From Marinigracilibium pacificum (GTDB lineage: Bacteria; Bacteroidota; Bacteroidia; Cytophagales; Cyclobacteriaceae), in NCBI RefSeq assembly GCF_012926615.1, contig NZ_JABBNU010000003.1, positions 248,001 through 312,000 on the forward strand: a stretch of 64,000 nucleotides of DNA, in the 5' to 3' direction. The translations under genes were made by a program, and so were the position numbers. Shown here piece by piece: positions 1-64,000 of the stretch. Below the pieces are notes generated by a model. That model did no database searches. It was not told the origin of the DNA and saw only the letters and a list, made by a program, of their open reading frames with translations. Numbering within the stretch: position 1 is the first letter of the stretch; every line of letters begins with the position of its first letter.

Positions 1-201
1 ACCCTGGTTGATCGTCCATTCTCCATCAAGAGTCTTATATGTTTTCTTGCCGCTAAGCACATAAACTACAACATCATTTTTAGAAAAGATACCAATCTGG
101 TCAGCATCAATCGGGCAGGTATATTCCAGGCAAACAGTGTCTTTATATTGAAACCTGTTGAAGTTGAGGTTATCTCTGACTATCTGATAGAAATTAAGCA
201 T
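1..201 (-). CDS. AraC-like transcriptional regulator, N-terminal part (cut by window edge)
   Basis: The first 67 codons of a minus-strand gene are visible, starting at the ATG complementary to 199-201 and running off the left edge. The translation contains LEYTCPIDADQIGIFS followed by VVYVLSGKKTYKTLDGEW, a pattern I know from the cupin-like sensory half of Bacteroidota AraC-family regulators. The helix-turn-helix half lies outside the window, so the DNA-binding role is inferred. It is divergent from the gene at 305, across about 100 bp of AT-rich DNA that probably holds both promoters. It could be another cupin protein. Confidence 0.5.
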   Translation of the reverse strand, partial: MLNFYQIVRDNLNFNRFQYKDTVCLEYTCPIDADQIGIFSKNDVVVYVLSGKKTYKTLDGEWTINQG

Positions 202-304
202 GGTTTGACTCTTTAGCCTAATTTAATTATTTCCATATCAAATATGAATATTTAACACATTTATTAGGTAAAAGATGTATTTTTAATTATCAAAAAATCA
301 ACAA

Positions 305-853
305 ATGGAATTAGAACAGCTGAAATATCCTATCGGGAAATACTCAAAACCTGAATCAATCACTTCGTCTATTCTCAATAGCTGGATAGATGACATTGAA
401 TCATTTCCTGATCAGCTTCATAACCTGGTGGAAGACCTCACGGAAGAACAGTTAAACTGGAGATACAGACCCGGAGGCTGGACAATCAAGCAGGTTGTTC
501 ACCATTGCGCAGATAGTCATATCAATAGTATAATCAGATTTAAACTGGCGCTAACGGAAGACTCTCCGATAATAAGGCCTTACTTTGAAGACCTCTGGGC
601 TGAAACTGCCGATGCCACCAGTGATAATATTTATTATTCATTAAAGATCCTGGATGGATTGCACAAGAAATGGGTGGTATTACTACGAAGTCTTTCCGAA
701 GAGCAAATGGAAAGAGTTTACTTCCACCCTGAACACAACAAGCACTTTACAATCCGTGAAACTGTTGGCACATATTCATGGCATAGCAGGCACCATCTTG
801 CACATATTCAACAAGCCATTGACCATAACGGAGAGTACGGTAATGTAATTTAA
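305..853 (+). CDS. bstA: YfiT/BstA-type DinB family metal-dependent hydrolase (bacillithiol transferase-like)
   Basis: This 182-aa protein closely follows the YfiT/BstA pattern: LKYPIGKY at the N-terminus, then GGWTIKQVVHHCADSH, NSIIRFKLALTE, HPEHNK and YSWHSRHHLAHI. BstA proteins are four-helix-bundle enzymes of the DinB superfamily that bind a divalent metal through three histidines and move bacillithiol, or another thiol cofactor, onto electrophiles. The candidate metal histidines lie in VVHHCADSH and SRHHLAHI. Length matches the family. The ATG at 305 gives the expected N-terminus. The SRPBCC gene follows after 17 bp and the next overlaps it, so the three are likely co-transcribed. The true thiol substrate in this organism is unknown. 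Confidence 0.85.
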   Translation: MELEQLKYPIGKYSKPESITSSILNSWIDDIESFPDQLHNLVEDLTEEQLNWRYRPGGWTIKQVVHHCADSHINSIIRFKLALTEDSPIIRPYFEDLWAETADATSDNIYYSLKILDGLHKKWVVLLRSLSEEQMERVYFHPEHNKHFTIRETVGTYSWHSRHHLAHIQQAIDHNGEYGNVI

Positions 854-870
854 CTTCAATCCCACACACG

Positions 871-1317
871 ATGAAATACAGAGTAGAAAGAACCATTAAC
901 AAACCCATTGACGAGGTAGTATCAAAATTTAACAATGCTGATAATCTGAAGAAATGGATGGACGGCCTCCAAACCTATGAACACATCAGTGGTACACCCG
1001 GAGAAACCGGTGCGAAGGCAAAAATGTCTTTCAAAATGAAAAATCGTGAAATGGAAATGATCGAAACTATTATTAAAAATGATCTACCCTCAGTATTTTC
1101 GGCCTCGTATGAAGCAAATGGTGTTATGAACATCAACCATAATGGTTTTAAAAAGATCGATGACAACACTACTCTGTATTTTTCAGAACAGGAATTCCAG
1201 CTTAAGGGATTCATGAAGTTAATGGGGTGGTTTATGCCTGGCGCTTTCAAGAAACAAACTGCCGTTTATATGGACAGTTTTAAAAATTTTGTTGAATCTA
1301 CTGACCCTGTAATATGA
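871..1317 (+). CDS. SRPBCC (START-like) family protein
   Basis: This 148-aa protein opens with YRVERTINKPIDEVVSKFNNADNLKKWMDGL, broken here only by length, which is the standard first strand, helix and WMxGL segment of SRPBCC/polyketide-cyclase-like domains. Such domains form a helix-grip fold with a hydrophobic ligand pocket. No ligand can be named. There is no signal peptide, so it should be cytoplasmic. It lies 17 bp after the BstA-like gene, and its stop overlaps the start of the next gene (ATGA at 1314-1317), indicating translational coupling. Confidence 0.75.
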   Translation: MKYRVERTINKPIDEVVSKFNNADNLKKWMDGLQTYEHISGTPGETGAKAKMSFKMKNREMEMIETIIKNDLPSVFSASYEANGVMNINHNGFKKIDDNTTLYFSEQEFQLKGFMKLMGWFMPGAFKKQTAVYMDSFKNFVESTDPVI

Positions 1318-2300
1318 GCAATATGCTACCTCAAGAATATATAAACCTTCTGAATGAGATTGGTAATAATCAAAAATCCGTTTTTTATAGAATTGAGGAC
1401 TGGAATTTCTGGCCACAAACAATAGCGGTTGATCAATCTAATAAGCTGATCAATGAAGACTTGCTAAATGAAAATGAGTTTGCCATCGCTGATAATTCCG
1501 ATGGTCAGTATTTGTTTTATAAACTAGACCAGTCTGCTCCTCACCACATCTACTTGGCTGATGAAAGCTTCGGGAAGCCTTTCTTCGCTTATTCACTCGA
1601 TGACATTCTCCATTATGACAAAACCGAAGAACTTATCGAAGCCACTACTACTGAAAATTATCAATCCATAGATATCAGTCCGATAAAAGATTACCCGGGA
1701 TGTGTTTACTGGTATGCATTTAGTTTGATGACTTCACCTTATGATGAGGACTATTCCGAAGAGATCAATGAATACGCAGCAACATTATTAAGACAGGCTG
1801 CTGAGGCTGGTCATCCGGAGGCAGCGGCAGAACTGGCAGATTACTATTCATTCCAGGATGATATGGATATCGAGGAAGTGATCAAATGGAGGAAGAAATC
1901 TGTGGAGCTGGGCGATGAAGACGAAAAGTATGAACTGGCAGACTTCATTATTGACTATAAACCATCAGACCACCAGTTAGCTGTCAAAATGCTGGAGGAA
2001 CTAACCGAGTTCGACCGCTTTGCTGACAGGGCATATTTGAAACTATCGAAGCTATACATCAACGATGAATATGGTATTGAAGACCATGATAAGGCTATTG
2101 AATATGTAAACAAGGCTGTTTCTCTTGGTAATTTTGTAGCCAAGGCTGACCTGGCATTTTACTATTTCAATGGACTTGGGGTAGAGATGGACAAGGAAAA
2201 GGCGCTTAAGTTACTTATTGAAGCCAATGATGAAGCCAGAAAGAAAATGGGCGAAGAACCTTGGAATGAAGTCATTGAGCAGATCAAGTCGGAGATTTAA
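1314..2300 (+). CDS. SMI1/KNR4-like protein with Sel1-type TPR repeats
   Basis: The 328-aa product has an N-terminal region (about 1-115) resembling SMI1/KNR4 domains (LPQEYINLLNEIG, then ADNSDGQYLFY and FFAYSLDDIL), which in bacteria are often immunity or binding modules. The C-terminal part (about 155-320) carries Sel1-like helical repeats, for example RQAAEAGHPEAAAELADYY and YVNKAVSLGNFVAKADLAFYY with a following FNGLGVEMDKEKAL. Sel1 repeats mediate protein-protein contacts. The start overlaps the upstream stop by 4 bp; a second Met lies three codons in. A repeat array begins directly after the TAA. It might be an immunity protein, but no toxin gene is adjacent, so the function is open. 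Confidence 0.65.
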   Translation: MSNMLPQEYINLLNEIGNNQKSVFYRIEDWNFWPQTIAVDQSNKLINEDLLNENEFAIADNSDGQYLFYKLDQSAPHHIYLADESFGKPFFAYSLDDILHYDKTEELIEATTTENYQSIDISPIKDYPGCVYWYAFSLMTSPYDEDYSEEINEYAATLLRQAAEAGHPEAAAELADYYSFQDDMDIEEVIKWRKKSVELGDEDEKYELADFIIDYKPSDHQLAVKMLEELTEFDRFADRAYLKLSKLYINDEYGIEDHDKAIEYVNKAVSLGNFVAKADLAFYYFNGLGVEMDKEKALKLLIEANDEARKKMGEEPWNEVIEQIKSEI

Positions 2301-2302
2301 AT

Positions 2303-2427
2303 AGCATTACAAATGCCTACCTCACACATCCTCGTTGCAAACGAGGACGATAGACTGACGTTAACTTTAATCGCACTTGTTTAGCCAAGCATAACGAGGG
2401 TGTTGGAGAACTGCGTTTGTAACGCAG
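2303..2427 (+). repeat. Composite REP-like repeat, unit 1 (125 nt)
   Basis: First of three tandem units after the stop codon at 2300. Four inverted repeats occur in order: AGCATT-ACA-AATGCc, CCTCGTT-gca-AACGAGG, CACTTGTT...AACGAGGG, and CTGCGTT-TGT-AACGCAG, the last preceded by TGTTGGAG in place of TGTAGGAG. Units 1-3 are each 125 nt, separated by 8 nt. Confidence 0.9.
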
Positions 2428-2435
2428 CATTAAGA

Positions 2436-2560
2436 AGCATTAAAAATGCTGACCTCACTCATCCTTGTTACAAACGAGGACGATAGACTCATGTCAACTT
2501 TAATCGCCCTTGTTTAGCGAAGCATAACGAGGGTGTAGGAGAACTGCGTTTATAACGCAG
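2436..2560 (+). repeat. Composite REP-like repeat, unit 2 (125 nt)
   Basis: Hairpins are at 2436-2450, 2463-2479 (one G-T pair), 2507-2533 and 2544-2560. The tetranucleotide-bearing motif TGTAGGAG is at 2534-2541, immediately 5' of the last hairpin. This is the architecture of REP elements recognised by RAYT transposases (GTAG/GGAG foot plus short hairpin). Confidence 0.9.
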
Positions 2561-2568
2561 CTTTAAAA

Positions 2569-2693
2569 AGCATTAAAAATGCTGGCCTAACTCACCCTCG
2601 TTACAAACGAGGACGATAGACTCATGTCAACTTTAATCGCCCTTGTTTAGCGAAGCGTAACGAGGGTGTAGGAGAACTGCGTTTATAACGCAG
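2569..2693 (+). repeat. Composite REP-like repeat, unit 3 (125 nt)
   Basis: Nearly identical to unit 2, with the second hairpin perfectly paired (CCTCGTT-ACA-AACGAGG) and the last hairpin at 2677-2693. After it, 2694-2789 contains nothing I can recognise up to the stop of the bestrophin gene. Confidence 0.9.
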
Positions 2694-2789
2694 ATTCAAA
2701 GTAAAAAAATTGAAATCTATATTTTTTTCATGACTCCAGATGCGTTGTGCTAACATCAGGAATAGCATCCTAAAATAGATTTACAACTT

Positions 2790-3695
2790 CTACTTCAAAT
2801 AAAAATCAAATTGAGCAGTTTCTTCAGGTTCCAAAGGAAGTTTGAGTAACTGATATGCACTTCTTTGAATCGAATTGGAAATAGCCGTCATCGGAGTGTC
2901 AGAGGGTTTATCCTCAAACGGATCTTGCAATTCAGTTCCAACGAATTCAATAGTAAGGAAAAGTCCTGAAATAATTGTCGAAAAGATCACTTCAAAAACA
3001 TGTGAGGAATCTACAATTGCAAATGCCAGCAAGGATGCAAAAAGATAAATTGAAACACTAATCAAATGATCATATAATACTGGAAAATGGGTGTTTTTGA
3101 TCCGTTCTGCTTTCGCCATTGAGTCTTCAAAAGATCTCAAACAGTCTTCCAATTGAATATGATGCAGATCTTCAATTTGATGATTTATAGTGAGAGCCCT
3201 TATATCCTGACTTTGCATCAATAATATGGTTTGGTTAGGATTTATGCTGTTTCTAATTTGTATAAACTCAGAATCTTCAAAATATCTTTCTATTCCATCC
3301 AGACTATCATTATCTCTTAATCTTCTGGAAAGGATATAATTCCATGCAACCTGCCTTTTAATTAGCTTTTCACATATCAATTTATCTTTATCAGAATTAG
3401 CCTTTATTAATGTCAATACCATACGAAACCAACTTCTGGAATTATTAACTATAGAGCCCCAGATTTTGCGTGCTTCCCACCAACGATCATAAGCTTGATT
3501 TGTTCTAAATGCCAGAACGAATGCAATAGCTGTCCCGAAAAATGCCGGGATACCTATCGGATGCTCAATTTTAGTATATCGATCAAGAATATCCCCAACA
3601 AAAGCTGTAATGATAATAACAACGACAACTAACAATAATTGCCATTTAATTGATTTCATGATGTATCGAATGGGTATTGTCTTTTTAAGAATCAT
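2790..3695 (-). CDS. Bestrophin family ion channel (second of tandem pair)
   Basis: This 301-aa membrane protein belongs to the bestrophin/UPF0187 family, which forms pentameric anion or cation channels in the inner membrane. The diagnostic motif FRTNQAYDRWWEARKIWG is at about residues 63-80, and the C-terminal acidic LQDPFEDKPSDTPM matches the segment that forms the calcium clasp in animal bestrophins. Hydrophobic segments are at about 18-35, 48-65, 210-225 and 230-250. It lies 5 bp downstream of a paralogue, so the two are almost certainly one transcript. Length is normal for bacterial members. Ion selectivity cannot be read from the sequence. Confidence 0.88.
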   Translation of the reverse strand: MILKKTIPIRYIMKSIKWQLLLVVVVIIITAFVGDILDRYTKIEHPIGIPAFFGTAIAFVLAFRTNQAYDRWWEARKIWGSIVNNSRSWFRMVLTLIKANSDKDKLICEKLIKRQVAWNYILSRRLRDNDSLDGIERYFEDSEFIQIRNSINPNQTILLMQSQDIRALTINHQIEDLHHIQLEDCLRSFEDSMAKAERIKNTHFPVLYDHLISVSIYLFASLLAFAIVDSSHVFEVIFSTIISGLFLTIEFVGTELQDPFEDKPSDTPMTAISNSIQRSAYQLLKLPLEPEETAQFDFYLK

Positions 3696-3700
3696 ACTCG

Positions 3701-4588
3701 TTACATTATATAGGTGCTAGTGAATTCTTCCCTGGTAATCAAATCCATATCTTTTAGTACTTGCTGAGTCTCTTTATTTAATTGATGACAAATGTAATTC
3801 ATTGGAGTATCCGTAGGTTTATCCTCAAAGGGATCTTGTAATTCTGAAGATATCTGAAGAAAACCCAGGAATAAAACAGAAATCACAAATGAAACAGAAG
3901 CCTCAAAAAACACCACATTATCAGAAATGAAATAAGCGGAAATAATACAAAAGAAATAAATAGCAAAGTGAAGCAATATCTTAAACGAAACTGGAAAGAC
4001 AGTATTCTTAATTCTTTCAGCCTTTCCCATCAAGTTTTCAAATTCTTTGATCATCTCCTCAAACTGGACATGAATAAATACATTGATAGACTTCTTATCA
4101 AATTCATCCATTAAGGACTTTCCCTGTAAAAATAAGATTCCTTGATTTAGATTATCCTGATCAGATAAAAATGCTATTTCTTCTGGAGAAAGCTCTGTAT
4201 TCATGAGGTCATTTTGTCGATTTCTTAAACGATTCTTAAGAATTTCATTCCACAAAAGTTGCCTGTAGATCAAGATATGTGCCATGGAATTATCAACAGG
4301 AAAAACTGTGCTAATCACAAACCGATTCCAGTTTCTAGTATTTGAAGCAATCCCCTCCCAAATCATCTTTGCCTCCCACCAACGAGCATAGGCTTTATTG
4401 GTCTTAAAAGCCAGGGTAACGATAATAGCTGTACCAATAAACCCTGGAATAGCCAGGTTAAATTCCTGAAGTAAGTATAAATTATTATCGAAATAACCAA
4501 TTAGTACTGAAACAATAAATAATATGATGATGTCATACTTAATTGCTTTTATTAGTGAGGCAAAAGGCTTACTATTTTTAAGATACAT
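3701..4588 (-). CDS. Bestrophin family ion channel (first of tandem pair)
   Basis: This 295-aa paralogue of the downstream gene shares FKTNKAYARWWEAKMIWEG and LQDPFEDKPTDTPM, with the same four-segment hydrophobic profile. The conserved Asp of YDRWWEAR is Ala here (YARWWEAK), a change in the most conserved family motif. The two proteins are recognisably homologous but well diverged, so the duplication is not recent. They may form separate homopentamers or a mixed channel. The pair is enclosed by the REP-like repeat arrays. The 5' leader (4589-4674) is AT-rich with no recognised site. Confidence 0.86.
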   Translation of the reverse strand: MYLKNSKPFASLIKAIKYDIIILFIVSVLIGYFDNNLYLLQEFNLAIPGFIGTAIIVTLAFKTNKAYARWWEAKMIWEGIASNTRNWNRFVISTVFPVDNSMAHILIYRQLLWNEILKNRLRNRQNDLMNTELSPEEIAFLSDQDNLNQGILFLQGKSLMDEFDKKSINVFIHVQFEEMIKEFENLMGKAERIKNTVFPVSFKILLHFAIYFFCIISAYFISDNVVFFEASVSFVISVLFLGFLQISSELQDPFEDKPTDTPMNYICHQLNKETQQVLKDMDLITREEFTSTYIM

Positions 4589-4674
4589 AAATCATAACAT
4601 TATCATATAATTTATTCAAATATTATAATAAACACACGTACTATGATTATGTTTTAGATGAATAAGCTATGGTG

Positions 4675-4746
4675 TCACGTTTTCTTTAATCGCACTTGTT
4701 TAGCGAAGCGTAACGAGTGTGTAGGAGATCTGCGTTTATAACGCGG
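4675..4746 (+). repeat. Composite REP-like repeat, unit 4 (3' half only, 72 nt)
   Basis: Only the second half of the 125-nt unit is present: the CACTTGTT...AACGAGTG hairpin, the foot GTGTAGGAG, and CTGCGTT-TAT-AACGCgG ending at 4746. It sits 85 bp upstream of the RAYT gene, between it and the divergent bestrophin pair. The AGCATT and CCTCGTT hairpins are missing. Confidence 0.85.
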
Positions 4747-4831
4747 CATTAAAAATATTTGAAGTAACCGTTTATTTCTATGCTAAAACATCTTTAGTAG
4801 ATAATTTGATACTAAAATAAAGTCATATAAA

Positions 4832-5380
4832 ATGTCTGGAGATAGATATAAAATTAATGATCAAAACGGAATATATTTTTGCACTATAACTGTCGTAAAA
4901 TGGATCGATATATTTACAAGAAAGGAATATAAAGACATTATAGTTGATTCATTTAATTATTGTATTCAAAATAAAGGTCTTGAGTTATACAGTTGGGTTA
5001 TTATGTCCAATCATATCCATTTTGTTGGAACAGTTAATCCTCCACATCAATTTTCTCATTTCCTGAGAGACTTTAAAAAACATACTTCAAAAGCAATCAT
5101 CAAAGAAATAAGCAGGATTAATGAAAGCAGAAAAGATTGGCTATTAGATAAGTTTAGTTTTGAAGCAAGAAGAACACAGCGAGCTAAAAAGTATAAATTA
5201 TGGAAAGATTCTAATCATTGTATTGAAATAGATTCTCAAATTAATATCTGGCAAAAAGTTAATTACATCCATGATAATCCAGTTAAATCCGGCATTGTTG
5301 ATAATCCTGAAGATTACACATATAGTAGTTCCAGAGACTATTCAAATGGAAAAGGTTTAATTGATGTGATAGTTTTATAA
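4832..5380 (+). CDS. REP-associated tyrosine transposase (RAYT, Y1/HUH family)
   Basis: This 182-aa protein is a Y1-type HUH nuclease of the IS200/RAYT superfamily. Visible motifs are GIYFCTITVVKW near residue 14, the metal-binding MSNHIHFVG (HUH) near 59-67, and the catalytic-tyrosine helix KVNYIHDNPVKSGIV near 145-159. RAYTs are single-copy, chromosomally encoded relatives of transposases that cleave and may spread REP hairpins. Unlike an IS200 copy, this gene has no terminal palindromes of its own but is flanked by six copies of a REP-like repeat, with one half unit 85 bp upstream and two units 3 bp downstream. That context decides between an IS200 transposase and a RAYT. All catalytic residues look intact. 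Confidence 0.9.
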   Translation: MSGDRYKINDQNGIYFCTITVVKWIDIFTRKEYKDIIVDSFNYCIQNKGLELYSWVIMSNHIHFVGTVNPPHQFSHFLRDFKKHTSKAIIKEISRINESRKDWLLDKFSFEARRTQRAKKYKLWKDSNHCIEIDSQINIWQKVNYIHDNPVKSGIVDNPEDYTYSSSRDYSNGKGLIDVIVL

Positions 5381-5383
5381 AAT

Positions 5384-5508
5384 AGCATTACAAATGCCAA
5401 CCTCACTCATCCTCGTTACAAACGAGGACGATAGACTCACGTTAACTTCAATCGCACTTGTTTAGCAAAGTATAACGAGTGTGTAGGAGAGCTGCGTTTG
5501 TACCGCGG
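5384..5508 (+). repeat. Composite REP-like repeat, unit 5 (125 nt)
   Basis: Begins 3 bp after the RAYT stop codon. It has the same length and order as units 1-3. The last hairpin has changed to CTGCG...CGCGG, keeping pairing through one T-G pair, and the third hairpin is CACTTGTT...AACGAGTG. Confidence 0.9.
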
Positions 5509-5516
5509 CTTTAAAA

Positions 5517-5629
5517 AGCATTAAAAATGCTGACCTTACCAAACTAGAACGATAGACTCATGTCAACTTCAATCGCACTTGTTTAGCGAAGCGTAACGAG
5601 GGTGTAGGAGAACTGCGTTTGTACCGCGG
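5517..5629 (+). repeat. Composite REP-like repeat, unit 6 (113 nt, one hairpin lost)
   Basis: It follows unit 5 after the same 8-nt spacer sequence as between units 2 and 3. It is 12 nt shorter because the CCTCGTT/AACGAGG hairpin is replaced by unpaired sequence around 5536-5550. The TGTAGGAG foot and final hairpin remain. Confidence 0.85.
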
Positions 5630-5698
5630 CATTAAAAATTTACGCTGTTCGATATTTACAATGTCTAACTCCTATGATAGGATCTTTAATCCGAGTTT

Positions 5699-5715
5699 AT
5701 GGATTAAAAATCCAT
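5699..5715. repeat. Short inverted repeat ATGGATT-AAA-AATCCAT
   Basis: A perfect 7-bp stem with a 3-nt loop, in the same format (7-bp stem, 3-nt loop, TT/AA next to the loop) as the REP-like hairpins upstream but with a different stem sequence. It may be a diverged member or an unrelated small palindrome. Confidence 0.6.
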
Positions 5716-5723
5716 TGATATGG

Positions 5724-5746
5724 CTTCAGGATTACAAATCCTGAAG
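5724..5746. repeat. Short inverted repeat with 10-bp stem and ACA loop
   Basis: A perfect 10-bp stem (CTTCAGGATT / AATCCTGAAG) around the loop ACA, the same loop as in the CCTCGTT hairpins of the array. No T-tract follows on either strand, so it is not a simple terminator. Confidence 0.65.
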
Positions 5747-5795
5747 AGCAGAAATCAAACATTAGTCTGAGGTTGAGGTTGAAAGTGTGTGGAAT

Positions 5796-5840
5796 AAAAA
5801 AAGAGGTCGAATTCCGCTCTCGCTTCTTTCGTCCTCTTTT
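5796..5840 (-). terminator. Terminator-like hairpin with T-tract on the minus strand
   Basis: AAAAGAGG-t-CGAA pairs with TTCG-t-CCTCTTTT (12 pairs, one T-T mismatch), and the minus strand continues into seven T. It lies just below the duplicated tRNA end and may terminate a vanished or unrecognised minus-strand transcript from 5850-5957. Confidence 0.5.
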
Positions 5841-5848
5841 CTTATTTA

Positions 5849-5865
5849 GAGCCCCCAGTCGGATT
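5849..5865 (-). other. 17-nt direct duplicate of the tRNA-Thr 3' end (att-like)
   Basis: GAGCCCCCAGTCGGATT occurs here and again at 6004-6020, where it is the last 16 nt of the tRNA gene plus one flanking base. Orientation is the same and the copies start 155 nt apart. An intact tRNA with a downstream copy of its 3' end is the footprint left by tRNA-targeting integrases. Only 138 bp remain between the copies and no integrase is present, so this would be a scar. Confidence 0.55.
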
Positions 5866-5957
5866 ACTCATACCCAAAGGCATGCCGCACAGCCCCTCGT
5901 GAATCTCGCACCTCGATTTCAAACCAACATCGTTTGTTCTCATCCCAAAATGGTGCA

Positions 5958-5993
5958 TAAAAAAAAGACCCACATCTTAAAGATATGGGTCTT
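5958..5993 (-). terminator. Intrinsic terminator of tRNA-Thr
   Basis: On the minus strand AAGACCCATATCTT folds onto AAGATGTGGGTCTT, followed by a run of T (complement of 5958-5966). It lies 11 bp beyond the tRNA 3' end. Confidence 0.85.
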
Positions 5994-6004
5994 AATATTC
6001 TTTG

Positions 6005-6078
6005 AGCCCCCAGTCGGATTCGAACCAACGACCTACTGATTACAAGTCAGTTGCTCTGGCCAGCTGAGCTATGGGGGC
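6005..6078 (-). tRNA. tRNA-Thr (anticodon TGT)
   Basis: The 74-nt cloverleaf folds completely: acceptor GCCCCCA/TGGGGGC, D-stem GCTC/GAGC, anticodon stem ACTGA/TCAGT with loop CTTGTAA (anticodon TGT), T-stem GTTGG/CCGAC with loop TTCGAAT. CCA is not encoded. A spurious reading frame at 5773-6039 crosses it and should be ignored. Confidence 0.97.
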
Positions 6079-6102
6079 GTTCCTTGTTGCTCAATTGCGA
6101 TG

Positions 6103-6134
6103 CAAATATATGTAAGCTTACCTTAACTGACCAA
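6103..6134 (-). promoter_or_regulatory. Bacteroidota-type promoter of tRNA-Thr
   Basis: On the minus strand TTGG (complement of 6131-6134) is followed after 20 nt by TATATTTG (complement of 6103-6110), a perfect TAnnTTTG -7 element. The expected start lies about 15-20 nt before the mature tRNA 5' end. Confidence 0.75.
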
Positions 6135-6168
6135 CCTTTTTTTTAAAAAAATCTTCTTTTTTTTCGTA

Positions 6169-8166
6169 TTATTCAGGATTCGCCTCATTTTCAAGATCTT
6201 GCAAAACTCGAAGTTGTTCTTTTAATTCAACGATCTTATCCTCTGCTAATACAATCTTCTCTTCAAAGTCTTTTAAAAGCTTATCCGCAGTTTTTGAAGA
6301 AGCAAAAAATGACATGTTATTTTTCCAAGTTACAATATCATCCTGAAGTTTGCTGATCTGTCTTCTGATAGCTCCTTCTTTACGAACCATCTTTCTTTCA
6401 GCTTTGTCACCTTTCATATTGCCAAACCTTGCCATCATCTTAACTCTGGCACCTTCTTCAGAATCAATTTCTGTACTCTCATCAAGAAACTGATCAACAG
6501 CATGTATGAATTTATCTAATGTGGCTTTAATATCTTTCTTAGGTACAAATCCGATTTCAAAGAAATCATCCATTTTGTCTTCTAGCTTTTCAAGATCATT
6601 CAAGTCACCCTCTCTCATTTTATGAATCTCAGAGATAACTGCTTCCTTAGCAGCAAGATTCTTTTCATAATCCTGATCAAACTGCTTATTCTGATCTCTT
6701 CTATTTTGGAAGAATTTATCACATGCCGTTTTGAACTTCTTGAATACTTCCTCTCTAACTTTTTGAGGTACAGGACCAATCTTTTTCCACTCAGTTTGAA
6801 GTTTCTTCATTTCAGAAGCTGTTTGCTGCCAGTCAGTACTATTCATTAGTTCTTCTGCCTTTGCAACTAACTCTTCCTTAAGCTTAAGATTTTCTTTTCT
6901 TTCTTTCTCAAGCTCTTTAAAGAATTTCCCTTTGTTATTAAAGAATGATTTGAAGCTTCCCCAAAAATCCTTATTAACCTCTTTTGCCTTGTTTCTAGGC
7001 ATGCCACCTATTGTATCCCACTCCTTCTGAATCTGAAGAATTTCTTTAGTCTTGGCATTCCACTCATTGATTCTGTCAGTATTAAAATCAGCAAATGGCT
7101 TTACCTTATCTACTAAAGCAAGTTTCCTATCAAGATTTTCTCCCAGATCCTTTTTAAGATTTTCTACATACTCTTTACGACGCATGTATACCTTATCAGA
7201 TGCAGCTTTAAACCTGGTCCATAAATCTTCTTGTACTTCTTTCGGTACCGGACCAACATGCTTATATTCTTCATGAAGCTCATTCAAATCAGCAATTGCA
7301 TCTTTAAGAATCTCTACATTCTCAAGAGCTTCTGCTCGCTTGATAAGATCTTCCTTCAGAGTTTGATTTTTCTTTCTATCAAGCTCTTTTAATTCAAAAT
7401 AGATACTTCGATTATCATAAAAACGATCAATCAAAGCATTATAATTAGCCCAAAGTGACTTTGCAGAACCACCAGGAACAGGACCTACATCCTTCCACTC
7501 CTGTTGAATCTCTTTAAGCTTATTTATACTTACATTAGTCTCTTCACCATCAACGATCTCTCTGAGTCTTTCAAGAATCTCATTTTTCTTATCAAGATTC
7601 TTTTGCTTAGTCTCTTTTTGAGATCTGTAAAATTTCGACCTTTGGTCTTTTAGCAACTGAACGGTTGCGTCAAACTCCTCAGTCGTTTTATCAAATTTAT
7701 AGTCAAAGCCATCTTCCTCTCCACCATCTTCGATAAACTTATCGAGTGCTTCTTGTCTTTCCTTATCCTTAAACTCTTCATATATCGGAACTACCTCTTT
7801 TAGGATGCGACCTATCTTTGCCATATTATCAACAGAAGTTAGGTCCTTAACTACCTTTAATAATTCCTCACGGGAAAAATTATGATAGTCAACATGATCA
7901 TCATCCTCATCGTGATCATCATGATCATGGTCATGGTCATCATCGTCATGATCATCATCATGATCATCGACAGTAGCATTTGCTTCGACTTTATTTTCTG
8001 AAGTTTCAGAAACAGGCTCTTTTTCAGAATCAGCTTCTGAAGTCACCTTTTCTTCTTTTTCCTCTCCAGAGTTATTTTCTAACGGACTCTCCTGAGTCTC
8101 ATTCACAGGATTCTTTTCAATGTTAGAATCCTCACCAGCAAGCTCATTTTTTTCTTTATCTGACAT
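6169..8166 (-). CDS. DUF349 repeat protein with acidic, histidine-rich N-terminus
   Basis: This 665-aa protein is built from about six DUF349 units (roughly residues 135-600), seen as the recurring EWKxxGPVPxxxxxxLW and KIGPVPQKVREEVFKKF pattern, which are long helical modules related to stress proteins of uncertain biochemical role. The first 65 residues are Ser/Glu-rich and disordered. Residues about 67-95 are made almost only of Asp and His with a few Glu, followed by DYHNFSREELLKVVKDL. The C-terminal 100 residues form a coiled coil. No signal peptide is present, so it is cytoplasmic. A TAATTTTG sequence about 40 bp upstream of the ATG is a possible -7 element. The DUF349 assignment is firm; the role is unknown. 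Confidence 0.85.
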   Translation of the reverse strand: MSDKEKNELAGEDSNIEKNPVNETQESPLENNSGEEKEEKVTSEADSEKEPVSETSENKVEANATVDDHDDDHDDDDHDHDHDDHDEDDDHVDYHNFSREELLKVVKDLTSVDNMAKIGRILKEVVPIYEEFKDKERQEALDKFIEDGGEEDGFDYKFDKTTEEFDATVQLLKDQRSKFYRSQKETKQKNLDKKNEILERLREIVDGEETNVSINKLKEIQQEWKDVGPVPGGSAKSLWANYNALIDRFYDNRSIYFELKELDRKKNQTLKEDLIKRAEALENVEILKDAIADLNELHEEYKHVGPVPKEVQEDLWTRFKAASDKVYMRRKEYVENLKKDLGENLDRKLALVDKVKPFADFNTDRINEWNAKTKEILQIQKEWDTIGGMPRNKAKEVNKDFWGSFKSFFNNKGKFFKELEKERKENLKLKEELVAKAEELMNSTDWQQTASEMKKLQTEWKKIGPVPQKVREEVFKKFKTACDKFFQNRRDQNKQFDQDYEKNLAAKEAVISEIHKMREGDLNDLEKLEDKMDDFFEIGFVPKKDIKATLDKFIHAVDQFLDESTEIDSEEGARVKMMARFGNMKGDKAERKMVRKEGAIRRQISKLQDDIVTWKNNMSFFASSKTADKLLKDFEEKIVLAEDKIVELKEQLRVLQDLENEANPE

Positions 8167-8218
8167 GATTGTGTTATTATTCTATAAATACATGTAGCCC
8201 AAAATTATACAATCCAGA

Positions 8219-8797
8219 CTAATTTAATCTTGGGTCGAGCGGATAATTTGCAAACATCTTAAATTCTCCACCCATCTTTCTCAAAATATCCCCCCATATC
8301 TCTTCAGAACCGTGAACAAAGATTGTATCCAGATCTGTTTTCTCAGATACTATCCATGAGGTTTCTTCTAGCTCTTTTTGTAATTGTCCCGCAGTCCAAC
8401 CTGAATAGCCGATAAAAAATTTAAAATCTTCATCTAAATAAATACCTGACCTTAATAAATTAACGACCTGCTCAAAATTACCACCCCAATAAACTCCATT
8501 TCCCAGGGGTACAGCCTCGTCTATAAGATCCGGTCTTCTATGTATAAAATGTAGAGTGTCCTGCTGCACAGGCCCTCCAACATACAATGGTATGTCTAAT
8601 GCTGGTTTTTCATCCAAAACTTCACTCAAGGTTAGTATTGAAGGTTTATTCAACACAAACCCGAAAGAACCATCCTCATTATTTTCACATAATAAAACTA
8701 CAGATCTTTCAAAATTCGGATCTGGTAAAAATGGTTCTGAGATCAAACATGATCCCTTAGCTGGATTAAGTATACCTGGTTTTGGGAAGAATTCCAT
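8219..8797 (-). CDS. YqgE/AlgH family protein
   Basis: This 192-aa protein has the family hallmarks: GSCLISEPFLPDPNFERSVV at the N-terminus, NEDGSFGFVLNKP, YVGGPVQQDTLHFIH, GVYWGGNFE and FFIGYSGWTAGQL. YqgE/AlgH proteins form a compact fold of unknown biochemical activity; the Pseudomonas member affects alginate expression. Length is typical (about 185-190 aa). It lies 52 bp upstream of the DUF349 gene on the same strand and may be co-transcribed with it. Confidence 0.92.
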   Translation of the reverse strand: MEFFPKPGILNPAKGSCLISEPFLPDPNFERSVVLLCENNEDGSFGFVLNKPSILTLSEVLDEKPALDIPLYVGGPVQQDTLHFIHRRPDLIDEAVPLGNGVYWGGNFEQVVNLLRSGIYLDEDFKFFIGYSGWTAGQLQKELEETSWIVSEKTDLDTIFVHGSEEIWGDILRKMGGEFKMFANYPLDPRLN

Positions 8798-8886
8798 AAT
8801 TATCCTTTCATCACTTTTCTAACTATTTGATCGATTTTGCTATATGTTTAATTTAATCAAAAATTTTAGATATAATCAATAATATA

Positions 8887-9471
8887 CTAATGTAAAGCTG
8901 CCTTAATAGGTAATTCTTTTAATATTTCACCTTCAATATTGTTCAACTCCTCTAATCGATTATACACTTCATCCTCAGGAAAATATAACAACGCCATCTT
9001 TACAAATATATTTCCGTGCTTTGCTTCAGATGCCCATAATCGATGATAAAAACTTTTCAGTTCGCCTTCAGGCAATGCTTCATAGATTAACCTGAATCGC
9101 TCTGCTCCGCGACATTCAATTATAGAACCCAGCAATAACCTGTCTCTGAATCGCTCTACCCTTCCACTGTGGCATTTATCAACTAATTGCTTAACGTATA
9201 TATCCTGAGATATTTCATGAGGAAGTTGGATATTCCTTTCCTCCATGATCTTATACACATCCTGAAAGTGCTCCAACTCTTCTATGGCCGTATCTATCAG
9301 TTCAGGTATTATTTCAACACGATTCGGATACTTAGCTACCAGACTCATTGCCATTGCTGATGCTTTACGCTCACAATTGGCATGATCTTGTAAGAAAGAA
9401 TCAAAATCATTCATCACCGCATCAACCCATTCCTGACTACTAGGCACAAAAACTTCCAGACTTAATTTCAT
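8887..9471 (-). CDS. miaE: tRNA-(ms2io6A37)-hydroxylase, MiaE type (copy 1)
   Basis: MiaE is a di-iron monooxygenase that hydroxylates the isopentenyl side chain of ms2i6A at tRNA position 37. The four-helix ferritin-like ligand set is present in this 194-aa protein: Glu in NCERKAS, ExxH in IEELEHF, Glu in IECRGAERF and ExxH in SEAKHGN. A second, clearly divergent MiaE-type protein is encoded at 28005. The gene stands alone between yqgE (same strand) and pdxH (divergent). MiaA and MiaB, which make its substrate, are not in the window. Confidence 0.85.
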   Translation of the reverse strand: MKLSLEVFVPSSQEWVDAVMNDFDSFLQDHANCERKASAMAMSLVAKYPNRVEIIPELIDTAIEELEHFQDVYKIMEERNIQLPHEISQDIYVKQLVDKCHSGRVERFRDRLLLGSIIECRGAERFRLIYEALPEGELKSFYHRLWASEAKHGNIFVKMALLYFPEDEVYNRLEELNNIEGEILKELPIKAALH

Positions 9472-9613
9472 ATTAAATCGAATTATTTTAAAATTAATAT
9501 TCCTAAAACAAAACAGTTCTGATCAAAGTACCAAAGAAATCTATACAATATATTAGTTAATTAATAGTCTATTGGTCATTTTTACCCTGTCTAATAAACA
9601 ATCTTTCTTTATC

Positions 9614-10252
9614 ATGGATATAGCAGATATCAGAAAAGAATATTCCCAACATTCTCTGGACATTAGTGATGTAGATAATGATCCGATAATCCAGTTTGAA
9701 AAATGGTTTCAAGAAGCTATTAAGGCTGATGTGATGGAACCTAATGCAATGTCAATATCCACTGTCACAGCAGACAACAGGCCTACAAACCGGATTGTCC
9801 TATTAAAAGGGATTTCAGATGGAGGGTTTGAATTTTTCACAAATTACCAAAGTCGTAAAGGGATAGAAATTGAAAAAAACCCATGGGTTGCACTTACATT
9901 TTTTTGGGGAGAACTTGAAAGACAAGTTAGAATTGAAGGAATTGCAGAAAGGCTAACCGAAGAAGAATCTGAAAATTATTTCAATAGCAGACCAGAAGGA
10001 AGCAGAATCGGTGCTTGGGTATCTCCGCAGTCTCAACCAATTGCCAGTCGGGATATTCTAGATCAGCGGGTAGAAGAAATATCAAATAGATTTAAAGGAA
10101 AAAAGGTTACAAAACCGAAGCAGTGGGGTGGTTACAGGGTAAGACCGGTAATGCTTGAATTTTGGCAAGGCAGACCTAACAGACTTCATGATAGAATAAC
10201 GTATAACCTGCAAAAAGATCATATCTGGACTAAAACAAGATTAGCTCCTTAA
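9614..10252 (+). CDS. pdxH: Pyridoxamine 5'-phosphate oxidase
   Basis: PdxH oxidises pyridoxamine or pyridoxine 5'-phosphate to pyridoxal 5'-phosphate using FMN and oxygen. The family order is complete: MDIADIRKEY, PNAMSISTV, RPTNRIVLLKG, FFTNYQSRKG, ALTFFWGELERQVRIEG, SRPEGSRIGAWVSPQS and the C-terminal GGYRVRPVMLEFWQGRPNR, RITY and RLAP. I start at the ATG at 9614 (213 aa), which gives the usual N-terminus; a longer frame begins with a TTG at 9572 but adds residues not found in the family. The stop overlaps the next start (TAATG at 10250-10254), so the glycosyltransferase is translationally coupled to it. Confidence 0.94.
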   Translation: MDIADIRKEYSQHSLDISDVDNDPIIQFEKWFQEAIKADVMEPNAMSISTVTADNRPTNRIVLLKGISDGGFEFFTNYQSRKGIEIEKNPWVALTFFWGELERQVRIEGIAERLTEEESENYFNSRPEGSRIGAWVSPQSQPIASRDILDQRVEEISNRFKGKKVTKPKQWGGYRVRPVMLEFWQGRPNRLHDRITYNLQKDHIWTKTRLAP

Positions 10253-11538
10253 TGCTGGAAAACAAAACCTATAAAACATATTTAGAAAGGTATGCTCTCA
10301 ATGATTATCAAATCAACTCTGATGTTGATGAAAAAACTGATGCCATTGTGGTCATACCTTCTTTCTATGAGAAAGGATTATTCGAGAGTCTGAATAGCCT
10401 GGCTTCAAACAGCACAAATTATAAAGTTGCAGTATTTATTGTCATCAATGAATCTGTTGATGAGGATGAAAACATAAGGCAATTTCATAAATCACAGCAT
10501 GATAAATTAAAAGATTGGTGTAAATCTGAAAGCCAATCAAACATCTCATTTTATCCGGGTAATATTTGTCGCTTTAATAAAAAAAAGGCCGGAGTTGGTA
10601 TTGCAAGGAAAGCCGGAATGGACGAGGCATTCAGGCAGCTAAATAAATTTGACAAGCTAAATGCTCCGATCATATGCTATGATGCGGATTCAACCTGTAA
10701 AATAGACTTTCTTGAAAAAACAATATCACATTTTCAATCTAACAAAAAGTGCACTGGTGTATCTATTGCTTTTGAGCATCCCATAGACTCAAATGACCCA
10801 AAGTATCGTGGGATTTTACAATATGAAAGCCATCTTCATTATTACGTATTTGCATTACGATATGCCGGATTTCCCTATGCTTTTCATACTGTAGGGAGTA
10901 GTATGGCCTGCAGGGCAGATATTTATGCTACTGTTGGCGGCATGAATACCAGAAAAGCCGGTGAGGATTTTTATTTTCTCCATAGAGTTATTCCTACCGG
11001 TGATTTTGGGCAAGTCCATGACACCAGAATATATCCCTCTCCAAGAATATCTGAAAGAGTACCCTTTGGAACCGGTCGTGCAATGAAGGACTTCACAAAT
11101 GGTAAAGAAATTGAAACTTATTCTCCTGAAATATTCTTTTTACTCAAACCTATTTTTGAAATTCTAAATTCGGGCCAGGAGTTCAGCCAGTTTCACAAAC
11201 GTCATTTACTCGAAATACTTAATCCTACTTTAGGAATTTACATGGAAGAAAAAGGGATATTCTCAAATCTTCAGAGAGCTTCTGAAGAGGCAAATGAACC
11301 TGGCACAAGATTCAAGAAGTATTATGAAGCCTATAATGGATTGGAAGTACTAAAAACTGTTCACTATTTAACTAGTGAGCTTCACGAAAAAGTGCCTATT
11401 GAAAGTGCATCAAGATTTATGTTTGAAAAGTATTTCCACATAAGTAACCCACCAACACAGCTAGAAGACATTTTATTTTTATGGAGAAAACTCATGTACG
11501 AAAAAGAATATGTGTCCCCTGCTAAACAACATTCATAA
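10252..11538 (+). CDS. Glycosyltransferase family 2-like protein
   Basis: This 428-aa protein has a GT-A-like N-terminal half: IVVIPSFYEKGLFESLNSL, VFIVINES, then GVGIARKAGMDEAF, and the metal-binding ICYDADSTCKIDFL (DAD motif). It continues with HTVGSSMACRADIYATVGGM and GEDFYFLHRV, equivalent to the acceptor-site ED motif of GT2 enzymes. No transmembrane segment is evident, so it may act on a soluble or membrane-associated acceptor in the cytoplasm. It is coupled to pdxH by a 1-bp overlap, with no obvious pathway link. Its last 17 bp overlap the end of the convergent hydrolase gene. Donor and acceptor are unknown. Confidence 0.75.
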   Translation: MLENKTYKTYLERYALNDYQINSDVDEKTDAIVVIPSFYEKGLFESLNSLASNSTNYKVAVFIVINESVDEDENIRQFHKSQHDKLKDWCKSESQSNISFYPGNICRFNKKKAGVGIARKAGMDEAFRQLNKFDKLNAPIICYDADSTCKIDFLEKTISHFQSNKKCTGVSIAFEHPIDSNDPKYRGILQYESHLHYYVFALRYAGFPYAFHTVGSSMACRADIYATVGGMNTRKAGEDFYFLHRVIPTGDFGQVHDTRIYPSPRISERVPFGTGRAMKDFTNGKEIETYSPEIFFLLKPIFEILNSGQEFSQFHKRHLLEILNPTLGIYMEEKGIFSNLQRASEEANEPGTRFKKYYEAYNGLEVLKTVHYLTSELHEKVPIESASRFMFEKYFHISNPPTQLEDILFLWRKLMYEKEYVSPAKQHS

Positions 11539-12499
11539 TATCCTTTGCAAAATCAAGGGCTCTAAGCTCTGACCAGGTATAAATTTGTTTATGCAGCAAA
11601 AACCCGACATGTCCTCCTGTTTCTGGCGTTTCCAAATATAGATGTTCATGATTTTTTGCAACTTCAAATGGATAGCACGATTGAGAAAGAATCGGATCGT
11701 TTATTGCGTTCACCAATAATGAAGGGACTTTTATTCCTGAAAGAAAATTCCCACAGGAAGCATTAAAATAAAACTCATCCACAGAATCGAATCCACTGAT
11801 CTTAGTAGTGAAATTCGCATCAAAATCCTGAAAATTCTGAACCTCTTCTAACTTTTCAATATCCAGAATACCTGAAAACTGATCTCTCTTCTGGACAATC
11901 TTATTTTTAAGTTTATTCAAGAAGCGCTTCCTGTAAAAACCATTGCCATATTTATTTAATTCGAGACTACTCCCTCTTAAATCAGTTGGCACACTAAAAG
12001 CCATCACTCCTTTCAAATGTTCATCTTTATCAATACGCTCTTCCCCTGCATATTTTAAGCTCATTGCACCACCCATGCTCAATCCGGCCAAAAACACATT
12101 AGAATAACCATGTATTTGTTGCAAATCTTTAATTACTGCATGAAGATCATCAGTATCACCGTGATGATAAAGCCTTGGCAGCCTATTCATCTCACCGCTA
12201 CAACTTCTGCAATTCCAGGCACAAATATCAAACCCATTTTCATAAAACAATTTAGCCATCCCTCTGACATACGGCCTTTCCGAGCTACCCTCAAGTCCAT
12301 GCGAAATAATCAGGACTTTATCATTATTCTTTCTGTGAACAAGCTGATCGATATCAAGAAAGTCACCATCAGGGAGTTCCAATCTTCTTCTTTTATATTC
12401 TACACCTTCTACCTTTCGTAAAGCACTTGGCACAATTGTTTCCAAATGCGCATTGAACAGATAGAATGGTTTCTTATAATTTGATTTAACTAAAGGCAT
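11522..12499 (-). CDS. YheT-type alpha/beta hydrolase
   Basis: This 325-aa protein matches the YheT/ABHD1-3-like family: PFYLFNAHLETIVPSALR at the N-terminus, DGDFLDIDQL, ISHGLEGSSERPYVRGMA, DICAWNCRSCSGEMN, the nucleophile elbow LAGLSMGGAMSLKY, NDPILSQSCYP (Asp) and TGGHVGFL (His). The Ser-Asp-His triad is therefore complete. Bacterial members are poorly characterised esterases. No signal peptide is present. The 3' end overlaps the convergent glycosyltransferase gene by 17 bp, and it is divergent from the TonB receptor gene at 12618. Confidence 0.88.
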   Translation of the reverse strand: MPLVKSNYKKPFYLFNAHLETIVPSALRKVEGVEYKRRRLELPDGDFLDIDQLVHRKNNDKVLIISHGLEGSSERPYVRGMAKLFYENGFDICAWNCRSCSGEMNRLPRLYHHGDTDDLHAVIKDLQQIHGYSNVFLAGLSMGGAMSLKYAGEERIDKDEHLKGVMAFSVPTDLRGSSLELNKYGNGFYRKRFLNKLKNKIVQKRDQFSGILDIEKLEEVQNFQDFDANFTTKISGFDSVDEFYFNASCGNFLSGIKVPSLLVNAINDPILSQSCYPFEVAKNHEHLYLETPETGGHVGFLLHKQIYTWSELRALDFAKDIMNVV

Positions 12500-12617
12500 A
12501 TTATTTGTGGTGATTTATTAAAGTTCAAAATATTGAAATCAATGTTGTGTCACACTTGTTCTTGAATATTTCAAATTTGATTCGGTTAATGATCTCAATT
12601 TATTCATATTTGCGGCT

Positions 12618-15014
12618 ATGAAGAACATACTTTTTAGACTTTTTTTTATAATAGTCTTCGGCAATGTTATCAATATCTCTGCCCAATCAATAAAACTTGT
12701 TAATAAAGACACCGGGTTACCTGTCTCTTCTGCAAGTATTACATCTTCTGAGGGGAATATTCAAGTGATAACCGATGAAAATGGCATTGCCAAAATCGAT
12801 GATTTTATAAATAGCTCTATATTAAACATCAATCATTCTTCATATTACCCACTAGCCATACCTAAAGATAATTTAACTGAAAAAAACAACATCATTTACC
12901 TTGAGGAAAGGATAATAAAAATGGATGAAATGGTTGTTTCTGCAAATAAATGGGAACAACCAAAATCTGAGATCGCCAGACAAATGGCATATTTGGATGC
13001 TAAAGACATTGTTGATCTTCAGCCACAAACCAGTGCTGATTTATTGAGTTCAACAGGTCAAGTCTTTATTCAGAAAAGTCAAATGGGTGGTGGCAGCCCA
13101 ATGATCAGAGGCTTTGCTGCCAATTCAGTTCTTCTGGTAATCGATGGAGTTAGAATGAATAATGCTATTTATCGAAGTGGTAACCTTCAAAATATTTTAA
13201 ACATTGATCCGTTAAGTCTCCAAAGTGCGGAAGTCATTTTCGGCCCCGGGTCGGTAATATATGGCTCAGATGCATTAGGTGGTGTTATGGATTTTCATAC
13301 GATCACTCCAGATCTTAGCTTATCCAAACCTTCAATTTCAGGCAATGCAATGACTAGATATAGCTCTGCTAACCATGAAAAAACTGGTCATTTATCACTT
13401 AACATTGGAGGTAAAAAATTGGCTTCATTTACCTCAATTTCCTATTCTGATTTTGATGATTTAAGAACTGGAAAAAACTACCCTTCAGGCTATAAGGATT
13501 TCTTTGAAAGAAAATGGTATGTAAAACCATCTGGCGATGCAAATGATGAAATAATTATTAATACTGACCCTGAAATCCAGAAACCATCAGGATACAATCA
13601 GTTTGGAGTAATTCAAAAAATAAAATACTCACCAAGCAATAAATTTAATGTCGGCTATAATTTTTACTATAATAAAACTGGTAATGTACCAAGATATGAC
13701 CGTTTAATACTTGAAGAAAATGGAACACCTGAAAACGCTGAATGGTATTATGGCCCTCAAAATTGGATGATGAATAGTTTAAATTTGACATTCAAAAACA
13801 GCAACCTACTATTCGACCAATCAAAAGTCACAATTGCAATTCAAAATTATGAAGAAAGTAGAAATGACAGAAAATTCAGAGATGAGAGTTTAAGAACACG
13901 AACTGAAAACGTTGATGTTTATTCATTGAATCTGGATAATGAGAAAGTAATCAATAAAATCAATCTTTTCTATGGAATAGAATTCCTGCATAATGATGTG
14001 GCAAGCAAGGCTGTAAGGAAAAACATTATAACTGGCGTCACCGAACCGAATTCAACCCGATATCCGGCAAATGGATCAAGTTATATGTCAGCAGCAGCTT
14101 ATGCATTATCTAAATATATAATTAGTGATAAGTTGATTCTGAATACCGGTATAAGGTATACTTATGTGGAATCAAATGTTGATTTTGGTGAAATCGGTCT
14201 TCCTATGGAAGGTTTTACCAATAAAAACGGAGCACTTACAGGTTCTGCAAGCTTAATATTTCAACCTGACGAAATTAATAATCTTAGTCTGTCATATGGA
14301 TCTGGATTCAGAGCACCAAACATTGACGACGCTGCCAAAGTCTTCGATTCAGAACCAGGAAATGTTGTAGTACCTAATCCCGATCTTGAACCTGAATTTA
14401 ATCATAGCATCGAAATTGGATATAAAGCTTATAAAGAAGATATTTTCACTTTGGAAGCAATTGGTTTTTATAGTTATCTCACCAATGCAATGGAAAGAAG
14501 AGACTATATCTATAATGGTGAGTCGAGTATCGATTATGATGGTACAATAAGCAATGTACAAGCAGAAGTTAATATAGGAAGTGCGAAGATTTATGGTTTT
14601 TCATTTAATGGATCTCTTTCTATTTCAAAAAATATTTTCTTTAGTAGTACAATAACTGTATCTGATGGAGAAACATCAGATGGAGAGTCCGTAAGGCATG
14701 TTGTTCCACTATTTGGAAGATCTACCATTAAATATGTTAGATCAAAATGGGACATCTTTTTAAACATTCAATATCAAGGAGGGATTGAGTTCGATAAACT
14801 TTCACCTTCAGAACAAAACAAGACTCATCTTTATACAGAAGATGGCGCTATTGGCTGGACCACCTTTAATTTAGGAGGATCAGTTCAGCTATCAAAGTCT
14901 TTTATTATAAACGCTGGAATTGACAACATTACTGATTTGCATTACAGGCCATATTCATCTGGCATAAGTGCACCAGGGAGAAACCTATTTATTAGTGCCA
15001 GATATTTATTTTAA
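12618..15014 (+). CDS. TonB-dependent outer-membrane receptor (haem/siderophore-type plug)
   Basis: This 798-aa protein has a signal peptide (cleavage after about residue 22, NISAQ), a carboxypeptidase-regulatory-like domain (about 23-95), a plug (about 110-230) with GGGSPMIRGFAANSVLLVIDG and VIFGPGSVIYGSDALGGVMDF, and a 22-strand-type barrel ending in aromatic FISARYLF. The plug wording resembles haemoglobin/haem and copper-type receptors. Substrate cannot be assigned. The start is the ATG 5 bp after a CATATTTG sequence, so the leader may be very short. A strong terminator follows at once. No SusD partner is present, so it is not a polysaccharide locus. Confidence 0.9.
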   Translation: MKNILFRLFFIIVFGNVINISAQSIKLVNKDTGLPVSSASITSSEGNIQVITDENGIAKIDDFINSSILNINHSSYYPLAIPKDNLTEKNNIIYLEERIIKMDEMVVSANKWEQPKSEIARQMAYLDAKDIVDLQPQTSADLLSSTGQVFIQKSQMGGGSPMIRGFAANSVLLVIDGVRMNNAIYRSGNLQNILNIDPLSLQSAEVIFGPGSVIYGSDALGGVMDFHTITPDLSLSKPSISGNAMTRYSSANHEKTGHLSLNIGGKKLASFTSISYSDFDDLRTGKNYPSGYKDFFERKWYVKPSGDANDEIIINTDPEIQKPSGYNQFGVIQKIKYSPSNKFNVGYNFYYNKTGNVPRYDRLILEENGTPENAEWYYGPQNWMMNSLNLTFKNSNLLFDQSKVTIAIQNYEESRNDRKFRDESLRTRTENVDVYSLNLDNEKVINKINLFYGIEFLHNDVASKAVRKNIITGVTEPNSTRYPANGSSYMSAAAYALSKYIISDKLILNTGIRYTYVESNVDFGEIGLPMEGFTNKNGALTGSASLIFQPDEINNLSLSYGSGFRAPNIDDAAKVFDSEPGNVVVPNPDLEPEFNHSIEIGYKAYKEDIFTLEAIGFYSYLTNAMERRDYIYNGESSIDYDGTISNVQAEVNIGSAKIYGFSFNGSLSISKNIFFSSTITVSDGETSDGESVRHVVPLFGRSTIKYVRSKWDIFLNIQYQGGIEFDKLSPSEQNKTHLYTEDGAIGWTTFNLGGSVQLSKSFIINAGIDNITDLHYRPYSSGISAPGRNLFISARYLF

Positions 15015-15017
15015 CTT

Positions 15018-15044
15018 AAAAGGGACTGAAAAACAGTCCCTTTT
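15018..15044. terminator. Bidirectional intrinsic terminator
   Basis: A perfect 11-bp stem (AAAAGGGACTG / CAGTCCCTTTT) with an A5 loop lies 4 bp after the TonB receptor stop. A/T runs on both sides make it able to serve the convergent lipoprotein gene as well. Confidence 0.88.
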
Positions 15045-15090
15045 ACATTCTAAAAAAAATTAACAAATCACCTATTTAATTCTCTAATTA

Positions 15091-15882
15091 CTAGTTGTTA
15101 TTTGCTCCTGCATCAATCCAGCAAACAATATCATCACGCTGTTGCTGAGTAAGATCATAACCAGAATTTTGCGGTGGCATTACTCCAGTACTAACACGTT
15201 GTCTGATGTTGTTTGAATTAGCACTTATATCGTCATAATTAGCGAATACTGTCCGGCCCGTTCCTTCAACATGACATCCAGACACAGCACAATTATTCTG
15301 AATTAGTGGTTCTACATCAGTAGCAAAAGATATTGAAGCATCAATCACAAAATTAACTGTCGCTGTACATCCACTGGCGTCAGTAATACTTATTGCATAT
15401 TCACCAGGCGCTAGTCCATCAAATGTGCCATCAGAACTTGAATTTCCATCTAGAAGGTAGTCATAAGGTGGAGTACCACCATCAGCTGAAACCATTACAG
15501 CACCATTATCTACATTACAATCAGAAGCTACTGCTTCATCAAGGGAAGCAGTTAGACCACTTTCAGATTGAATATTTACGTTTGTCGTTGTTTCACATCC
15601 ATCCTCTGCCTTAAAAACCACTTCATAAATACCTGTAGATAATCCAGTAATAGTCGTTGATACTGTTACACTCTGTCCTCCTACGGTGATTGAAGAAATT
15701 GATTTTGATGGAGTAGTACTCCATTCAAAAGAACCATCCTCAGAATCACATGTTGCCGGTGTTACATTAGAAATAGTAACTGTAAACTCCTCCTCACAAG
15801 AACTCCCCGGAGCAGGATTTTTCTCTGATTTACAACCAACTATGATTGCAATCATTAATAATATTTTACCAAGATTTTTCAT
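15091..15882 (-). CDS. Lipoprotein with SprB-like repeats and a C-terminal cytochrome c-like domain
   Basis: The 263-aa product begins with a lipoprotein signal (MIAIIVGCKS, lipid Cys near residue 17). Two immunoglobulin-like SprB-type repeats follow: VTPATCDSEDGSFEW to EDGCETTTNVNI, and DCNVDNGAVMVSADGGTPPYDY to DASGCTATVNF. The last 75 residues look like a small cytochrome c-like domain: IQNNCAVSGCHVEG gives a CX4CH haem motif, and GVMPPQNSGYDL supplies a possible axial Met, ending in IVCWIDAGA. It overlaps the DUF5777 gene by 17 bp, so the order YceI-DUF5777-lipoprotein is one operon. Export and surface anchoring follow from the lipobox; electron transfer is inferred. Confidence 0.75.
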   Translation of the reverse strand: MKNLGKILLMIAIIVGCKSEKNPAPGSSCEEEFTVTISNVTPATCDSEDGSFEWSTTPSKSISSITVGGQSVTVSTTITGLSTGIYEVVFKAEDGCETTTNVNIQSESGLTASLDEAVASDCNVDNGAVMVSADGGTPPYDYLLDGNSSSDGTFDGLAPGEYAISITDASGCTATVNFVIDASISFATDVEPLIQNNCAVSGCHVEGTGRTVFANYDDISANSNNIRQRVSTGVMPPQNSGYDLTQQQRDDIVCWIDAGANNN

Positions 15883-16762
15883 TTTTATCTTTCTTTAATT
15901 GAAATGCTCTAGTTATGTTAAAACCAAAATGAATATCTCCTGAAAAGAAATCATTAACAGTTCCAGGAATGATACTGTTTTCAACCATTCCAAGATTATT
16001 GGTGAAGATTAATTGAAATACGTGCCCCCCGGTTTCAATTTCCCAACCAATTCCAAACGCATCATTATTACTTTCAGGAAAAGCGTCTCTATTTAATCGT
16101 CCAAAATATTCAGCTGTAATAGCCATTCTTTTTGTAATCTTTAATCTTGTTGCAAGATTTAAAGCGAATGCCTCATTTTCTTCAAAATATTCGACAACAT
16201 TTCGATGCAACCAATATGGTGCTACCTGGAAAGAAAATGAAGGAGAGAACTTTCTTGCAATAAGTAAACCAGTCGCATAACTCATTCTATCTACAGCTGC
16301 AGGTTGTTCATCTCTTACATTGATATCCAAAGCTGCACTAGATAGTATAGTCGCACTAATAGGCATTCCATTATCCTGTTGTTTTAACAGTGCATACTTC
16401 AAATAACCATCAAAGTATTTTGGTCCACTGCTCCTACCTATACCGATAGACAGGTTATCGGTTATTGCATAGTCAAGAGCAATACGAATAACCGCCTGAT
16501 CAAGTCCGAAAAACTCTTCGATACCTGAATTTAGCTTACCGAAGCGGTGCATAATTACAAAGTCAAGAGTACCAGCCCCTCTGGTTTCTATAGTATGCCC
16601 ATTAATTAACCTGGTTCCTTTAAAAGTTCCTTCAACCTCATAAGATTCATCATCATTTGATAACTCACTTAATAAATCATCATCCTGTCCAACTACGTTA
16701 ATAGAAAAGGTGAAAGAAATCAGGATAAGCAAAAAAGTAATTTTACATTTCATCATATTCAA
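15866..16762 (-). CDS. DUF5777 family outer-membrane beta-barrel protein
   Basis: This 298-aa protein has a signal peptide ending near VVGQDDD, then a conserved Bacteroidota pattern: GTFKGTRLINGHTIETRGAG, DFVIMHRFG, GLDQAVIRIALDYAITDNL and repeated amphipathic strands to the end. I recognise it as DUF5777. Such proteins are commonly encoded next to YceI and small cytochromes, as here. The start overlaps the YceI stop by up to 20 bp; internal Met codons at residues 3 and 4 would shorten the overlap. No enzymatic motif is present, and pore or scaffold function is inferred. Confidence 0.75.
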   Translation of the reverse strand: MNMMKCKITFLLILISFTFSINVVGQDDDLLSELSNDDESYEVEGTFKGTRLINGHTIETRGAGTLDFVIMHRFGKLNSGIEEFFGLDQAVIRIALDYAITDNLSIGIGRSSGPKYFDGYLKYALLKQQDNGMPISATILSSAALDINVRDEQPAAVDRMSYATGLLIARKFSPSFSFQVAPYWLHRNVVEYFEENEAFALNLATRLKITKRMAITAEYFGRLNRDAFPESNNDAFGIGWEIETGGHVFQLIFTNNLGMVENSIIPGTVNDFFSGDIHFGFNITRAFQLKKDKNEKSW

Positions 16763-17279
16763 AATTCAGATTAACCTTAATTTTATCAGCTATATTATAA
16801 AAAACCACCTTAGGCTTTTCGATATCAAAATCATCCAAAGGAACATAAAACTCTGTCTCTAAAGTGATCTTGCCACCTTCAATTTTCATAACGCCTTCTG
16901 CCTTCCATGTTTTTTTAATTCCATGAATGGTGATATCACCTTCAGCTTCGACATTCTGTTTTCCGGATTTACCTTTGTCAAACCCTTTTATAGAGCCGGT
17001 AAATGTGGCCTTTGGAAACTTTTCAGATTCCATGTAATTTTCATTAAAATGCTCCTGCATTAAGTCTTTTTCAAAGTCAAAACTCTTAATTGGAACTTCA
17101 AAAGCTATTCTGTTAGAACTTAGGTCAATTATACTTTGTCCTTTATTCGAATGAGCTTCAATATCTTCGAGTGGTGCTTTAGAATAAAAATGGACATCCC
17201 CATTTCTTTCAACATATTTTTGGGCATTAATGTATAATGGGATCCCAATCATTAAAAAGATCAAGTAATACGCTTTCAT
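16743..17279 (-). CDS. YceI family periplasmic protein
   Basis: This 178-aa exported protein has a signal peptide (MKAYYLIFLMIGIPLYINAQ) and the YceI lipocalin-like barrel: GDVHFYSKAPLEDIEAHS, NRIAFEVPIKSFDFEKDLM, HFNENYMESEKFPKATFTG, and GDITIHGIKKTWKAEG. YceI domains bind isoprenoid chains such as polyprenyl quinones. It is the first gene of a three-gene operon with DUF5777 and the haem-motif lipoprotein, suggesting a periplasmic redox or quinone-related system. The upstream 206 bp are AT-rich and likely contain the promoter. Confidence 0.88.
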   Translation of the reverse strand: MKAYYLIFLMIGIPLYINAQKYVERNGDVHFYSKAPLEDIEAHSNKGQSIIDLSSNRIAFEVPIKSFDFEKDLMQEHFNENYMESEKFPKATFTGSIKGFDKGKSGKQNVEAEGDITIHGIKKTWKAEGVMKIEGGKITLETEFYVPLDDFDIEKPKVVFYNIADKIKVNLNFEYDEM

Positions 17280-17450
17280 TGTGGTAATAATTTAGTTTTA
17301 ATTAGTCGGCAAGTATTTATTTATAAAAAATTCGTTTAAACAAAAACTCTAATAAAAGACAATACAATTACATTACCATGATATTTTATCGAAAAATACC
17401 ATGATTACCTATCGGCATAAACAAATCAAAATTTTATGCTAAGGAAATCA

Positions 17451-17478
17451 AATTCCGGGGATGGTTATCCCCAGAATT
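17451..17478 (-). terminator. Terminator-like hairpin after the CHRD lipoprotein gene
   Basis: AATTCTGGGGAT pairs with ATCCCCGGAATT (one T-G pair) around the loop AACC on the minus strand, 9 bp below the CHRD gene. The following T-tract is weak (TGATTT), so it may be a stabiliser rather than an efficient terminator. Confidence 0.5.
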
Positions 17479-17486
17479 AAAATATA

Positions 17487-19040
17487 TTATTGTGCGCTAC
17501 CTCCTATATTTGTTTGAGTTACTACTGTTTCTAATGCATTTGGAGCCAAGTGTACATTAATATAACCTTCATAAGTTGTTGTTAAGGTTTCATAAGTAAT
17601 ATTCTCCTGAGCATTAGTTTCCCTTATAGTAGTTCGACTGTTTCCTGAAGTACCATCCACTTCATTAAGATTAATAGCTATCCCTCCAGGGTTAGAAATT
17701 GATCCGGAATGAATGTGAGCGGGGTGTATACCCTGATCAGGAGTACCAGTTAACTGAATTTCTAAAAGAGTATAGCCATTTAATCTTTGCTTAAATGTAG
17801 CGGTGCCTTCAATCCCTGAATTATCTACAGCAACAAAATTATATGTTGTAGACTCCCCGGAAAGTGCATTACCACCTATATCGGTTCTTGCAGCAACGGT
17901 TTCATCAGGTAAATAAACCCTCAAATTGGCATTATATGACGATGTCAGAACAGCATAAGTTACATCACCAGAATTATCTTCTCTTATTGTATTAAGTCCT
18001 TTGCCACTTGAGCCATTTATAGAGTTCAGTTCAATTAATTTCGAGCCAGATTCTATTGATGAATTACTCCATATTTCAACCGGATATATTGTTCCCTGTG
18101 TTGTATTTACAAGATCAATCATAACTAGAGAATGACCACCTTCTCGCTTGTATATTTCAACAACTCCAGTAACTCCACTATCATTTCTTTCTTCCAAAGT
18201 ATATTGAGTGACTTCACCTGTAAGAGCATTAGATCCAATATCTCCTTGAGCGACTATTGTACCAATATCATCAACACTCAAATGAATATTTACATAACCA
18301 TCAAAACTGGAAAGATTATCGAAATTCCTATCTTGAATTAATGTTGCTGAAAAGTCAGTATCTCCATTTAGTTCATTTAGAGTGATTGCTACATCCCCGG
18401 TTTCAGCAGCTGAATTATCATGAATATGCATCGGGTGCATCATACCTGCAACTCCAACACTAGCAGAAACTGCTACCCAAACATCACCTCCTACTTTTTC
18501 TACAAAGAATATTCCTCCATCAATCTGTGTAAGTGAATTAGGAACAAATAATGGATAATCTTCTATATTACCGGTTAGCTCATTAGGACCTATATCAGCC
18601 GTTGCTGCTACAGTAAGATCACTTTCACTAACATGTAATGCAACATACCCGTCATAGGCTAAAAGATCATCGTAGGTAACATCATTACCGGCATTATCTT
18701 CAGAAATTTCAGTTGTACTTGCACCATTTATCACATTATTTAGGTCAATTACAACCTGACCCGGCTCAAAGGTACTCCCCATGTGGATATGTCCTGGATG
18801 AGGGCCAGTATCATTATTGAGGTCTATAATTACTCTTGTAGAATTATCATCTAACTCTACAAATTTCACTGTACCAAAAGCCTCAAATGAGGTATTGTAC
18901 AATGTGTAAACTTTTTCTTCTCCGGTTGGCTGTGGACCTACCGGATCTTCGTCATCGTCGTCGCATGAAATAGCAATTCCAGCTATCAAAACAATCATTA
19001 ATATATAATGAAGTCTGGAAATTAATTTGTTAAATAACAT
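17487..19040 (-). CDS. Surface lipoprotein with four CHRD domains
   Basis: The 517-aa product has a lipoprotein signal (VLIAGIAISCDDDDED, Cys near residue 26) and four tandem CHRD-type repeats of about 118 residues, each ending in IGxNxLxG or IGGSAQ. Repeats 1, 2 and 4 carry HPGHIHMG, HPMHIHDN and HPAHIHSG plus a second histidine in HVSES, HLSVDD and HLAPN. Repeat 3 reads YPVEIWSN and YLPDE and has lost all of these. CHRD is a beta-sandwich first described in chordin; bacterial function is unknown, though the histidines suggest a metal site. It is 29 bp downstream of the sigma-partner gene and probably belongs to that operon. Confidence 0.82.
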   Translation of the reverse strand: MLFNKLISRLHYILMIVLIAGIAISCDDDDEDPVGPQPTGEEKVYTLYNTSFEAFGTVKFVELDDNSTRVIIDLNNDTGPHPGHIHMGSTFEPGQVVIDLNNVINGASTTEISEDNAGNDVTYDDLLAYDGYVALHVSESDLTVAATADIGPNELTGNIEDYPLFVPNSLTQIDGGIFFVEKVGGDVWVAVSASVGVAGMMHPMHIHDNSAAETGDVAITLNELNGDTDFSATLIQDRNFDNLSSFDGYVNIHLSVDDIGTIVAQGDIGSNALTGEVTQYTLEERNDSGVTGVVEIYKREGGHSLVMIDLVNTTQGTIYPVEIWSNSSIESGSKLIELNSINGSSGKGLNTIREDNSGDVTYAVLTSSYNANLRVYLPDETVAARTDIGGNALSGESTTYNFVAVDNSGIEGTATFKQRLNGYTLLEIQLTGTPDQGIHPAHIHSGSISNPGGIAINLNEVDGTSGNSRTTIRETNAQENITYETLTTTYEGYINVHLAPNALETVVTQTNIGGSAQ

Positions 19041-19069
19041 AATTGGTTTTTGTTAATAGTTTTTAGAAG

Positions 19070-20386
19070 TTAGTTAAACTTAAGCGCTACCTTCAGACCG
19101 TTGCTAATTAGTCTGACTTGCCCGTTTCCAACACCCTTAAGTGGTAAATTAAAATAAGGGATAGCAGAAACAGACCACCTTTTACTTAAACTTCGTTCCA
19201 GGCCGACTTCCAAATTCAGAACACCAAACCAATGGTAATTCTCATTTTCGCCGTACCAGCCAGTTGGGTTTTCATATTGATTATAATTATAGTAGTATTC
19301 GTATTCTTCTTCCAGCATTAACCAACTAGAAATACCGGTTGTAACGAACCACTTTGTCTTTCCTTTATTGTCAAAATAATATCTAACGTTTAAGGGTATA
19401 TCCAACACTTCACAAGTACCATACGTCTTATCAGGATCCTTATAATAGCCCCCAGTTGTATAATTACCTGATCCAGCCCAATAATACTTGGTACTAATAT
19501 TTGCACCAGTTTCTATCGACCATTTATTAGTTACATTAAGAAAAATGGAGAAACCCATTCTATCCGAAAACTTATCAAACCCCTTAAAATTTACAGTAGA
19601 CATATCAGCAGCATAATATGCAGCAACTGATATGGCAGGATGAACAACCTGTTTTTCTTCATTAACTTTAATGGTTGAAGCGGTTTTACCAACAAGAATC
19701 ATTTGAGGATTCTCATGTATTTTCCCTGTATAATGAATTGGTTTTAACCTGGTATAAACAAAGCCCGAAGAGGCTTCATGAATGTTCACACTATTCCCAC
19801 TAACAACCTTTGAATCACCAATATCACCATGATATTCCCCTTCGGACCTATTGTGATCATCACTGTTAGAAATTATAATTCCCTCTTTTGATTGATCATG
19901 ATAATAACCTGATTTTCCTTGATTTTGTTTCTCAATATTTGAGATTGAATTTGAATTAGCAGATTTATCATTAGAATTTGAAACTGCACTTTCTTTATCT
20001 CCAATATTTATCTCTGAACCTTTCATTTCTTTCTGGCTCAATGAAAATGATGCTTGCACTGAATCAATAATATTATTATCACTATTATTAATCCCATTAA
20101 CTAATGCTTCATCAGAAACTTTTCCATCAGCCGATATCTTAGATGCAGATGGTTCATAATTATTTATAATATTTAACTCCCTAAAACCTATATACATCAA
20201 TAAAAGCACGATTACTCCTGAAAGGAATAACGAAATCGTCTTCCATTTATTCACTCTTTGCTCCGGAGATTGCTCGATTTTTTCGACCATCTTTTCCCAA
20301 TCTGATTCTCTAAAATCAGTTGGCTCATAAGAAAGCCCTTTCTTAAATATATCTTCCAGATTATCCTTGTCTCTCATAATTTTCAT
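19070..20386 (-). CDS. Membrane protein with anti-sigma-like N-terminus and C-terminal barrel-like domain
   Basis: The 438-aa protein has a short cytoplasmic segment (residues 1-44, FKKGLSYEPTDFRESDWEKM), one transmembrane helix (about 46-66, ISLFLSGVIVLLLMYIGF), a Ser/Asn-rich linker (about 70-235) and a C-terminal region (about 240-438) of alternating strands resembling PorT/OMP_b-brl domains. It overlaps the ECF sigma gene by 26 bp, the typical position of an anti-sigma factor. I infer that the N-terminus holds the sigma factor at the membrane and the C-terminus senses the envelope. It has no ZAS zinc motif. The barrel-like part may be a soluble beta-domain rather than membrane-inserted. 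Confidence 0.6.
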   Translation of the reverse strand: MKIMRDKDNLEDIFKKGLSYEPTDFRESDWEKMVEKIEQSPEQRVNKWKTISLFLSGVIVLLLMYIGFRELNIINNYEPSASKISADGKVSDEALVNGINNSDNNIIDSVQASFSLSQKEMKGSEINIGDKESAVSNSNDKSANSNSISNIEKQNQGKSGYYHDQSKEGIIISNSDDHNRSEGEYHGDIGDSKVVSGNSVNIHEASSGFVYTRLKPIHYTGKIHENPQMILVGKTASTIKVNEEKQVVHPAISVAAYYAADMSTVNFKGFDKFSDRMGFSIFLNVTNKWSIETGANISTKYYWAGSGNYTTGGYYKDPDKTYGTCEVLDIPLNVRYYFDNKGKTKWFVTTGISSWLMLEEEYEYYYNYNQYENPTGWYGENENYHWFGVLNLEVGLERSLSKRWSVSAIPYFNLPLKGVGNGQVRLISNGLKVALKFN

Positions 20387-20927
20387 TTAATAATCTATGG
20401 ATAGCCTGTTGCAAATATTTCTTAGCCTTAAATAAATTAGACTTTGATGTACCTTCTGATATTTCTAGTATTTCAGCAATATCAGCATGTTTATAACCTT
20501 CAATTACATACAAATTAAAAACTGTTCGATACGCTGGAGGTAACTCTCTAACCAACGAAAGCATCTCCTGATAATTTATACCAGAAACAATTTCTTCTTT
20601 ATTACCTATATCTAAAGCTTCATCTAAATCTTGATGATTAGCATATTTACTATACTTTTGAATATGATTTATTGCAGTATTTACTACTATTCTTCTAAAC
20701 CATGGCTTAAAAGGTTTGGTAGTATCAAATGAATCCAGATTTTGAAAAACCTTTAAAAAAGAATCATTCAATACCTCTATAGCCTCATCTCGATTATTTA
20801 CATATCGTAAACAAATACTCAAACCATATCCATGAAACATCTGGTAAAGATGTTTCTGACTGTCCTTCTTCCATTTTTTACATCCACGAAGAATATTTTG
20901 GAATATGATATCTGGTGTATTATCCAA
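20361..20927 (-). CDS. ECF RNA polymerase sigma factor
   Basis: This 188-aa protein is a sigma-70 family ECF factor. Region 2 is visible as YGLSICLRYVNNRDEAIEVLNDSFLKVF and FKPWFRRIVVNTAINH; region 4 as LPPAYRTVFNLYVIEGYKHADIAEIL with SEGTSKSNLFKAKKYL. Only a TTG (complement of 20925-20927) is available as a start because a TAG lies in frame six codons before and there is no ATG between. It overlaps the downstream membrane partner by 26 bp. The target promoters are not known; autoregulation and control of the CHRD gene are inferred from the operon. Confidence 0.92.
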   Translation of the reverse strand: MDNTPDIIFQNILRGCKKWKKDSQKHLYQMFHGYGLSICLRYVNNRDEAIEVLNDSFLKVFQNLDSFDTTKPFKPWFRRIVVNTAINHIQKYSKYANHQDLDEALDIGNKEEIVSGINYQEMLSLVRELPPAYRTVFNLYVIEGYKHADIAEILEISEGTSKSNLFKAKKYLQQAIHRLLNENYERQG

Positions 20928-21038
20928 TGATTCTGGTTTTTTTAACTATACAGGGAATAGTTATAAATGGTTGCCTCCTTAAATTTAATTATTTATATCT
21001 AATCTTCGGAAAGTTAAAACAGTATTAATTAAATCAAT

Positions 21039-21066
21039 AAAAAAGTCCATGACTGGCGCCATGGAC
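21039..21066 (-). terminator. Intrinsic terminator of the small gene at 21098
   Basis: GTCCATG pairs with CATGGAC (7 bp) around GCGCCAGT on the minus strand, followed by six T. Its position, 31 bp past the stop of the 62-codon frame, supports that frame being transcribed. Confidence 0.7.
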
Positions 21067-21097
21067 AAGGATAGATAATATACTATGTAATCAATTA

Positions 21098-21286
21098 TTA
21101 AAAGAATATTTTTATTTGCTTTTTATTGTCTGATTCAATTGGCATATCATTTTTTTCAACTGGCTGTATCGACAGGATTTCTTTAGCCTGTTGAGTTTTA
21201 TCTTCTAAATAGCCAGCAAACTCCTTCTTTTCTACCTCATCGGGAGTTAAAAATAAAGCCAGAAAGGAAAATAATAATTTTGCCAT
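21098..21286 (-). CDS. Small hypothetical protein with N-terminal hydrophobic segment
   Basis: This 62-codon frame starts with MAKLLFSFLALFLTPDEVEKK, a short hydrophobic stretch of about 12 residues followed by a charged tail ending in KKQIKIFF. I do not recognise a family. It could be a small membrane-attached peptide. The evidence that it is real is position (alone between two transcription units), an ATG start, and a terminator-like hairpin just downstream. No function is proposed. Confidence 0.45.
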   Translation of the reverse strand: MAKLLFSFLALFLTPDEVEKKEFAGYLEDKTQQAKEILSIQPVEKNDMPIESDNKKQIKIFF

Positions 21287-21383
21287 AGGTTTAGTTTTGA
21301 CATTAATAAAGAAAATATTAGGCCAAACAAACTAAACATCTAATAATCAGCAACTTAAATAAAATTACGAATTAGATAAAATT

Positions 21384-21411
21384 AAAAAAGTGTATCATTT
21401 TGATACACTTT
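21384..21411 (-). terminator. Intrinsic terminator of the MacB-type permease gene
   Basis: AAAGTGTATCA pairs perfectly with TGATACACTTT over an AAA loop on the minus strand, continuing into TTT. It lies 33 bp below the permease stop. Confidence 0.85.
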
Positions 21412-21443
21412 AAATATTTTTTCGGACAGTTTTATCCTAAACC

Positions 21444-22688
21444 TTACTCATACCTAAGGGCTACAATTGGATCAAGTTTGGACGCCTTGTTCGCAGGAAT
21501 AAACCCAGCAATAAGTCCGACACCAACACAAACAACAAAGCCCAATATAATCCAGGGAATTGGCAATATAACCCCGCCTTCACCAATCAATGAGCCTACA
21601 ATATTTCCAATCAACGCTCCTGCAACTATACCACCAATACCTCCTATTACACAAATCAAAATTGCTTCGATTAAAAATTGAGAACGTATTGTACTAGGCT
21701 TCGCACCAAGAGCTTTTCTTAGACCAATCTCTCTTGTTCTTTCAGTTACTGACACCAACATTATATTCATTAAGGCTATTACTGCTCCTAATAAGGTAAC
21801 ACCTCCTAAAGTAAATCCACCAATACGCATATATGAAGCTATGTTTTCTAATTCCTCAGCAACAGTTTCATTTCTCTCAACTGTAAATGAATCCTCAGTA
21901 CCAATTGGATCTTGTCTTATTAACCTCATAACATGGCGAGCATTTGCCATAATATTTTCCGTATCAATCGGGTCACTTACATTAATGGTGATATCATACT
22001 CGGGACTTTGAGTTATTAGTCTTCTAGCAGTCTCGATTGGTATTAATATCCTTCTATCCTGGCTATTATTTCCTCCAAGTCCTCCTTGTTCTTCAGTTGT
22101 TCCAATAACTTTAAATCTTTTACCCAATAAGAAAATATACTCACCTATTGGGTCCTCATATTCTTCAAATAAAGACTCTTTTATAGCATACCCGATTATA
22201 GCTGTACTTGTACCGTTTTCTATGTCAAATTCAGTGAAATTCCTGCCTTTCTCAAGATTTAAACCTCTTAAGCTTAAATAATTATTATCACCTCCAGTTA
22301 CTCTAGTATTCGGATTAGTTTTTTTTGACCCTCTTTTAACTTCTGCTGTCCATGATGCAACAACAGATAAGCCAACAGTCTCTGTCTCTTCAAACCTGTT
22401 TTGGAAATCTGATACTTCAGCATAGGTTAATTTAGGATATACCTTTTCTTCTTTACCTGCAGAACTTCTGCCATAATTCCTTTTTGAGGTAATCTCAATC
22501 GTATTAGCGCCCAAACTGCTAAAAGAATTTGAAATACTAGATTTCATAGCTTCGATAGCTGTCAATACACCCACAAGAAGCATTATCCCAACGGTAATAA
22601 TTGCTGCAGTTATAATTGACCTGAGCAAATTTGATTTGATTGAATCAAGACTTACAGAAATATTTTCACGAATATCCATAGTTCGCAT
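21444..22688 (-). CDS. MacB/FtsX-type ABC transporter permease
   Basis: This 414-aa inner-membrane protein has the MacB layout: an N-terminal helix (about 22-45, RSIITAAIITVGIMLLVGVLTAI), a periplasmic MacB_PCD domain (about 50-270, with SSLGANTIEITSKRNYG and RVTGGDNNYLSLRG), and three C-terminal helices (about 288-410) containing ALMNIMLVSVTERTREIGLRKALGA, here given in parts: SVTERTREIGLRKALGA. The family exports lipoproteins, peptides or drugs, or signals mechanically. No ATPase gene is adjacent, so it must use a partner from elsewhere. An ATG three codons in (22679) is an alternative start. The gene is monocistronic with its own terminator. Confidence 0.9.
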   Translation of the reverse strand: MRTMDIRENISVSLDSIKSNLLRSIITAAIITVGIMLLVGVLTAIEAMKSSISNSFSSLGANTIEITSKRNYGRSSAGKEEKVYPKLTYAEVSDFQNRFEETETVGLSVVASWTAEVKRGSKKTNPNTRVTGGDNNYLSLRGLNLEKGRNFTEFDIENGTSTAIIGYAIKESLFEEYEDPIGEYIFLLGKRFKVIGTTEEQGGLGGNNSQDRRILIPIETARRLITQSPEYDITINVSDPIDTENIMANARHVMRLIRQDPIGTEDSFTVERNETVAEELENIASYMRIGGFTLGGVTLLGAVIALMNIMLVSVTERTREIGLRKALGAKPSTIRSQFLIEAILICVIGGIGGIVAGALIGNIVGSLIGEGGVILPIPWIILGFVVCVGVGLIAGFIPANKASKLDPIVALRYE

Positions 22689-22840
22689 TTGATTTATTAA
22701 ATTAAATATAAGTAAAGAGGTTTTTGTAACTTAACTTTATTACGAATACGGAAGAATGATTATACAAACGGTAGCATTCTATTTGTTAAATTGAATAAAG
22801 AATGAAACGGTAGTCTTATTCCAACCGTCTTAATAATAAA

Positions 22841-24109
22841 ATGATATTAATGCAGCGTATTTTCTTAATCATATTTTTAATGTCTATCGGGCTAAAATCT
22901 TTTGCAACCACGATTTTAATTCCGATGGATGAAACCCAAAAAAACCACCTTAAAGCTTATGGTATTACATTCTGGATTCTTGAAAAAAAGATACCGGCTG
23001 ACTGGTTATTAAATTACAGGGGAGGAAGTTTTGCTGTTGATCATTATCCATCAATTGAAAATGAATTGATCATAAGAGGAGTATCTTATGAAAAAATCAG
23101 TTCTTCTCAATATAAAAGCATTTTAACAGAGATCAATAGCCCTGCATCCAACATGGATATAATGAAACTTGAAAAAGCTCCGAAGGTTGCTGTATATTCT
23201 CCAAAGAGCAAACAACCCTGGGATGATGCGGTAACTCTTGCTCTAACATATGCTGAAATACCCTATGACGTAGTTTTTGATACTGAGGTAATGGAAGGAA
23301 AACTTTCCGAATATGACTGGCTACACCTTCATCATGAGGACTTTACAGGTCAATATGGTAAGTTTTACAGAAATGCTCGAAACCAACCATGGTATATAGA
23401 GCAAAAAATGGAATACGAGGAACTGGCAGCAAAATTTGGATATAAAAAGGTATCGCAATTAAAACTCGAAGTAGTAAAAAGAATTCGCAATTATGTTTCT
23501 ACAGGAGGCTTTATGTTTGCTATGTGTTCAGCAACTGACACTTATGATATTGCCTTATCCGGAGATGGAATTGATATGATTGATTACATGTTTGATGGTG
23601 ACCCTCCAGATCCAAATGCACAAGAAAAGCTAATCTATGATAACTGCTTTGCATTTGAGAATTTTAAAATAAGCAAAAACCCATATGAGTATGAGTATTC
23701 AAATATTGATATGCAACCAGAATCCCGAGGTGTGACTGAAAAAAATGATTATTTCAATTTATTTAAATTCTCTGCAAAATGGGACCCAATACCAACCATG
23801 CTGACTCAGAATCACACAAGGGTAGTAAAAGGATTTATTGGTCAAACTACAGCTTTTAGATTGAGTCTTATTAAACCGGATGTGGTAATTATGGGATCCA
23901 ATGAATCTATTGGTGAGGCAAGATACATTCATGGAATTTATGGAAAAGGATTCTGGACTTTCTATGGAGGGCATGACCCTGAAGATTATCAACATTTTGT
24001 TGGAGAGGAACCAACAGATCTAAATTTACACCCAAATAGTCCTGGTTACAGATTAATACTAAACAACATTCTATTTCCTGCTGCTAAGAAAAAGAAACAA
24101 AAGACCTGA
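22841..24109 (+). CDS. Exported protein of the type often annotated 'asparagine synthetase B' in Bacteroidota
   Basis: The 422-aa product has a signal peptide (IFLIIFLMSIGLKSFA) and begins the mature part with TTILIPMDETQKNHLKAYG. Later segments include KVAVYSPKSKQPWDDAVTLAL, YDWLHLHHEDFTGQYGKF, STGGFMFAMCSATDTYDIAL and the C-terminal GKGFWTFYGGHDPEDYQH. I know this family from automatic annotations as asparagine synthetase B, but none of the PP-loop or N-terminal nucleophilic-Cys motifs of that enzyme are present, and it is exported. The middle part resembles a class I amidotransferase-like fold with Cys in AMCSATD. True function is unknown. It is divergent from the permease gene. Confidence 0.6.
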   Translation: MILMQRIFLIIFLMSIGLKSFATTILIPMDETQKNHLKAYGITFWILEKKIPADWLLNYRGGSFAVDHYPSIENELIIRGVSYEKISSSQYKSILTEINSPASNMDIMKLEKAPKVAVYSPKSKQPWDDAVTLALTYAEIPYDVVFDTEVMEGKLSEYDWLHLHHEDFTGQYGKFYRNARNQPWYIEQKMEYEELAAKFGYKKVSQLKLEVVKRIRNYVSTGGFMFAMCSATDTYDIALSGDGIDMIDYMFDGDPPDPNAQEKLIYDNCFAFENFKISKNPYEYEYSNIDMQPESRGVTEKNDYFNLFKFSAKWDPIPTMLTQNHTRVVKGFIGQTTAFRLSLIKPDVVIMGSNESIGEARYIHGIYGKGFWTFYGGHDPEDYQHFVGEEPTDLNLHPNSPGYRLILNNILFPAAKKKKQKT

Positions 24110-24117
24110 TTGTTATA

Positions 24118-24711
24118 TTATTTTAAATATATAATTGCCCCTAAGGATAAATTAAATATTTTAATAGGAGAAAGATAGTCAGGATTTTGAATATAACTTA
24201 TTAATTCAAGATCATGAGTGGAAAACTCATAATAGAAGTTTATAAAATCTCGATTTGAACCTTTCATTTTCAAATTAATTCCTCCTCCTGTAAATACTCC
24301 AATTCTAATTGACGGCACCCACCAATAATACCCATTAGGATAACGCTCACTCCATCTGGTAAAATGATCATTACCAAAGGCATAATTCACAAACATTCCA
24401 GTTGTTAAAAAATTCAGATCAAATCTATTGCTTAACCGAACTCTAACATTAGGTATATATGTCAATTTGAGATTAGCTGAATATTCCTCTATTCCGCCTA
24501 CTTTTTCAGGAAGATAACCAAAATAAAACCCCAAATTAAGATATGAAGGTTTCTCTACAGATAATAACTCATACCCGCCACCAAAGGAGATCATCCCGAA
24601 ATTACCTGCATATTGGAGGTTAACAAAATCAGGCTGCCAGTCTATCTGAGCTTTGATTTGGTTTGGATAAAGAATCCATATTAAACAGAATATAAATGTA
24701 ATTTTTCTCAA
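24118..24711 (-). CDS. Exported hypothetical protein, probably small outer-membrane barrel
   Basis: This 197-aa protein has a signal peptide (ITFIFCLIWILYPNQIKA) and then repeated amphipathic strands rich in Tyr, Phe and Gly (for example LQYAGNFGMISFGGGYELL and YLNLGFYFGYLPEKVGG), ending in FNLSLGAIIYLK, which fits a small outer-membrane barrel. I do not recognise the family. The start is a TTG at 24711 that overlaps the stop of the metallophosphoesterase gene (TTGA), so the two are translationally coupled and may act together. Confidence 0.6.
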   Translation of the reverse strand: MRKITFIFCLIWILYPNQIKAQIDWQPDFVNLQYAGNFGMISFGGGYELLSVEKPSYLNLGFYFGYLPEKVGGIEEYSANLKLTYIPNVRVRLSNRFDLNFLTTGMFVNYAFGNDHFTRWSERYPNGYYWWVPSIRIGVFTGGGINLKMKGSNRDFINFYYEFSTHDLELISYIQNPDYLSPIKIFNLSLGAIIYLK

Positions 24712-25508
24712 AATGTAATTATTTCAAAATTGTATCCACCATCCCATAACTCAACCTTGGTAAATGCTTTTTTATCCATACTAGTAGTTACCCAATATGG
24801 AATTTTTGTATTCTTATAATAGCCATTACTGAAAGAATGATTATGACCATGAAGTGTAAACAATAAATTATCTCCTTCTCTCGCTAAAACAGACTTGAAG
24901 TCAGGAGCCAATTTTGGGTCAAACTCACTATTATCCGGCCCCATATGTGAAATAAGAATTGTTTTTGTTCTTTTCCTTTCCATGAACTGTTTTCCAATCC
25001 ATTCAAGGTCTGGAACCATACCATTATAGCCATACTCAAGGGAGTTGGTATTAACAAACATGAATTTATATCCTCCCCATGTAAACGAATAATTTACAGG
25101 GCCAAATATTTTCAGATATGCTTCATGGCCAAAGACCGGAACATCATGATTACCTATTACAGTGAGATAGGGAATATGAAGATCCGACATAATATCATTT
25201 ATCCATAAAAACTCTTCGGCAAGACCAAAGTCAGAAATATCGCCACCATGAATTACAAAATCATACTGTTCAGAAACCGAATTTATATATTCAACAAATT
25301 GCTCTGTTTCATCATAAAATCGCTGTGAATCACTCATAAAAGCAATACGTATGGTATCACTAGGAGATTTTTCTAAAATCCTTAGAATATTCTTCAGGTT
25401 TACATCCTTCTCTTCTGCCCCAGGAGTAATTTGATGTGCACTATATTCAAATAGATCACAACCCGAAAATAATAATATTATCAGAAAAAGATTGTAGTGG
25501 CTTCTCAT
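24708..25508 (-). CDS. Metallophosphoesterase lipoprotein
   Basis: The 266-aa protein is a calcineurin-like phosphoesterase carrying a lipoprotein signal (FLIILLFSGCDLFE). The dinuclear metal ligands are seen as SDSQ (replacing DxH), HGGDISDFG (GDxxD), VIGNHDVP (GNHD), ISHMGP and LHGHNHSF (GHxH). The first motif lacks the usual His (MSDSQRF), a deviation seen in some subfamilies. It is probably attached to a membrane facing the periplasm. The substrate is unknown. The gene overlaps the next one (barrel-like) by 4 bp. Confidence 0.85.
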   Translation of the reverse strand: MRSHYNLFLIILLFSGCDLFEYSAHQITPGAEEKDVNLKNILRILEKSPSDTIRIAFMSDSQRFYDETEQFVEYINSVSEQYDFVIHGGDISDFGLAEEFLWINDIMSDLHIPYLTVIGNHDVPVFGHEAYLKIFGPVNYSFTWGGYKFMFVNTNSLEYGYNGMVPDLEWIGKQFMERKRTKTILISHMGPDNSEFDPKLAPDFKSVLAREGDNLLFTLHGHNHSFSNGYYKNTKIPYWVTTSMDKKAFTKVELWDGGYNFEIITF

Positions 25509-25578
25509 ATGCTATTAAACTCAATGAGAGCCCTGCAGGTTTAAAAAATCAAAAATAAATTTGGATTTGTCGGGATTA

Positions 25579-25593
25579 TTACACTTTGTGTAA
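25579..25593. promoter_or_regulatory. Inverted repeat TTACAC-ttt-GTGTAA (possible operator)
   Basis: A perfect 6-bp inverted repeat lies 71 bp upstream of the metallophosphoesterase start. A related pair (TTACAC-attaa-GTGTAG) occurs at 52464-52480. It may be a regulator site, but chance is possible. Confidence 0.25.
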
Positions 25594-25624
25594 AAAAATA
25601 TTTCGTAGATGATTATTTCCCAAT

Positions 25625-25654
25625 AAAAAAGGCTCCAGTATCGGAGCCTTTTTT
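25625..25654 (-). terminator. Intrinsic terminator of the subtilase gene
   Basis: GGCTCC pairs with GGAGCC around a 6-nt loop, extended by A6/T6 on both sides. It lies 20 bp beyond the subtilase stop and could act in both directions. Confidence 0.88.
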
Positions 25655-25673
25655 AAATTGTGTTTTATTAAGT

Positions 25674-27320
25674 TTATTTATTCTTTCCCATTTCTATTTT
25701 CTTATCTGCTAACATAACAGCTTGATATATATTCAACACACCACCTGTTCGGCTTAATTCTCCAAATTTAACTTCATCTTCAGAACCGGGAAGCACTACA
25801 TTTTCTTCAGGCATTTGAGTTGTTGACTTAATAAGAATATCTTTTACTTCTGTAGCTGTAAGTTCTGGATAATAAGACATTAAAAGGGCAGCTGCTCCTG
25901 CAGTAACAGGTGCTGCAAATGATGTTCCAGATGCTACCTGATACTCATTATCCGGTGATGTTGAATAAATATCTACACCTGGAGCAAATAAGTCTACAGA
26001 CTCGTTGCCATAATTACTAAAACTTCCTACCATGTCTTTTCCTTTTTTCCAGTCTAAAGCACCAACTTCTAACCAATTAGATGCTTCAGTACCATCAACA
26101 TAAAAACGAGTAGGGAAATTATCTTTTTCATCTATATCTTTTGAGCTATTTCCTGCTGCATGAACAAGAAGAACATTATTAGCTTCGGCATATCTAACGG
26201 CATTTTCTACCACATCCCTGTTTGGTGAAAAAGATTTACCAAAACTCATATTTATAACTCTAGCGCCATTATCAACAGCATAATAAATGGCATTGGCAAC
26301 ATCTTTATCTCTTTCATCTCCATTTGGAACAGTTCTGATTGACATTATTTTCACATTATCCGCTACGCCATCCATACCCAATTCATTATTTCTAATTCCA
26401 CCAATTATTCCTGCTACAAATGTTCCATGAAATGAGAAACCACCTTCAACGTCATTATTCCCATAAAATTTTTCTTTTGGGTTATTAATACTATCACCTA
26501 CGATTTCACGAGAATTAAATTCGGTATTATATCCATATTCCAAGGCAGTTTCAAAATAATTCTTCGCCTCTTCTAATTGTTCTACAGTAATTTCTTGAGA
26601 ATACATATATCCCATAAAATTCTTAGCCATTACCAATTCTTGATCTTTTGTTTTCAAATTGGTAACATCCTCCATTATCAGGGAATCAGTTTTAAAATGG
26701 TCTTTTAAAAGCTTTGTGTATTTTTCATAACTTGAATAAAAACCTTTAAACCCTTCGTACTGTCTGTCCATTTGTCCTTTTTGAGCTTCAAATTGCTTTT
26801 TAACAGACATGTAATAATCATACTCTGAATCTTCAGCAGCCTTTTCTTCAGAGAGGCCATCGAATTTCTTTGTCAACCTGTCGTACTCCCTTGTAAGTTC
26901 ATACGTATCTCTTACAACATTCCCGTCTTTTCCTCCGATAAAATTCCATCCATGTATATCATCGATATAACCATTATTATCATCATCAATACCATTATCT
27001 GGAATTTCATCTTCATTTACCCAGATTACTCCTTGCAAGTCCTCATGATCAATATCAATCCCACTATCTATTACTGCAACTAAAACTTCAACAGAAGGCT
27101 TGCCTGATAATAACTTATAAGCAAGTTCGGTTTCTACCCCTCTAACGGCATCCATGGCATAAGCTTTATTATACCAATTAGTTGGAGGAGTTGATAAATA
27201 AATAGATGTATCGTTACTTAGTGTGTTTGCATCTTGTCCAACTAAGATTGTTGACACAAGGGTCGCACCAGCCAGGGCAATTGTCTTCAGCATATCCAAA
27301 ATCTTCTTTTCCGTCACCAT
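25674..27320 (-). CDS. S8 family serine peptidase (subtilisin-like) with a large insert
   Basis: The 548-aa exported peptidase has an N-terminal hydrophobic signal (LKTIALAGATLVSTILVGQ, after a short charged lead; an internal Met at residue 10 is an alternative start). The triad is complete: Asp85 in VAVIDSGID, His298 in FHGTFVAGIIGG and Ser467 in VASGTSFAAPVTAG, with Asn in HAAGNSS. Between Asp and His lies an extra segment of about 150 residues (about 130-285) rich in charged residues and predicted helix or coiled coil. DDDNNGYIDD near 112-121 looks like a calcium-binding loop. There is no Por secretion domain, so it is probably periplasmic. Confidence 0.9.
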   Translation of the reverse strand: MVTEKKILDMLKTIALAGATLVSTILVGQDANTLSNDTSIYLSTPPTNWYNKAYAMDAVRGVETELAYKLLSGKPSVEVLVAVIDSGIDIDHEDLQGVIWVNEDEIPDNGIDDDNNGYIDDIHGWNFIGGKDGNVVRDTYELTREYDRLTKKFDGLSEEKAAEDSEYDYYMSVKKQFEAQKGQMDRQYEGFKGFYSSYEKYTKLLKDHFKTDSLIMEDVTNLKTKDQELVMAKNFMGYMYSQEITVEQLEEAKNYFETALEYGYNTEFNSREIVGDSINNPKEKFYGNNDVEGGFSFHGTFVAGIIGGIRNNELGMDGVADNVKIMSIRTVPNGDERDKDVANAIYYAVDNGARVINMSFGKSFSPNRDVVENAVRYAEANNVLLVHAAGNSSKDIDEKDNFPTRFYVDGTEASNWLEVGALDWKKGKDMVGSFSNYGNESVDLFAPGVDIYSTSPDNEYQVASGTSFAAPVTAGAAALLMSYYPELTATEVKDILIKSTTQMPEENVVLPGSEDEVKFGELSRTGGVLNIYQAVMLADKKIEMGKNK

Positions 27321-27441
27321 TGTTCAATAAATTATACGGAGTACCTTAAAAAATAGACATTACATGGTAATATTTAACGGCATTTTACCAAATAATTATC
27401 TTTATATTAACAAAAATAAGTTAAAAAAGTTGAAATGAGGA

Positions 27442-27990
27442 TTAGTTATTTTCTAAAAGCTTAGCAAGACATTCATCCATATCATTAACCCAGTTTAAGG
27501 CATTGAAGGTTGTTTCTGACAAAAATCCTTCATCAACACAATTCTTTAAATGAGCTTTTAAATGATCATAAAAACCTTCAGAGTTAACAATTATAATCGG
27601 TTTAACGTGATAGCCCAATTGAAACCAGGTATAGATCTCAAATAATTCATCAAGAGTTCCTATGCCTCCAGGAATAATCACAAAAGCATCTGATAGCTCA
27701 TACATCTTTTCCTTCCTTGAATGCATTGTATCAGTCATATGCAACCTGGTTAATGAAAGGTGAGCTACCTCTTTTTGTGCCAATGACCTTGGGATTACTC
27801 CTTCAGCCTGGCCTCCATTTTCCAGTACAGCATCTGCTATTACCCCCATAAGTCCTACCTTACCTCCACCATAGACTAGCTTAATACCATTATCGGCAAA
27901 AGACTTCCCTAAATTCCGAGCATATCTCGACAATAATGGGTTGTGTCCTGAACTTGAACCACAAAATACTGCTACACTGGTTATATGCAT
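27442..27990 (-). CDS. LOG family protein (TIGR00730; nucleoside-5'-monophosphate phosphoribohydrolase-like)
   Basis: This 182-aa protein has the Rossmann-type LOG motifs: VFCGSSSGHNPLL, LVYGGGKVGLMGVIAD, and the signature PGGIGTLDELFE. Members hydrolyse cytokinin riboside or other nucleoside 5'-monophosphates to the base and ribose 5-phosphate; in bacteria the physiological substrate is often AMP or unknown. Length is typical. The gene ends a minus-strand series: Porin_10, MiaE copy 2, LOG, with 14 bp to the MiaE gene. Confidence 0.92.
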   Translation of the reverse strand: MHITSVAVFCGSSSGHNPLLSRYARNLGKSFADNGIKLVYGGGKVGLMGVIADAVLENGGQAEGVIPRSLAQKEVAHLSLTRLHMTDTMHSRKEKMYELSDAFVIIPGGIGTLDELFEIYTWFQLGYHVKPIIIVNSEGFYDHLKAHLKNCVDEGFLSETTFNALNWVNDMDECLAKLLENN

Positions 27991-28004
27991 AATTATTATT
28001 TTAT

Positions 28005-28610
28005 TTAGTGCATTCTATCTGATCTGACATCAAGATTTTTAATAATCTCAGCTTCCTCTTTTAAAAGTTCTTCCCACCGTTTCATAACTTTTTCCTCCCC
28101 AAGATATTTTTTCGCGAGACTTAGAAAATTTTTATAATGTCCGGCTTCACTAATCATTAGCTGATAATAGAATTCACTCAGCTCTTCATCTTCAAGATTT
28201 TTATGAAGCATTTTAAATCTTTCACAGCTCCGTGCTTCAATTAGTGCATTCATTAAAAGCTTTTCTACTAGCTGATCTTCTCTACTCCCACCCTTTCTAA
28301 CTTTTTTTGCTAATTGTGCAACATATTCATCTTTTCTCATTTTGCCAAGGGAATATCCTCTCTTCTTCAGTTGCTCAATAACCATTTCAAAATGCGACCA
28401 TTCTTCAGAAACAACCGGTGTTAGCATCTCGACCAGATCATCTTTCTCAGGATAATTAATAATCAAACTGATACATGAAGATGCCGCTTTCTGTTCACAG
28501 TATGCATGATCTATCAATATATCCTCAATATTCATTCCTGCAATATTTGCCCAACGTGGATCTGTTGGTAGATGAAGTCCTAATACACTCTTATCAATAC
28601 TTTCATTCAT
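28005..28610 (-). CDS. tRNA-(ms2io6A37)-hydroxylase-like di-iron protein (MiaE type, copy 2)
   Basis: This 201-aa protein shares the MiaE ligand set with the gene at 8887: Glu in YCEQKAAS, ExxH in SEEWSHFEM, Glu in IEARSCERF and ExxH in SEAGHYKNF. The two copies differ through most of the rest of the sequence. I place the start at the ATG at 28610; a TTG four codons earlier would overlap the porin gene. It follows the porin by 4 bp and precedes the LOG gene by 14 bp. LOG and MiaE both belong to the cytokinin/ms2i6A world by family, which may be coincidental. Hydroxylation of tRNA or another substrate is possible. Confidence 0.75.
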   Translation of the reverse strand: MNESIDKSVLGLHLPTDPRWANIAGMNIEDILIDHAYCEQKAASSCISLIINYPEKDDLVEMLTPVVSEEWSHFEMVIEQLKKRGYSLGKMRKDEYVAQLAKKVRKGGSREDQLVEKLLMNALIEARSCERFKMLHKNLEDEELSEFYYQLMISEAGHYKNFLSLAKKYLGEEKVMKRWEELLKEEAEIIKNLDVRSDRMH

Positions 28611-28614
28611 ATCA

Positions 28615-30555
28615 TTAATCAAAAAACAACCAGCTCACTCCAAAATCAAAGACCCTTCCTTGTACAGGATAGGCCGGTGTAATATAATATCCGTTGTTTA
28701 TCAGTCCTTGATTAAAATGTTTCAACTTTAAAGAAAAGCGCCAACGATCTACTTGAAAGTTAAGGAAAAAATCAGCGATAATATAATCTTTACTTTGGTA
28801 TGCATTTTGAACAAAATATCGCTGAATAGTCGGATCGTAAGCCATGGCATAAAAACCAGATCGGTAGTTAGCACTTACTCCTGTTTTAATGATCATTGCT
28901 CCCTTAAACAGTTCATTTTGGTAATATATAGAACCATTCCCAAATAGATCAGGGACTCGATATACACTCTTACCATTATCAGATATCAGTGAATATTTTC
29001 CATCTAATTCAATCCCTAAGTGCTTGAATAATAAAAACTTTAAGTCAACACCGGCGGTTAGAACCTGAAAATTCTCATTAAATTGAACAGGAATAGTATC
29101 TGAAGAATAATAAACATAATTGTTATAATTCTTAATACTCAAATAAGGAGAAATCTTTTGATTACCCAATTTGACTTTTATCCTTCCATAAAGATCATCT
29201 GCTGTTACATCATCAAAATCATTTTCCCAGGCTCGGTGATTTCCCAGGTACTTTTGAAAAACATAATCTGGTTTATATGATAGCCTTCTGAATCCAGCTT
29301 CAACCCAATCAGTCTGAAGCATAGCATCAATATTGTAAGTTTGTCCTATTAAATATTCTACAGTACCAAACAACTTATTCCTTTCATTCAGGTCATAAGA
29401 TAAATACCCTCCGGCAAAAAGCTCATTTCGGGTTGTTTGTCCATTAAGCTGCTCTGAATCTATTGTAATGTGTCTGTGTTTAAAATAGGCCCTGTAAAAA
29501 ATTCTTTCCGTCCCTCCTGTTAATCCTGCTTCATTTTTAAGTGTTGTAAAAAATACTCTATCATAAGTATTTTCATCGTCCAGGTAAATATTATTAAAAA
29601 AACCTGAAGACAGATTATCACCAGTTGGCTGAACAACAAACGTATTTCTTTCCTGATTATATTCAAATTCATGATAAAATCTAAGGATACCTGTAGGTCT
29701 ATATGTTTGCAGAAAGTATCCGTTAAAAACTCTATAATTCGAACCTGCTCCTTCAAGTGCAGGTGAAATTTGCGACTGGTCATTTAAAGCCTGTTCAGCA
29801 ATTGCTTCATTCGCAAAATCAAAAACCCCACCAGACTCAGACACTTTGTGAGAATGCCTGAAAATCCTCGTCATAAAACTATATGTACTGTCTTTATTAA
29901 TGAAGTTAGCATTTACATCATATGCAATTACCACCCCCTGATTGTCAAATCTTCTTACCGGACCAAGGTTTTTATCTGCAGCAATCCTACCTAAGTTAAA
30001 TCCAATGTTAAACCTTTCATTAACATTTCTGGCAAATGCAATATCAACTTTATTCCTGTTCCCACCACCAAACAATACATTAACTTCAGTATAAGGTCCT
30101 TTTGTATTAAAAAATCTGTGTTCATATGGTGTTACAACATAGGGCTGATATGCAATAAACCCACTTCTCAATCCAGGAGTCTCTGGTAAATCAGGGTATA
30201 AATCAAAAATGGCCGTTGCCATATTACCAAGATTTTGAGCTTCATAATTCATTAGCTCAAGCTTCTCAAAACGACCAAAATCAGCTAAAGTTGAATCTAT
30301 ACGATAGTGAATATCCTTACTGTTTTTAACATCTTGGGCCTTAATATAATATAGTGTCAACGGGCCATATGGATTTTTAGCAGAATCAAGTTTAAGTTTA
30401 CCATCATCTTCATCTGGAACAGAAACAGTATCTTCATTCATATCAAAATACTCATCTCTCCCCATTCCACTACCTCTTGGTGTTTGTATCTGAGAATATG
30501 AATCAAATCCTATAAAAATCAGGAATATAAAAAAAACTACTTTTTCCAGTTTCAT
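28615..30555 (-). CDS. Putative outer-membrane porin (Porin_10 type)
   Basis: This 646-aa protein has a signal peptide (VVFFIFLIFIGFDSYSQ) and a mature N-terminus with DSAKNPYGPLTLYYIKAQDVKN, then LMNYEAQNLGNMATAIFDL and TPYEHRFFNTKGPYTEVNVLFGGG, segments typical of the Bacteroidota Porin_10 family. The rest is a series of amphipathic strands with a C-terminal FDFGVSWLFFD ending in an aromatic strand. It should form a barrel in the outer membrane. Substrate is unknown. It is first in an operon with MiaE copy 2 and LOG, and lies 52 bp below the lpxK gene on the same strand. Confidence 0.85.
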   Translation of the reverse strand: MKLEKVVFFIFLIFIGFDSYSQIQTPRGSGMGRDEYFDMNEDTVSVPDEDDGKLKLDSAKNPYGPLTLYYIKAQDVKNSKDIHYRIDSTLADFGRFEKLELMNYEAQNLGNMATAIFDLYPDLPETPGLRSGFIAYQPYVVTPYEHRFFNTKGPYTEVNVLFGGGNRNKVDIAFARNVNERFNIGFNLGRIAADKNLGPVRRFDNQGVVIAYDVNANFINKDSTYSFMTRIFRHSHKVSESGGVFDFANEAIAEQALNDQSQISPALEGAGSNYRVFNGYFLQTYRPTGILRFYHEFEYNQERNTFVVQPTGDNLSSGFFNNIYLDDENTYDRVFFTTLKNEAGLTGGTERIFYRAYFKHRHITIDSEQLNGQTTRNELFAGGYLSYDLNERNKLFGTVEYLIGQTYNIDAMLQTDWVEAGFRRLSYKPDYVFQKYLGNHRAWENDFDDVTADDLYGRIKVKLGNQKISPYLSIKNYNNYVYYSSDTIPVQFNENFQVLTAGVDLKFLLFKHLGIELDGKYSLISDNGKSVYRVPDLFGNGSIYYQNELFKGAMIIKTGVSANYRSGFYAMAYDPTIQRYFVQNAYQSKDYIIADFFLNFQVDRWRFSLKLKHFNQGLINNGYYITPAYPVQGRVFDFGVSWLFFD

Positions 30556-30607
30556 AATTGGTCACAAAAATAATTAACCATGTCTAACCACACTATTTTT
30601 ACTGTCC

Positions 30608-31654
30608 TTATTTAGACTGTGATAATTTCTTATTCACTAAATCAATAAAAGAATTCTCATCCTTTTCGTTTAAAAACACCATTGAAATTGGCTGTATAAC
30701 AAACTTCAAACTAGTAATTTCACTTCCATTAACCATTGATTTAATTCTCATCCAGTCTTTTTCACTGACAATAATCTGATTAATTCTCTCGTCTTTACAA
30801 AAATCGACCCATTCTTTAAAATCAGAATCTTTAAAATTATAATGATCAGGATAATCAAAGTGCTTGACTATGCTAATTTGCGATGAAAGATGTGTTTTCA
30901 ATTGCGAAGGATCAGCAAGACCAGAAACCAGTACTACTTTATTATCTAATTCAATTTCATTATAATCTTCATCAACAGGACTGGCATAACCTATTTTTGT
31001 AAAATACACTGGAGTTTCATCCCCAGCATAAGACTTAATCTTATTTTTATATTCAAGCTGAATTGAACTGGAGATTTCTATTGGAGATTTAGTAACCAAA
31101 ACCACATCTGCTCTTTTAGCTCCATTCTTTTGTTCTCTTAACCTGCCTACAGGTAAAAGATGATCATTAAAAAAAGGCTTGTCATAGGTGGTAAGCAAAA
31201 TCATAAAGTCAGGAGATACATATCGATGTTGATAAACATCATCTAATAAGATTAGCGAAGTTTCAGGTTTATCAAATAATATCTCAGGAATACCATGAAT
31301 TCTTTCTTCATCAACTGCTACACAGATTCTGTTTCTGTATTTTGAATAAAACTGCAATGGCTCATCCCCTATATCCTCTGCTTTACTTAGGTCATTGGCT
31401 AATAAAAATCCACGAGTCTTCCTTCCATACCCTCTACTCAGAGTTGCAATTCGCTCACTATTAACAAACTGCTTTATTAGATATTCGACAGCCGGAGACT
31501 TCCCGGTTCCACCCACTGATAGATTTCCGACACCAATGGTTTTAACATCAAACTTAAATGACCTGGTATAGCCAATATCAAACAAGTAGTTGCGGAGTTT
31601 GATGATCATTCCATAAATTAGGGCAAAAGGCCAGAGCAAATGCTTAAATATCAT
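30608..31654 (-). CDS. lpxK: Tetraacyldisaccharide 4'-kinase
   Basis: LpxK phosphorylates the 4' position of tetraacyldisaccharide 1-phosphate to make lipid IVA, using ATP at the inner membrane. The 348-aa protein shows an N-terminal membrane-associated helix (LLWPFALIYGMIIKLRNYLF), the P-loop GVGNLSVGGTGKSPAVEYL, then LSRGYGRKTRGF, DEPLQFYSK and LLDDVYQHRYVSPDFMILLT (DDxxQH motif). The C-terminus has HFDYPDHYNFKDSDF and VSEKDWMRI (canonical TEKD-type). Length is normal. It shows that the organism builds lipid A. It is divergent from the Nif3 gene across 56 bp. Confidence 0.95.
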   Translation of the reverse strand: MIFKHLLWPFALIYGMIIKLRNYLFDIGYTRSFKFDVKTIGVGNLSVGGTGKSPAVEYLIKQFVNSERIATLSRGYGRKTRGFLLANDLSKAEDIGDEPLQFYSKYRNRICVAVDEERIHGIPEILFDKPETSLILLDDVYQHRYVSPDFMILLTTYDKPFFNDHLLPVGRLREQKNGAKRADVVLVTKSPIEISSSIQLEYKNKIKSYAGDETPVYFTKIGYASPVDEDYNEIELDNKVVLVSGLADPSQLKTHLSSQISIVKHFDYPDHYNFKDSDFKEWVDFCKDERINQIIVSEKDWMRIKSMVNGSEITSLKFVIQPISMVFLNEKDENSFIDLVNKKLSQSK

Positions 31655-31710
31655 TGGATATGGCAGTTTAAATATCGTAGCTTTGAATATTGCTGCAAAG
31701 TATTGACATT

Positions 31711-32808
31711 ATGACGAAAATAAAAGATGTAATCAACTATTTAGAAACCTGGGCTCCAGCTTCACTTCAGGAAGGTTATGACAATAGCAAGTTAATTGTA
31801 GGTGATAATAATCATGAGGTTTCAAAAGTTTTAATAACGCTGGACTGTGTGGAAGAAGTGGTTGAAGAAGCTATAAGTATTGGAGCCAATTTAATTATTG
31901 CTCATCATCCTATTGTTTTTAAAGGATTAAAAAGTTTCACAGGTAAAGATTATGTTGAAAGAACTGTAATTAAAGCCATTAAAAATGATATTGCTATTTA
32001 TGCAATTCACACGAATCTGGATAATGTAATTACAGGTGTCAATGCTATCCTGGCTGATAAAATCGGAATTAAAAAACTTAAGGTACTTCAACCTAAAAAT
32101 GACAACCTCCAAAAACTAGTTGTATTTGTACCATCTTCGCATACTGACAAAGTTTTAACCGCTTTAGGTGAGGCCGGAGCAGGGCAAATCGGGGAATATA
32201 AAAATTGTAGTTTCACTGTTAAAGGTACAGGCCGATTTGAGCCATCTGAAAATGCTAATCCATTTATTGGAGAAACTGGCAATTTGGAAAAAGTAGAAGA
32301 AGATAGAATAGAAGCTATAATTCCCAAACACAAAAGTGGGCAGATATTAAATGTAGTTAAAAATGCTCATCCTTATGAAGAAATGGCCTATTATATCAAT
32401 GATCTTGTGAATTACAATCAAGACACAGGTTCAGGGATGATTGGTGTTCTTGATGAGGAAATGGAGGCTATGGATTTTTTGCTTTTACTAAAAGAAAGGC
32501 TTAATTTGAAAACCATTAGACATACAAACCTCGTTAAAAATAAAATAAAGAAAGTTGGAATATGTGGTGGAGCTGGAAGCTTTCTACTTAGTAAGGCCAA
32601 AAGTGCAGGATGCGATATTTATATTACCGGAGATTTCAAATACCATGAATTTTTTGATGCCGAAGATAAAATAATAATTGCCGACATAGGCCACTATGAA
32701 AGTGAAGTATTTACAAAAGAATTAATAAAAGAGAAATTATATAAAAAATTCACTAATATTGCATTCAATTTATCCGAATTTAATTCGAATCCGGTTAATT
32801 ATCTATAA
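31711..32808 (+). CDS. Nif3-like dinuclear metal centre protein (YqfO type)
   Basis: This protein (365 aa from the ATG at 31711; an upstream TTG would add seven residues) has the Nif3 metal-binding motifs HHPIVFKGL and AIHTNLDN, and at the C-terminus GGAGSFLL, DIYITGDFKYHEF and DIGHYESE. The middle insert (about residues 120-235) resembles the CutA/PII-like domain found in longer members. Nif3 is near-universal and forms hexamers binding two metal ions; its GTP cyclohydrolase I type 2 label is not well supported. The next gene starts at the base after its stop codon, so they are probably an operon. Confidence 0.92.
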   Translation: MTKIKDVINYLETWAPASLQEGYDNSKLIVGDNNHEVSKVLITLDCVEEVVEEAISIGANLIIAHHPIVFKGLKSFTGKDYVERTVIKAIKNDIAIYAIHTNLDNVITGVNAILADKIGIKKLKVLQPKNDNLQKLVVFVPSSHTDKVLTALGEAGAGQIGEYKNCSFTVKGTGRFEPSENANPFIGETGNLEKVEEDRIEAIIPKHKSGQILNVVKNAHPYEEMAYYINDLVNYNQDTGSGMIGVLDEEMEAMDFLLLLKERLNLKTIRHTNLVKNKIKKVGICGGAGSFLLSKAKSAGCDIYITGDFKYHEFFDAEDKIIIADIGHYESEVFTKELIKEKLYKKFTNIAFNLSEFNSNPVNYL

Positions 32809-33603
32809 ATGGAACGTACAATAGCTCAAAAATTAGACGCTTTAATTAAGCTTCAAGAAATAGACTCTCAATTAGATGAAATTAAAAAGATCAGAGGTGC
32901 ACTACCTGAAGAGGTTGGTGATCTGGAAGATGATCTAGAAGGTTTAAAAACCAGAAAATCAAAGCAGGAGTCTAAAATTGAAGAGCTCGAAGCGGAAATC
33001 ACTAAAAGAAAATCTGGAATTAAAGACTCAGAAGCTCTAATAACAAAGTATAGTGCTCAGCAAAATAATGTTCGCAATAACCGTGAATATGACGCTATTA
33101 CTAAAGAGCTGGAATTACAAGAGTTAGAAATTCAGGTTCATGAGAAAAAAATTAAAGAAGCTGGTTTCAAGATCGAACAAGTAAAAGGTGAGATTGAAAA
33201 TACTCTTTCATTAATAAAAGATAAAGAAGAAGATCTTAACGAAAAAAGAAAAGAGCTTGAAGCGTTAACTTCTGAAAGTGAAGAAGACGAGAAGAAACTA
33301 TTAAAGGATCGTGAGAAAGCTGTTAAGGATATCGAAGAGAATCTTTATCGCTATTATCAGAGACTAAGAAAGCACCTTACCAATGGTCTTGCGGTTGTAA
33401 CTGTTAAGAATGGTGCTGCTCAAGGTTGTAACATCGTTATTCCTCCTCAAAAAATCGCTGAAATCAGAGAAAGAAAAAGACTTATCATCGATGAGCACAG
33501 TGGAAGAATTTTAGCTGGTGTGGATGATGAACCTGAATTCCAGTCTGATCAAATTAAAAAACCGAAAAGAAGAACAACTACAAAAAGAAAGACAACTAAG
33601 TAA
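32809..33603 (+). CDS. Coiled-coil protein with degenerate C4 zinc-ribbon (CT398/zf-RING_7 type)
   Basis: The 264-aa protein is a long two-helix coiled coil (about residues 5-180, LIKLQEIDSQLDEIKKIRG to KKLLKDREKAVKDI), followed by a region homologous to the zf-RING_7 ribbon: NGAAQGCNIVIPPQKIAEI and IIDEHSGRIL. In the canonical form this part carries CGGC and CEHCGRIL; here only one cysteine remains, so a zinc site is unlikely. The last 25 residues are Lys/Arg-rich. It is usually encoded with Nif3, as here. The function is unknown; an RNA or DNA contact through the basic tail is possible. Confidence 0.88.
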   Translation: MERTIAQKLDALIKLQEIDSQLDEIKKIRGALPEEVGDLEDDLEGLKTRKSKQESKIEELEAEITKRKSGIKDSEALITKYSAQQNNVRNNREYDAITKELELQELEIQVHEKKIKEAGFKIEQVKGEIENTLSLIKDKEEDLNEKRKELEALTSESEEDEKKLLKDREKAVKDIEENLYRYYQRLRKHLTNGLAVVTVKNGAAQGCNIVIPPQKIAEIRERKRLIIDEHSGRILAGVDDEPEFQSDQIKKPKRRTTTKRKTTK

Positions 33604-33613
33604 TCGTCTGGAT

Positions 33614-35011
33614 TTGTTCTTTATTTTAAGACATAATATTAAACAGGCAGGGCCATTTTTGGTCTGCCTGTTTTTTTTGTTATTAACTCCATGCCTTTCC
33701 GCCCAAAGTTTTGATGATTTCTTCAACCTGGATATAAACCAAGAATCACAATATAAAAACCTTTATAGCAGAGGTATAAAAGTCCTCCTGAAATATGATG
33801 AAGAATCTGCAAATAGTTTATTAGATGACCTTGAAGAATTCTCTGAAAATAATACCACAGATAAATACCTGGAATGTAGATCACATCTGTTACTGGCTGT
33901 AATCAATGCTCGATATGAAAATAATTTTGCAGCATTTAAAAACTTCAGAAAAGCATTTTTTATATATAGGGAATATGGCTCAAGCAATAACAAATACGAT
34001 CTTGCCGGTGGACTAATGCATATAACTATTTCCTCAGTCCCCGAAAAATTTGTCTGGCTGACAGACTTATTGGGATTAAAAGGAAATAAGGAAACCGGAC
34101 TTACCTTACTTAATAATGCAACAAAAAGATCGGACTTTGTAGGGCAAGAAGCACGATTATTATATCCTTTAATAGCTAACTATTTGCTAAATGATCAGGA
34201 AATAGCTAAAAACCTGACAGAAGATTACTCATTGACAACAGAACTTGAGAAAATTGTTTTTATAATCTGTAACGCAAAAGCAAGAGGTGGACAAAACATC
34301 CTAAACAATTTAACTAAATTCACTTCAACCACTAAAAGGTTATTTCCTGCATCTAACTACCTGATAGGAGAAACATTTTTACGTCAAGGCAAGTATGGTA
34401 CTGCCCGTGAATATTTAATGAAATACAAAAATGAGCTTCAGTCTGATGAATATTTATCTGCCTGTGACTTAAATATATTTTTGTCTTATTATTTAAATGG
34501 AGATTATCAGAAAGCAAACACATTCAAAAGTAATCTCGAAAAATTCAGTAAGAAAACCGAAGCTGACAGATATGCCTCAAAAGCTCTGAATAATTATTCA
34601 TTCCCTCCTGGAAACAACGAATTGATCTGGAAACTGAGACTAGCAACGGATGGTGGATTTGATGATTTATCTGGTCAAATAATAAATACAGAACCGAAAT
34701 TTAATTTAAGATCTCAAACCACAGAGTGGAACTATAGAAAAGCAAGGTATTATCATTCTACAAATCACATAGATAAAGCACAAAAAGCTTATAATATTAC
34801 CATTGACTTACAACAAAATAACTCGTGGTACTATGCTCCTAACTCATGCATAAAATTGGCAACTATTCTGATCAATAATAAAAAATATCACGAAGCTAAA
34901 GCCTATCTTGTAAAAGCAAAGTCTTATAAGGGTAACCCTTACGAAGAATCCATAAATTATGAAGCTTCAATCCTTGAACGTCAAATAAATGACTTAATAA
35001 ATGATTTATAG
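33614..35011 (+). CDS. Exported TPR-like hypothetical protein (uncertain non-ATG start)
   Basis: The product is about 465 aa with a clear signal sequence, GPFLVCLFFLLLTPCLSAQ, and then helical repeats resembling TPRs, for example YRKARYYHSTNHIDKAQKAY and ATILINNKKYHEAKAYLVKA. No in-frame ATG lies between the upstream stop (33603) and the signal peptide. I choose TTG at 33614; an ATT at 33638 would also give a good signal peptide. The frame itself stays open back to 33518 inside the upstream gene, but that extension is out of frame with the conserved gene and unlikely. A terminator-like hairpin lies within its first codons. I recognise no named family. Confidence 0.65.
   Translation: MFFILRHNIKQAGPFLVCLFFLLLTPCLSAQSFDDFFNLDINQESQYKNLYSRGIKVLLKYDEESANSLLDDLEEFSENNTTDKYLECRSHLLLAVINARYENNFAAFKNFRKAFFIYREYGSSNNKYDLAGGLMHITISSVPEKFVWLTDLLGLKGNKETGLTLLNNATKRSDFVGQEARLLYPLIANYLLNDQEIAKNLTEDYSLTTELEKIVFIICNAKARGGQNILNNLTKFTSTTKRLFPASNYLIGETFLRQGKYGTAREYLMKYKNELQSDEYLSACDLNIFLSYYLNGDYQKANTFKSNLEKFSKKTEADRYASKALNNYSFPPGNNELIWKLRLATDGGFDDLSGQIINTEPKFNLRSQTTEWNYRKARYYHSTNHIDKAQKAYNITIDLQQNNSWYYAPNSCIKLATILINNKKYHEAKAYLVKAKSYKGNPYEESINYEASILERQINDLINDL
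33641..33676 (+). terminator. Intrinsic terminator-like hairpin inside the signal-peptide codons of the next gene
   Basis: AAACAGGCAG pairs with CTGCCTGTTT around a 13-nt loop and runs into eight T. It is 38 bp past the stop of the coiled-coil gene but overlaps the start of the next open frame, so it could terminate or attenuate. Confidence 0.7.
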
Positions 35012-35012
35012 A

Positions 35013-35627
35013 TTAATCTTTAAGATGCTCATAATCATTGCTTTTTACCAATATGTAATTTCCATCATCATATAACAGTTTATACAACTGCAAATTACCA
35101 TGTTTGAAAACATCCATATATTTTAAAGGATAATTTAATAGATGGCTCAACAATATTCTCATCGCCCGACCATGAATACAGACTAATATCTTTGAAAAAT
35201 CCTGCTGTATGATTCTATCAAATCCAATGGCCATTCTATCCCTTACTTCATTAGGACTCTCCCCCCCTTTAAATGCCAAATGAGTATTCCCCTTATACCA
35301 CTCAGCAATTAAATCCGAGTAATCAGATTTGTCTTCCAGAGAAACCTTCTTACCTTCCTTTTCGCCCCAATTGATTTCTTTTAACTCTGGAACAATCTCA
35401 TGTTCAATTCCCAAATCAATAAAACCTGCTACAGATTCAATAGTTCTTATCAAATCAGAAGTATATACTTTTTCAAAACCTTCATCTTTATAACTACTGA
35501 AAAATGCTTCAGCCTGTGCCCTACCTTGCTCATTTAACGGAGCATTAATACCGCTTCCTTGTACAATTCCCTTTCTGTTATAATCAGTTTCTCCGTGCCT
35601 GATTAGGTAAATGGTTTTTGTGCTCAA
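35013..35627 (-). CDS. Histidine phosphatase family protein (phosphoglycerate mutase-like)
   Basis: This 204-aa enzyme has the RHG motif IYLIRHGETDYN with the catalytic His, then GINAPLNEQGRAQA, YTSDLIRTIESV (second Arg), KEINWGEKEGK and the second His in LVCIHGRAMRILL. The family includes cofactor-dependent phosphoglycerate mutases and many small-molecule phosphatases (alpha-ribazole phosphatase, for example). The substrate is not determinable. The only start giving a sensible N-terminus is TTG (complement of 35625-35627). It ends 1 bp from the convergent TPR-like gene. Confidence 0.9.
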   Translation of the reverse strand: MSTKTIYLIRHGETDYNRKGIVQGSGINAPLNEQGRAQAEAFFSSYKDEGFEKVYTSDLIRTIESVAGFIDLGIEHEIVPELKEINWGEKEGKKVSLEDKSDYSDLIAEWYKGNTHLAFKGGESPNEVRDRMAIGFDRIIQQDFSKILVCIHGRAMRILLSHLLNYPLKYMDVFKHGNLQLYKLLYDDGNYILVKSNDYEHLKD

Positions 35628-35675
35628 CTTTTTTCTTTATTTTTGGAATCGTAAATTAAAATAAAATTTAACTTC

Positions 35676-36104
35676 TTGACACCTCTATTTAGCCCGGATA
35701 TAAAAATTGAAGATCTGAATGCCTACATTCAAGACACAATGATCTCTACAATTGGAATTGAATTCACACAAGTCACTGAGTCATTTATTGAAGCAAAAGT
35801 GCCTGTTGATTCACGTACAGTTCAACCTTACGGACTTTTACATGGTGGTGCCTCTGTTGCTCTGGCAGAAACTTTGGGAAGCATGGCTTCTCAATTGCTT
35901 ATTGACGAAACAAAACAATATTGTGTCGGTTTAGAGATAAATGCGAATCATGTTCGTGGAGCACGATCTGGATTTGTTGTGGGTAGAGCAAAGGCTATAC
36001 ATATTGGAAGAACAACACATATCTGGTCTATAGAAATTAAAAATGAGGAAGATAAACTTGTTTGTATAAGCAGGTTAACTGTGGCTGTGATCAATAAAAA
36101 GTAA
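35676..36104 (+). CDS. Hotdog thioesterase, MenI/EntH type (probable DHNA-CoA thioesterase)
   Basis: The 142-aa protein is a PaaI-type hotdog thioesterase. LNAYIQDTM, GIEFTQVTESFIEAKVPVD and RTVQPYGLLHGGASVALAETLGSMAS, taken in pieces, follow E. coli EntH/YdiI closely, including the catalytic Glu in LAETLGS and the HGG loop. Only TTG at 35676 gives the expected N-terminus. Its stop overlaps the menF start (TAATG at 36102-36106). EntH-type proteins act on either dihydroxybenzoyl-EntB or DHNA-CoA; coupling to isochorismate synthase with no enterobactin genes nearby favours the menaquinone role (MenI). Confidence 0.82.
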   Translation: MTPLFSPDIKIEDLNAYIQDTMISTIGIEFTQVTESFIEAKVPVDSRTVQPYGLLHGGASVALAETLGSMASQLLIDETKQYCVGLEINANHVRGARSGFVVGRAKAIHIGRTTHIWSIEIKNEEDKLVCISRLTVAVINKK

Positions 36105-37294
36105 TGGATAGAAAAGCGGATCTGGGAAGAGATATTAAAATTGATCAGGTAATCAACCGATCTTTAAATTATTGTATAAATAAAAATATTGGATTAATTA
36201 TTTACAGATTACCTGGAACTAAAACAATCCATTTGATTGCAAGTGATAACTATGAAAAAATTAATCACAATAATCTGGATCAATTAAAACCCGGGTATAT
36301 TACTGCTCCTTTTTTTGAAGCACTAGATAATATCACTTACATTCCTGCAGACCTACATCTTACATGTGAGCATAGTGGTGATAATTTCATACTTGACAAT
36401 ATCCTTTCAGGAGAGGAAATAATAGAATCATTCCTTTATGATTCTGAAAAGACAAATTCGATTTCACTTCCATCTGCAACAAACATCATTTCAAAGGAAA
36501 AAGATAAAGATCAATTCATCAAATATGTAAGTCAATGCATTGAAGAGATTGGAAAAGGCAAATTTAAGAAAGTGGTTCCAGCAAGAGCCAAATATACCAA
36601 CCTGCCAGAAGATTTCAATATTGCTGATTTATATATTAGTCTTGAAAAGTCATTTCCCAACGGCATGATTAATTTACTTTTCACTCCAAATGATGGATTA
36701 TGGATTGGTGCTACTCCTGAAACTCTAATTGAAGTAAAGGGTAAGGAAATATTCAAAACAATGGCACTTGCCGGAACCCAGAAGGCACAGGATGGTATTG
36801 CTCTGAAAGACGTACTATGGAGAACCAAGGAAATTGAAGAACAGGCACTTGTAAGCAGGTACATTATAAATTGTCTGAAAAAAATCAGAGTAAGAGAATT
36901 TGAAGAAGAAGGTCCAAAATCAATTCGATCCGGAAATCTCTTTCACCTGATGACAGAATTCATAATTGATATTGAAAAAATCAATTTCCCGGAACTTGGG
37001 CAGGTAATGCTAGAACTTTTACACCCAACGTCTGCGGTTTGTGGTATGCCGCAATATGAAACGGAACAATTCATTCTGGAACATGAGCCAATTAACAGAA
37101 AGCTTTTTGCCGGATTCATGGGACCTGTAAATGTAAATAACGATACACATATTTTTGTTAATTTAAGGTGTGCCAAAATTTACAATAACCATATACTGAC
37201 TTATGCAGGCGCAGGAGTAACCATAGACTCAGACCCTGAAAAGGAGTTTGAAGAAACCGAACTAAAATGCCAGTCTATTCTTAGACATTTATAA
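36104..37294 (+). CDS. menF: Isochorismate synthase (menaquinone pathway)
   Basis: This 396-aa chorismate-binding enzyme converts chorismate to isochorismate, the first step of menaquinone synthesis. The family core is visible: GKFKKVVPARAKYT, WIGATPETLIEV, FKTMALAGTQKAQDG, EEQALVSRYI, NLFHLMTEF and LLHPTSAVCGMP, then LFAGFMGPVN, VNLRCAKI and TYAGAGVTIDSDPEKEFEET. The VCGMP and AGAGV wording is that of isochorismate synthases rather than anthranilate or aminodeoxychorismate synthases. It is coupled to the upstream thioesterase. menD and other men genes are not in the window. The siderophore alternative (EntC) is less likely given the absence of ent genes. Confidence 0.9.
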   Translation: MDRKADLGRDIKIDQVINRSLNYCINKNIGLIIYRLPGTKTIHLIASDNYEKINHNNLDQLKPGYITAPFFEALDNITYIPADLHLTCEHSGDNFILDNILSGEEIIESFLYDSEKTNSISLPSATNIISKEKDKDQFIKYVSQCIEEIGKGKFKKVVPARAKYTNLPEDFNIADLYISLEKSFPNGMINLLFTPNDGLWIGATPETLIEVKGKEIFKTMALAGTQKAQDGIALKDVLWRTKEIEEQALVSRYIINCLKKIRVREFEEEGPKSIRSGNLFHLMTEFIIDIEKINFPELGQVMLELLHPTSAVCGMPQYETEQFILEHEPINRKLFAGFMGPVNVNNDTHIFVNLRCAKIYNNHILTYAGAGVTIDSDPEKEFEETELKCQSILRHL

Positions 37295-37378
37295 GCCTAT
37301 AAACATTATTATTTTACTTTTTTGCTAATTTGATATATATATGCTAATTTAATATACACACATGCATATACTTATCAA

Positions 37379-37795
37379 ATGAAGGTAAAATTCTGCCCCA
37401 GATGCGACTCTCCGGAAACTGTAAAAAGTGGCTTCATTAATGAAAAACAAAGGTATAAGTGCAAAAAATGCAATTACTTCTTTACCGTAAACAAGATTGG
37501 CAAAAAACTGGACAATGATAAAATAACCAAAATCATACAACTTTACATGGAAGGAATTTCTTACCGAGAAATCGAAAGACTACTGGGTATAAGCCATGTA
37601 ACAGCGATGAAGCTGATTAAAAAACACAATGTTAAACGTCCTGAAACCAGCGGATATCAACCCACCTATAAAATCCTTAGCCATAGCGAATTAATATCAT
37701 TTATTAACGAAAAACCCAATATTTCCAATAAAGGACTCATCATTTCAACCATTGGTGACAAGTACATGATTATCCAATGGAAAAAGATTGGCTGA
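37379..37795 (+). CDS. Zinc-ribbon/helix-turn-helix protein related to IS1 InsA
   Basis: This 138-aa protein has a four-Cys zinc ribbon (KFCPRCDSPETV, then RYKCKKCNYFF) followed by a helix-turn-helix of the IS-transposase type (GISYREIERLLGISHVTAMKL). The C-terminal 40 residues (ISFINEKPNISNKGL, then IISTIGDKYMIIQWKK) are unlike InsA. There is no catalytic transposase frame next to it, no inverted repeats that I can see, and it is a complete frame, so I read it as a domesticated DNA-binding protein. It is 127 bp upstream of the acetate-use genes and on the same strand, which makes it a candidate regulator. Confidence 0.7.
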   Translation: MKVKFCPRCDSPETVKSGFINEKQRYKCKKCNYFFTVNKIGKKLDNDKITKIIQLYMEGISYREIERLLGISHVTAMKLIKKHNVKRPETSGYQPTYKILSHSELISFINEKPNISNKGLIISTIGDKYMIIQWKKIG

Positions 37796-37921
37796 CTCTA
37801 CATGTATATTAATTACCAAAAATATACATAGTAAATAGCTGTTAATCAGATATATTTTAAAATTCATGAGAGTGTATTTGAAGTTTCAAAGCACTTAATA
37901 ACCCAACTCAAATTAACTCTT

Positions 37922-39193
37922 ATGAAAAACTCGCTGTGTTTAATCATTGTTACAGCACTGCTACTGATAGTCCCTATTTGTAGCATTGCTCAAGACAAAG
38001 ATGAGCAGGTTCAAGGCGTCGACGACAGCTATAAACCGCTCAAAATCAACATCGATGAATCGGGAAGAAAATATGTCCGGTTCATAATTTGGAATCAATT
38101 CTGGCTCGATATGGCTGAGAATGCTAATGACGAAACCACTTTTAAACCTTTAATTCGAAGGTCAAGGGTTTTAGCATTTGCCCAAATATCTGAAAGGTTT
38201 TTAATCCTTACTCACTTTGGTCTAAATACTCTTACAGGAGATAATATGGGCCCCGTAGGAAAAGATGCCAGTGCCCAATTATTTTTACATGGAGCATGGG
38301 GTGAATTTAAAATCATTGATCAAATCCATATCGGTGGTGGTTTACATTATTGGAACGGATTATCAAGAATTACATCCGCTTCAACATTAAACTTCATGAC
38401 TCTAGATAATTATCGCCAGGGATGGGCTCAATTAGGACTATCTGATCAGTTTGCCCGACACATGGGTGTCTATGTAAAAGGTAATTTTGGTAAGTTAAAC
38501 TACCATTTTGCTGTTAACGAACCAATCACTAATAACCTTGAAGAAGGCAGGGTTCCTGGAGTTGGCACTGCCGTTTATCAAGGTAAAGAAATTCAATCTC
38601 AAACGAATGGAACTGATGCTAACACTGTTTATCAGGGGTATGTTGATTACCAGTTCTTGGATAAAGAATCAAATAAACTACCATATCGCGTAGGTTCTTA
38701 CCTTGGTAAAAAGAAAGTCTTTAATGTAGGAGCTGGCTTCTTTTCACACCCTAACGGAACCGTTTCACAGGATCCTAATAATGCTTCTGATTTCGTTTAT
38801 CATAATGTTAATCACTTTGCTGTTGACGCTTATTATGATGCACCAGTAGCCAATGGAGCAATCAATGCCTATGTAGTTTACTACAACTTCGATTACGGTC
38901 CAAATTATTCTTTTGGTCCTTATGGTACTGGAAGCTCAATCTATGGACAAGCAGGATTCCTACTTCCTGATTTCTCGAAAAAAATCCAGGTGATGCCTTA
39001 CCTCGCATATAGCACCAGAGATTATGAAGCTTTTGATGAGCCTGGAAATACCTTCCAGGTGGGTAGTAACATTTTCATAACTGGCCATAATGCCAAGCTA
39101 ACATTTGAATATAATACTACCAGAGCTAATTATAGCGGTACCGAACCAGATAGAGCTAACAGGTTCATTATCCAGGCTATGGTATTCTTATAA
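37922..39193 (+). CDS. Outer-membrane porin of the acetate-use cluster
   Basis: The 423-aa protein has a signal peptide (LIIVTALLLIVPICSIAQ), then strands typical of a phosphate-selective or general porin: KYVRFIIWNQFWLDMAEN, LIRRSRVLAFAQISERF, IHIGGGLHYWNGLSR, and a final NRFIIQAMVFL with an aromatic-hydrophobic C-terminus. It is probably a barrel in the outer membrane admitting small carboxylates. That role is inferred because the next genes encode an acetate-type symporter 19 bp further on. The first gene of the operon would carry the promoter in the 126-bp gap before it; I see no clear -7 element there. Confidence 0.75.
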   Translation: MKNSLCLIIVTALLLIVPICSIAQDKDEQVQGVDDSYKPLKINIDESGRKYVRFIIWNQFWLDMAENANDETTFKPLIRRSRVLAFAQISERFLILTHFGLNTLTGDNMGPVGKDASAQLFLHGAWGEFKIIDQIHIGGGLHYWNGLSRITSASTLNFMTLDNYRQGWAQLGLSDQFARHMGVYVKGNFGKLNYHFAVNEPITNNLEEGRVPGVGTAVYQGKEIQSQTNGTDANTVYQGYVDYQFLDKESNKLPYRVGSYLGKKKVFNVGAGFFSHPNGTVSQDPNNASDFVYHNVNHFAVDAYYDAPVANGAINAYVVYYNFDYGPNYSFGPYGTGSSIYGQAGFLLPDFSKKIQVMPYLAYSTRDYEAFDEPGNTFQVGSNIFITGHNAKLTFEYNTTRANYSGTEPDRANRFIIQAMVFL

Positions 39194-39212
39194 AATCTAA
39201 CCTTTATAAATC

Positions 39213-39470
39213 ATGGAAAAAACTAATTTAGAAAAATACTGGGCCCGAAACCTCAGGTATCTATTAATACTCCTGTCTATATGGTTTCTGGTTTCTTATG
39301 GCTGCGGGATACTTTTCGCGGATGCGCTAAACAATATAAGAATCGGAGGATTCAAACTAGGATTCTGGTTTGCCCAACAAGGAGCTATTTATGTATTCGT
39401 TATACTCATTTTCGTGTATGTACGACTTATGAATAAGCTTGATAAAAAACATGATGTTCACGAAGATTAA
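39213..39470 (+). CDS. DUF4212 small membrane subunit of a sodium/solute symporter
   Basis: This 85-aa protein has two transmembrane helices (about 15-38, LRYLLILLSIWFLVSYGCGILF, in parts, and 50-70, QQGAIYVFVILIFVYVRLM) and the conserved WARNLRYLL and GFKLGFWFAQQGAI. DUF4212 proteins are always paired with VC_2705-type SSS transporters, as here, 11 bp upstream of one. It is thought to be the small subunit of the transporter in the inner membrane. Confidence 0.92.
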   Translation: MEKTNLEKYWARNLRYLLILLSIWFLVSYGCGILFADALNNIRIGGFKLGFWFAQQGAIYVFVILIFVYVRLMNKLDKKHDVHED

Positions 39471-39481
39471 ATCATTGAATT

Positions 39482-41248
39482 ATGGATATTAAAACTCTAA
39501 CATATATAATTGTCGGCGCAAGCTTTGCAATATACATTGGTATTGCGATCTGGAGCCGTGCAGGGTCTACCAAAGAATTTTATGTTGCTGGTGGTGGAGT
39601 TTCTCCACTGGCAAATGGTATGGCCACCGCTGCTGACTGGATGTCTGCTGCCTCGTTTATTTCAATGGCCGGTTTAATCTCATTTATGGGGTATGATGGT
39701 GCTGTTTACCTTATGGGGTGGACAGGTGGATATGTGCTCTTGGCATTGCTTTTAGCTCCTTACTTAAGAAAATTCGGGAAATTTACTGTCCCCGATTTTA
39801 TTGGAGACAGGTATTATTCCCAGACAGCCAGAACAGTAGCTGTTATTTGTGCCTTGTTCGTTTCATTTACCTATGTCGCAGGTCAAATGCGAGGAGTGGG
39901 TGTTGTATTCAGTAGATTCCTTGAAGTAAACATTAATACTGGTGTAATCATCGGTATGATCATCGTACTTTTCTATGCAGTACTGGGTGGTATGAAAGGA
40001 ATCACCTATACCCAGGTGGCACAGTATTGTGTTTTAATCTTTGCGTTTATGGTTCCGGCATTCTTCATCTCTATTCAGATGACTGGAAGTGTATTACCAC
40101 AATTAGGTTTTGGTGGAACTCTTCAAGATGGAACATATCTTTTAGATAAACTTGATGGCCTCCATCAAGAACTTGGCTTTGCAGCCTATACAAACGGATC
40201 AAAATCAACCATGGATGTCTTTGCCATTACAGCAGCATTGATGGTCGGTACTGCAGGTCTTCCTCACGTAATTGTTCGATTCTTCACTGTACCTAAAGTT
40301 AAAGACGCCAGGCTATCCGCCGGATATGCATTGGTATTTATTGCAATCCTATATACAACAGCTCCAGCAATAGCAGCTTTTGCAAGAACAAACTTAATCG
40401 AAACAGTAAACAACTCTTCTTATGAGAAGTTACCTGAATGGTTTAAAAACTGGGAAAACACTTCTCTGTTAGCATGGACAGACAAAAATGGAGATGGAGT
40501 GATCCAATATCGTCAGGGAGCAGCTACGACGGGGAATCCTGAATTCGCCGCGGAAAGAGGTGAATTTGGTCAAAGAGTTGTAAGTAACCCATCTGCAGAT
40601 TCTGAAAATGAATTATATGTAGATAGGGATATTATGGTATTGGCCAATCCTGAGATAGCTAATCTTCCAAACTGGGTTATCGCCCTGGTTGCTGCCGGTG
40701 GTCTTGCAGCTGCATTATCTACTGCTGCCGGTTTACTTCTTGTTATTTCAACTTCAATTGCCCATGACCTGATCAAAAAGCAAATTGCTCCGGATCTAAG
40801 TGAAACAAATGAACTATGGATCGCCAGAGGTGCTGCATTGGTTGCTGTAATTGTAGCTGGATACTTTGGAATAAACCCTCCAGACTTTGTTGCAGCGGTT
40901 GTTGCCTTAGCATTTGGATTAGCTGCTGCTTCATTCTTCCCTGCAATTATTATGGGTATCTTCTACAAAAGAATGAATATGCAAGGGGCAGTTGCAGGTA
41001 TGATTGTCGGGTTAGCATTTATGATATTCTACATCCTGAAATTCAAATTCGGTATGTTAGGTGGTGGCGGCAAAGAGGACTGGTGGTTTGGCATCAGCCC
41101 TGAAGGCTTTGGATTTATTGCCATGATCATAAATTTTGCTGTTTCATTAGGTGTTTCAGCAGTAACTCCTCCTCCACCTGCAGATGTTCAGCAAATTGTT
41201 GAAGATATCAGGTATCCAAGAGGAGCAGGAACCGCTACTCATCATTAA
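39482..41248 (+). CDS. Cation/acetate symporter, SSS family (VC_2705 type)
   Basis: The 588-aa inner-membrane protein has about 13 helices and the family segments FYVAGGGVSPLANGMATAAD, WMSAASFISMAGLI, TVPDFIGDRYYSQTART, YVAGQMRGVGVVFSRFL and GGLAAALSTAAGLLLVISTS. A soluble loop near residues 320-385 contains WTDKNGDGVIQYRQG, an insertion characteristic of the VC_2705 subfamily. It couples sodium or proton entry to uptake of acetate or related short carboxylates. Partner DUF4212 precedes it and acetyl-CoA synthetase lies in the same cluster. Sugar or proline specificity is much less likely. Confidence 0.9.
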   Translation: MDIKTLTYIIVGASFAIYIGIAIWSRAGSTKEFYVAGGGVSPLANGMATAADWMSAASFISMAGLISFMGYDGAVYLMGWTGGYVLLALLLAPYLRKFGKFTVPDFIGDRYYSQTARTVAVICALFVSFTYVAGQMRGVGVVFSRFLEVNINTGVIIGMIIVLFYAVLGGMKGITYTQVAQYCVLIFAFMVPAFFISIQMTGSVLPQLGFGGTLQDGTYLLDKLDGLHQELGFAAYTNGSKSTMDVFAITAALMVGTAGLPHVIVRFFTVPKVKDARLSAGYALVFIAILYTTAPAIAAFARTNLIETVNNSSYEKLPEWFKNWENTSLLAWTDKNGDGVIQYRQGAATTGNPEFAAERGEFGQRVVSNPSADSENELYVDRDIMVLANPEIANLPNWVIALVAAGGLAAALSTAAGLLLVISTSIAHDLIKKQIAPDLSETNELWIARGAALVAVIVAGYFGINPPDFVAAVVALAFGLAAASFFPAIIMGIFYKRMNMQGAVAGMIVGLAFMIFYILKFKFGMLGGGGKEDWWFGISPEGFGFIAMIINFAVSLGVSAVTPPPPADVQQIVEDIRYPRGAGTATHH

Positions 41249-41261
41249 TATTTAGCTTTTT

Positions 41262-41292
41262 AAGACCGGAACAAATTTTTGTTTCGGTCTTT
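41262..41292 (+). terminator. Intrinsic terminator inside the acetate cluster
   Basis: AAGACCG pairs with CGGTCTT, and inside it AACAAA with TTTGTT, followed by TTTT. It separates the porin-transporter unit from the sensor-acs unit 14 bp after the symporter stop, so transcription of the second part may need read-through or its own promoter. Confidence 0.82.
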
Positions 41293-41310
41293 TAACCTTA
41301 AATTAAATGC

Positions 41311-41532
41311 ATGGACAACAACCCGAATAGATTACATCAAAAGCTGGTATTTATTTTTACGATTTGCTGGGTATTATTTAGCTATCCGGTTATTTCTTTA
41401 GTTAATAAGGATTTATTAGTATTTAATATTCCTGTGCTTTATTTGTACCTGTTCATATTATGGTTGATTGTTATTTGGTGGGTATTTATTTTATCCAGAT
41501 CTGCATTTAACAAAAACAATAAAAACAACTAA
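41311..41532 (+). CDS. Small two-helix membrane protein coupled to the sensor kinase
   Basis: This 73-aa protein has two hydrophobic helices (about 12-31, VFIFTICWVLFSYPVISL, and 37-61, FNIPVLYLYLFILWLIVIWW) and a polar KNNKNN tail. Its stop overlaps the start of the symporter-kinase gene (TAATG at 41530-41534). Small helix-pair proteins accompany many SSS transporters, such as DUF3311, so it may be a partner of the kinase's transporter domain. I cannot assign the family with confidence. Confidence 0.6.
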   Translation: MDNNPNRLHQKLVFIFTICWVLFSYPVISLVNKDLLVFNIPVLYLYLFILWLIVIWWVFILSRSAFNKNNKNN

Positions 41533-44288
41533 TGAAATACTGGGCAATCATAGCAAGCTTTTTGTATATGGGCATTTTGTTCATTATTGCATTCTATGCT
41601 GAAAGACAAGCTAATAAAGGATATAGCTTGCTAAAAAACCCGTATATCTATGCATTATCTCTTGCTGTTTATTGTACTGCATGGACATTCTATGGAAGTA
41701 TCGGTCGAGCTGCTGAAAATGGCCCTGACTTTATGACAACCTATTTGGGCCCTACCCTATTAGCTCCTGTTTTATGGATTGTTTTAAGAAAAATCATAAG
41801 AATTTGTAAGGTCCAAAGAATTACATCTATTGCAGATTTTGTTTCTGCCAGATATGATATGGATGCCGGCCTGGGAAAACTTGTTACCATGATGTGTGTT
41901 TTGGGAATAATTCCATACATGTCAATCCAGATTAAAGCCATTTCAGAAAGTATCAATACTATTTCGGGAGAAGAGATAAATTCGACAGTACCATTTTATA
42001 TGGATACTGCTTTCTATGTAGCAATTACCGTGGCGATATTTAGTATTTTATTTAGTACTGCAAAACCGGATACTACAATCAGACAAGAAGGACTGATTAC
42101 AGCAATTGCATTTGAATCCTTATTTAAATTAGTGGCGTTTATAGCCGGAGGTATTTTTGTCTGCTATTTTGTTTTCGATGGAATGGGTGACATTTTCAAG
42201 CAAGCAAGGGATTCAGACACATGGAACCATCTGCTAACTATTGACCCGTCAAATTCAGGATTTTTCAATTGGACAACGTTGAATATATTATCAATGTTTG
42301 CCTTTTTGTTTTTACCGAGGCAGTTTCATGTTGCAGTAAAAGAAAATACTGATGAAAGACATGTTCTAAAAGCAATGTGGCTTTTTCCTTTATATCTGCT
42401 GATCATCAACATTTTTGTACTTCCGATTGCACTTGGTGGCAATATTATTTTTGAAGGCACTGGAATAAAAGCTGACACCTACCTTCTAAATTTCCCGCTT
42501 CAATATGGTAAAGAAATTTTGGCTTTATTCATCTATTTAGGAGGGTTTTCTGCTGCAACAGGGATGATTATTGTCTCCACTTCAGCATTATCTATTATGA
42601 TATCCAATCAATTGATGATGCCCCTTTTAATAAGAAATTCAAAAGAAAAAACAATAACAAGAGACTCTTTAGGACTATTACTTGTATACGGCAGAAGAGT
42701 TACTATTTTCCTGATAATTATTTTAGCCTATGGTTACAATAGCTTGGTTGGTAGCAAGTTTAGTCTGGTTTCAATAGGACTAATAAGTTTTGTTGCTGTA
42801 GCACAATTTGCTCCTGGCATAATTGGCGGTATTTTATGGAAATCAGCGAATAAAAAGGGAGTCAAATATGGTATGTGGGTTGGTTTGATTATCTGGATTT
42901 ACACCCTGGTTATACCTACTATTATTGAAGCAGGATTGTTACCTCATTCAATTATGACTGAAGGACCATTTGGAATTGAATTGCTCAGACCTTTCAACCT
43001 ATTTGGTTTGAATGACCTAAATTATATTGTACATGGTTTCTTATGGAGTATATTTTTAAATACTTCAACCTTCCTGATTTTTAGCATTTATGCTATTCAA
43101 TCTGGTAAAGAAAGAAATAAAGCTGAAATCTTTGTTGACATTTTTAAATACTCAACCATAATCGAAAGTAGTATTGTATGGAAAGGTCGGGCAATGATTA
43201 AAGATCTTGAAGAGCTTTTAGGAATTTTCTTGGGAAAAAAAGAAGCCTCAATTTCACTGGAGCATTTTGCAGACAAACACAACATTAAATTTGATGAAGA
43301 CAGCTCTGTTGATTTCAGAATGGTTAATCATGCAGAAAAACTACTAACCGGAGCAGTTGGATCTACTTCTGCTCGTACGCTGATTTCATCGGTTGTAAAA
43401 GAGGAAGATATTGTGCTTGATGATGTGCTTGACATTTTAAAAGAATCACAAGAACTTATAAAACTAAACAAACAACTTAAAATAAAATCTATAGAACTTG
43501 AGATAGCTACCGAAAAGTTAAAACTGGTAAATGAAAAACTGCAGGCAGCTGATAAACTAAAAAATGAATTCATAAGTACGGTAACTCATGAAATGAGGAC
43601 TCCACTTACTTCAATCAGAGCTTTTTCAGAGATTATTCTTGATCATGACAACCTTTCCAAAGAAGAAATTGATCAATTCTTAGTTACCATAACACAAGAA
43701 TCTATCCGTATGGAAAGACTTATATCCCAGGTTTTAGATCTTGAAAAATTTGAATCAGGGAAACAGAAATTAAACACTCAGCTAACCAATATTAATGATA
43801 TAATAAATACATCAATTAAAAATGTTTCCTCAATAATCAGAGAGAAGAATATCGACCTGAAAATAGAATTAACTGACTCTATGATTGATACATATGTAGA
43901 TAGAGACATGATCATTCAGGTAATACTGAATTTACTGAGTAATGCAATCAAATTTCAAAATGGAGCCATTAAGATTATTTCCGAAATAAAAGCTACAGAT
44001 ATAATAATTAAAGTAATTGATAATGGTCAGGGAATTGATCCAAAATACCATAAATTGATATTTAAATCATTTTATCAGGCCAGTAATCAAAATATAATTA
44101 AGCCTGTAGGAAGTGGGTTGGGATTAACCATTTCCAGTCGGATAATTGAAGCTCATCAAGGAGAAATTCTGGTTGAAAGCAAACCGGATAAAGGAGCGAC
44201 ATTTATCATAAAGTTACCTGTTACCAAATCCCAAATTGAAAATAAACATAAATTGGAGAATAGTGAAGCAGAAGATTTTAATAGTTGA
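41532..44288 (+). CDS. Symporter-coupled sensor histidine kinase (CrbS/CbrA type)
   Basis: The 918-aa protein joins an N-terminal SSS transporter domain (about 1-520, about 13 helices, with AVYCTAWTFYGSIGRAAENG in two parts and FLPRQFHVAV), a STAC-like linker (about 535-650, SSIVWKGRAMIKDLEELLGI), a coiled coil, a HisKA domain (phosphorylated His686 in VTHEMRTPLTS) and a HATPase domain (NLLSNAIKF, DNGQGID, GSGLGLTI). CrbS in Vibrio and Pseudomonas controls acetyl-CoA synthetase; the neighbours here (response regulator, acs) match that. It overlaps both the small membrane gene and the regulator gene. The transporter half may carry or only sense the substrate. Confidence 0.9.
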   Translation: MKYWAIIASFLYMGILFIIAFYAERQANKGYSLLKNPYIYALSLAVYCTAWTFYGSIGRAAENGPDFMTTYLGPTLLAPVLWIVLRKIIRICKVQRITSIADFVSARYDMDAGLGKLVTMMCVLGIIPYMSIQIKAISESINTISGEEINSTVPFYMDTAFYVAITVAIFSILFSTAKPDTTIRQEGLITAIAFESLFKLVAFIAGGIFVCYFVFDGMGDIFKQARDSDTWNHLLTIDPSNSGFFNWTTLNILSMFAFLFLPRQFHVAVKENTDERHVLKAMWLFPLYLLIINIFVLPIALGGNIIFEGTGIKADTYLLNFPLQYGKEILALFIYLGGFSAATGMIIVSTSALSIMISNQLMMPLLIRNSKEKTITRDSLGLLLVYGRRVTIFLIIILAYGYNSLVGSKFSLVSIGLISFVAVAQFAPGIIGGILWKSANKKGVKYGMWVGLIIWIYTLVIPTIIEAGLLPHSIMTEGPFGIELLRPFNLFGLNDLNYIVHGFLWSIFLNTSTFLIFSIYAIQSGKERNKAEIFVDIFKYSTIIESSIVWKGRAMIKDLEELLGIFLGKKEASISLEHFADKHNIKFDEDSSVDFRMVNHAEKLLTGAVGSTSARTLISSVVKEEDIVLDDVLDILKESQELIKLNKQLKIKSIELEIATEKLKLVNEKLQAADKLKNEFISTVTHEMRTPLTSIRAFSEIILDHDNLSKEEIDQFLVTITQESIRMERLISQVLDLEKFESGKQKLNTQLTNINDIINTSIKNVSSIIREKNIDLKIELTDSMIDTYVDRDMIIQVILNLLSNAIKFQNGAIKIISEIKATDIIIKVIDNGQGIDPKYHKLIFKSFYQASNQNIIKPVGSGLGLTISSRIIEAHQGEILVESKPDKGATFIIKLPVTKSQIENKHKLENSEAEDFNS

Positions 44289-44625
44289 CGACGAGCCAAA
44301 CATATTAATGTCATTGGATTTTTTAATGAAGAGAAACGGATACGAGGTATTTGTTGCCAGAAATGGTAAAGAAGCTCTTGATCTTTATTCCCAAGAGTTT
44401 CCTGATTTGGTTATCCTCGATATCATGATGCCTAACATTGGTGGTTATGAGGTATGTAAAAAAATTAAATCAGAAAATGCTGATAAAACCAAAGTATTAA
44501 TCTTGACTGCAAAAGACAAGGAAGAAGATATCAAAAAAGGTTATGAAGCTGGTGCAGACCACTACATGACCAAACCCTTTTCTACAAGGGCACTAATAAC
44601 AAAAGTAAAAGAATTAATAAGTTAA
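44263..44625 (+). CDS. Receiver-only response regulator (CrbR-position)
   Basis: I start this at the GTG at 44263 (120 aa), preceded by GGAG at a Shine-Dalgarno distance and overlapping the kinase 3' end by 26 bp. The protein is one receiver domain: KILIVDDEPNILMSL (acidic pair), LVILDIMMPNIGGYE (phosphorylated Asp), VLILTAKD (Thr) and HYMTKPFS (Lys). No DNA-binding domain follows. Elsewhere the regulator at this position (CrbR) has a LuxR-type HTH, so the output here must be indirect. The longer frame from 44236 reads through the kinase end and adds unrelated residues. Confidence 0.88.
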   Translation: MKQKILIVDDEPNILMSLDFLMKRNGYEVFVARNGKEALDLYSQEFPDLVILDIMMPNIGGYEVCKKIKSENADKTKVLILTAKDKEEDIKKGYEAGADHYMTKPFSTRALITKVKELIS

Positions 44626-44645
44626 TATAAAACCCAATTTTAACC

Positions 44646-46535
44646 ATGAGAATCCAAACACTAAGCGGTTACATTCATGAGTATCAAAAAAGTATTATCA
44701 ACCCGGAAGAATTCTGGAATAGAATTGCCGATGAATTCTATTGGAAAAAACCGTGGTCTAAAACTCTGAACTGGAATTTCGATGAGCCAAAAATCGAATG
44801 GTTTCAGGGTGGTAAGTTAAACATCACAGAAAACATCCTAGACAGGCATCTTTATACCATGAAAGACAAGCCTGCTATAATTTGGGAACCAAATGATCCA
44901 AAAGAAGAAAATAGAGTTCTTACTTATAAAGAACTTTATGAGCAGGTGTGCCAGTTTTCAAATGCCATGAAGGCACAAGGAATTAAGAAAGGCGACAGAG
45001 TTATTATATATATGCCTATGGTTCCTGAAGCTGCAATAGCAATGCTTGCCTGTGCCAGGGTTGGAGCAGTTCATTCAGTTGTCTTTGCCGGATTCAGTTC
45101 TACTTCGCTGGCAGATCGCATTAATGATTGCGAGGCTAAAATGGTGCTTACATCTGATGGTAACTTCAGAGGCTCAAAATCTATCCCTGTTAAAGATGTA
45201 GTAGACGAAGCTCTTACAAAGACTTCAACGGTTGAAAAAGTAATCGTTTATAAGCGAACAGGACAGGACGTAGCATGGAATGATAAAGTAAATGTATGGT
45301 GGCATGAAGCTATCGAAGGCCAATCAATGGAATGTGAAGCTGAAACAATGGATGCTGAAGATATGCTTTTCATTCTTTATACCTCCGGATCTACAGGTAA
45401 GCCAAAAGGAGTGGTGCATACTTGTGGTGGATACATGGTGTGGACTGCGTTTACCTTTCAAAATGTATTTCAATATATGCAAGGTGACATTTACTGGTGT
45501 ACAGCTGATGTCGGCTGGATTACCGGTCACTCATACATCGTTTATGGGCCATTATTATCAGGTGCAACTTCATTGATGTTTGAAGGTGTCCCTACCTGGC
45601 CAGATGCCGGAAGATTCTGGGAAATTGTAGATAAATATCAAGTAAATCAGTTTTATACTGCACCAACAGCTATTAGAGCACTTCAAGCTCATGGACTTGA
45701 CCCTGTAAAAAAACATAAGCTGGATTCTCTCAAAGTTATAGGCACTGTGGGTGAACCAATAAACGAAGAAGCTTGGCATTGGTATCATACTCACATTGGT
45801 AAATCGAGATGTCCTATCGTTGATACCTGGTGGCAAACAGAAACCGGAGGCATAATGATTTCACCTTTAGCGGGAATCACACCTAATAAACCCAGCTTTG
45901 CGACACTTCCAATTCCTGGAGTTCAGCCTATAATTGTCGATAATGATGGCAACGAATTAAAAGGAAATGGTGTTGAAGGTAATTTATGCATAAAATATCC
46001 ATGGCCGGGAATGCTAAGGACTACTTATGGCGATCACGAGCGATGTAAACAAACCTACTTTAGTTCCTTTAAGGGCTTATATTTCACTGGCGACGGAGTA
46101 AAAAGAGATCATGATGGGTACTACCGAATTCTTGGCCGTGTTGATGATGTAATCAATGTATCGGGGCATAGAATGGGAACAGCGGAAGTTGAAAATGCTA
46201 TCAACGAACATCCTCGTGTTATTGAGTCTGCCGTGGTTGGTTATCCTCACGACATTAAAGGCCAAGGTATTTATGCCTTTGTAATTGCCGATTTGTCCAC
46301 ACGTACGGAAGAAAACCTTACCAATGAAATCAGGGATATGGTTTCGAACATAATCGGACCTATTGCCAAACCTGATAAGATTCAAATAGTTCCGGGACTA
46401 CCTAAAACTAGAAGTGGGAAAATTATGCGAAGAATTCTAAGAAAAATTGCAGAAGGAAGTACGGATAATTTTGGAGATACTTCTACCCTTTTAGATCCAA
46501 CTGTTGTTGAAAAAATAATTGAAAGCAGTAAATAA
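44646..46535 (+). CDS. acs: Acetyl-CoA synthetase (AMP-forming)
   Basis: Acs makes acetyl-CoA from acetate, ATP and CoA through acetyl-AMP. The 629-aa protein shows FWNRIADEFYWKKPW at the N-terminus, the AMP-binding core LYTSGSTGKPKGVVHT, TADVGWITGHSYI, VDTWWQTETGG, YFTGDGVKRDHDGYY, LGRVDDVINVSGHRMGTAE, and the C-terminal catalytic Lys in TRSGKIMRRILRKI, the residue acetylated by Pat-type enzymes. WWQTETG marks acetate or propionate specificity; the cluster favours acetate. It starts 20 bp after the receiver gene. A terminator follows. Confidence 0.94.
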   Translation: MRIQTLSGYIHEYQKSIINPEEFWNRIADEFYWKKPWSKTLNWNFDEPKIEWFQGGKLNITENILDRHLYTMKDKPAIIWEPNDPKEENRVLTYKELYEQVCQFSNAMKAQGIKKGDRVIIYMPMVPEAAIAMLACARVGAVHSVVFAGFSSTSLADRINDCEAKMVLTSDGNFRGSKSIPVKDVVDEALTKTSTVEKVIVYKRTGQDVAWNDKVNVWWHEAIEGQSMECEAETMDAEDMLFILYTSGSTGKPKGVVHTCGGYMVWTAFTFQNVFQYMQGDIYWCTADVGWITGHSYIVYGPLLSGATSLMFEGVPTWPDAGRFWEIVDKYQVNQFYTAPTAIRALQAHGLDPVKKHKLDSLKVIGTVGEPINEEAWHWYHTHIGKSRCPIVDTWWQTETGGIMISPLAGITPNKPSFATLPIPGVQPIIVDNDGNELKGNGVEGNLCIKYPWPGMLRTTYGDHERCKQTYFSSFKGLYFTGDGVKRDHDGYYRILGRVDDVINVSGHRMGTAEVENAINEHPRVIESAVVGYPHDIKGQGIYAFVIADLSTRTEENLTNEIRDMVSNIIGPIAKPDKIQIVPGLPKTRSGKIMRRILRKIAEGSTDNFGDTSTLLDPTVVEKIIESSK

Positions 46536-46541
46536 CAATAT

Positions 46542-46571
46542 AGAGCAGGTCTAAAAACCTGCTCTTTTTTT
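46542..46571 (+). terminator. Intrinsic terminator abutting the next start codon
   Basis: AGAGCAGGT pairs with ACCTGCTCT around CTAAAA and continues into TTTTTTT. The T-tract ends 2 nt before the ATG of the DUF294 gene, leaving no room for an independent promoter between them. Confidence 0.85.
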
Positions 46572-46573
46572 AT

Positions 46574-48496
46574 ATGAAACCAAAGAACCCTGCTGTACTA
46601 CGTGTTGCAGAATTCATGAGTGGATTTGCTCCATTTTCATTGATTTCTAAGGAGGAAGTTGAAGAAATAGCCTTCCATACCGAAATATTGTATTTCAAAA
46701 AAGACACCTATCTTTTTAAGAAGGGTGATCCGGCTACAAACTTATTATACCTTGTTGAAAAAGGATCAGTCAACATCTATAGTTCAGAGGATGATTTATC
46801 AGACACTTGTGCTGAAGGTGACATCTTTGGTGTACGCTCGGTATTATCCGGAAACAACTTTGTTCTTTCTGCAAAAACTATTGAAGAAAGCTTTATCTAT
46901 GCTATACCTGGTGATTTGATTAATCAGGAACTAAATCAAAATGCCCAGTGGGCTGCTTTTTTTGCTTCCGGACTGGCAGGAGGACAAACTATAATAAGGG
47001 ATGTGGTAAATAATCCCCATTCAAACAATTTCTCAGAATTAAAAAACATAAAGCCATCTCACCTTTTCAGGATTGAAGATTTACTTGAGTTAAAAGTTAA
47101 AATAAAACTGGTTTCAGTAGACAAAGAAAGCAGCTTAAAAAATGTTGCTGAATTAATGATCAACGAAAAAGTAGGTTCTGTAATAATTGTTGATGAAAAA
47201 CTGATCCCTATTGGAATAATTACTGACAATGATTTCAGAAAAGTGATTGCTAATAATATTTCATATGATACTAAAGTCAAAGAGGTAATGACATCCCCTG
47301 TTATTAAGGCAGGAAGTAACCAGATGGTATCAGAGCTCCAGCAAATAATGTTGGAAAAAGGTGTTCATCATATTGCTATCACAAAAACTAACGCACATGA
47401 TAGTCCTGTAATCACAGTAGTATCACATAAAGACTTAATGCTTTTTGAAGGTGACAAACCGGATATTTTATTGAGAAATATCAAAATAGTTGAAACATTA
47501 GATCAGCTTAAAAATCTTTCTTCGAGAGTTTCTGAGATATCTCGAAATTATATTCAAGCAGATTTCCCTATAGAACAAGTAAGTAAAATAATCACAACTT
47601 TAAATGATGAGCTTACCAAAAAGGCCATAACATTAGCACTCAATCAAACTGAAAACATACCTGATTCTAATAAATGGTGCTGGTTTGCATTAGGTTCTAT
47701 GGGAAGGTCAGAACAAATAATCAAAACAGATCAGGACAATGCGTTAATTTATGACAATTCATTAAACCAGTCTGAGATTAGCAATTTATTAGAATTAGCA
47801 AAAGCAGCAGTTGACAACTTAAATGCCATAGGTTTTGACTACTGCCCTGCCGAAATGATGGCATCAAATCCTAAATGGAATAACAGTGAAAGTAAATGGA
47901 ATGAAATATTTAGTTCCTGGATAACCACACCTGTACCCGATGCATTAATGCATTCGACTATATTTTTTGATTTCCGTCCGATATTAGGTAACCACAAATT
48001 ACTTGAATCAATTTATGATTCTACAAATAAGCTGATCTCTAAACATGAGTCTTTCCTCAACCACTTGGCAGGAAATGCATTGCAAAACCCTCCTCCTCTT
48101 AGTTTCTTCAGAAAGTTTATTGTAGAAAAATCTGGAGAACATAAGGAGTTATTCGACATTAAAGCCAGAGCACTGATGCCATTAGCTGATGCTGCCAGAG
48201 TATTTGCATATTCCTCAGTAAATAACAATGCCACTAACACAATAGAACGCTTTAAAGTCGCTGCAGGTGAGGATGTGAAAAATTCAAAATTATTAAATGG
48301 AGGTGCTGAAGCTTATGAATTTCTTTTGAAATTACGCGCTAAGTTTGGTGCTCTCAATAAAGACAATGGTAGATTTATTAACCCTGATTCACTAAATCAA
48401 TTTGAAAAAAATGCACTGAAAGACTGTTTCAAAATAATCGGAGAAATTCAAAAAATATTAGAAATCAGATTCAATTTAGGCTTTCTGGCAAAATAA
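46574..48496 (+). CDS. DUF294 nucleotidyltransferase-like protein with cNMP-binding and CBS domains
   Basis: This 640-aa protein has a cyclic-nucleotide-binding-like domain (about 15-130, TYLFKKGDPATNLLYLVEKG), two CBS motifs (about 170-300, MINEKVGSVIIVDEKLIPIG and EVMTSPVIKAGSNQMVSEL), a nucleotidyltransferase core (about 370-400, ALGSMGRSEQ and KTDQDNALIY, the GSxxR and DxD metal site) and DUF294_C (about 490-635). Such proteins are regularly encoded next to acs and a DnaQ-like exonuclease; they resemble the GlnD uridylyltransferase and may modify or control acetate metabolism. The catalytic residues are present, so activity is plausible. Target unknown. Confidence 0.9.
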   Translation: MKPKNPAVLRVAEFMSGFAPFSLISKEEVEEIAFHTEILYFKKDTYLFKKGDPATNLLYLVEKGSVNIYSSEDDLSDTCAEGDIFGVRSVLSGNNFVLSAKTIEESFIYAIPGDLINQELNQNAQWAAFFASGLAGGQTIIRDVVNNPHSNNFSELKNIKPSHLFRIEDLLELKVKIKLVSVDKESSLKNVAELMINEKVGSVIIVDEKLIPIGIITDNDFRKVIANNISYDTKVKEVMTSPVIKAGSNQMVSELQQIMLEKGVHHIAITKTNAHDSPVITVVSHKDLMLFEGDKPDILLRNIKIVETLDQLKNLSSRVSEISRNYIQADFPIEQVSKIITTLNDELTKKAITLALNQTENIPDSNKWCWFALGSMGRSEQIIKTDQDNALIYDNSLNQSEISNLLELAKAAVDNLNAIGFDYCPAEMMASNPKWNNSESKWNEIFSSWITTPVPDALMHSTIFFDFRPILGNHKLLESIYDSTNKLISKHESFLNHLAGNALQNPPPLSFFRKFIVEKSGEHKELFDIKARALMPLADAARVFAYSSVNNNATNTIERFKVAAGEDVKNSKLLNGGAEAYEFLLKLRAKFGALNKDNGRFINPDSLNQFEKNALKDCFKIIGEIQKILEIRFNLGFLAK

Positions 48497-48502
48497 AGTT
48501 CG

Positions 48503-49150
48503 ATGCTAAAATTTTTGAAGAATATTCTGGGAATTAATAATGATAATCGGGAAAGTCTTTCTAAAGATGCATTAGATTATCTTGAATTGTTTTCTACCAA
48601 CAATTCTTCTCCAAAGAATCAGTTTGTAGTACTTGACACAGAAACAACAGGATTAGACACTTCAAAAGATAATATAATAAGCTTTGGAGCAGTTAAAATT
48701 CAAGATCAGAAAATAGTTTTAAAGGATTCAATTTACCTTTTTATCCTACCGGAAAAGGAACTTAACAAACAGGAAGAATCAGCAATTGTACATGGGTTAA
48801 GCCAAAAGGAAGTAACTGATTTTGGTATTTCTGAATATGAAGCTGCAAAGCAAATACTTAAGTTCATTTCAAACTATACGATAATTGCCCACCATGCAGC
48901 CTTTGATATAAAAATGATCAATAACCTGATCTATAAAAATCTGGGAATCAAAATAAAAAATAACTCAATTGACACATTTGATTTGGCTGTTAAAAAGGAC
49001 TTTGGAAGATTAAATAATGTAAACTTCAACCCGGCAAATTATAGTCTTGATAAATTATTGAGCAAATACAATATCCCTCCATACGATAGACATAACGCTT
49101 TAGGAGATTCAATTCTCACTGCAAAATTATTTCTAATCTTAACCTCCTGA
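48503..49150 (+). CDS. DnaQ-like 3'-5' exonuclease (DEDDh)
   Basis: The 215-aa protein has ExoI VVLDTETTGLD, ExoII IIAHHAAFDIKMI and ExoIII RHNALGDSILTAKL, the complete DEDDh set of the Pol III epsilon family. It is not the replicative epsilon by context: it is 6 bp after the DUF294 gene at the end of the acetate cluster, where a DnaQ-like protein is commonly found in other phyla too. The substrate (DNA, RNA or a nucleotide) is unknown. Confidence 0.9.
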   Translation: MLKFLKNILGINNDNRESLSKDALDYLELFSTNNSSPKNQFVVLDTETTGLDTSKDNIISFGAVKIQDQKIVLKDSIYLFILPEKELNKQEESAIVHGLSQKEVTDFGISEYEAAKQILKFISNYTIIAHHAAFDIKMINNLIYKNLGIKIKNNSIDTFDLAVKKDFGRLNNVNFNPANYSLDKLLSKYNIPPYDRHNALGDSILTAKLFLILTS

Positions 49151-49231
49151 GAATTAAATTATAAAATCTGAGACATATTTTTTTGGCCTGATTATTGGTA
49201 ACTTAATATCAGACTTTTAAAATATTAGCTT

Positions 49232-49762
49232 ATGAAACCATATATTAAACTATTGATCCCAATTTTATTTATTGTATTAGGTGCATGCGAAGGTCCACGT
49301 GGACCTGCAGGACCTCAAGGCCCACAAGGACAAGACGGAGGACTTGTTTATGCTCAGGGATTTGAAACTCAAGAAGTAAACTTCACCTCATCGAACAACT
49401 ATGCAAATAGTTTCACTATTCCTCAATCAATTGATATTATTGATACAGATATAATTGTCACCTATATTTTATGGGAAGTATTTGAAGGTAATGATGTTTG
49501 GAGACCTTTACCTCAAACAGTTTACAATACCACTCCAAGCTTTACCTATAACTTTGATTATACTTTTGAGGACGTGATAATATTTTTAGATGCAGCTCCA
49601 AATGCTGACTTAAGTTTACTCCCTACCGGCTTTACTCAAAATCAGATATTCAGGGTTATAGTTATACCAGCAGATTTTGGTGCAAGACTAGACTTAACTA
49701 ATTATGAAGAAGTTACAAAAGCTCTTAATATCACTGATGAAAATATCATAAAACTTAAATAA
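49232..49762 (+). CDS. Lipoprotein with short collagen-like Gly-X-Y tract
   Basis: This 176-aa protein has a lipobox (FIVLGACEGP, Cys near residue 19) followed directly by GPRGPAGPQGPQGQDGG, five Gly-X-Y triplets, and then a beta-rich domain (residues 40-176). Such short collagen-like runs after the lipid anchor occur in many Bacteroidota surface lipoproteins and may act as a linker. The remaining domain is not a family I can name. It stands alone and ends at a bidirectional terminator shared with dps. Confidence 0.75.
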   Translation: MKPYIKLLIPILFIVLGACEGPRGPAGPQGPQGQDGGLVYAQGFETQEVNFTSSNNYANSFTIPQSIDIIDTDIIVTYILWEVFEGNDVWRPLPQTVYNTTPSFTYNFDYTFEDVIIFLDAAPNADLSLLPTGFTQNQIFRVIVIPADFGARLDLTNYEEVTKALNITDENIIKLK

Positions 49763-49780
49763 TATACATTGAGTCTAATA

Positions 49781-49815
49781 AAAAAGGGGTAAACCAGTTT
49801 AGTTTACCCCTTTTT
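49781..49815. terminator. Bidirectional intrinsic terminator between the lipoprotein gene and dps
   Basis: A perfect 14-bp stem (AAAAAGGGGTAAAC / GTTTACCCCTTTTT) with a 7-nt loop lies between the converging genes; both strands carry a T5 tail. Confidence 0.92.
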
Positions 49816-49831
49816 ATATTGTTTTTACTAG

Positions 49832-50350
49832 TTACTTACTTGCAAAAGCAGTTAACATCCAATGTTCTTTTTCAAAAAACCTCACCATATCATTAAACAT
49901 CCTCTCTCCTGCTAAATCACCAATATCAATTGATTCATTGACTGCATCCATAAAAAAACCTAACATTAATTCAATGTCATGCAATACATCCGCAATCATT
50001 TCATCAGAAGACAGGTCAGTTCCGGTTTCGGATATCTCTGCGTTTTCCAAATAGTCTTTCATTAAACTCATTGGTTTCTCACCATAAACTCTAATTCGTT
50101 CAGCGATATTGTCAATATCTTCAAATGCCCTGGTATAAAGCTCTTCAAACTTTTCATGAAGATCAAAGAAGTCTACTCCGGTAACATTCCAGTGATAATT
50201 CCTGAGTTTTTGAAAATATACATGATAGTTAGCGAGGACAAGGTTCATAGCCTCAACTATTCCTTTTACGTCCTCACTATCATATCCAAGTTTTGTATAT
50301 GTATTCTTTTTACTTATGTCTACACTTTTCATCGTCACTTCAGAATTCAT
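49832..50350 (-). CDS. dps: Dps family DNA-protection ferritin
   Basis: This 172-aa protein is a Dps miniferritin. The ferroxidase site is visible: KLRNYHWNVTG, FFDLHEKFEELY and EDIDNIAERIRVYG, together giving the two His, Asp and Glu of the inter-subunit iron site; EKEHWMLTAFASK forms the C-terminal helix. Dps protects DNA from peroxide by storing iron. An internal Met at residue 7 is an alternative start. The upstream gene (ytxH-like) ends 1 bp before its start, and the whole stress operon 52346-49832 reads the same way. Confidence 0.93.
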   Translation of the reverse strand: MNSEVTMKSVDISKKNTYTKLGYDSEDVKGIVEAMNLVLANYHVYFQKLRNYHWNVTGVDFFDLHEKFEELYTRAFEDIDNIAERIRVYGEKPMSLMKDYLENAEISETGTDLSSDEMIADVLHDIELMLGFFMDAVNESIDIGDLAGERMFNDMVRFFEKEHWMLTAFASK

Positions 50351-50351
50351 A

Positions 50352-50591
50352 TTATGATTCTTTAACTTTCAATTGGCTTTTCGCGGTATTAACTAATTCT
50401 TTTGTTGAGCTTGCTAATTCATCCAGCTTACCATTAAAAGCTGACATTGCTTTATCTTTATATCCTTCAGCCTCTTTCACAAGTTTTTGTCTTGTTTTAT
50501 CTCCGGCTTCGGGTGCTAAAAGTAAACCTGCAGCTGCACCAGCCATTGCTCCAACAATAAATCCGGCAACAATTTTTACATTTTCGTCCAT
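50352..50591 (-). CDS. YtxH domain protein
   Basis: This 79-aa protein has the YtxH pattern: a Gly/Ala-rich transmembrane helix (VAGFIVGAMAGAAAGLLLAP) followed by EAGDKTRQKL and an amphipathic helix to the end. YtxH proteins are small general-stress membrane proteins of unknown role. It is followed by dps and preceded by a UspA gene 29 bp away, consistent with a common stress function. Confidence 0.9.
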   Translation of the reverse strand: MDENVKIVAGFIVGAMAGAAAGLLLAPEAGDKTRQKLVKEAEGYKDKAMSAFNGKLDELASSTKELVNTAKSQLKVKES

Positions 50592-50620
50592 AGTGAATTA
50601 AATTTTAAGTTTTAGATAAT

Positions 50621-51475
50621 TTATTCGTGAATAACATTTGGAACTGCCATTATATATTGATTGGCATCTTCCAAAACTTCCTCGGTTGTTGTACTTAAAA
50701 AGAACCGGGATAAATAATTATGATGATTTGATAATAATACTATCGTATCTATTTGTAATTCTTTCGCCGCCAAGGCTATACCTTTTGCGGTATCTTTATG
50801 ATAATAACTAACTATTCGGCAGTTTGTCAGTTCATGTTCATCAGCAAAAGACTTCAATCGAGCTTCCATCTCCTTCTCTGATTTTGCAGGATCATCATAT
50901 ATATGGATTAAGTAAATTTCCATACCAAAACTGTCTGCAAACTCTTTAGCCTTATGAATTACTTCCTTGTCATGATTTTTTAGGTCATAAGTCAACATAA
51001 TCCGTTGAAACTTCTTCTCCGGTAAATTTTCTTTTACAATTAAAACCGGACAATGACCATATTCAACTGCTCGTTCAGCGTGATTTCCTTTGAATTTCTC
51101 AACAAAAGTACGTTCGGCACTAGAACCCATGACAATCATGTCAATTTCGTATCTTTCGCATATATGCTCAATCCCAGCTCTAAAACCATTTTCATTTAAC
51201 AACGGAATAATTCTAACGCCTTCGCTAGCATATTCATCAACGATTCGGTTCATTCTTTTATTACTAGCTCGTATTAGCTCTGCTTTAAACAAATCAGATT
51301 CAGATACTCCTTGATGTATCGAAGTATCCCCGGATACCGAAAATGAATCTCCGGAAGCCTGGAAAAAATGAACAAGATATAACTCTGCATTATGCTTCTT
51401 AGCTACTCTTAAAGCAGCTTCCAGTCCAATGCGGGAAATTTTAGTAAAGTTTGTTGGTACAAGTATTCGTTTCAT
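50621..51475 (-). CDS. Universal stress protein with two Usp domains
   Basis: This 284-aa protein is a tandem UspA: domain 1 (about 1-147, KRILVPTNFTKISRIGLEAAL, in parts, and VMGSSAER, ending in CPVLIVKE) and domain 2 (about 155-284, RIMLTYDLKNHDKEV, ending in YIMAVPNV). The classical ATP motif GxxG(9)GS is not clear in either half, so it may not bind ATP. It is in the operon with the DUF2383 gene upstream and ytxH downstream. Confidence 0.9.
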   Translation of the reverse strand: MKRILVPTNFTKISRIGLEAALRVAKKHNAELYLVHFFQASGDSFSVSGDTSIHQGVSESDLFKAELIRASNKRMNRIVDEYASEGVRIIPLLNENGFRAGIEHICERYEIDMIVMGSSAERTFVEKFKGNHAERAVEYGHCPVLIVKENLPEKKFQRIMLTYDLKNHDKEVIHKAKEFADSFGMEIYLIHIYDDPAKSEKEMEARLKSFADEHELTNCRIVSYYHKDTAKGIALAAKELQIDTIVLLSNHHNYLSRFFLSTTTEEVLEDANQYIMAVPNVIHE

Positions 51476-51504
51476 AATTTTTCAGGTTAAATTGATGATG
51501 TCTT

Positions 51505-51963
51505 CTATGGCCAACCGTAATGAGATAACCGTTCCTTGGTTATTTCAATTTCCTGGTCTATATGTGCTTTAATTACATCAAGTTCTTCTGTTAGTCCGTC
51601 CTCCGACTGTCCAACAAGCTCCTCTCTGCAATTACTTATCGTTTTATCAAGCACTTCATCAGCTCTGATTACGTGCTTTAATAAATTTGGAGTATTTTTT
51701 TCTACAAAAAGATTACTCATCGCTATTTCCAGATTCTCATACCAATTATCCAAATCAAAATTGGTAGTCGATGTCACTGTGTATCCATGCCCAGTCATAT
51801 AATCTTTTAATCTTTTAGCATACACTTCTCTTTCCTTAGCCAGTTCAAGAAGATCAGATTTCAATGATATACTATGTGCAGCATCTGCGGCTTTCTCATA
51901 AATTGATTTTGAATGACAAATCGCAGAATACACTTGATTAATTGACTTTTCTTGTGATGTCAT
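51505..51963 (-). CDS. PA2169/DUF2383 family four-helix-bundle protein
   Basis: This 152-aa protein is all helical with the pattern INQVYSAICHSKSIYEKAADA, ELAKEREVYAKRLKDYMTGHG and a C-terminal HIDQEIEITKERLSHYGWP, resembling PA2169/DUF2383 proteins of the ferritin-like superfamily. A metal site is possible but I cannot place all ligands. Its start overlaps the stop of the ArsC-like gene (ATGA), showing translational coupling. Confidence 0.65.
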   Translation of the reverse strand: MTSQEKSINQVYSAICHSKSIYEKAADAAHSISLKSDLLELAKEREVYAKRLKDYMTGHGYTVTSTTNFDLDNWYENLEIAMSNLFVEKNTPNLLKHVIRADEVLDKTISNCREELVGQSEDGLTEELDVIKAHIDQEIEITKERLSHYGWP

Positions 51964-52346
51964 TTTTCCACTGGTTTTAAATATTCATCCCTAAATTCCA
52001 ACAACCTTGAAGGGGCATCAACTATCATATTTTTATCTTCGGACAGAACTATCGGTGTTTTAATCAAATCATTTTTCTCCGATAAAACTCTCAACCAATC
52101 TTCCTCTGATAACTCAACATTTTTAAATTTATCAATAAATGTATCTGAGTTTCTATCAATAATTTTTGACACATCCACTCCTAATAAATCTATGATTTCT
52201 TTTATCATTCTCGGAGTTAAACTCTCCTGATCTAAGTTTACAATTTGAACTGCATTAGGAGAAAGTTCAGCATACCCCAAAGCTTTCTTATCTAATTCTT
52301 TATAATGATGAATCAATAATTTTATTTCCTTTTGTCGCAGTTCCAT
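51960..52346 (-). CDS. ArsC/Spx-like thioredoxin-fold protein lacking the catalytic cysteine
   Basis: This 128-aa protein resembles the ArsC/Spx family: NLDQESLTPRMIKEIIDLLG, SEEDWLRVLSEKNDLIKTPIVL (canonical LIKRPIV) and DAPSRLLEF. The N-terminal position that should hold CxxC or Cx3CR reads IHHYKELDKKALGYAE, with no cysteine in the whole protein. It therefore cannot work as an arsenate reductase. It may bind RNA polymerase like Spx or a partner in the stress operon; that is inference. It heads the operon ArsC-like, DUF2383, UspA, YtxH, Dps, 40 bp below a sigma-54-like site. Confidence 0.7.
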   Translation of the reverse strand: MELRQKEIKLLIHHYKELDKKALGYAELSPNAVQIVNLDQESLTPRMIKEIIDLLGVDVSKIIDRNSDTFIDKFKNVELSEEDWLRVLSEKNDLIKTPIVLSEDKNMIVDAPSRLLEFRDEYLKPVEK

Positions 52347-52384
52347 TTGATTAAATCTTCAATAATTTTTATTCATTAAATATT

Positions 52385-52402
52385 ATGTAAAAACCATTCC
52401 AA
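52385..52402 (-). promoter_or_regulatory. Sigma-54-like -24/-12 site upstream of the stress operon
   Basis: On the minus strand TTGGAATGGTTTTTACAT reads close to the sigma-54 consensus TTGGCACGGTTTTTGCTT, with GG-N10-AC where GG-N10-GC is expected. The -12 element thus has one mismatch at a conserved base. The distance to the ATG at 52346 (about 40 bp) is suitable. An NtrC-type activator is encoded divergently. Confidence 0.35.
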
Positions 52403-52463
52403 CTCATTTAAAGAGGTTAAAAGGCAATTTTATACCGTTTTATTAGCAATTGTGTGGATTTTT

Positions 52464-52480
52464 TTACACATTAAGTGTAG
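52464..52480. promoter_or_regulatory. Imperfect inverted repeat TTACAC-attaa-GTGTAG
   Basis: Lies in the intergenic region between the divergent stress operon and the NtrC locus, with half-sites like those at 25579-25593 but a 5-nt spacer. It may be a regulator site; unsupported beyond the symmetry. Confidence 0.2.
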
Positions 52481-52599
52481 AAAAACATAGTCCTCTAAGA
52501 CTTTTTGTATTAATAGTATTATCATGTTTCCGGATTATTGCAATCGGAATGAATTTTGATTGATTTAAACTGATTTTTTAAACATAAAACAGAGCTGAG

Positions 52600-52962
52600 A
52601 TGGATAAAAAAAGTGTTTTGGTGGTTGATGATGAAAGGGATATTTGTATGATATTATCGGCAATGTTGGAGAAAAAAGGATTTGATGTTTCCGTTGCCTA
52701 TTCTCATGAAACTGCAGAGAAAATTATTGATGAAATTAAAAACAAATCAATCGCATTTATCGATATTAATTTACCTGATGGCGATGGTTATTCTTTGGCA
52801 ACACGACTCAAAAAGAAAAGTAATGATGCAATTGTTTATTTAATAAGTGCACGGGAAACACCTGAAGATTCTGATCTCAAACAATCAATGGCTGATGGTT
52901 TTATCTCTAAACCTTTTTCAAAGAAAGAAATCTTTGAAGCCATAAATAATGAGGAATTATAA
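52600..52962 (+). CDS. Receiver-only response regulator
   Basis: This 120-aa protein is one receiver domain: VLVVDDERDICMILS, FIDINLPDGDG (phosphorylated Asp) and LISARETPEDS, then GFISKPFSKKEI (Lys). It lies 30 bp upstream of an NtrC-type regulator whose own receiver begins with a similar VDDExDxCxIL, suggesting duplication. It may act as a phosphate sink or shuttle for the kinase at 54403. Confidence 0.92.
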   Translation: MDKKSVLVVDDERDICMILSAMLEKKGFDVSVAYSHETAEKIIDEIKNKSIAFIDINLPDGDGYSLATRLKKKSNDAIVYLISARETPEDSDLKQSMADGFISKPFSKKEIFEAINNEEL

Positions 52963-52992
52963 TAAGACATATATTTATTTTAGAAAACTTTT

Positions 52993-54399
52993 ATGACCAA
53001 ACAATCAATTCTAATTGTTGATGATGAACAGGATTTATGCACTATTTTAACCTCATTTCTTGAAAAAAAAGGATTTGAATGTTATTCCTGCAATAATGGT
53101 GAAGATGCTCTTCGATATGCTCGTCAAAATCAAATAGACCTTTCATTAATTGACCTAAGACTTCCTGATGAGGATGGCATCACTTTAATGAAAAAGCTAA
53201 AAATCTTTCAACCTGACATGGCTGTTTTGATCATTACTGGATATTCAGATATAAAAACTGCTGTAAATGCAATTAGATTAGGTGCATCTGATTATGTATC
53301 AAAACCTCTTTATACTGATGAAATATATCAATCAGTTATTCAGGCATTAGAAAAAAGAAAAGAAAAGCTCAAACAAAATCATCTTTCTCAATCCACTGAA
53401 CCCAAGCCTTCAAAAAAGCCCACAAAAAAGGCTTTAAAAACAAATAACTATGTCTTGGGAACATCCGATAATTCTAAAACAGTTTTTGATCACATCAAGT
53501 TAGTTGCTCCAACCGATATAAGTGTAATTTTAACTGGAGAAACAGGTACAGGGAAAGAAGTAGCTGCTCGTTTAATTCATGAAAACAGTAAAAGAAGTGA
53601 CAAACCATTTGTTGCTATCGACTGTGGAGCACTGCCTGAAGACTTGGCCGGATCAGAATTATTTGGTCATATCAAGGGTGCTTTTACAGGTGCTTTACAA
53701 GACAAAAAAGGTTCTTTTGAGGTAGCAAATACAGGAACCATTTTCCTGGATGAAATTGGTAATCTATCGTATGAAAATCAAGTTAAGCTTCTTAGGGCTA
53801 TTCAGGAAAAGGAAATCAAACGTCTTGGTAGTAATGACACCATAAGTATTGATGTAAGGATAATTGTGGCTACAAACGAGAACCTTAGAGATATGATTTC
53901 ATCTAATAATTTTAGGGAAGATCTTTATCACAGGTTAAATGAGTTTAGTATTCACATAAGCCCTTTAAGAGAAAGAACTGACGATATTCCTGAATTTGCC
54001 GATTTTTTTCTTAATGAAGCAAACAACAATCTGGATAAAGAAGTAAAAGGTTTTTCTGCGAAAGCAATGAAATCTTTAATGAGATATCAGTGGCATGGTA
54101 ATTTAAGAGAAATGAAAAATGTCATTAAAAGAGCTGTACTGCTTTGCAATGATGATGAAATAACTCAAAAGCATTTGCCTCAAATGGTTGTTGAGTACAT
54201 TCCTGATCCTCCGGAAGAAAACTTCATGAAAAATTTACCTCTAGATTTAAAGGTAGCTGCCATGGAAGCCGAAAAAAGCGTAATTATTAAGGCTCTAAAG
54301 CAGGTTGGCTACAATAAATCAAAGGCAGCTGATCTTCTAAATATAGATCGTAAAACGTTATATAATAAACTAAAAAGCTTTAACCTTCCGTCAGATTAA
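52993..54399 (+). CDS. Sigma-54-dependent response regulator (NtrC family)
   Basis: The 468-aa protein has a receiver (1-120, ILIVDDEQDLCTIL, SLIDLRLPDEDG), a Lys-rich linker, an AAA+ domain (about 150-390, Walker A GETGTGKEVAARLIHE, sigma-54-contact loop GAFTGA, Walker B GTIFLDEIGNL) and a Fis-type HTH (about 425-465, GYNKSKAADLLNIDRKTLYN). The GAFTGA motif means it activates sigma-54 RNA polymerase. The histidine kinase gene starts 3 bp after its stop. The divergent stress operon with a sigma-54-like site is a likely target. Confidence 0.95.
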   Translation: MTKQSILIVDDEQDLCTILTSFLEKKGFECYSCNNGEDALRYARQNQIDLSLIDLRLPDEDGITLMKKLKIFQPDMAVLIITGYSDIKTAVNAIRLGASDYVSKPLYTDEIYQSVIQALEKRKEKLKQNHLSQSTEPKPSKKPTKKALKTNNYVLGTSDNSKTVFDHIKLVAPTDISVILTGETGTGKEVAARLIHENSKRSDKPFVAIDCGALPEDLAGSELFGHIKGAFTGALQDKKGSFEVANTGTIFLDEIGNLSYENQVKLLRAIQEKEIKRLGSNDTISIDVRIIVATNENLRDMISSNNFREDLYHRLNEFSIHISPLRERTDDIPEFADFFLNEANNNLDKEVKGFSAKAMKSLMRYQWHGNLREMKNVIKRAVLLCNDDEITQKHLPQMVVEYIPDPPEENFMKNLPLDLKVAAMEAEKSVIIKALKQVGYNKSKAADLLNIDRKTLYNKLKSFNLPSD

Positions 54400-54402
54400 T
54401 AT

Positions 54403-55776
54403 ATGAAGAACAGGTCTTTCAATTGTCTATTATTACTCAATGAGAAAATTAGTCCTAACACAAAATCAATCATTGAACATTGGGCTGAAAACTATAAAAT
54501 AATACTTTCAGACGGTATGGATATTCCTTATGATTTCTATATAGCTGACCACCTTGCAAAACCAATAATCAAAAATAAAATCGAGAAACCAGGTATTGTT
54601 ATTGGTGATTTTGACCCAGATAAATTATCTGAAAATCAATATCATGTTCGTGAAGAGGACATTAACTGCTCTCTTTTAAATATTTTCAAGCACAAGGTTA
54701 TAGAGGAATTCAATTACCGTTCTAAATTAATAGAAGAAGAGATTCTGTATAAAAATCTCTTCCATGAATCATTAGATCCTATTTTAATTGCTGATATAAA
54801 AGGGAACATCAAACTCGTTAACAAAGCATTTAAAGAGCTTTTCGGGCCAAATGCAAAAGCCGGAAAAACTATGTTTCAAGATTTATTTCCTGAAAATATT
54901 GTAAGCAAAGTTATCAATGCGATAAATGTAGGTTTACCGATTGATAATATGAGTGTCAAAGTTGAATTTGAAAATTTGAATCTGGAAGGCATGTTGAATG
55001 TCGTTCCAATAAAAGACAATAATAAAAACATAACAGGCTTTCATGCTCTTTATCATGATAATACAATTACAAAAAAAGCTGAAAAAGTGCTTAATAGAGT
55101 CAAAAAAATCTCAATGACCAGCAGGATGGCCAGGGCTATGGCTCATGAAATACGAAACCCGATTACGAATGTAAATCTGGCATTAGAACAATTGGTTGAA
55201 AGTCATGAAGGCACCGATGATGAGTTTGACTTGTATACTGATATGATTAAAAGGAATACCGAGAGAATTAATCTGCTCATTGATAAGCTTTTAAAATCAT
55301 CAAACCCTGAAAAGATAAATTCAAAACAGCTTATCAATCCGGAAAAAGTAATTATGGACTCTTTCAAAACTATTCAGGACAGGATACAATTAAAGGATAT
55401 AAAATATTCTCTGGACATCAACCCGGAAAAACAATCCAAACGAATTAATGGAAATGAAGAAAGGCTTGAAATTGCATTTAATAATCTATTGATCAATGCC
55501 ATTGAAGCTATTGAACATGATCATGGTAAAGTTAGCATTACAAGCAATGTATTCGACAGCAAATTCTTTATCATCCTTGAAGATAATGGGAAGGGCATGA
55601 CCAATGAAGAACAAGAACACTTATTTGACCCTTTCTACACCAATAAAAAGCAGGGGGTTGGCCTTGGAATGACAACAGTTCATACCATAATTCAAGAACA
55701 TAATGGCTCAATCGACCTCACTAGTATGCAAGGCCGTGGAACCAAGTTTGTCATTTGTCTGCCCGTTGCAGAATAA
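54403..55776 (+). CDS. PAS domain histidine kinase (NtrB type)
   Basis: This 457-aa soluble kinase has an unrecognised N-terminal domain (about 1-105), a PAS domain (about 120-220, FHESLDPILIADIKGNIKLVN), a HisKA domain with ARAMAHEIRNPITNVNLAL (phosphorylated His) and a HATPase domain (NNLLINAIEAIEHD, EDNGKGMTNEE, GVGLGMTTVHTI). HEIRNP is the NtrB/ZraS type. The absence of transmembrane segments indicates a cytoplasmic signal. It is paired with the upstream NtrC-type regulator, and its 3' end is 5 bp from the convergent ndh gene. Confidence 0.92.
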   Translation: MKNRSFNCLLLLNEKISPNTKSIIEHWAENYKIILSDGMDIPYDFYIADHLAKPIIKNKIEKPGIVIGDFDPDKLSENQYHVREEDINCSLLNIFKHKVIEEFNYRSKLIEEEILYKNLFHESLDPILIADIKGNIKLVNKAFKELFGPNAKAGKTMFQDLFPENIVSKVINAINVGLPIDNMSVKVEFENLNLEGMLNVVPIKDNNKNITGFHALYHDNTITKKAEKVLNRVKKISMTSRMARAMAHEIRNPITNVNLALEQLVESHEGTDDEFDLYTDMIKRNTERINLLIDKLLKSSNPEKINSKQLINPEKVIMDSFKTIQDRIQLKDIKYSLDINPEKQSKRINGNEERLEIAFNNLLINAIEAIEHDHGKVSITSNVFDSKFFIILEDNGKGMTNEEQEHLFDPFYTNKKQGVGLGMTTVHTIIQEHNGSIDLTSMQGRGTKFVICLPVAE

Positions 55777-55781
55777 TGAAT

Positions 55782-57152
55782 TTATTGTAATGATTTCTCT
55801 ATTAGCTCATCGGTTTCTTCCCAATTTTTTTGGGCTGGTCTGATAATAAGACGTATACCTCTATCATAGTTTAAGTAACTCCATAACCAATTTACAAATA
55901 CCACTAATTTATTTCTAAATCCGATAAGATACATCAAATGAACAAACATCCAGGTGACCCATCCAATAAATCCTGAAAAACGAATATTTAATGGTAAATC
56001 TGCAACAGCTTTGTTTCTTCCTACTGTTGCCATCGTTCCCTTATCTAAATAATTAAATGGACGAACTTCTTTATTCTTTGCTATTCTGTTAAATGATTTC
56101 CCCAGGTAATCACCTTGTTGTATTGCAACAGGAGCAACTCCCGGTAGTCCATTTGGATATTGCTCACTGAACTGAAATGCAACATCTCCTAAAGCGTAGA
56201 TATTCTCATATACTGACTGATTTCCAGGAGCATATACACGATTATATTCATCAACATGAAATCTACCTTTATTCAAATCGGCATCAATACCATCTATTAT
56301 GTTAGACTTGACACCTGCTGCCCAAACAACTGTATCGGTTAATATTTCCTCACCATTATCTAAAACAACAGTTCTTCCATCGTAATCCTTCATAAACGTA
56401 TTTAATCGAACATCTACGCCCATAGACTCCAGATATTTTCTTGATGACTCTGAAGAAGACTCAGACATGGCAGGTAATAATCTATCTACGCCTTCCAGTA
56501 GATAAACTTTCATTTTGGTGAAATCAATTTCAGGATAATCATGTGGTAAAACATGCTTTTTCATTTCAGCTAATGCCCCTGCCATTTCTACTCCTGTAGG
56601 TCCACCTCCAACAATAACAAATGTTAACAACCTATCAACTTCATCGGTCCCTCTTCGTAACTCAGCTTTTTCAAAAAGTTGAAATAACTGTGAACGCAAC
56701 TCAAGTGCATGCACCACTTGTTTTAAAGGAAAAGCATGCTTTTCAATATTATCATTTCCGAAGTAATTAGTTTTTGCTCCGGTAGCTATAATTAAATAGT
56801 CGTATTCCAATGATCCAAGCAGCGTGTGAACCCTCTTCTCTTTGGTATCTACCCGCTGAACTTTTAACATTCTGAAATAAAGGTCTTTTTTACTTTTACA
56901 AACCTTACGAAGTGGACCACAAATACTATCAGGTTCTAACCCGGCAGTAGCTACCTGATACAATAAAGGTTGAAAAGTATGATAATTATACCTGTCAAAT
57001 AAAACTACCTGATAAAGTTTAGTATTTATTTTTTCAACAAAATTAATACCTGCAAATCCTCCACCGATAATTACTATTCTTTTCTTATGAGTAGAAGGTA
57101 TGGAAAGGTTGTCTGGTTCGAAATTAAAATTCCCGGTTTGTGAGTGGTTCAT
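55782..57152 (-). CDS. ndh: Type II NADH dehydrogenase (NAD(P)/FAD-dependent oxidoreductase)
   Basis: The 456-aa enzyme has the FAD-binding motif RIVIIGGGFAGINFVEKI near residue 25, FQPLLYQVATAGLEPDSI, the second dinucleotide-binding motif FVIVGGGPTGVEMAGALAE near 185, and VWAAGVKS and YALGDVAF. The C-terminal hydrophobic, amphipathic part (about 385-425, GWVTWMFVHLMYLIGFRN) attaches it to the membrane. It passes electrons from NADH to menaquinone without pumping. AQPLxYQ wording is replaced by FQPLLYQVA as in other Bacteroidota. It is a single gene with a terminator-like region for its neighbour upstream. Confidence 0.93.
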   Translation of the reverse strand: MNHSQTGNFNFEPDNLSIPSTHKKRIVIIGGGFAGINFVEKINTKLYQVVLFDRYNYHTFQPLLYQVATAGLEPDSICGPLRKVCKSKKDLYFRMLKVQRVDTKEKRVHTLLGSLEYDYLIIATGAKTNYFGNDNIEKHAFPLKQVVHALELRSQLFQLFEKAELRRGTDEVDRLLTFVIVGGGPTGVEMAGALAEMKKHVLPHDYPEIDFTKMKVYLLEGVDRLLPAMSESSSESSRKYLESMGVDVRLNTFMKDYDGRTVVLDNGEEILTDTVVWAAGVKSNIIDGIDADLNKGRFHVDEYNRVYAPGNQSVYENIYALGDVAFQFSEQYPNGLPGVAPVAIQQGDYLGKSFNRIAKNKEVRPFNYLDKGTMATVGRNKAVADLPLNIRFSGFIGWVTWMFVHLMYLIGFRNKLVVFVNWLWSYLNYDRGIRLIIRPAQKNWEETDELIEKSLQ

Positions 57153-57221
57153 AGATTGTCAGTTGATTAAAAAATACATACTTCTTAAACGATCTGACAG
57201 ATACCATGTTCCAAAAAACAC

Positions 57222-57251
57222 AAAAAAAAGCCGATGAAAAATCATCGGCTT
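57222..57251 (-). terminator. Intrinsic terminator of the lipoprotein gene at 57271
   Basis: AAGCCGATGA pairs perfectly with TCATCGGCTT over a TTTT loop on the minus strand, and eight T follow. It is 20 bp after the lipoprotein stop codon. Confidence 0.92.
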
Positions 57252-57270
57252 CCAATTGAAATCTATATAC

Positions 57271-58131
57271 TTACTTAATTGTTATTTCACCTGTCCAGTT
57301 ATCTGTTGTAACTGAAACTTTCGAGTCACAAATTCCTTCACCATAATCTACTACCACATTACTTAATGCATTTCCATTTCGAGATCTGGTAATTGTTTGA
57401 ATACCACTTACCGGGAAATATCTTCCGTTTGGCTGACAACCTGTACTAAATACAATTGGAGATTGAGAATCTACTGTAACAACATAGTCAGTTCCAAACC
57501 TGTTTGTTCCTTCAGAAGTACCATAAATTAATAGCTCCATATTACTGAAGTCATAAACTCTGAATCGACTTGCCGAACGAGTCGCAGTATTTTCATTTGG
57601 AAAAGTTAGCTTTCCACCCGTTAGAGTGATTTTGAATGTAGGCATACCTGTATCTGTAACATTTTCTACCACTCTGATTCCCTCTACCATAACTCCATTT
57701 ACCGCATAATTTTCAAGAGTTGTAGTAATTACCGAGCCTGATTGCCAATAACCACCTGTATAAGAAATATTAACAATACCAGTTCTTGTTCTACCATAAG
57801 GACCCGTACATCCATCAGTACCAAAATCAATTTTAAATGTTCCGCCACCAGTTTCTACATTATGATCCCAGGTTACTGTTGCACACTTTAAGGTTGTATT
57901 ATTTTTGTCTGTTGCTAATACTCTGGCACCCTCAGGACCCATTCCCTGAATATCAAAGGCATCATATATTACCTGATCAAGATCTGTATATTGTTCTTCA
58001 ATATCAGCTTCTGCAGATATTGCCTGTTCCTGCTCAGTAGTAGCCGGATCCTCATTATTTAAACATGAAGTGAAAGATAAAGCAGTTAATACTGCCATAG
58101 CTGTTAGTTGAATTTTGCGTTTGAACATCAT
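57271..58131 (-). CDS. Hypothetical lipoprotein
   Basis: This 286-aa protein has a lipoprotein signal (VLTALSFTSCLNNEDP, Cys near residue 23), an acidic linker, and a beta-rich domain with CATVTWDHN, IDFGTDGCTGPYGRTRTG and FSTGCQPNGRYFPVSG; the three or more cysteines could form disulphides. I know similar sequences from Bacteroidota but not a named function. It has its own terminator and is divergent from the serine genes over about 300 bp (58132-58429), a region with no further gene. Confidence 0.75.
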   Translation of the reverse strand: MMFKRKIQLTAMAVLTALSFTSCLNNEDPATTEQEQAISAEADIEEQYTDLDQVIYDAFDIQGMGPEGARVLATDKNNTTLKCATVTWDHNVETGGGTFKIDFGTDGCTGPYGRTRTGIVNISYTGGYWQSGSVITTTLENYAVNGVMVEGIRVVENVTDTGMPTFKITLTGGKLTFPNENTATRSASRFRVYDFSNMELLIYGTSEGTNRFGTDYVVTVDSQSPIVFSTGCQPNGRYFPVSGIQTITRSRNGNALSNVVVDYGEGICDSKVSVTTDNWTGEITIK

Positions 58132-58399
58132 TTCTAAAAAGTTTGTTTAGTGTGTTAGAGACAAAAAATGATTAAAGGTTTAATCTCAGTTCAAAAATAT
58201 ATTCAAATCTTTGACAAATAGTAACCCAAAAAGCCAAAAAAGTTATTTACGAACGCTTGTTATATTAACAAAATAATATTCGGCTGTAAATATTTTAGAC
58301 AAAATGAAAATTATACCTTATGTAAGTAGTATCAAATTATCAATAACTGAATTTTCTATTTGAGAACTTCAATTATTATCATTGGGAACAAATAATTTC

Positions 58400-58407
58400 T
58401 ATTTTTG
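58400..58407 (+). promoter_or_regulatory. Possible -7 element upstream of the SerB-SerA gene
   Basis: TATTTTTG matches TAnnTTTG, 22 bp before the ATG at 58430. The best upstream TTG is at 58382-58384, giving a 15-nt spacer that is shorter than usual, so the assignment is tentative. Nothing else stands out in the gap 58132-58399. Confidence 0.4.
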
Positions 58408-58429
58408 TAAAAAAAGATCAATCTATTAA

Positions 58430-60325
58430 ATGACACCTCCAGTGAAGAATTTTGTAATCGATTTTGACAGTACATTTACAAAAGTAGAAGGGCTGGACCT
58501 TCTTGTTGAAATGGCTCTTAATAATCACGCTGATAAGCATTCTGTTGTTAAGGAAGTAAAAGAGATTACTGATAAAGGAATGAGCGGGGAACTAGGCTTT
58601 GAAGATTCATTGAAGAAGAGAATAGCTCTCCTAAAAGCAAATAAAAGTGATGTCAATAAGCTTTCTGAAAGACTAAAAACTGAGGTTTCGAGTAGTTTTA
58701 AGAGAAATAGAGACTTTTTTAAAGAATACTCTGAAAATATTTATATCGTTAGTAGTGGGTTTAAGGATTTTATCCTTCCGGTAGTTGAAGAAATGGGTGT
58801 TAAGCCTGAAAATGTTTATGCCAATGAATTCCGCTATGATGAGGAAAATAATATAATCGGGTTTGATGAATCTAATGTTTTGGCAAAAGACAATGGAAAA
58901 GTCACCTTATTAAAAAACCTCAAACTACAAGGAGACATTTATGTTATTGGAGATGGTTATACAGATTATGAAATAAAAGCATCTGGATTAGCAAACAAGT
59001 TTTATGCTTTCACCGAAAATGTAAGTCGTGGCAATGTGCTCGATAAGGCAGACCACATTGCTCCTAGTCTAGATGAAATCCTATATTTAAATAAGATGAA
59101 CACAGCAATTAGTTACCCGAAAAACAGGATTAACGTTTTACTATTAGAAAATATCCATCAAGATGCCGTAAATGGCATGATAGAAGAAGGATATAACGTT
59201 GAAGTCTACCCGGCAGGACTGGATGAAGATGAATTATGTGAAAAGATTAAAAATGTATCCATTCTTGGAATCAGATCTAAAACTCAGGTAACTAAAAAGG
59301 TTCTGGAACATGCTAATCGATTAATTGCTGTCGGAGCATTCTGCATTGGGACAAACCAGATAGATCTTGAAGCATGTCTTGAAAAAGGCGTGGCAGTATT
59401 CAATGCCCCATATAGTAATACCAGATCTGTGGTTGAACTTGCACTGGGAGAAATTATCCTGTTAATGCGAAATATTCCAGATAAAAATATTGCTATGCAC
59501 AATGGCGAGTGGAATAAATCAGCAACAGGGAGTGTTGAAATCAGGGGCAAAAAATTAGGTATAATCGGATATGGTAACATCGGAGCTCAATTATCAATTT
59601 TGGCTGAAGGGGCTGGAATGGATGTTCACTACTATGACATTGAAGAAAAACTGGCTCTTGGAAATGCTACAAAATGCAATTCCCTGGAAGAATTACTTTC
59701 TATTTCAGATGTGATTTCTCTTCATGTCGATGGAAGACCTGAAAACACCAATATCATAGGTGAAAAAGAATTTAGCATGATGAAGAAAGGTGTTGTATTC
59801 CTAAATCTAAGTCGTGGTCAGGTTGTTGACATTAAGGCTTTGGCAGATAATATAAGGTCAGGAAAAATTAGAGGTGCTGGCGTTGATGTATTTCCTGAAG
59901 AACCTAAAGGAAATGATGATCCGTTTGTTTCTGAATTACTTGGGTTACCTAACCTGATATTAACTCCCCACATTGGAGGAAGTACATTGGAAGCACAAAA
60001 AAACATAGCAGACTTTGTACCTGGGAAAATCATACAATACATCAATACCGGAAGCACAACAAACAGTGTTAATTTCCCTAATCTACAATTACCAACATTA
60101 GAAAATGCACACAGACTTATTCATATTCATATAAATAAGCCGGGGATAATGGCTAAAATGAATAACGTATTGCTAGAGCATGACATAAACATCATGGGTC
60201 AGTACCTGAAAACCAACGAAAAAATCGGTTATGTAATTACTGATATCGACAAACAATATGACAAGGAAGTAATTAGTGCATTAAAAGCTATTGACGGGAC
60301 AGTCAAATTCAGAGTATTATATTAA
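58430..60325 (+). CDS. serA: Fused phosphoserine phosphatase / D-3-phosphoglycerate dehydrogenase
   Basis: This 631-aa protein joins two enzymes of serine synthesis. Residues 1-225 are a HAD-IB phosphatase: NFVIDFDSTFTKVEG (nucleophile Asp), IVSSGFKDFI and VIGDGYTDYEIK (Mg site). Residues about 230-540 are a SerA dehydrogenase: VGAFCIGTNQIDL, KLGIIGYGNIGAQLS (NAD binding), LNLSRGQVVD (Arg), VFPEEP (Glu) and TPHIGGST (His). Residues about 555-631 form an ACT domain (RLIHIHINKPGIMAKM), the usual serine sensor. The fusion provides steps one and three of the pathway; the aminotransferase for step two is downstream. The fusion occurs without a frameshift or linker of unusual composition. Confidence 0.93.
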   Translation: MTPPVKNFVIDFDSTFTKVEGLDLLVEMALNNHADKHSVVKEVKEITDKGMSGELGFEDSLKKRIALLKANKSDVNKLSERLKTEVSSSFKRNRDFFKEYSENIYIVSSGFKDFILPVVEEMGVKPENVYANEFRYDEENNIIGFDESNVLAKDNGKVTLLKNLKLQGDIYVIGDGYTDYEIKASGLANKFYAFTENVSRGNVLDKADHIAPSLDEILYLNKMNTAISYPKNRINVLLLENIHQDAVNGMIEEGYNVEVYPAGLDEDELCEKIKNVSILGIRSKTQVTKKVLEHANRLIAVGAFCIGTNQIDLEACLEKGVAVFNAPYSNTRSVVELALGEIILLMRNIPDKNIAMHNGEWNKSATGSVEIRGKKLGIIGYGNIGAQLSILAEGAGMDVHYYDIEEKLALGNATKCNSLEELLSISDVISLHVDGRPENTNIIGEKEFSMMKKGVVFLNLSRGQVVDIKALADNIRSGKIRGAGVDVFPEEPKGNDDPFVSELLGLPNLILTPHIGGSTLEAQKNIADFVPGKIIQYINTGSTTNSVNFPNLQLPTLENAHRLIHIHINKPGIMAKMNNVLLEHDINIMGQYLKTNEKIGYVITDIDKQYDKEVISALKAIDGTVKFRVLY

Positions 60326-60514
60326 AAAAGACATCGGGGATAGTTGCAGACCTTGCTAAATTAGCAGGATTTGGGCTATCCCTTTCCGGTCAACCATCCA
60401 CTGTTAACTCCTGTAAAAACAGAAGACCTACAAGTAGGTTGAGGCCCGGTTTCGCGGCAGGATTCACCCGGTATTGTTAATAATGTTCAAAGTCGCAAAA
60501 CGTCCCGATGCCTT
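60324..60514 (-). ncRNA. Structured small RNA of about 190 nt, 6S RNA-like candidate
   Basis: On the minus strand a transcript predicted from promoter and T-tract would begin near 60514 and end at 60324. Its ends pair (GGCATCGGG / CCCGATGTC), and the stem may extend through GTT..GCGAC with GTCTGCAAC. A large open central region follows, with a small hairpin on the 3' side (CCTGCT / AGCAAGG), then a terminal stem (CCGGgccTCAACC / GGTTGACCGG) around 45 nt. Closing stem, central bubble, 3'-side hairpin and terminal loop are the plan of 6S RNA. The region is richer in GC than its surroundings and lies between serA and serC. A 6S identity is inference; a different structured RNA is possible. Confidence 0.6.
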
Positions 60515-60518
60515 AATG

Positions 60519-60547
60519 CAAAGTTAGGAAAGAAAATTATTACCAGC
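60519..60547 (-). promoter_or_regulatory. Promoter for the minus-strand small RNA
   Basis: On the minus strand TAACTTTG (complement of 60519-60526) is a perfect -7 element. TATG, one base off TTTG, lies 20 nt further upstream. The predicted start, about 5 nt beyond, coincides with the first base pairs of the RNA closing stem. Confidence 0.6.
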
Positions 60548-60599
60548 ATAATTTGAACCTTTCAATTTATTTTCGACTTTTGCACAAAATTTGAACTTT

Positions 60600-61679
60600 A
60601 TGCTTCAACTATATTTCACACCAGGTCCTTCTGCAATCTACCCGACAGTTAATCTTCATATTAAAGAAGCTTTACGCAAGGGTTATCTTTCTGATTCTCA
60701 TAGATCTGCCACATTTAAAGGCATTTATAAAGAAACTGAGGATAACTTAAGAATGCTACTGGGTATTCCTGATAATTTTTCAATTTTGTTTACGTCCTCT
60801 GCTAATGAAATTTGGGAAAGACTGGTTCAAAATACAGTTGGAAAAAAATCTCTACACCTTGTTAATGGAGCATTCAGTAAACGTTTTGCTGAAATTGCAG
60901 CAGAATATGGCAAAGAAACTATTATATACAATGCTGAAGAAGGATCTGTAGTCTCTCCTGACACAATTAAAGCTGATAATGAAGTTGAGTTAGTAGCTAT
61001 AACACATAACGAGACTTCTACTGGTGTATCACAACCAATAGAAGATATAATTAGCATCAGAAAAAAATTCCCTCAGGCGTTAATAGCAGTAGATGCTGTT
61101 TCATCACTTCCTATAGTTGAACTACCTTATGATCAAATCGATTCAGCTTATTTCTCGGTTCAAAAATGTTTTGGCCTGCCTGCTGGCTTAGGAGTTTGGA
61201 TTGTAAACGACAGATGTATAAAAAAAGCTGAAGAGTTAGAGTCAAAAAAAATAATTACTGGCTCCTACCACAAGCTATTGGCCATGGCTAAAAAAGCTGA
61301 AGATCACCAGACAATTGAAACACCTAATGTACTTGGAATTTACTTACTTGGAAAAGTTGTAGGTGATATGTTAAATAAAGGAATTGGTCAAATCAGAAAT
61401 GAAACTTTATATAAAGCCGGAGTTTTATATTATGGATTGCAAACTCATCCATTATTAAATCCATTTGTAAAAAATGAAAAGCTAAGATCAAACACGGTTT
61501 GTATTTTTGAAACCAATGATAAATCAATAGAAATAATCAATTTTTTAAAGGCCAAAAGCATGGTAATTGGCAGTGGTTATGGTAGTTTTAAAAATAATCA
61601 CATCAGAATAGCAAATTTTCCGGCCACTGGAAAAGAACAAATAGAAATGCTTACTGATAAATTAAATGACTTTCAATAA
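60600..61679 (+). CDS. serC: Class V aminotransferase, SerC-type (phosphoserine aminotransferase)
   Basis: From the ATG at 60600 (359 aa; a TTG three codons earlier is less likely), the protein reads LYFTPGPSAIYPTV, SHRSATFKGIYKET, LFTSSANEIWERLV, ITHNETSTGVSQP, IAVDAVSSLP, and the PLP-lysine region YFSVQKCFGLPAGLGVW. This is the class V fold of SerC and alanine-glyoxylate aminotransferases. It lacks the wording of classical SerC (such as ADMSS) but sits beside the SerB-SerA gene, completing the pathway. It follows by 274 bp the serA stop; that gap holds the antisense-strand RNA gene. Its own promoter likely lies in 60530-60599. Confidence 0.85.
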   Translation: MLQLYFTPGPSAIYPTVNLHIKEALRKGYLSDSHRSATFKGIYKETEDNLRMLLGIPDNFSILFTSSANEIWERLVQNTVGKKSLHLVNGAFSKRFAEIAAEYGKETIIYNAEEGSVVSPDTIKADNEVELVAITHNETSTGVSQPIEDIISIRKKFPQALIAVDAVSSLPIVELPYDQIDSAYFSVQKCFGLPAGLGVWIVNDRCIKKAEELESKKIITGSYHKLLAMAKKAEDHQTIETPNVLGIYLLGKVVGDMLNKGIGQIRNETLYKAGVLYYGLQTHPLLNPFVKNEKLRSNTVCIFETNDKSIEIINFLKAKSMVIGSGYGSFKNNHIRIANFPATGKEQIEMLTDKLNDFQ

Positions 61680-61693
61680 AGGGTAGATACTAT

Positions 61694-62629
61694 ATGTATA
61701 AAATTAAAAAAGTATTAGTAGGATTAGATCTATCAAAACTTGATGATACACTCATCGATTATTCAAATTATTTTGCAAAACTGAATGATGCAACTGATTT
61801 GAAATTCATAAAAATTACTCCTGAAATTGCTATACCAGCTGAGATTAAAAAGGAATTTCCTGATATGGTAAAAAGAGCAATCACTGATAAAAAAAATCAA
61901 ATGAAAGAAGTGATTGTTAATAAAATAGGAGTAAAACCTCCATATAAAGTTTCTTATGAAGTTGTAAAGGGTCAAAAAGCTAAAAGACTTCTAAAATATT
62001 CTCATTCCAGCGATATTGACTTAATCATAGTTGGCAGAAAAAGAAAGAAAGAAGGCTCTGGAGTTCTGGTCAACAGACTTGCAAGAAGAGCTGATTGCAG
62101 CCTATTGATAATACCTGAAGGATCAAAAGCTCAAATCAATAAACTTCACGTACCCATTGATTTTTCAAAAAATGCTAAGGATGCACTTGAAGAAGGGATT
62201 CAAATAGCATCAATGATTAAAAATCATGAAGGTAGAGACGTTGAAATAATATGCCAGAATGTTTATAATGTTCCTGTTGGATATCATTATAGTGGAAGGT
62301 CATATGAAGAATTTTCTCAGATAATGAGAGAAAATGCAAAAAAGAACTTTGCTACCTTCATCAAAAAAATAGATACAAAAGGCACTAATATTCGTGCTAT
62401 TTATTCATTGGACACCAATGAGAATCCAATAGAAGATATTTACAATCTTGCAAAAGGAATTCAAGCAGACCTTGTCTTGTTTGGAGCCAAAGGAAGAACA
62501 GCTTTACCATCACTTTTTATAGGAAGTATGGCTGAAAGATTAATCCAGTTTCTTAAAGATATACCAGTTATGGTTGTTAGAAGAAAAGGTACTAATGCAG
62601 GAATTCTAGAATCATTAAGAGAATTTTAA
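61694..62629 (+). CDS. Universal stress protein with two Usp domains
   Basis: This 311-aa protein contains domain 1 (about 1-147, KKVLVGLDLSKLDDTLIDY, ending in CSLLIIPEG) and domain 2 (about 150-300), the latter with the ATP motif LFGAKGRTALPSLFIGSMAE and ending in IPVMVVRRKG. The second half keeps GxxG(9)GS; the first half does not, so only one site probably binds ATP. It starts 14 bp after the aminotransferase and may share its transcript. Confidence 0.9.
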   Translation: MYKIKKVLVGLDLSKLDDTLIDYSNYFAKLNDATDLKFIKITPEIAIPAEIKKEFPDMVKRAITDKKNQMKEVIVNKIGVKPPYKVSYEVVKGQKAKRLLKYSHSSDIDLIIVGRKRKKEGSGVLVNRLARRADCSLLIIPEGSKAQINKLHVPIDFSKNAKDALEEGIQIASMIKNHEGRDVEIICQNVYNVPVGYHYSGRSYEEFSQIMRENAKKNFATFIKKIDTKGTNIRAIYSLDTNENPIEDIYNLAKGIQADLVLFGAKGRTALPSLFIGSMAERLIQFLKDIPVMVVRRKGTNAGILESLREF

Positions 62630-62702
62630 TTTTTTTTCTACTTCGTATTAAACCTTTTTAAGGTACGGGTATCAAAGTATAAACTTAGACCTGATTTTTT
62701 TT

Positions 62703-63233
62703 GTGAAAGAAGTAAAACTGGAGTCCAAACTCAATACAAAGAATGATTTTTCAGCAATTCTAACTGAGTATCAGGAAAGAATATATTGGCATATCCGAAA
62801 GATGGTTTTGGACCATGACGATGCAGATGATATTACTCAAGATACCTTTATAAAAGTTTATCAAAATCTGGATAAATTCAGGGGAGACTCTGAGCTATTT
62901 ACTTGGATTTATAGAATAGCTACTAATGAATGTCTGCATTTTTTGAGAAGAAAAAAGCGAACAAATTTTTTCTCACTTTCGAATAATAATGTAGGACTGG
63001 AAAATATTTTAACATCAGGTCAATATATTGATGGGGATGAAGTTGAAATTAAACTTCAAAAAGCTTTGCTTAAGCTACCCGATAAGCAGAGACTAATTTT
63101 TAATATGAAATACTTTGATGACCTTTCATATGAAGAAATAGCAAAAATAACAGATACATCAGTGGGTGGCTTAAAAGCAAGTTATCACCATGCAGTAAAA
63201 AAAATAAAAAAATATATTTCATTACCTGATTAA
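62703..63233 (+). CDS. ECF RNA polymerase sigma factor
   Basis: This 176-aa ECF sigma factor shows region 2 as HDDADDITQDTFIKVYQNL and FTWIYRIATNECLHFLRR, and region 4 as LPDKQRLIFNMKYFDDLSYEEI with SVGGLKASYHHAVKKI. The start is GTG at 62703. The next gene encodes a small membrane protein and the next a Spy-like periplasmic protein, an arrangement typical of envelope-stress sigma operons in the phylum. Confidence 0.93.
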   Translation: MKEVKLESKLNTKNDFSAILTEYQERIYWHIRKMVLDHDDADDITQDTFIKVYQNLDKFRGDSELFTWIYRIATNECLHFLRRKKRTNFFSLSNNNVGLENILTSGQYIDGDEVEIKLQKALLKLPDKQRLIFNMKYFDDLSYEEIAKITDTSVGGLKASYHHAVKKIKKYISLPD

Positions 63234-63278
63234 ACCTTTGATCTCGTGATGGATCAAAGAAATAAATAAAATTAAAAA

Positions 63279-63689
63279 ATGGAAGGTTTACCGAAAAAAC
63301 ATCCGTTCAAAACTCCGGAGAATTATTTTGAAAATCTGGAAGAAAAAATAAAAAGGAAAACAGAAACCGCTTCAAAAGAAGGAACTGTTATCAACTTTTA
63401 TCCAAATTGGATTAAAGTAGCTGCTTCAATTATGATTATTGGAGTATTTACAGTGGTTTTATATAATTTTTCTAAAAAGAATAAAACAGATTTAGCTCAA
63501 CAGGCTTCAGTTGAAGAATTAATAAATTCAGTTAGTGATGAAGACATAATAATTTATTTAACTGAAAATAGTATTGATACAGATCAATTAATAGAAGCTG
63601 CATCTAAAGCTGGAGTTGATCAAACTGACTTTCAGAATAAGAAAATCGAAGAAACTATTATAGAAGATTATATTGATATTTACCTTTAA
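63279..63689 (+). CDS. Single-pass membrane protein, probable anti-sigma partner
   Basis: This 136-aa protein has a cytoplasmic N-terminus (HPFKTPENYFENLEEKIKRK), one transmembrane helix (about 47-66, VAASIMIIGVFTVVLYNF) and a periplasmic part with acidic, helical segments (EELINSVSDEDIIIYLTENS). The FxxPxxYFENLxxxI pattern recurs in small proteins downstream of Bacteroidota ECF sigma genes. I infer that it binds the sigma factor or relays a signal; no catalytic motif is present. Confidence 0.7.
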   Translation: MEGLPKKHPFKTPENYFENLEEKIKRKTETASKEGTVINFYPNWIKVAASIMIIGVFTVVLYNFSKKNKTDLAQQASVEELINSVSDEDIIIYLTENSIDTDQLIEAASKAGVDQTDFQNKKIEETIIEDYIDIYL

Positions 63690-63692
63690 GAT

Positions 63693-64000
63693 ATGAGATA
63701 CATTTTACTATTTTTTGGACTTATAATTATTGGCTATTCCGGATTAGCTCAAGATGGGCCTGCAAAAGAAAGAATAGAAAGTGCGCGAATAGCTTACATA
63801 ACTAATAAAGTTGATTTAACCCCAGAACAAGCTCAGCAATTCTGGCCAGTTTATAATCAATTTTTACACGAAAGAGCATCATTAAGAAATGAATTAAGAG
63901 ATTTAAGAGGGAACAGACGTCTTAATGAACTTTCGGAAGAAGAGCAAAAACAGCTATTAGACAAAAACCTTGAAATCAAAGTCAAGGAGGCTGAACTTGA
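63693..64000 (+). CDS. Spy/CpxP-like periplasmic protein (cut by window edge)
   Basis: The first 102 codons of a plus-strand gene are visible, with a signal peptide (LLFFGLIIIGYSGLAQ) followed by YITNKVDLTPEQAQQFWPVYNQF and long charged helices. LTPEQAQxFWPVYN is the LTxxQ-type motif of Spy/CpxP-like envelope-stress proteins found downstream of Bacteroidota ECF sigma genes. Its stop is outside the window. It begins 3 bp after the membrane-protein stop. Confidence 0.8.
   Translation, partial: MRYILLFFGLIIIGYSGLAQDGPAKERIESARIAYITNKVDLTPEQAQQFWPVYNQFLHERASLRNELRDLRGNRRLNELSEEEQKQLLDKNLEIKVKEAEL

Follow-up and report, generated by a model that had tools for sequence, protein, structure and literature searches.

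A probable 6S RNA gene between serA and serC of Marinigracilibium pacificum and its relation to the Rfam families 6S-Flavo and Bacteroidales-1

A minus-strand RNA gene in the serA-serC spacer

In this study, we examined a 64-kb window (the whole stretch of DNA analysed, 64,000 nucleotides) from Marinigracilibium pacificum (Cytophagales, Bacteroidota) and, within it, the spacer between the serine-synthesis genes serA and serC; the serA product carries an N-terminal HAD domain. The minus strand of this spacer holds a real structured RNA gene of about 190 nt, whose 3′ end adjoins that of serA (Table 1). Its layout comprises a closing stem, a central bubble, an apical arm and a U6 end, with a TAACTTTG box just upstream. 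A preliminary description of this DNA had placed the box, both strands of the closing stem and the T6 run where we find them, and its inner strings GTTTTGCGAC, GCCGCGAAAC, CCGG..TCAACC, GGTTGACCGG, CCTGCT and AGCAAGG are likewise in position.

Table 1. Features of the RNA gene and its surroundings (window positions)
Feature	Positions	Strand	Basis or remark
Candidate serC -7 box GACTTTTG	60575..60582	+	by eye; putative
Candidate serC TTTG, N19 before GACTTTTG	60552..60555	+	by eye; putative
-7 promoter box TAACTTTG, consensus TAnnTTTG	60519..60526	-	sequence match
6S-type RNA gene, closing stem to U-run end	60324..60512	-	true start may be 60512-60514
Closing stem, 5′ strand GGCATCGGG	60504..60512	-	9 pairs with 60330-60338
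Helix 2 (downstream duplex), 5′ strand UUGCGACUUUG, predicted pRNA template	60488..60498	-	
Central bubble, 5′ strand, conserved AACA	60470..60487	-	column counts
Helix 3, 5′ strand GGGU	60466..60469	-	pairs with 60373-60376
Helix 4, 5′ strand UCCU	60459..60462	-	pairs with 60379-60382
Helix 5, AACC	60448..60451	-	pairs with 60392-60395 (GGUU)
Tip core, 5′ strand GGCCUCA	60440..60446	-	each column 36 or 38 of 38
Tip hairpin 1, ACCUAC/GUAGGU	60426..60439	-	covariation
Tip hairpin 2, CUUCUG/CAGGAG	60408..60425	-	covariation
Tip core, 3′ strand GUUAACAGUGGA	60397..60408	-	column counts
UUG, 18 nt before AAAUCCUG, candidate -33-like element	60391..60393	-	column counts
Helix 3, 3′ strand GCCC	60373..60376	-	pairs with 60466-60469
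Central bubble, 3′ strand; AAAUCCUG at 60372-60365, candidate -7-like element	60356..60372	-	
Helix 2, 3′ strand CAAGGUCUGCAA	60344..60355	-	
Closing stem, 3′ strand CCCGATGTC	60330..60338	-	9 pairs with 60504-60512
U6 run (terminator) directly after closing stem	60324..60329	-	T6 in DNA

The 186-nt transcript 60512-60327 folds with an energy of -61.4 kcal/mol, compared with -48.3 kcal/mol (sd 4.0) for its dinucleotide shuffles (z -3.28), none of the 200 shuffles being as good. The ends of the gene were assessed separately. TAnnTTTG boxes are no more frequent in the window than expected by chance (82 observed, 90.8 expected), so that the box alone is no evidence; it gains weight because, in 15 of 38 family loci, an exact match to it lies 15-50 nt ahead of the RNA core; the other 23 have none there. 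If TAACTTTG is taken as positions -12 to -5, where excerpts of PMC9723704 place the Bacteroidota sigma-A box TAnnTTTG, +1 would be near 60514. For the closing stem, 5′ and 3′ flanks from the same locus paired with a mean energy of -24.2 kcal/mol across 37 loci, against -14.9 kcal/mol when flanks were swapped between loci, and a locus's own partner was always among the best six of 37 and came first in 15. Many of these loci, though not all, have a U-rich stretch after the stem.

A nucleotide search with the 251-nt region found matches in 10 of 59 genomes, own genome included. We also used a covariance model (R1; 149 positions) trained only on ten family RNAs, nine of them distinct and the window RNA among them. 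Of 118 genomes sampled from the same GTDB family, this model identified one copy each in 109. Its match in the own genome is single (E 5.3e-32, the window RNA being one of the ten training sequences). One copy per genome, together with the box and the U run seen in M. pacificum, would suit a separate gene with a promoter and terminator of its own.

Conservation and covariation of the fold

A consensus structure of 34 pairs was written on a MAFFT alignment of ten RNAs from relatives; its conserved elements are helix 2, the central bubble, helices 3, 4 and 5, the tip core and two tip hairpins. In this alignment, 16 of the 34 pairs have changed on both sides, and 89.3% of cells are paired against 80.1% after shuffling. 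Two larger alignments were fitted to a covariance model, a procedure that favours the structure: in the family alignment (A4) of 38 loci, compensatory changes occur at 27 of 34 pairs and 91.6% of cells are paired in the 37 distinct sequences (76.9% shuffled, at most 52.2% with partners slid), and in the phylum alignment (A5) of 82 sequences all 34 pairs show changes on both sides, with 90.5% of cells paired (68.9% shuffled, 49.0% slid). The former combines the ten loci from the nucleotide search, 22 new ones from the best 30 of the 109 R1 family matches and six from the R1 phylum search; the latter retains 82 of 127 loci after exclusion of same-place duplicates and of L003, L033, L036, L040 and L106-L114, and 26 to 32 of its sequences have gaps at the tip-hairpin columns. 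Conservation and covariation in relatives, on which the preliminary description had staked its reading, were thus both found, in ten, 37 and 82 sequences.

Across the 37 distinct family sequences, helix 2 (GACUUUG/CAAGGUC) has 96.6% of cells paired and both-side changes at seven of eight pairs, while helices 4 and 5 (78.6% and 94.6% paired) have them at all four pairs each. Helix 3 is 99.3% paired, with one pair changed from AU to GC in nine of the 37. The apical arm ends in a fork: a nearly invariant core, GGCCUCA/UAACAGUGGA, bears two hairpins. In this core, UAACAGUGGA is kept in 36 to 38 of the 38 loci per column and the U preceding it in 23. Hairpin 1 has both-side changes at five of five counted pairs and hairpin 2 at five of six (78.1% of cells paired). 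Within AAAUCCUG, on the 3′ bubble strand, the bases A, A, A, C and U are each kept in 38 of 38 family loci and G in 37.

Helix 2, helix 3 (GGGU/GCCC) and both tip hairpins had been absent from the preliminary description, which had drawn other inner helices. One of them, CCTGCT/AGCAAGG, has partial support, with 85.4% of cells paired in the ten sequences and a covariation score reached in only 1 of 500 shuffles, but it overlaps the conserved helix 2. Another, CCGG..TCAACC/GGTTGACCGG, was rejected: it shows no conservation, 66.7% of its cells being paired against 65.0% after shuffling, and 80 of 500 shuffles reach its covariation score. The broader proposal of a structured RNA on the minus strand is well founded on the shuffle test, the 109 of 118 genomes and the covariation. 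The same three results make it scarcely conceivable that the fold arose by chance or is the remnant of a terminator in the intergenic spacer, a reading with which the chance-level frequency of the box alone would agree.

The position of the RNA, on the opposite strand between serA and serC, could also suggest a cis-acting antisense regulator of the expression of these genes, and an antisense role in the serC leader had been proposed in the earlier reading. Both genes adjoin the RNA in at least 13 of the 38 family loci (serA in at least 16, serC in at least 17), and serA, serC or usp is present in at least 24. Nevertheless, in 14 of the 38 no match to any of the three was found within about 3 kb (about 1.5 kb on each side) and the structure is still kept, which makes the RNA independent of a serA-serC location; moreover, its compensatory changes preserve the fold and not complementarity to a target. 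A serC promoter candidate, recognised by eye, lies at 60552-60582, past the RNA gene, so that the RNA is probably outside the serC leader. The TTTG-N19 spacing of this candidate is the same in two congeners, again by eye. Taken together, a cis-acting role is very improbable, and antisense control of serC was rejected as the main function, given the structure kept in loci without a serA, serC or usp match within about 3 kb.

Relation to known 6S families

At Rfam gathering thresholds, a search of the whole 64-kb window returned one tRNA only, and the RNA is thus missed by Rfam. The preliminary description had regarded Bacteroidota 6S RNA as hard to find by sequence similarity and had suggested the 6S-Flavo model (RF01685); run permissively on a 2-kb stretch, this model matches on the RNA's strand with 23 bits against a cut-off of 85 (E 2.9), a result that bears out the difficulty and, not being significant, alone says nothing on identity. 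The same search placed an unrelated snoRNA model elsewhere with a lower E-value (0.92). With the Bacteroidales-1 model (RF01693; cut-off 60 bits), the window RNA gave no match at E 5. When the ten 3-kb loci were searched together at E 10, 6S-type models appeared in four of them, namely RF01685 in L004 (41.4 bits), L008 (37.0) and L005 (32.2), and RF01693 in L010 (34.4 bits, the best of the ten relatives) and L004 (27.8); none appeared in the remaining six, which include the locus of the window RNA. A short stretch of L010 searched alone matches RF01693 at E 2.7e-4.

In the opposite direction, R1 was given the 6S-Flavo loci and matched 30 of 30 at the same places, 29 of them at E 2.8e-6 or better and the weakest, L040, at 0.0015, and it matched both Bacteroidales-1 loci above cut-off at the same coordinates. 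One additional chance match (E 0.36) occurred on the RF01685 loci. Further, three genomes each have one site where the RF01685 and RF01693 matches overlap; these overlaps and the R1 matches to both entries indicate homology among 6S-Flavo, Bacteroidales-1 and the window RNA. The Rfam text for RF01693 itself reads "6S-Bacteroidales RNA suggested". The earlier suggestion of a 6S-Flavo-type RNA is therefore borne out by a model built from close relatives and, judged by homology, the window RNA is a Bacteroidota 6S-type RNA joining two separate Rfam entries. As it lies below both Rfam cut-offs and is not matched by RF00013, the general 6S model, we file it as homologous to both entries and a member of neither.

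Neither the RF01685 nor the RF01693 cut-off was passed in any of the 118 family genomes, and each model reached E 0.001 in two. In a phylum sample of 247 genomes, R1 and a broader model, R2, both at E 0.001, had matches in at least 31 and at least 58, respectively; in the same sample, RF01685 was found in at least 30 (12 above cut-off) and RF01693 in at least 5 (2 above cut-off). An order sample of 194 genomes gave at least 30 for R1 (E 0.01) and at least 32 for R2 (E 0.001). These phylum and order counts are lower bounds, because searches of more than 40 genomes used stricter filters and scored few candidates per genome; under such filters, R1 recovered 20 of the 30 RF01685 genomes in the phylum search. 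Since the training set of R2 included 27 of the 30 RF01685 loci as well as the two Bacteroidales-1 loci, the recovery of these by R2 is no test. Outside the window's class, R2 gave 19 phylum matches, many of them weak (E 1e-6 to 1e-3).

We conclude that this RNA is very probably the 6S RNA of M. pacificum, with its function assigned by homology. Its size (about 190-200 nt), paired ends, large central bubble and apical arm are those of a 6S RNA. RF00013 has no match in the ten 3-kb loci, nor any in the own genome by a search that did give matches in 5 of 14 control genomes; the lack of an RF00013-type 6S elsewhere in the own genome supports the assignment. Counting against it are the Rfam scores below cut-off, the absence of an RF00013 match for the RNA, the R1 recovery of 20 of 30 genomes and the forked tip. 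A trans-acting structured RNA of another class, with a 6S-like rod and bubble and no binding of RNA polymerase, would be in keeping with the sub-threshold scores and with a forked, near-invariant tip core that differs from the 6S rod of PMC8876501. However, the family-only model matches all 30 6S-Flavo and both above-cut-off Bacteroidales-1 loci and the Bacteroidales-1 model itself has a forked tip, making another class quite improbable.

Previous work provides context for the 6S assignment. Weinberg et al. 2010 list 6S-Flavo among RNAs sharing function with a validated class (PMC2864571). For Bacteroides thetaiotaomicron, dRNA-seq is reported to have revealed 6S RNA together with product RNA of two classes (PMC7366714), although the excerpts of that paper give no proof that the Bacteroides RNA is RF01693, and a 6S RNA was detected in Flavobacterium psychrophilum according to excerpts of PMC9723704. 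Among the papers searched, none pairs 6S RNA with Cytophagales, and Wehner et al. 2014 may already include 6S RNAs from this order. One paper, PMC9723704, contains 6S RNA, Bacteroidetes and a Cytophag- word together. According to the literature examined, three points are new: the missing annotation of the RNA in this family, the bridge between two Rfam entries and the forked tip with its conservation, with possible overlap with Wehner et al. 2014. The kind of RNA, 6S, is already known; this one is well conserved and missed by current models. Standard models miss 6S in this family, where 109 of 118 genomes carry the RNA and none passes either Rfam cut-off. The family also links two Rfam entries as one homologous RNA and supplies a seed alignment with strong covariation.

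Proposed mechanism and comparison with known 6S RNAs

6S RNA is a decoy for RNA polymerase that mimics an opened promoter and thereby exerts global control of transcription. By homology, the M. pacificum RNA would be transcribed from its own sigma-A-type promoter, end at the closing stem and U run, and fold into a rod whose central bubble resembles an opened promoter. RNA polymerase holoenzyme would bind it instead of DNA and be held back; when nutrients return, the polymerase would use the 5′ bubble strand and helix 2 as template for a short product RNA (pRNA), and this product would open helix 2 and free the polymerase. Such a course is consistent with 6S RNAs of model bacteria, for which excerpts of PMC8876501 describe a -10-like element on the 3′ side of the bubble, a -35-like element in the apical arm, and a product RNA templated by the 5′ bubble side and helix 2. 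We infer polymerase binding, product RNA and growth-phase behaviour of the window RNA by homology. If the box on the 3′ bubble strand is taken as -12 to -5, the pRNA would most simply start opposite C60485, near the conserved AACA, with 5′-GUUCAAAGUCGC.

A putative hairpin joining the 3′ strands of the bubble and of helix 2 would agree with the course of 6S release outlined in excerpts of PMC8876501. It has at least four pairs in 35 of 35 distinct segments, with a mean z of -1.0 and 19 of 35 below -1. Across the 38 family loci its energy is -3.75 kcal/mol, compared with -1.55 kcal/mol when the bubble strand is shuffled; 11% of shuffles match its own mean, and the effect is absent in Bacteroidales-1. 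Its covariation does not rise above that of the controls: the score is reached by 64 of 500 shuffles in one register and by 452 of 500 in the other.

The primary sigma factor and promoters of Bacteroidota are unlike those of model bacteria. In the family, AAAnCYUG scores 3.42 of 6 against TAnnTTTG, the third best of 141 columns behind two tip-core columns, and a third rank means that similarity alone is no proof of a copied -7 element. A UUG stands 16-18 nt upstream of this box in 37 of 38 family sequences and in 24 of the 30 other sequences with the box (31 were given, L025 is without the box, and L040 had been excluded beforehand), the six without it being L030, the f24 loci L037-L039 and both Bacteroidales-1 loci. 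Bacteroidota promoters have TTTG near -33 according to excerpts of PMC7366714. At the 84 TAnnTTTG sites that lie in non-coding DNA of the window and of 44 loci, and in small numbers, TTTG precedes the box four times at a gap of 18 and five times at 19, against about 0.5 each in coding sequence; this peak is not unique, because a second of the same size lies at 33-35 (four at gap 33, five at gap 35). The arrangement UUG-N16-18-AAAnCYUG is suggestive of a lineage-specific promoter mimic, as judged from sequence, and both it and the forked tip are directly testable in Bacteroidota. A more ambitious combination, in which Bacteroidota 6S, on the strand standing for the non-template strand, copies the native TTTG-N18/19-TAnnTTTG and not a generic promoter, the near-invariant tip is a docking site specific to the phylum for its unusual primary sigma factor or another protein, and all belong to a single phylum-wide family, appears rather doubtful to us as a whole. 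If true, one phylum-wide family, at present divided within Rfam and for the most part without annotation, would replace 6S-Flavo and Bacteroidales-1.

In comparison with the two Rfam entries, the window RNA shares with 6S-Flavo helices 2 and 3 and, on the 3′ bubble strand, the AAAnCYUG-like motif, and in 6S-Flavo the UUG lies mostly 16 nt upstream of the box (in the 24 of 30 sequences, a count that includes Bacteroidales-1). The RF01685 model, however, has 108 positions and one short tip hairpin, the window RNA having 39 nt at five of these model positions. With Bacteroidales-1 it has in common the forked tip of two hairpins, the GGCC.CA/CAGUGGA core, helix 2 and, on the 3′ bubble side, AAAUCuUGU, whereas UUAC follows the tip core in both Bacteroidales-1 loci inspected, where the family has UUG. 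The fork is present in the RF01693 consensus and in the matches of L083 and L095, the two inspected among the 19 from outside the window's class; the simplest reading of these sequences is that the fork is old and was later reduced in the 6S-Flavo group. The RF00013 6S RNAs, such as Escherichia coli ssrS and Bacillus subtilis 6S-1, share with the window RNA its length, paired ends, central bubble and apical arm. In these, a -10-like element is expected on the 3′ side of the bubble, as set out in excerpts of PMC8876501. The window RNA differs from them in having no match to the model and in its sequence-conserved tip, which is forked where the 6S RNAs in those excerpts are rods capped by a loop.

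Serine-pathway and stress-protein genes around the 6S-type RNA gene

The gene of the 6S-type RNA, almost certainly the 6S RNA of this bacterium, is flanked by serine-pathway genes, namely serA and the adjoining serC. The serA product carries a HAD domain at its N-terminus (residues 9-180), followed by a 2-hydroxyacid dehydrogenase and an ACT domain, and looks like a SerB-SerA fusion with a putative SerB part. A universal stress protein gene also lies beside the 6S RNA in five family loci that have no serC match close by (L062, L068, L077, L079 and L080).

Features at the 6S locus (window coordinates)
Feature	Position	Strand	Remark
serA	58430-60325	+	product of 631 aa
Possible hairpin CCUGCUAAUUUAGCAAGG	60351-60368	-	3' side of the central bubble; overlaps helix 2
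Universal stress protein gene	61694-62629	+	adjoins serC

Possible bubble hairpin and tip

The hairpin could serve as a 6S release hairpin, a reading that covariation in the wider family does not decide. It can fold neatly in the window's genus.

Two matches to our family-derived covariance model R1 (L083 and L095), from two families outside the window's class, retain GGCCUCA and CAGUGGA of the tip, while their bubble motif (AAAnCYUG) has diverged; this sequence pattern suggests that the tip is the older signature of the RNA.

Overlap of Rfam entries

RF01685 (6S-Flavo) and RF01693 (Bacteroidales-1) match identical loci in three genomes (G070, G152 and G111; L073-L075), and therefore a common clan is probably warranted.
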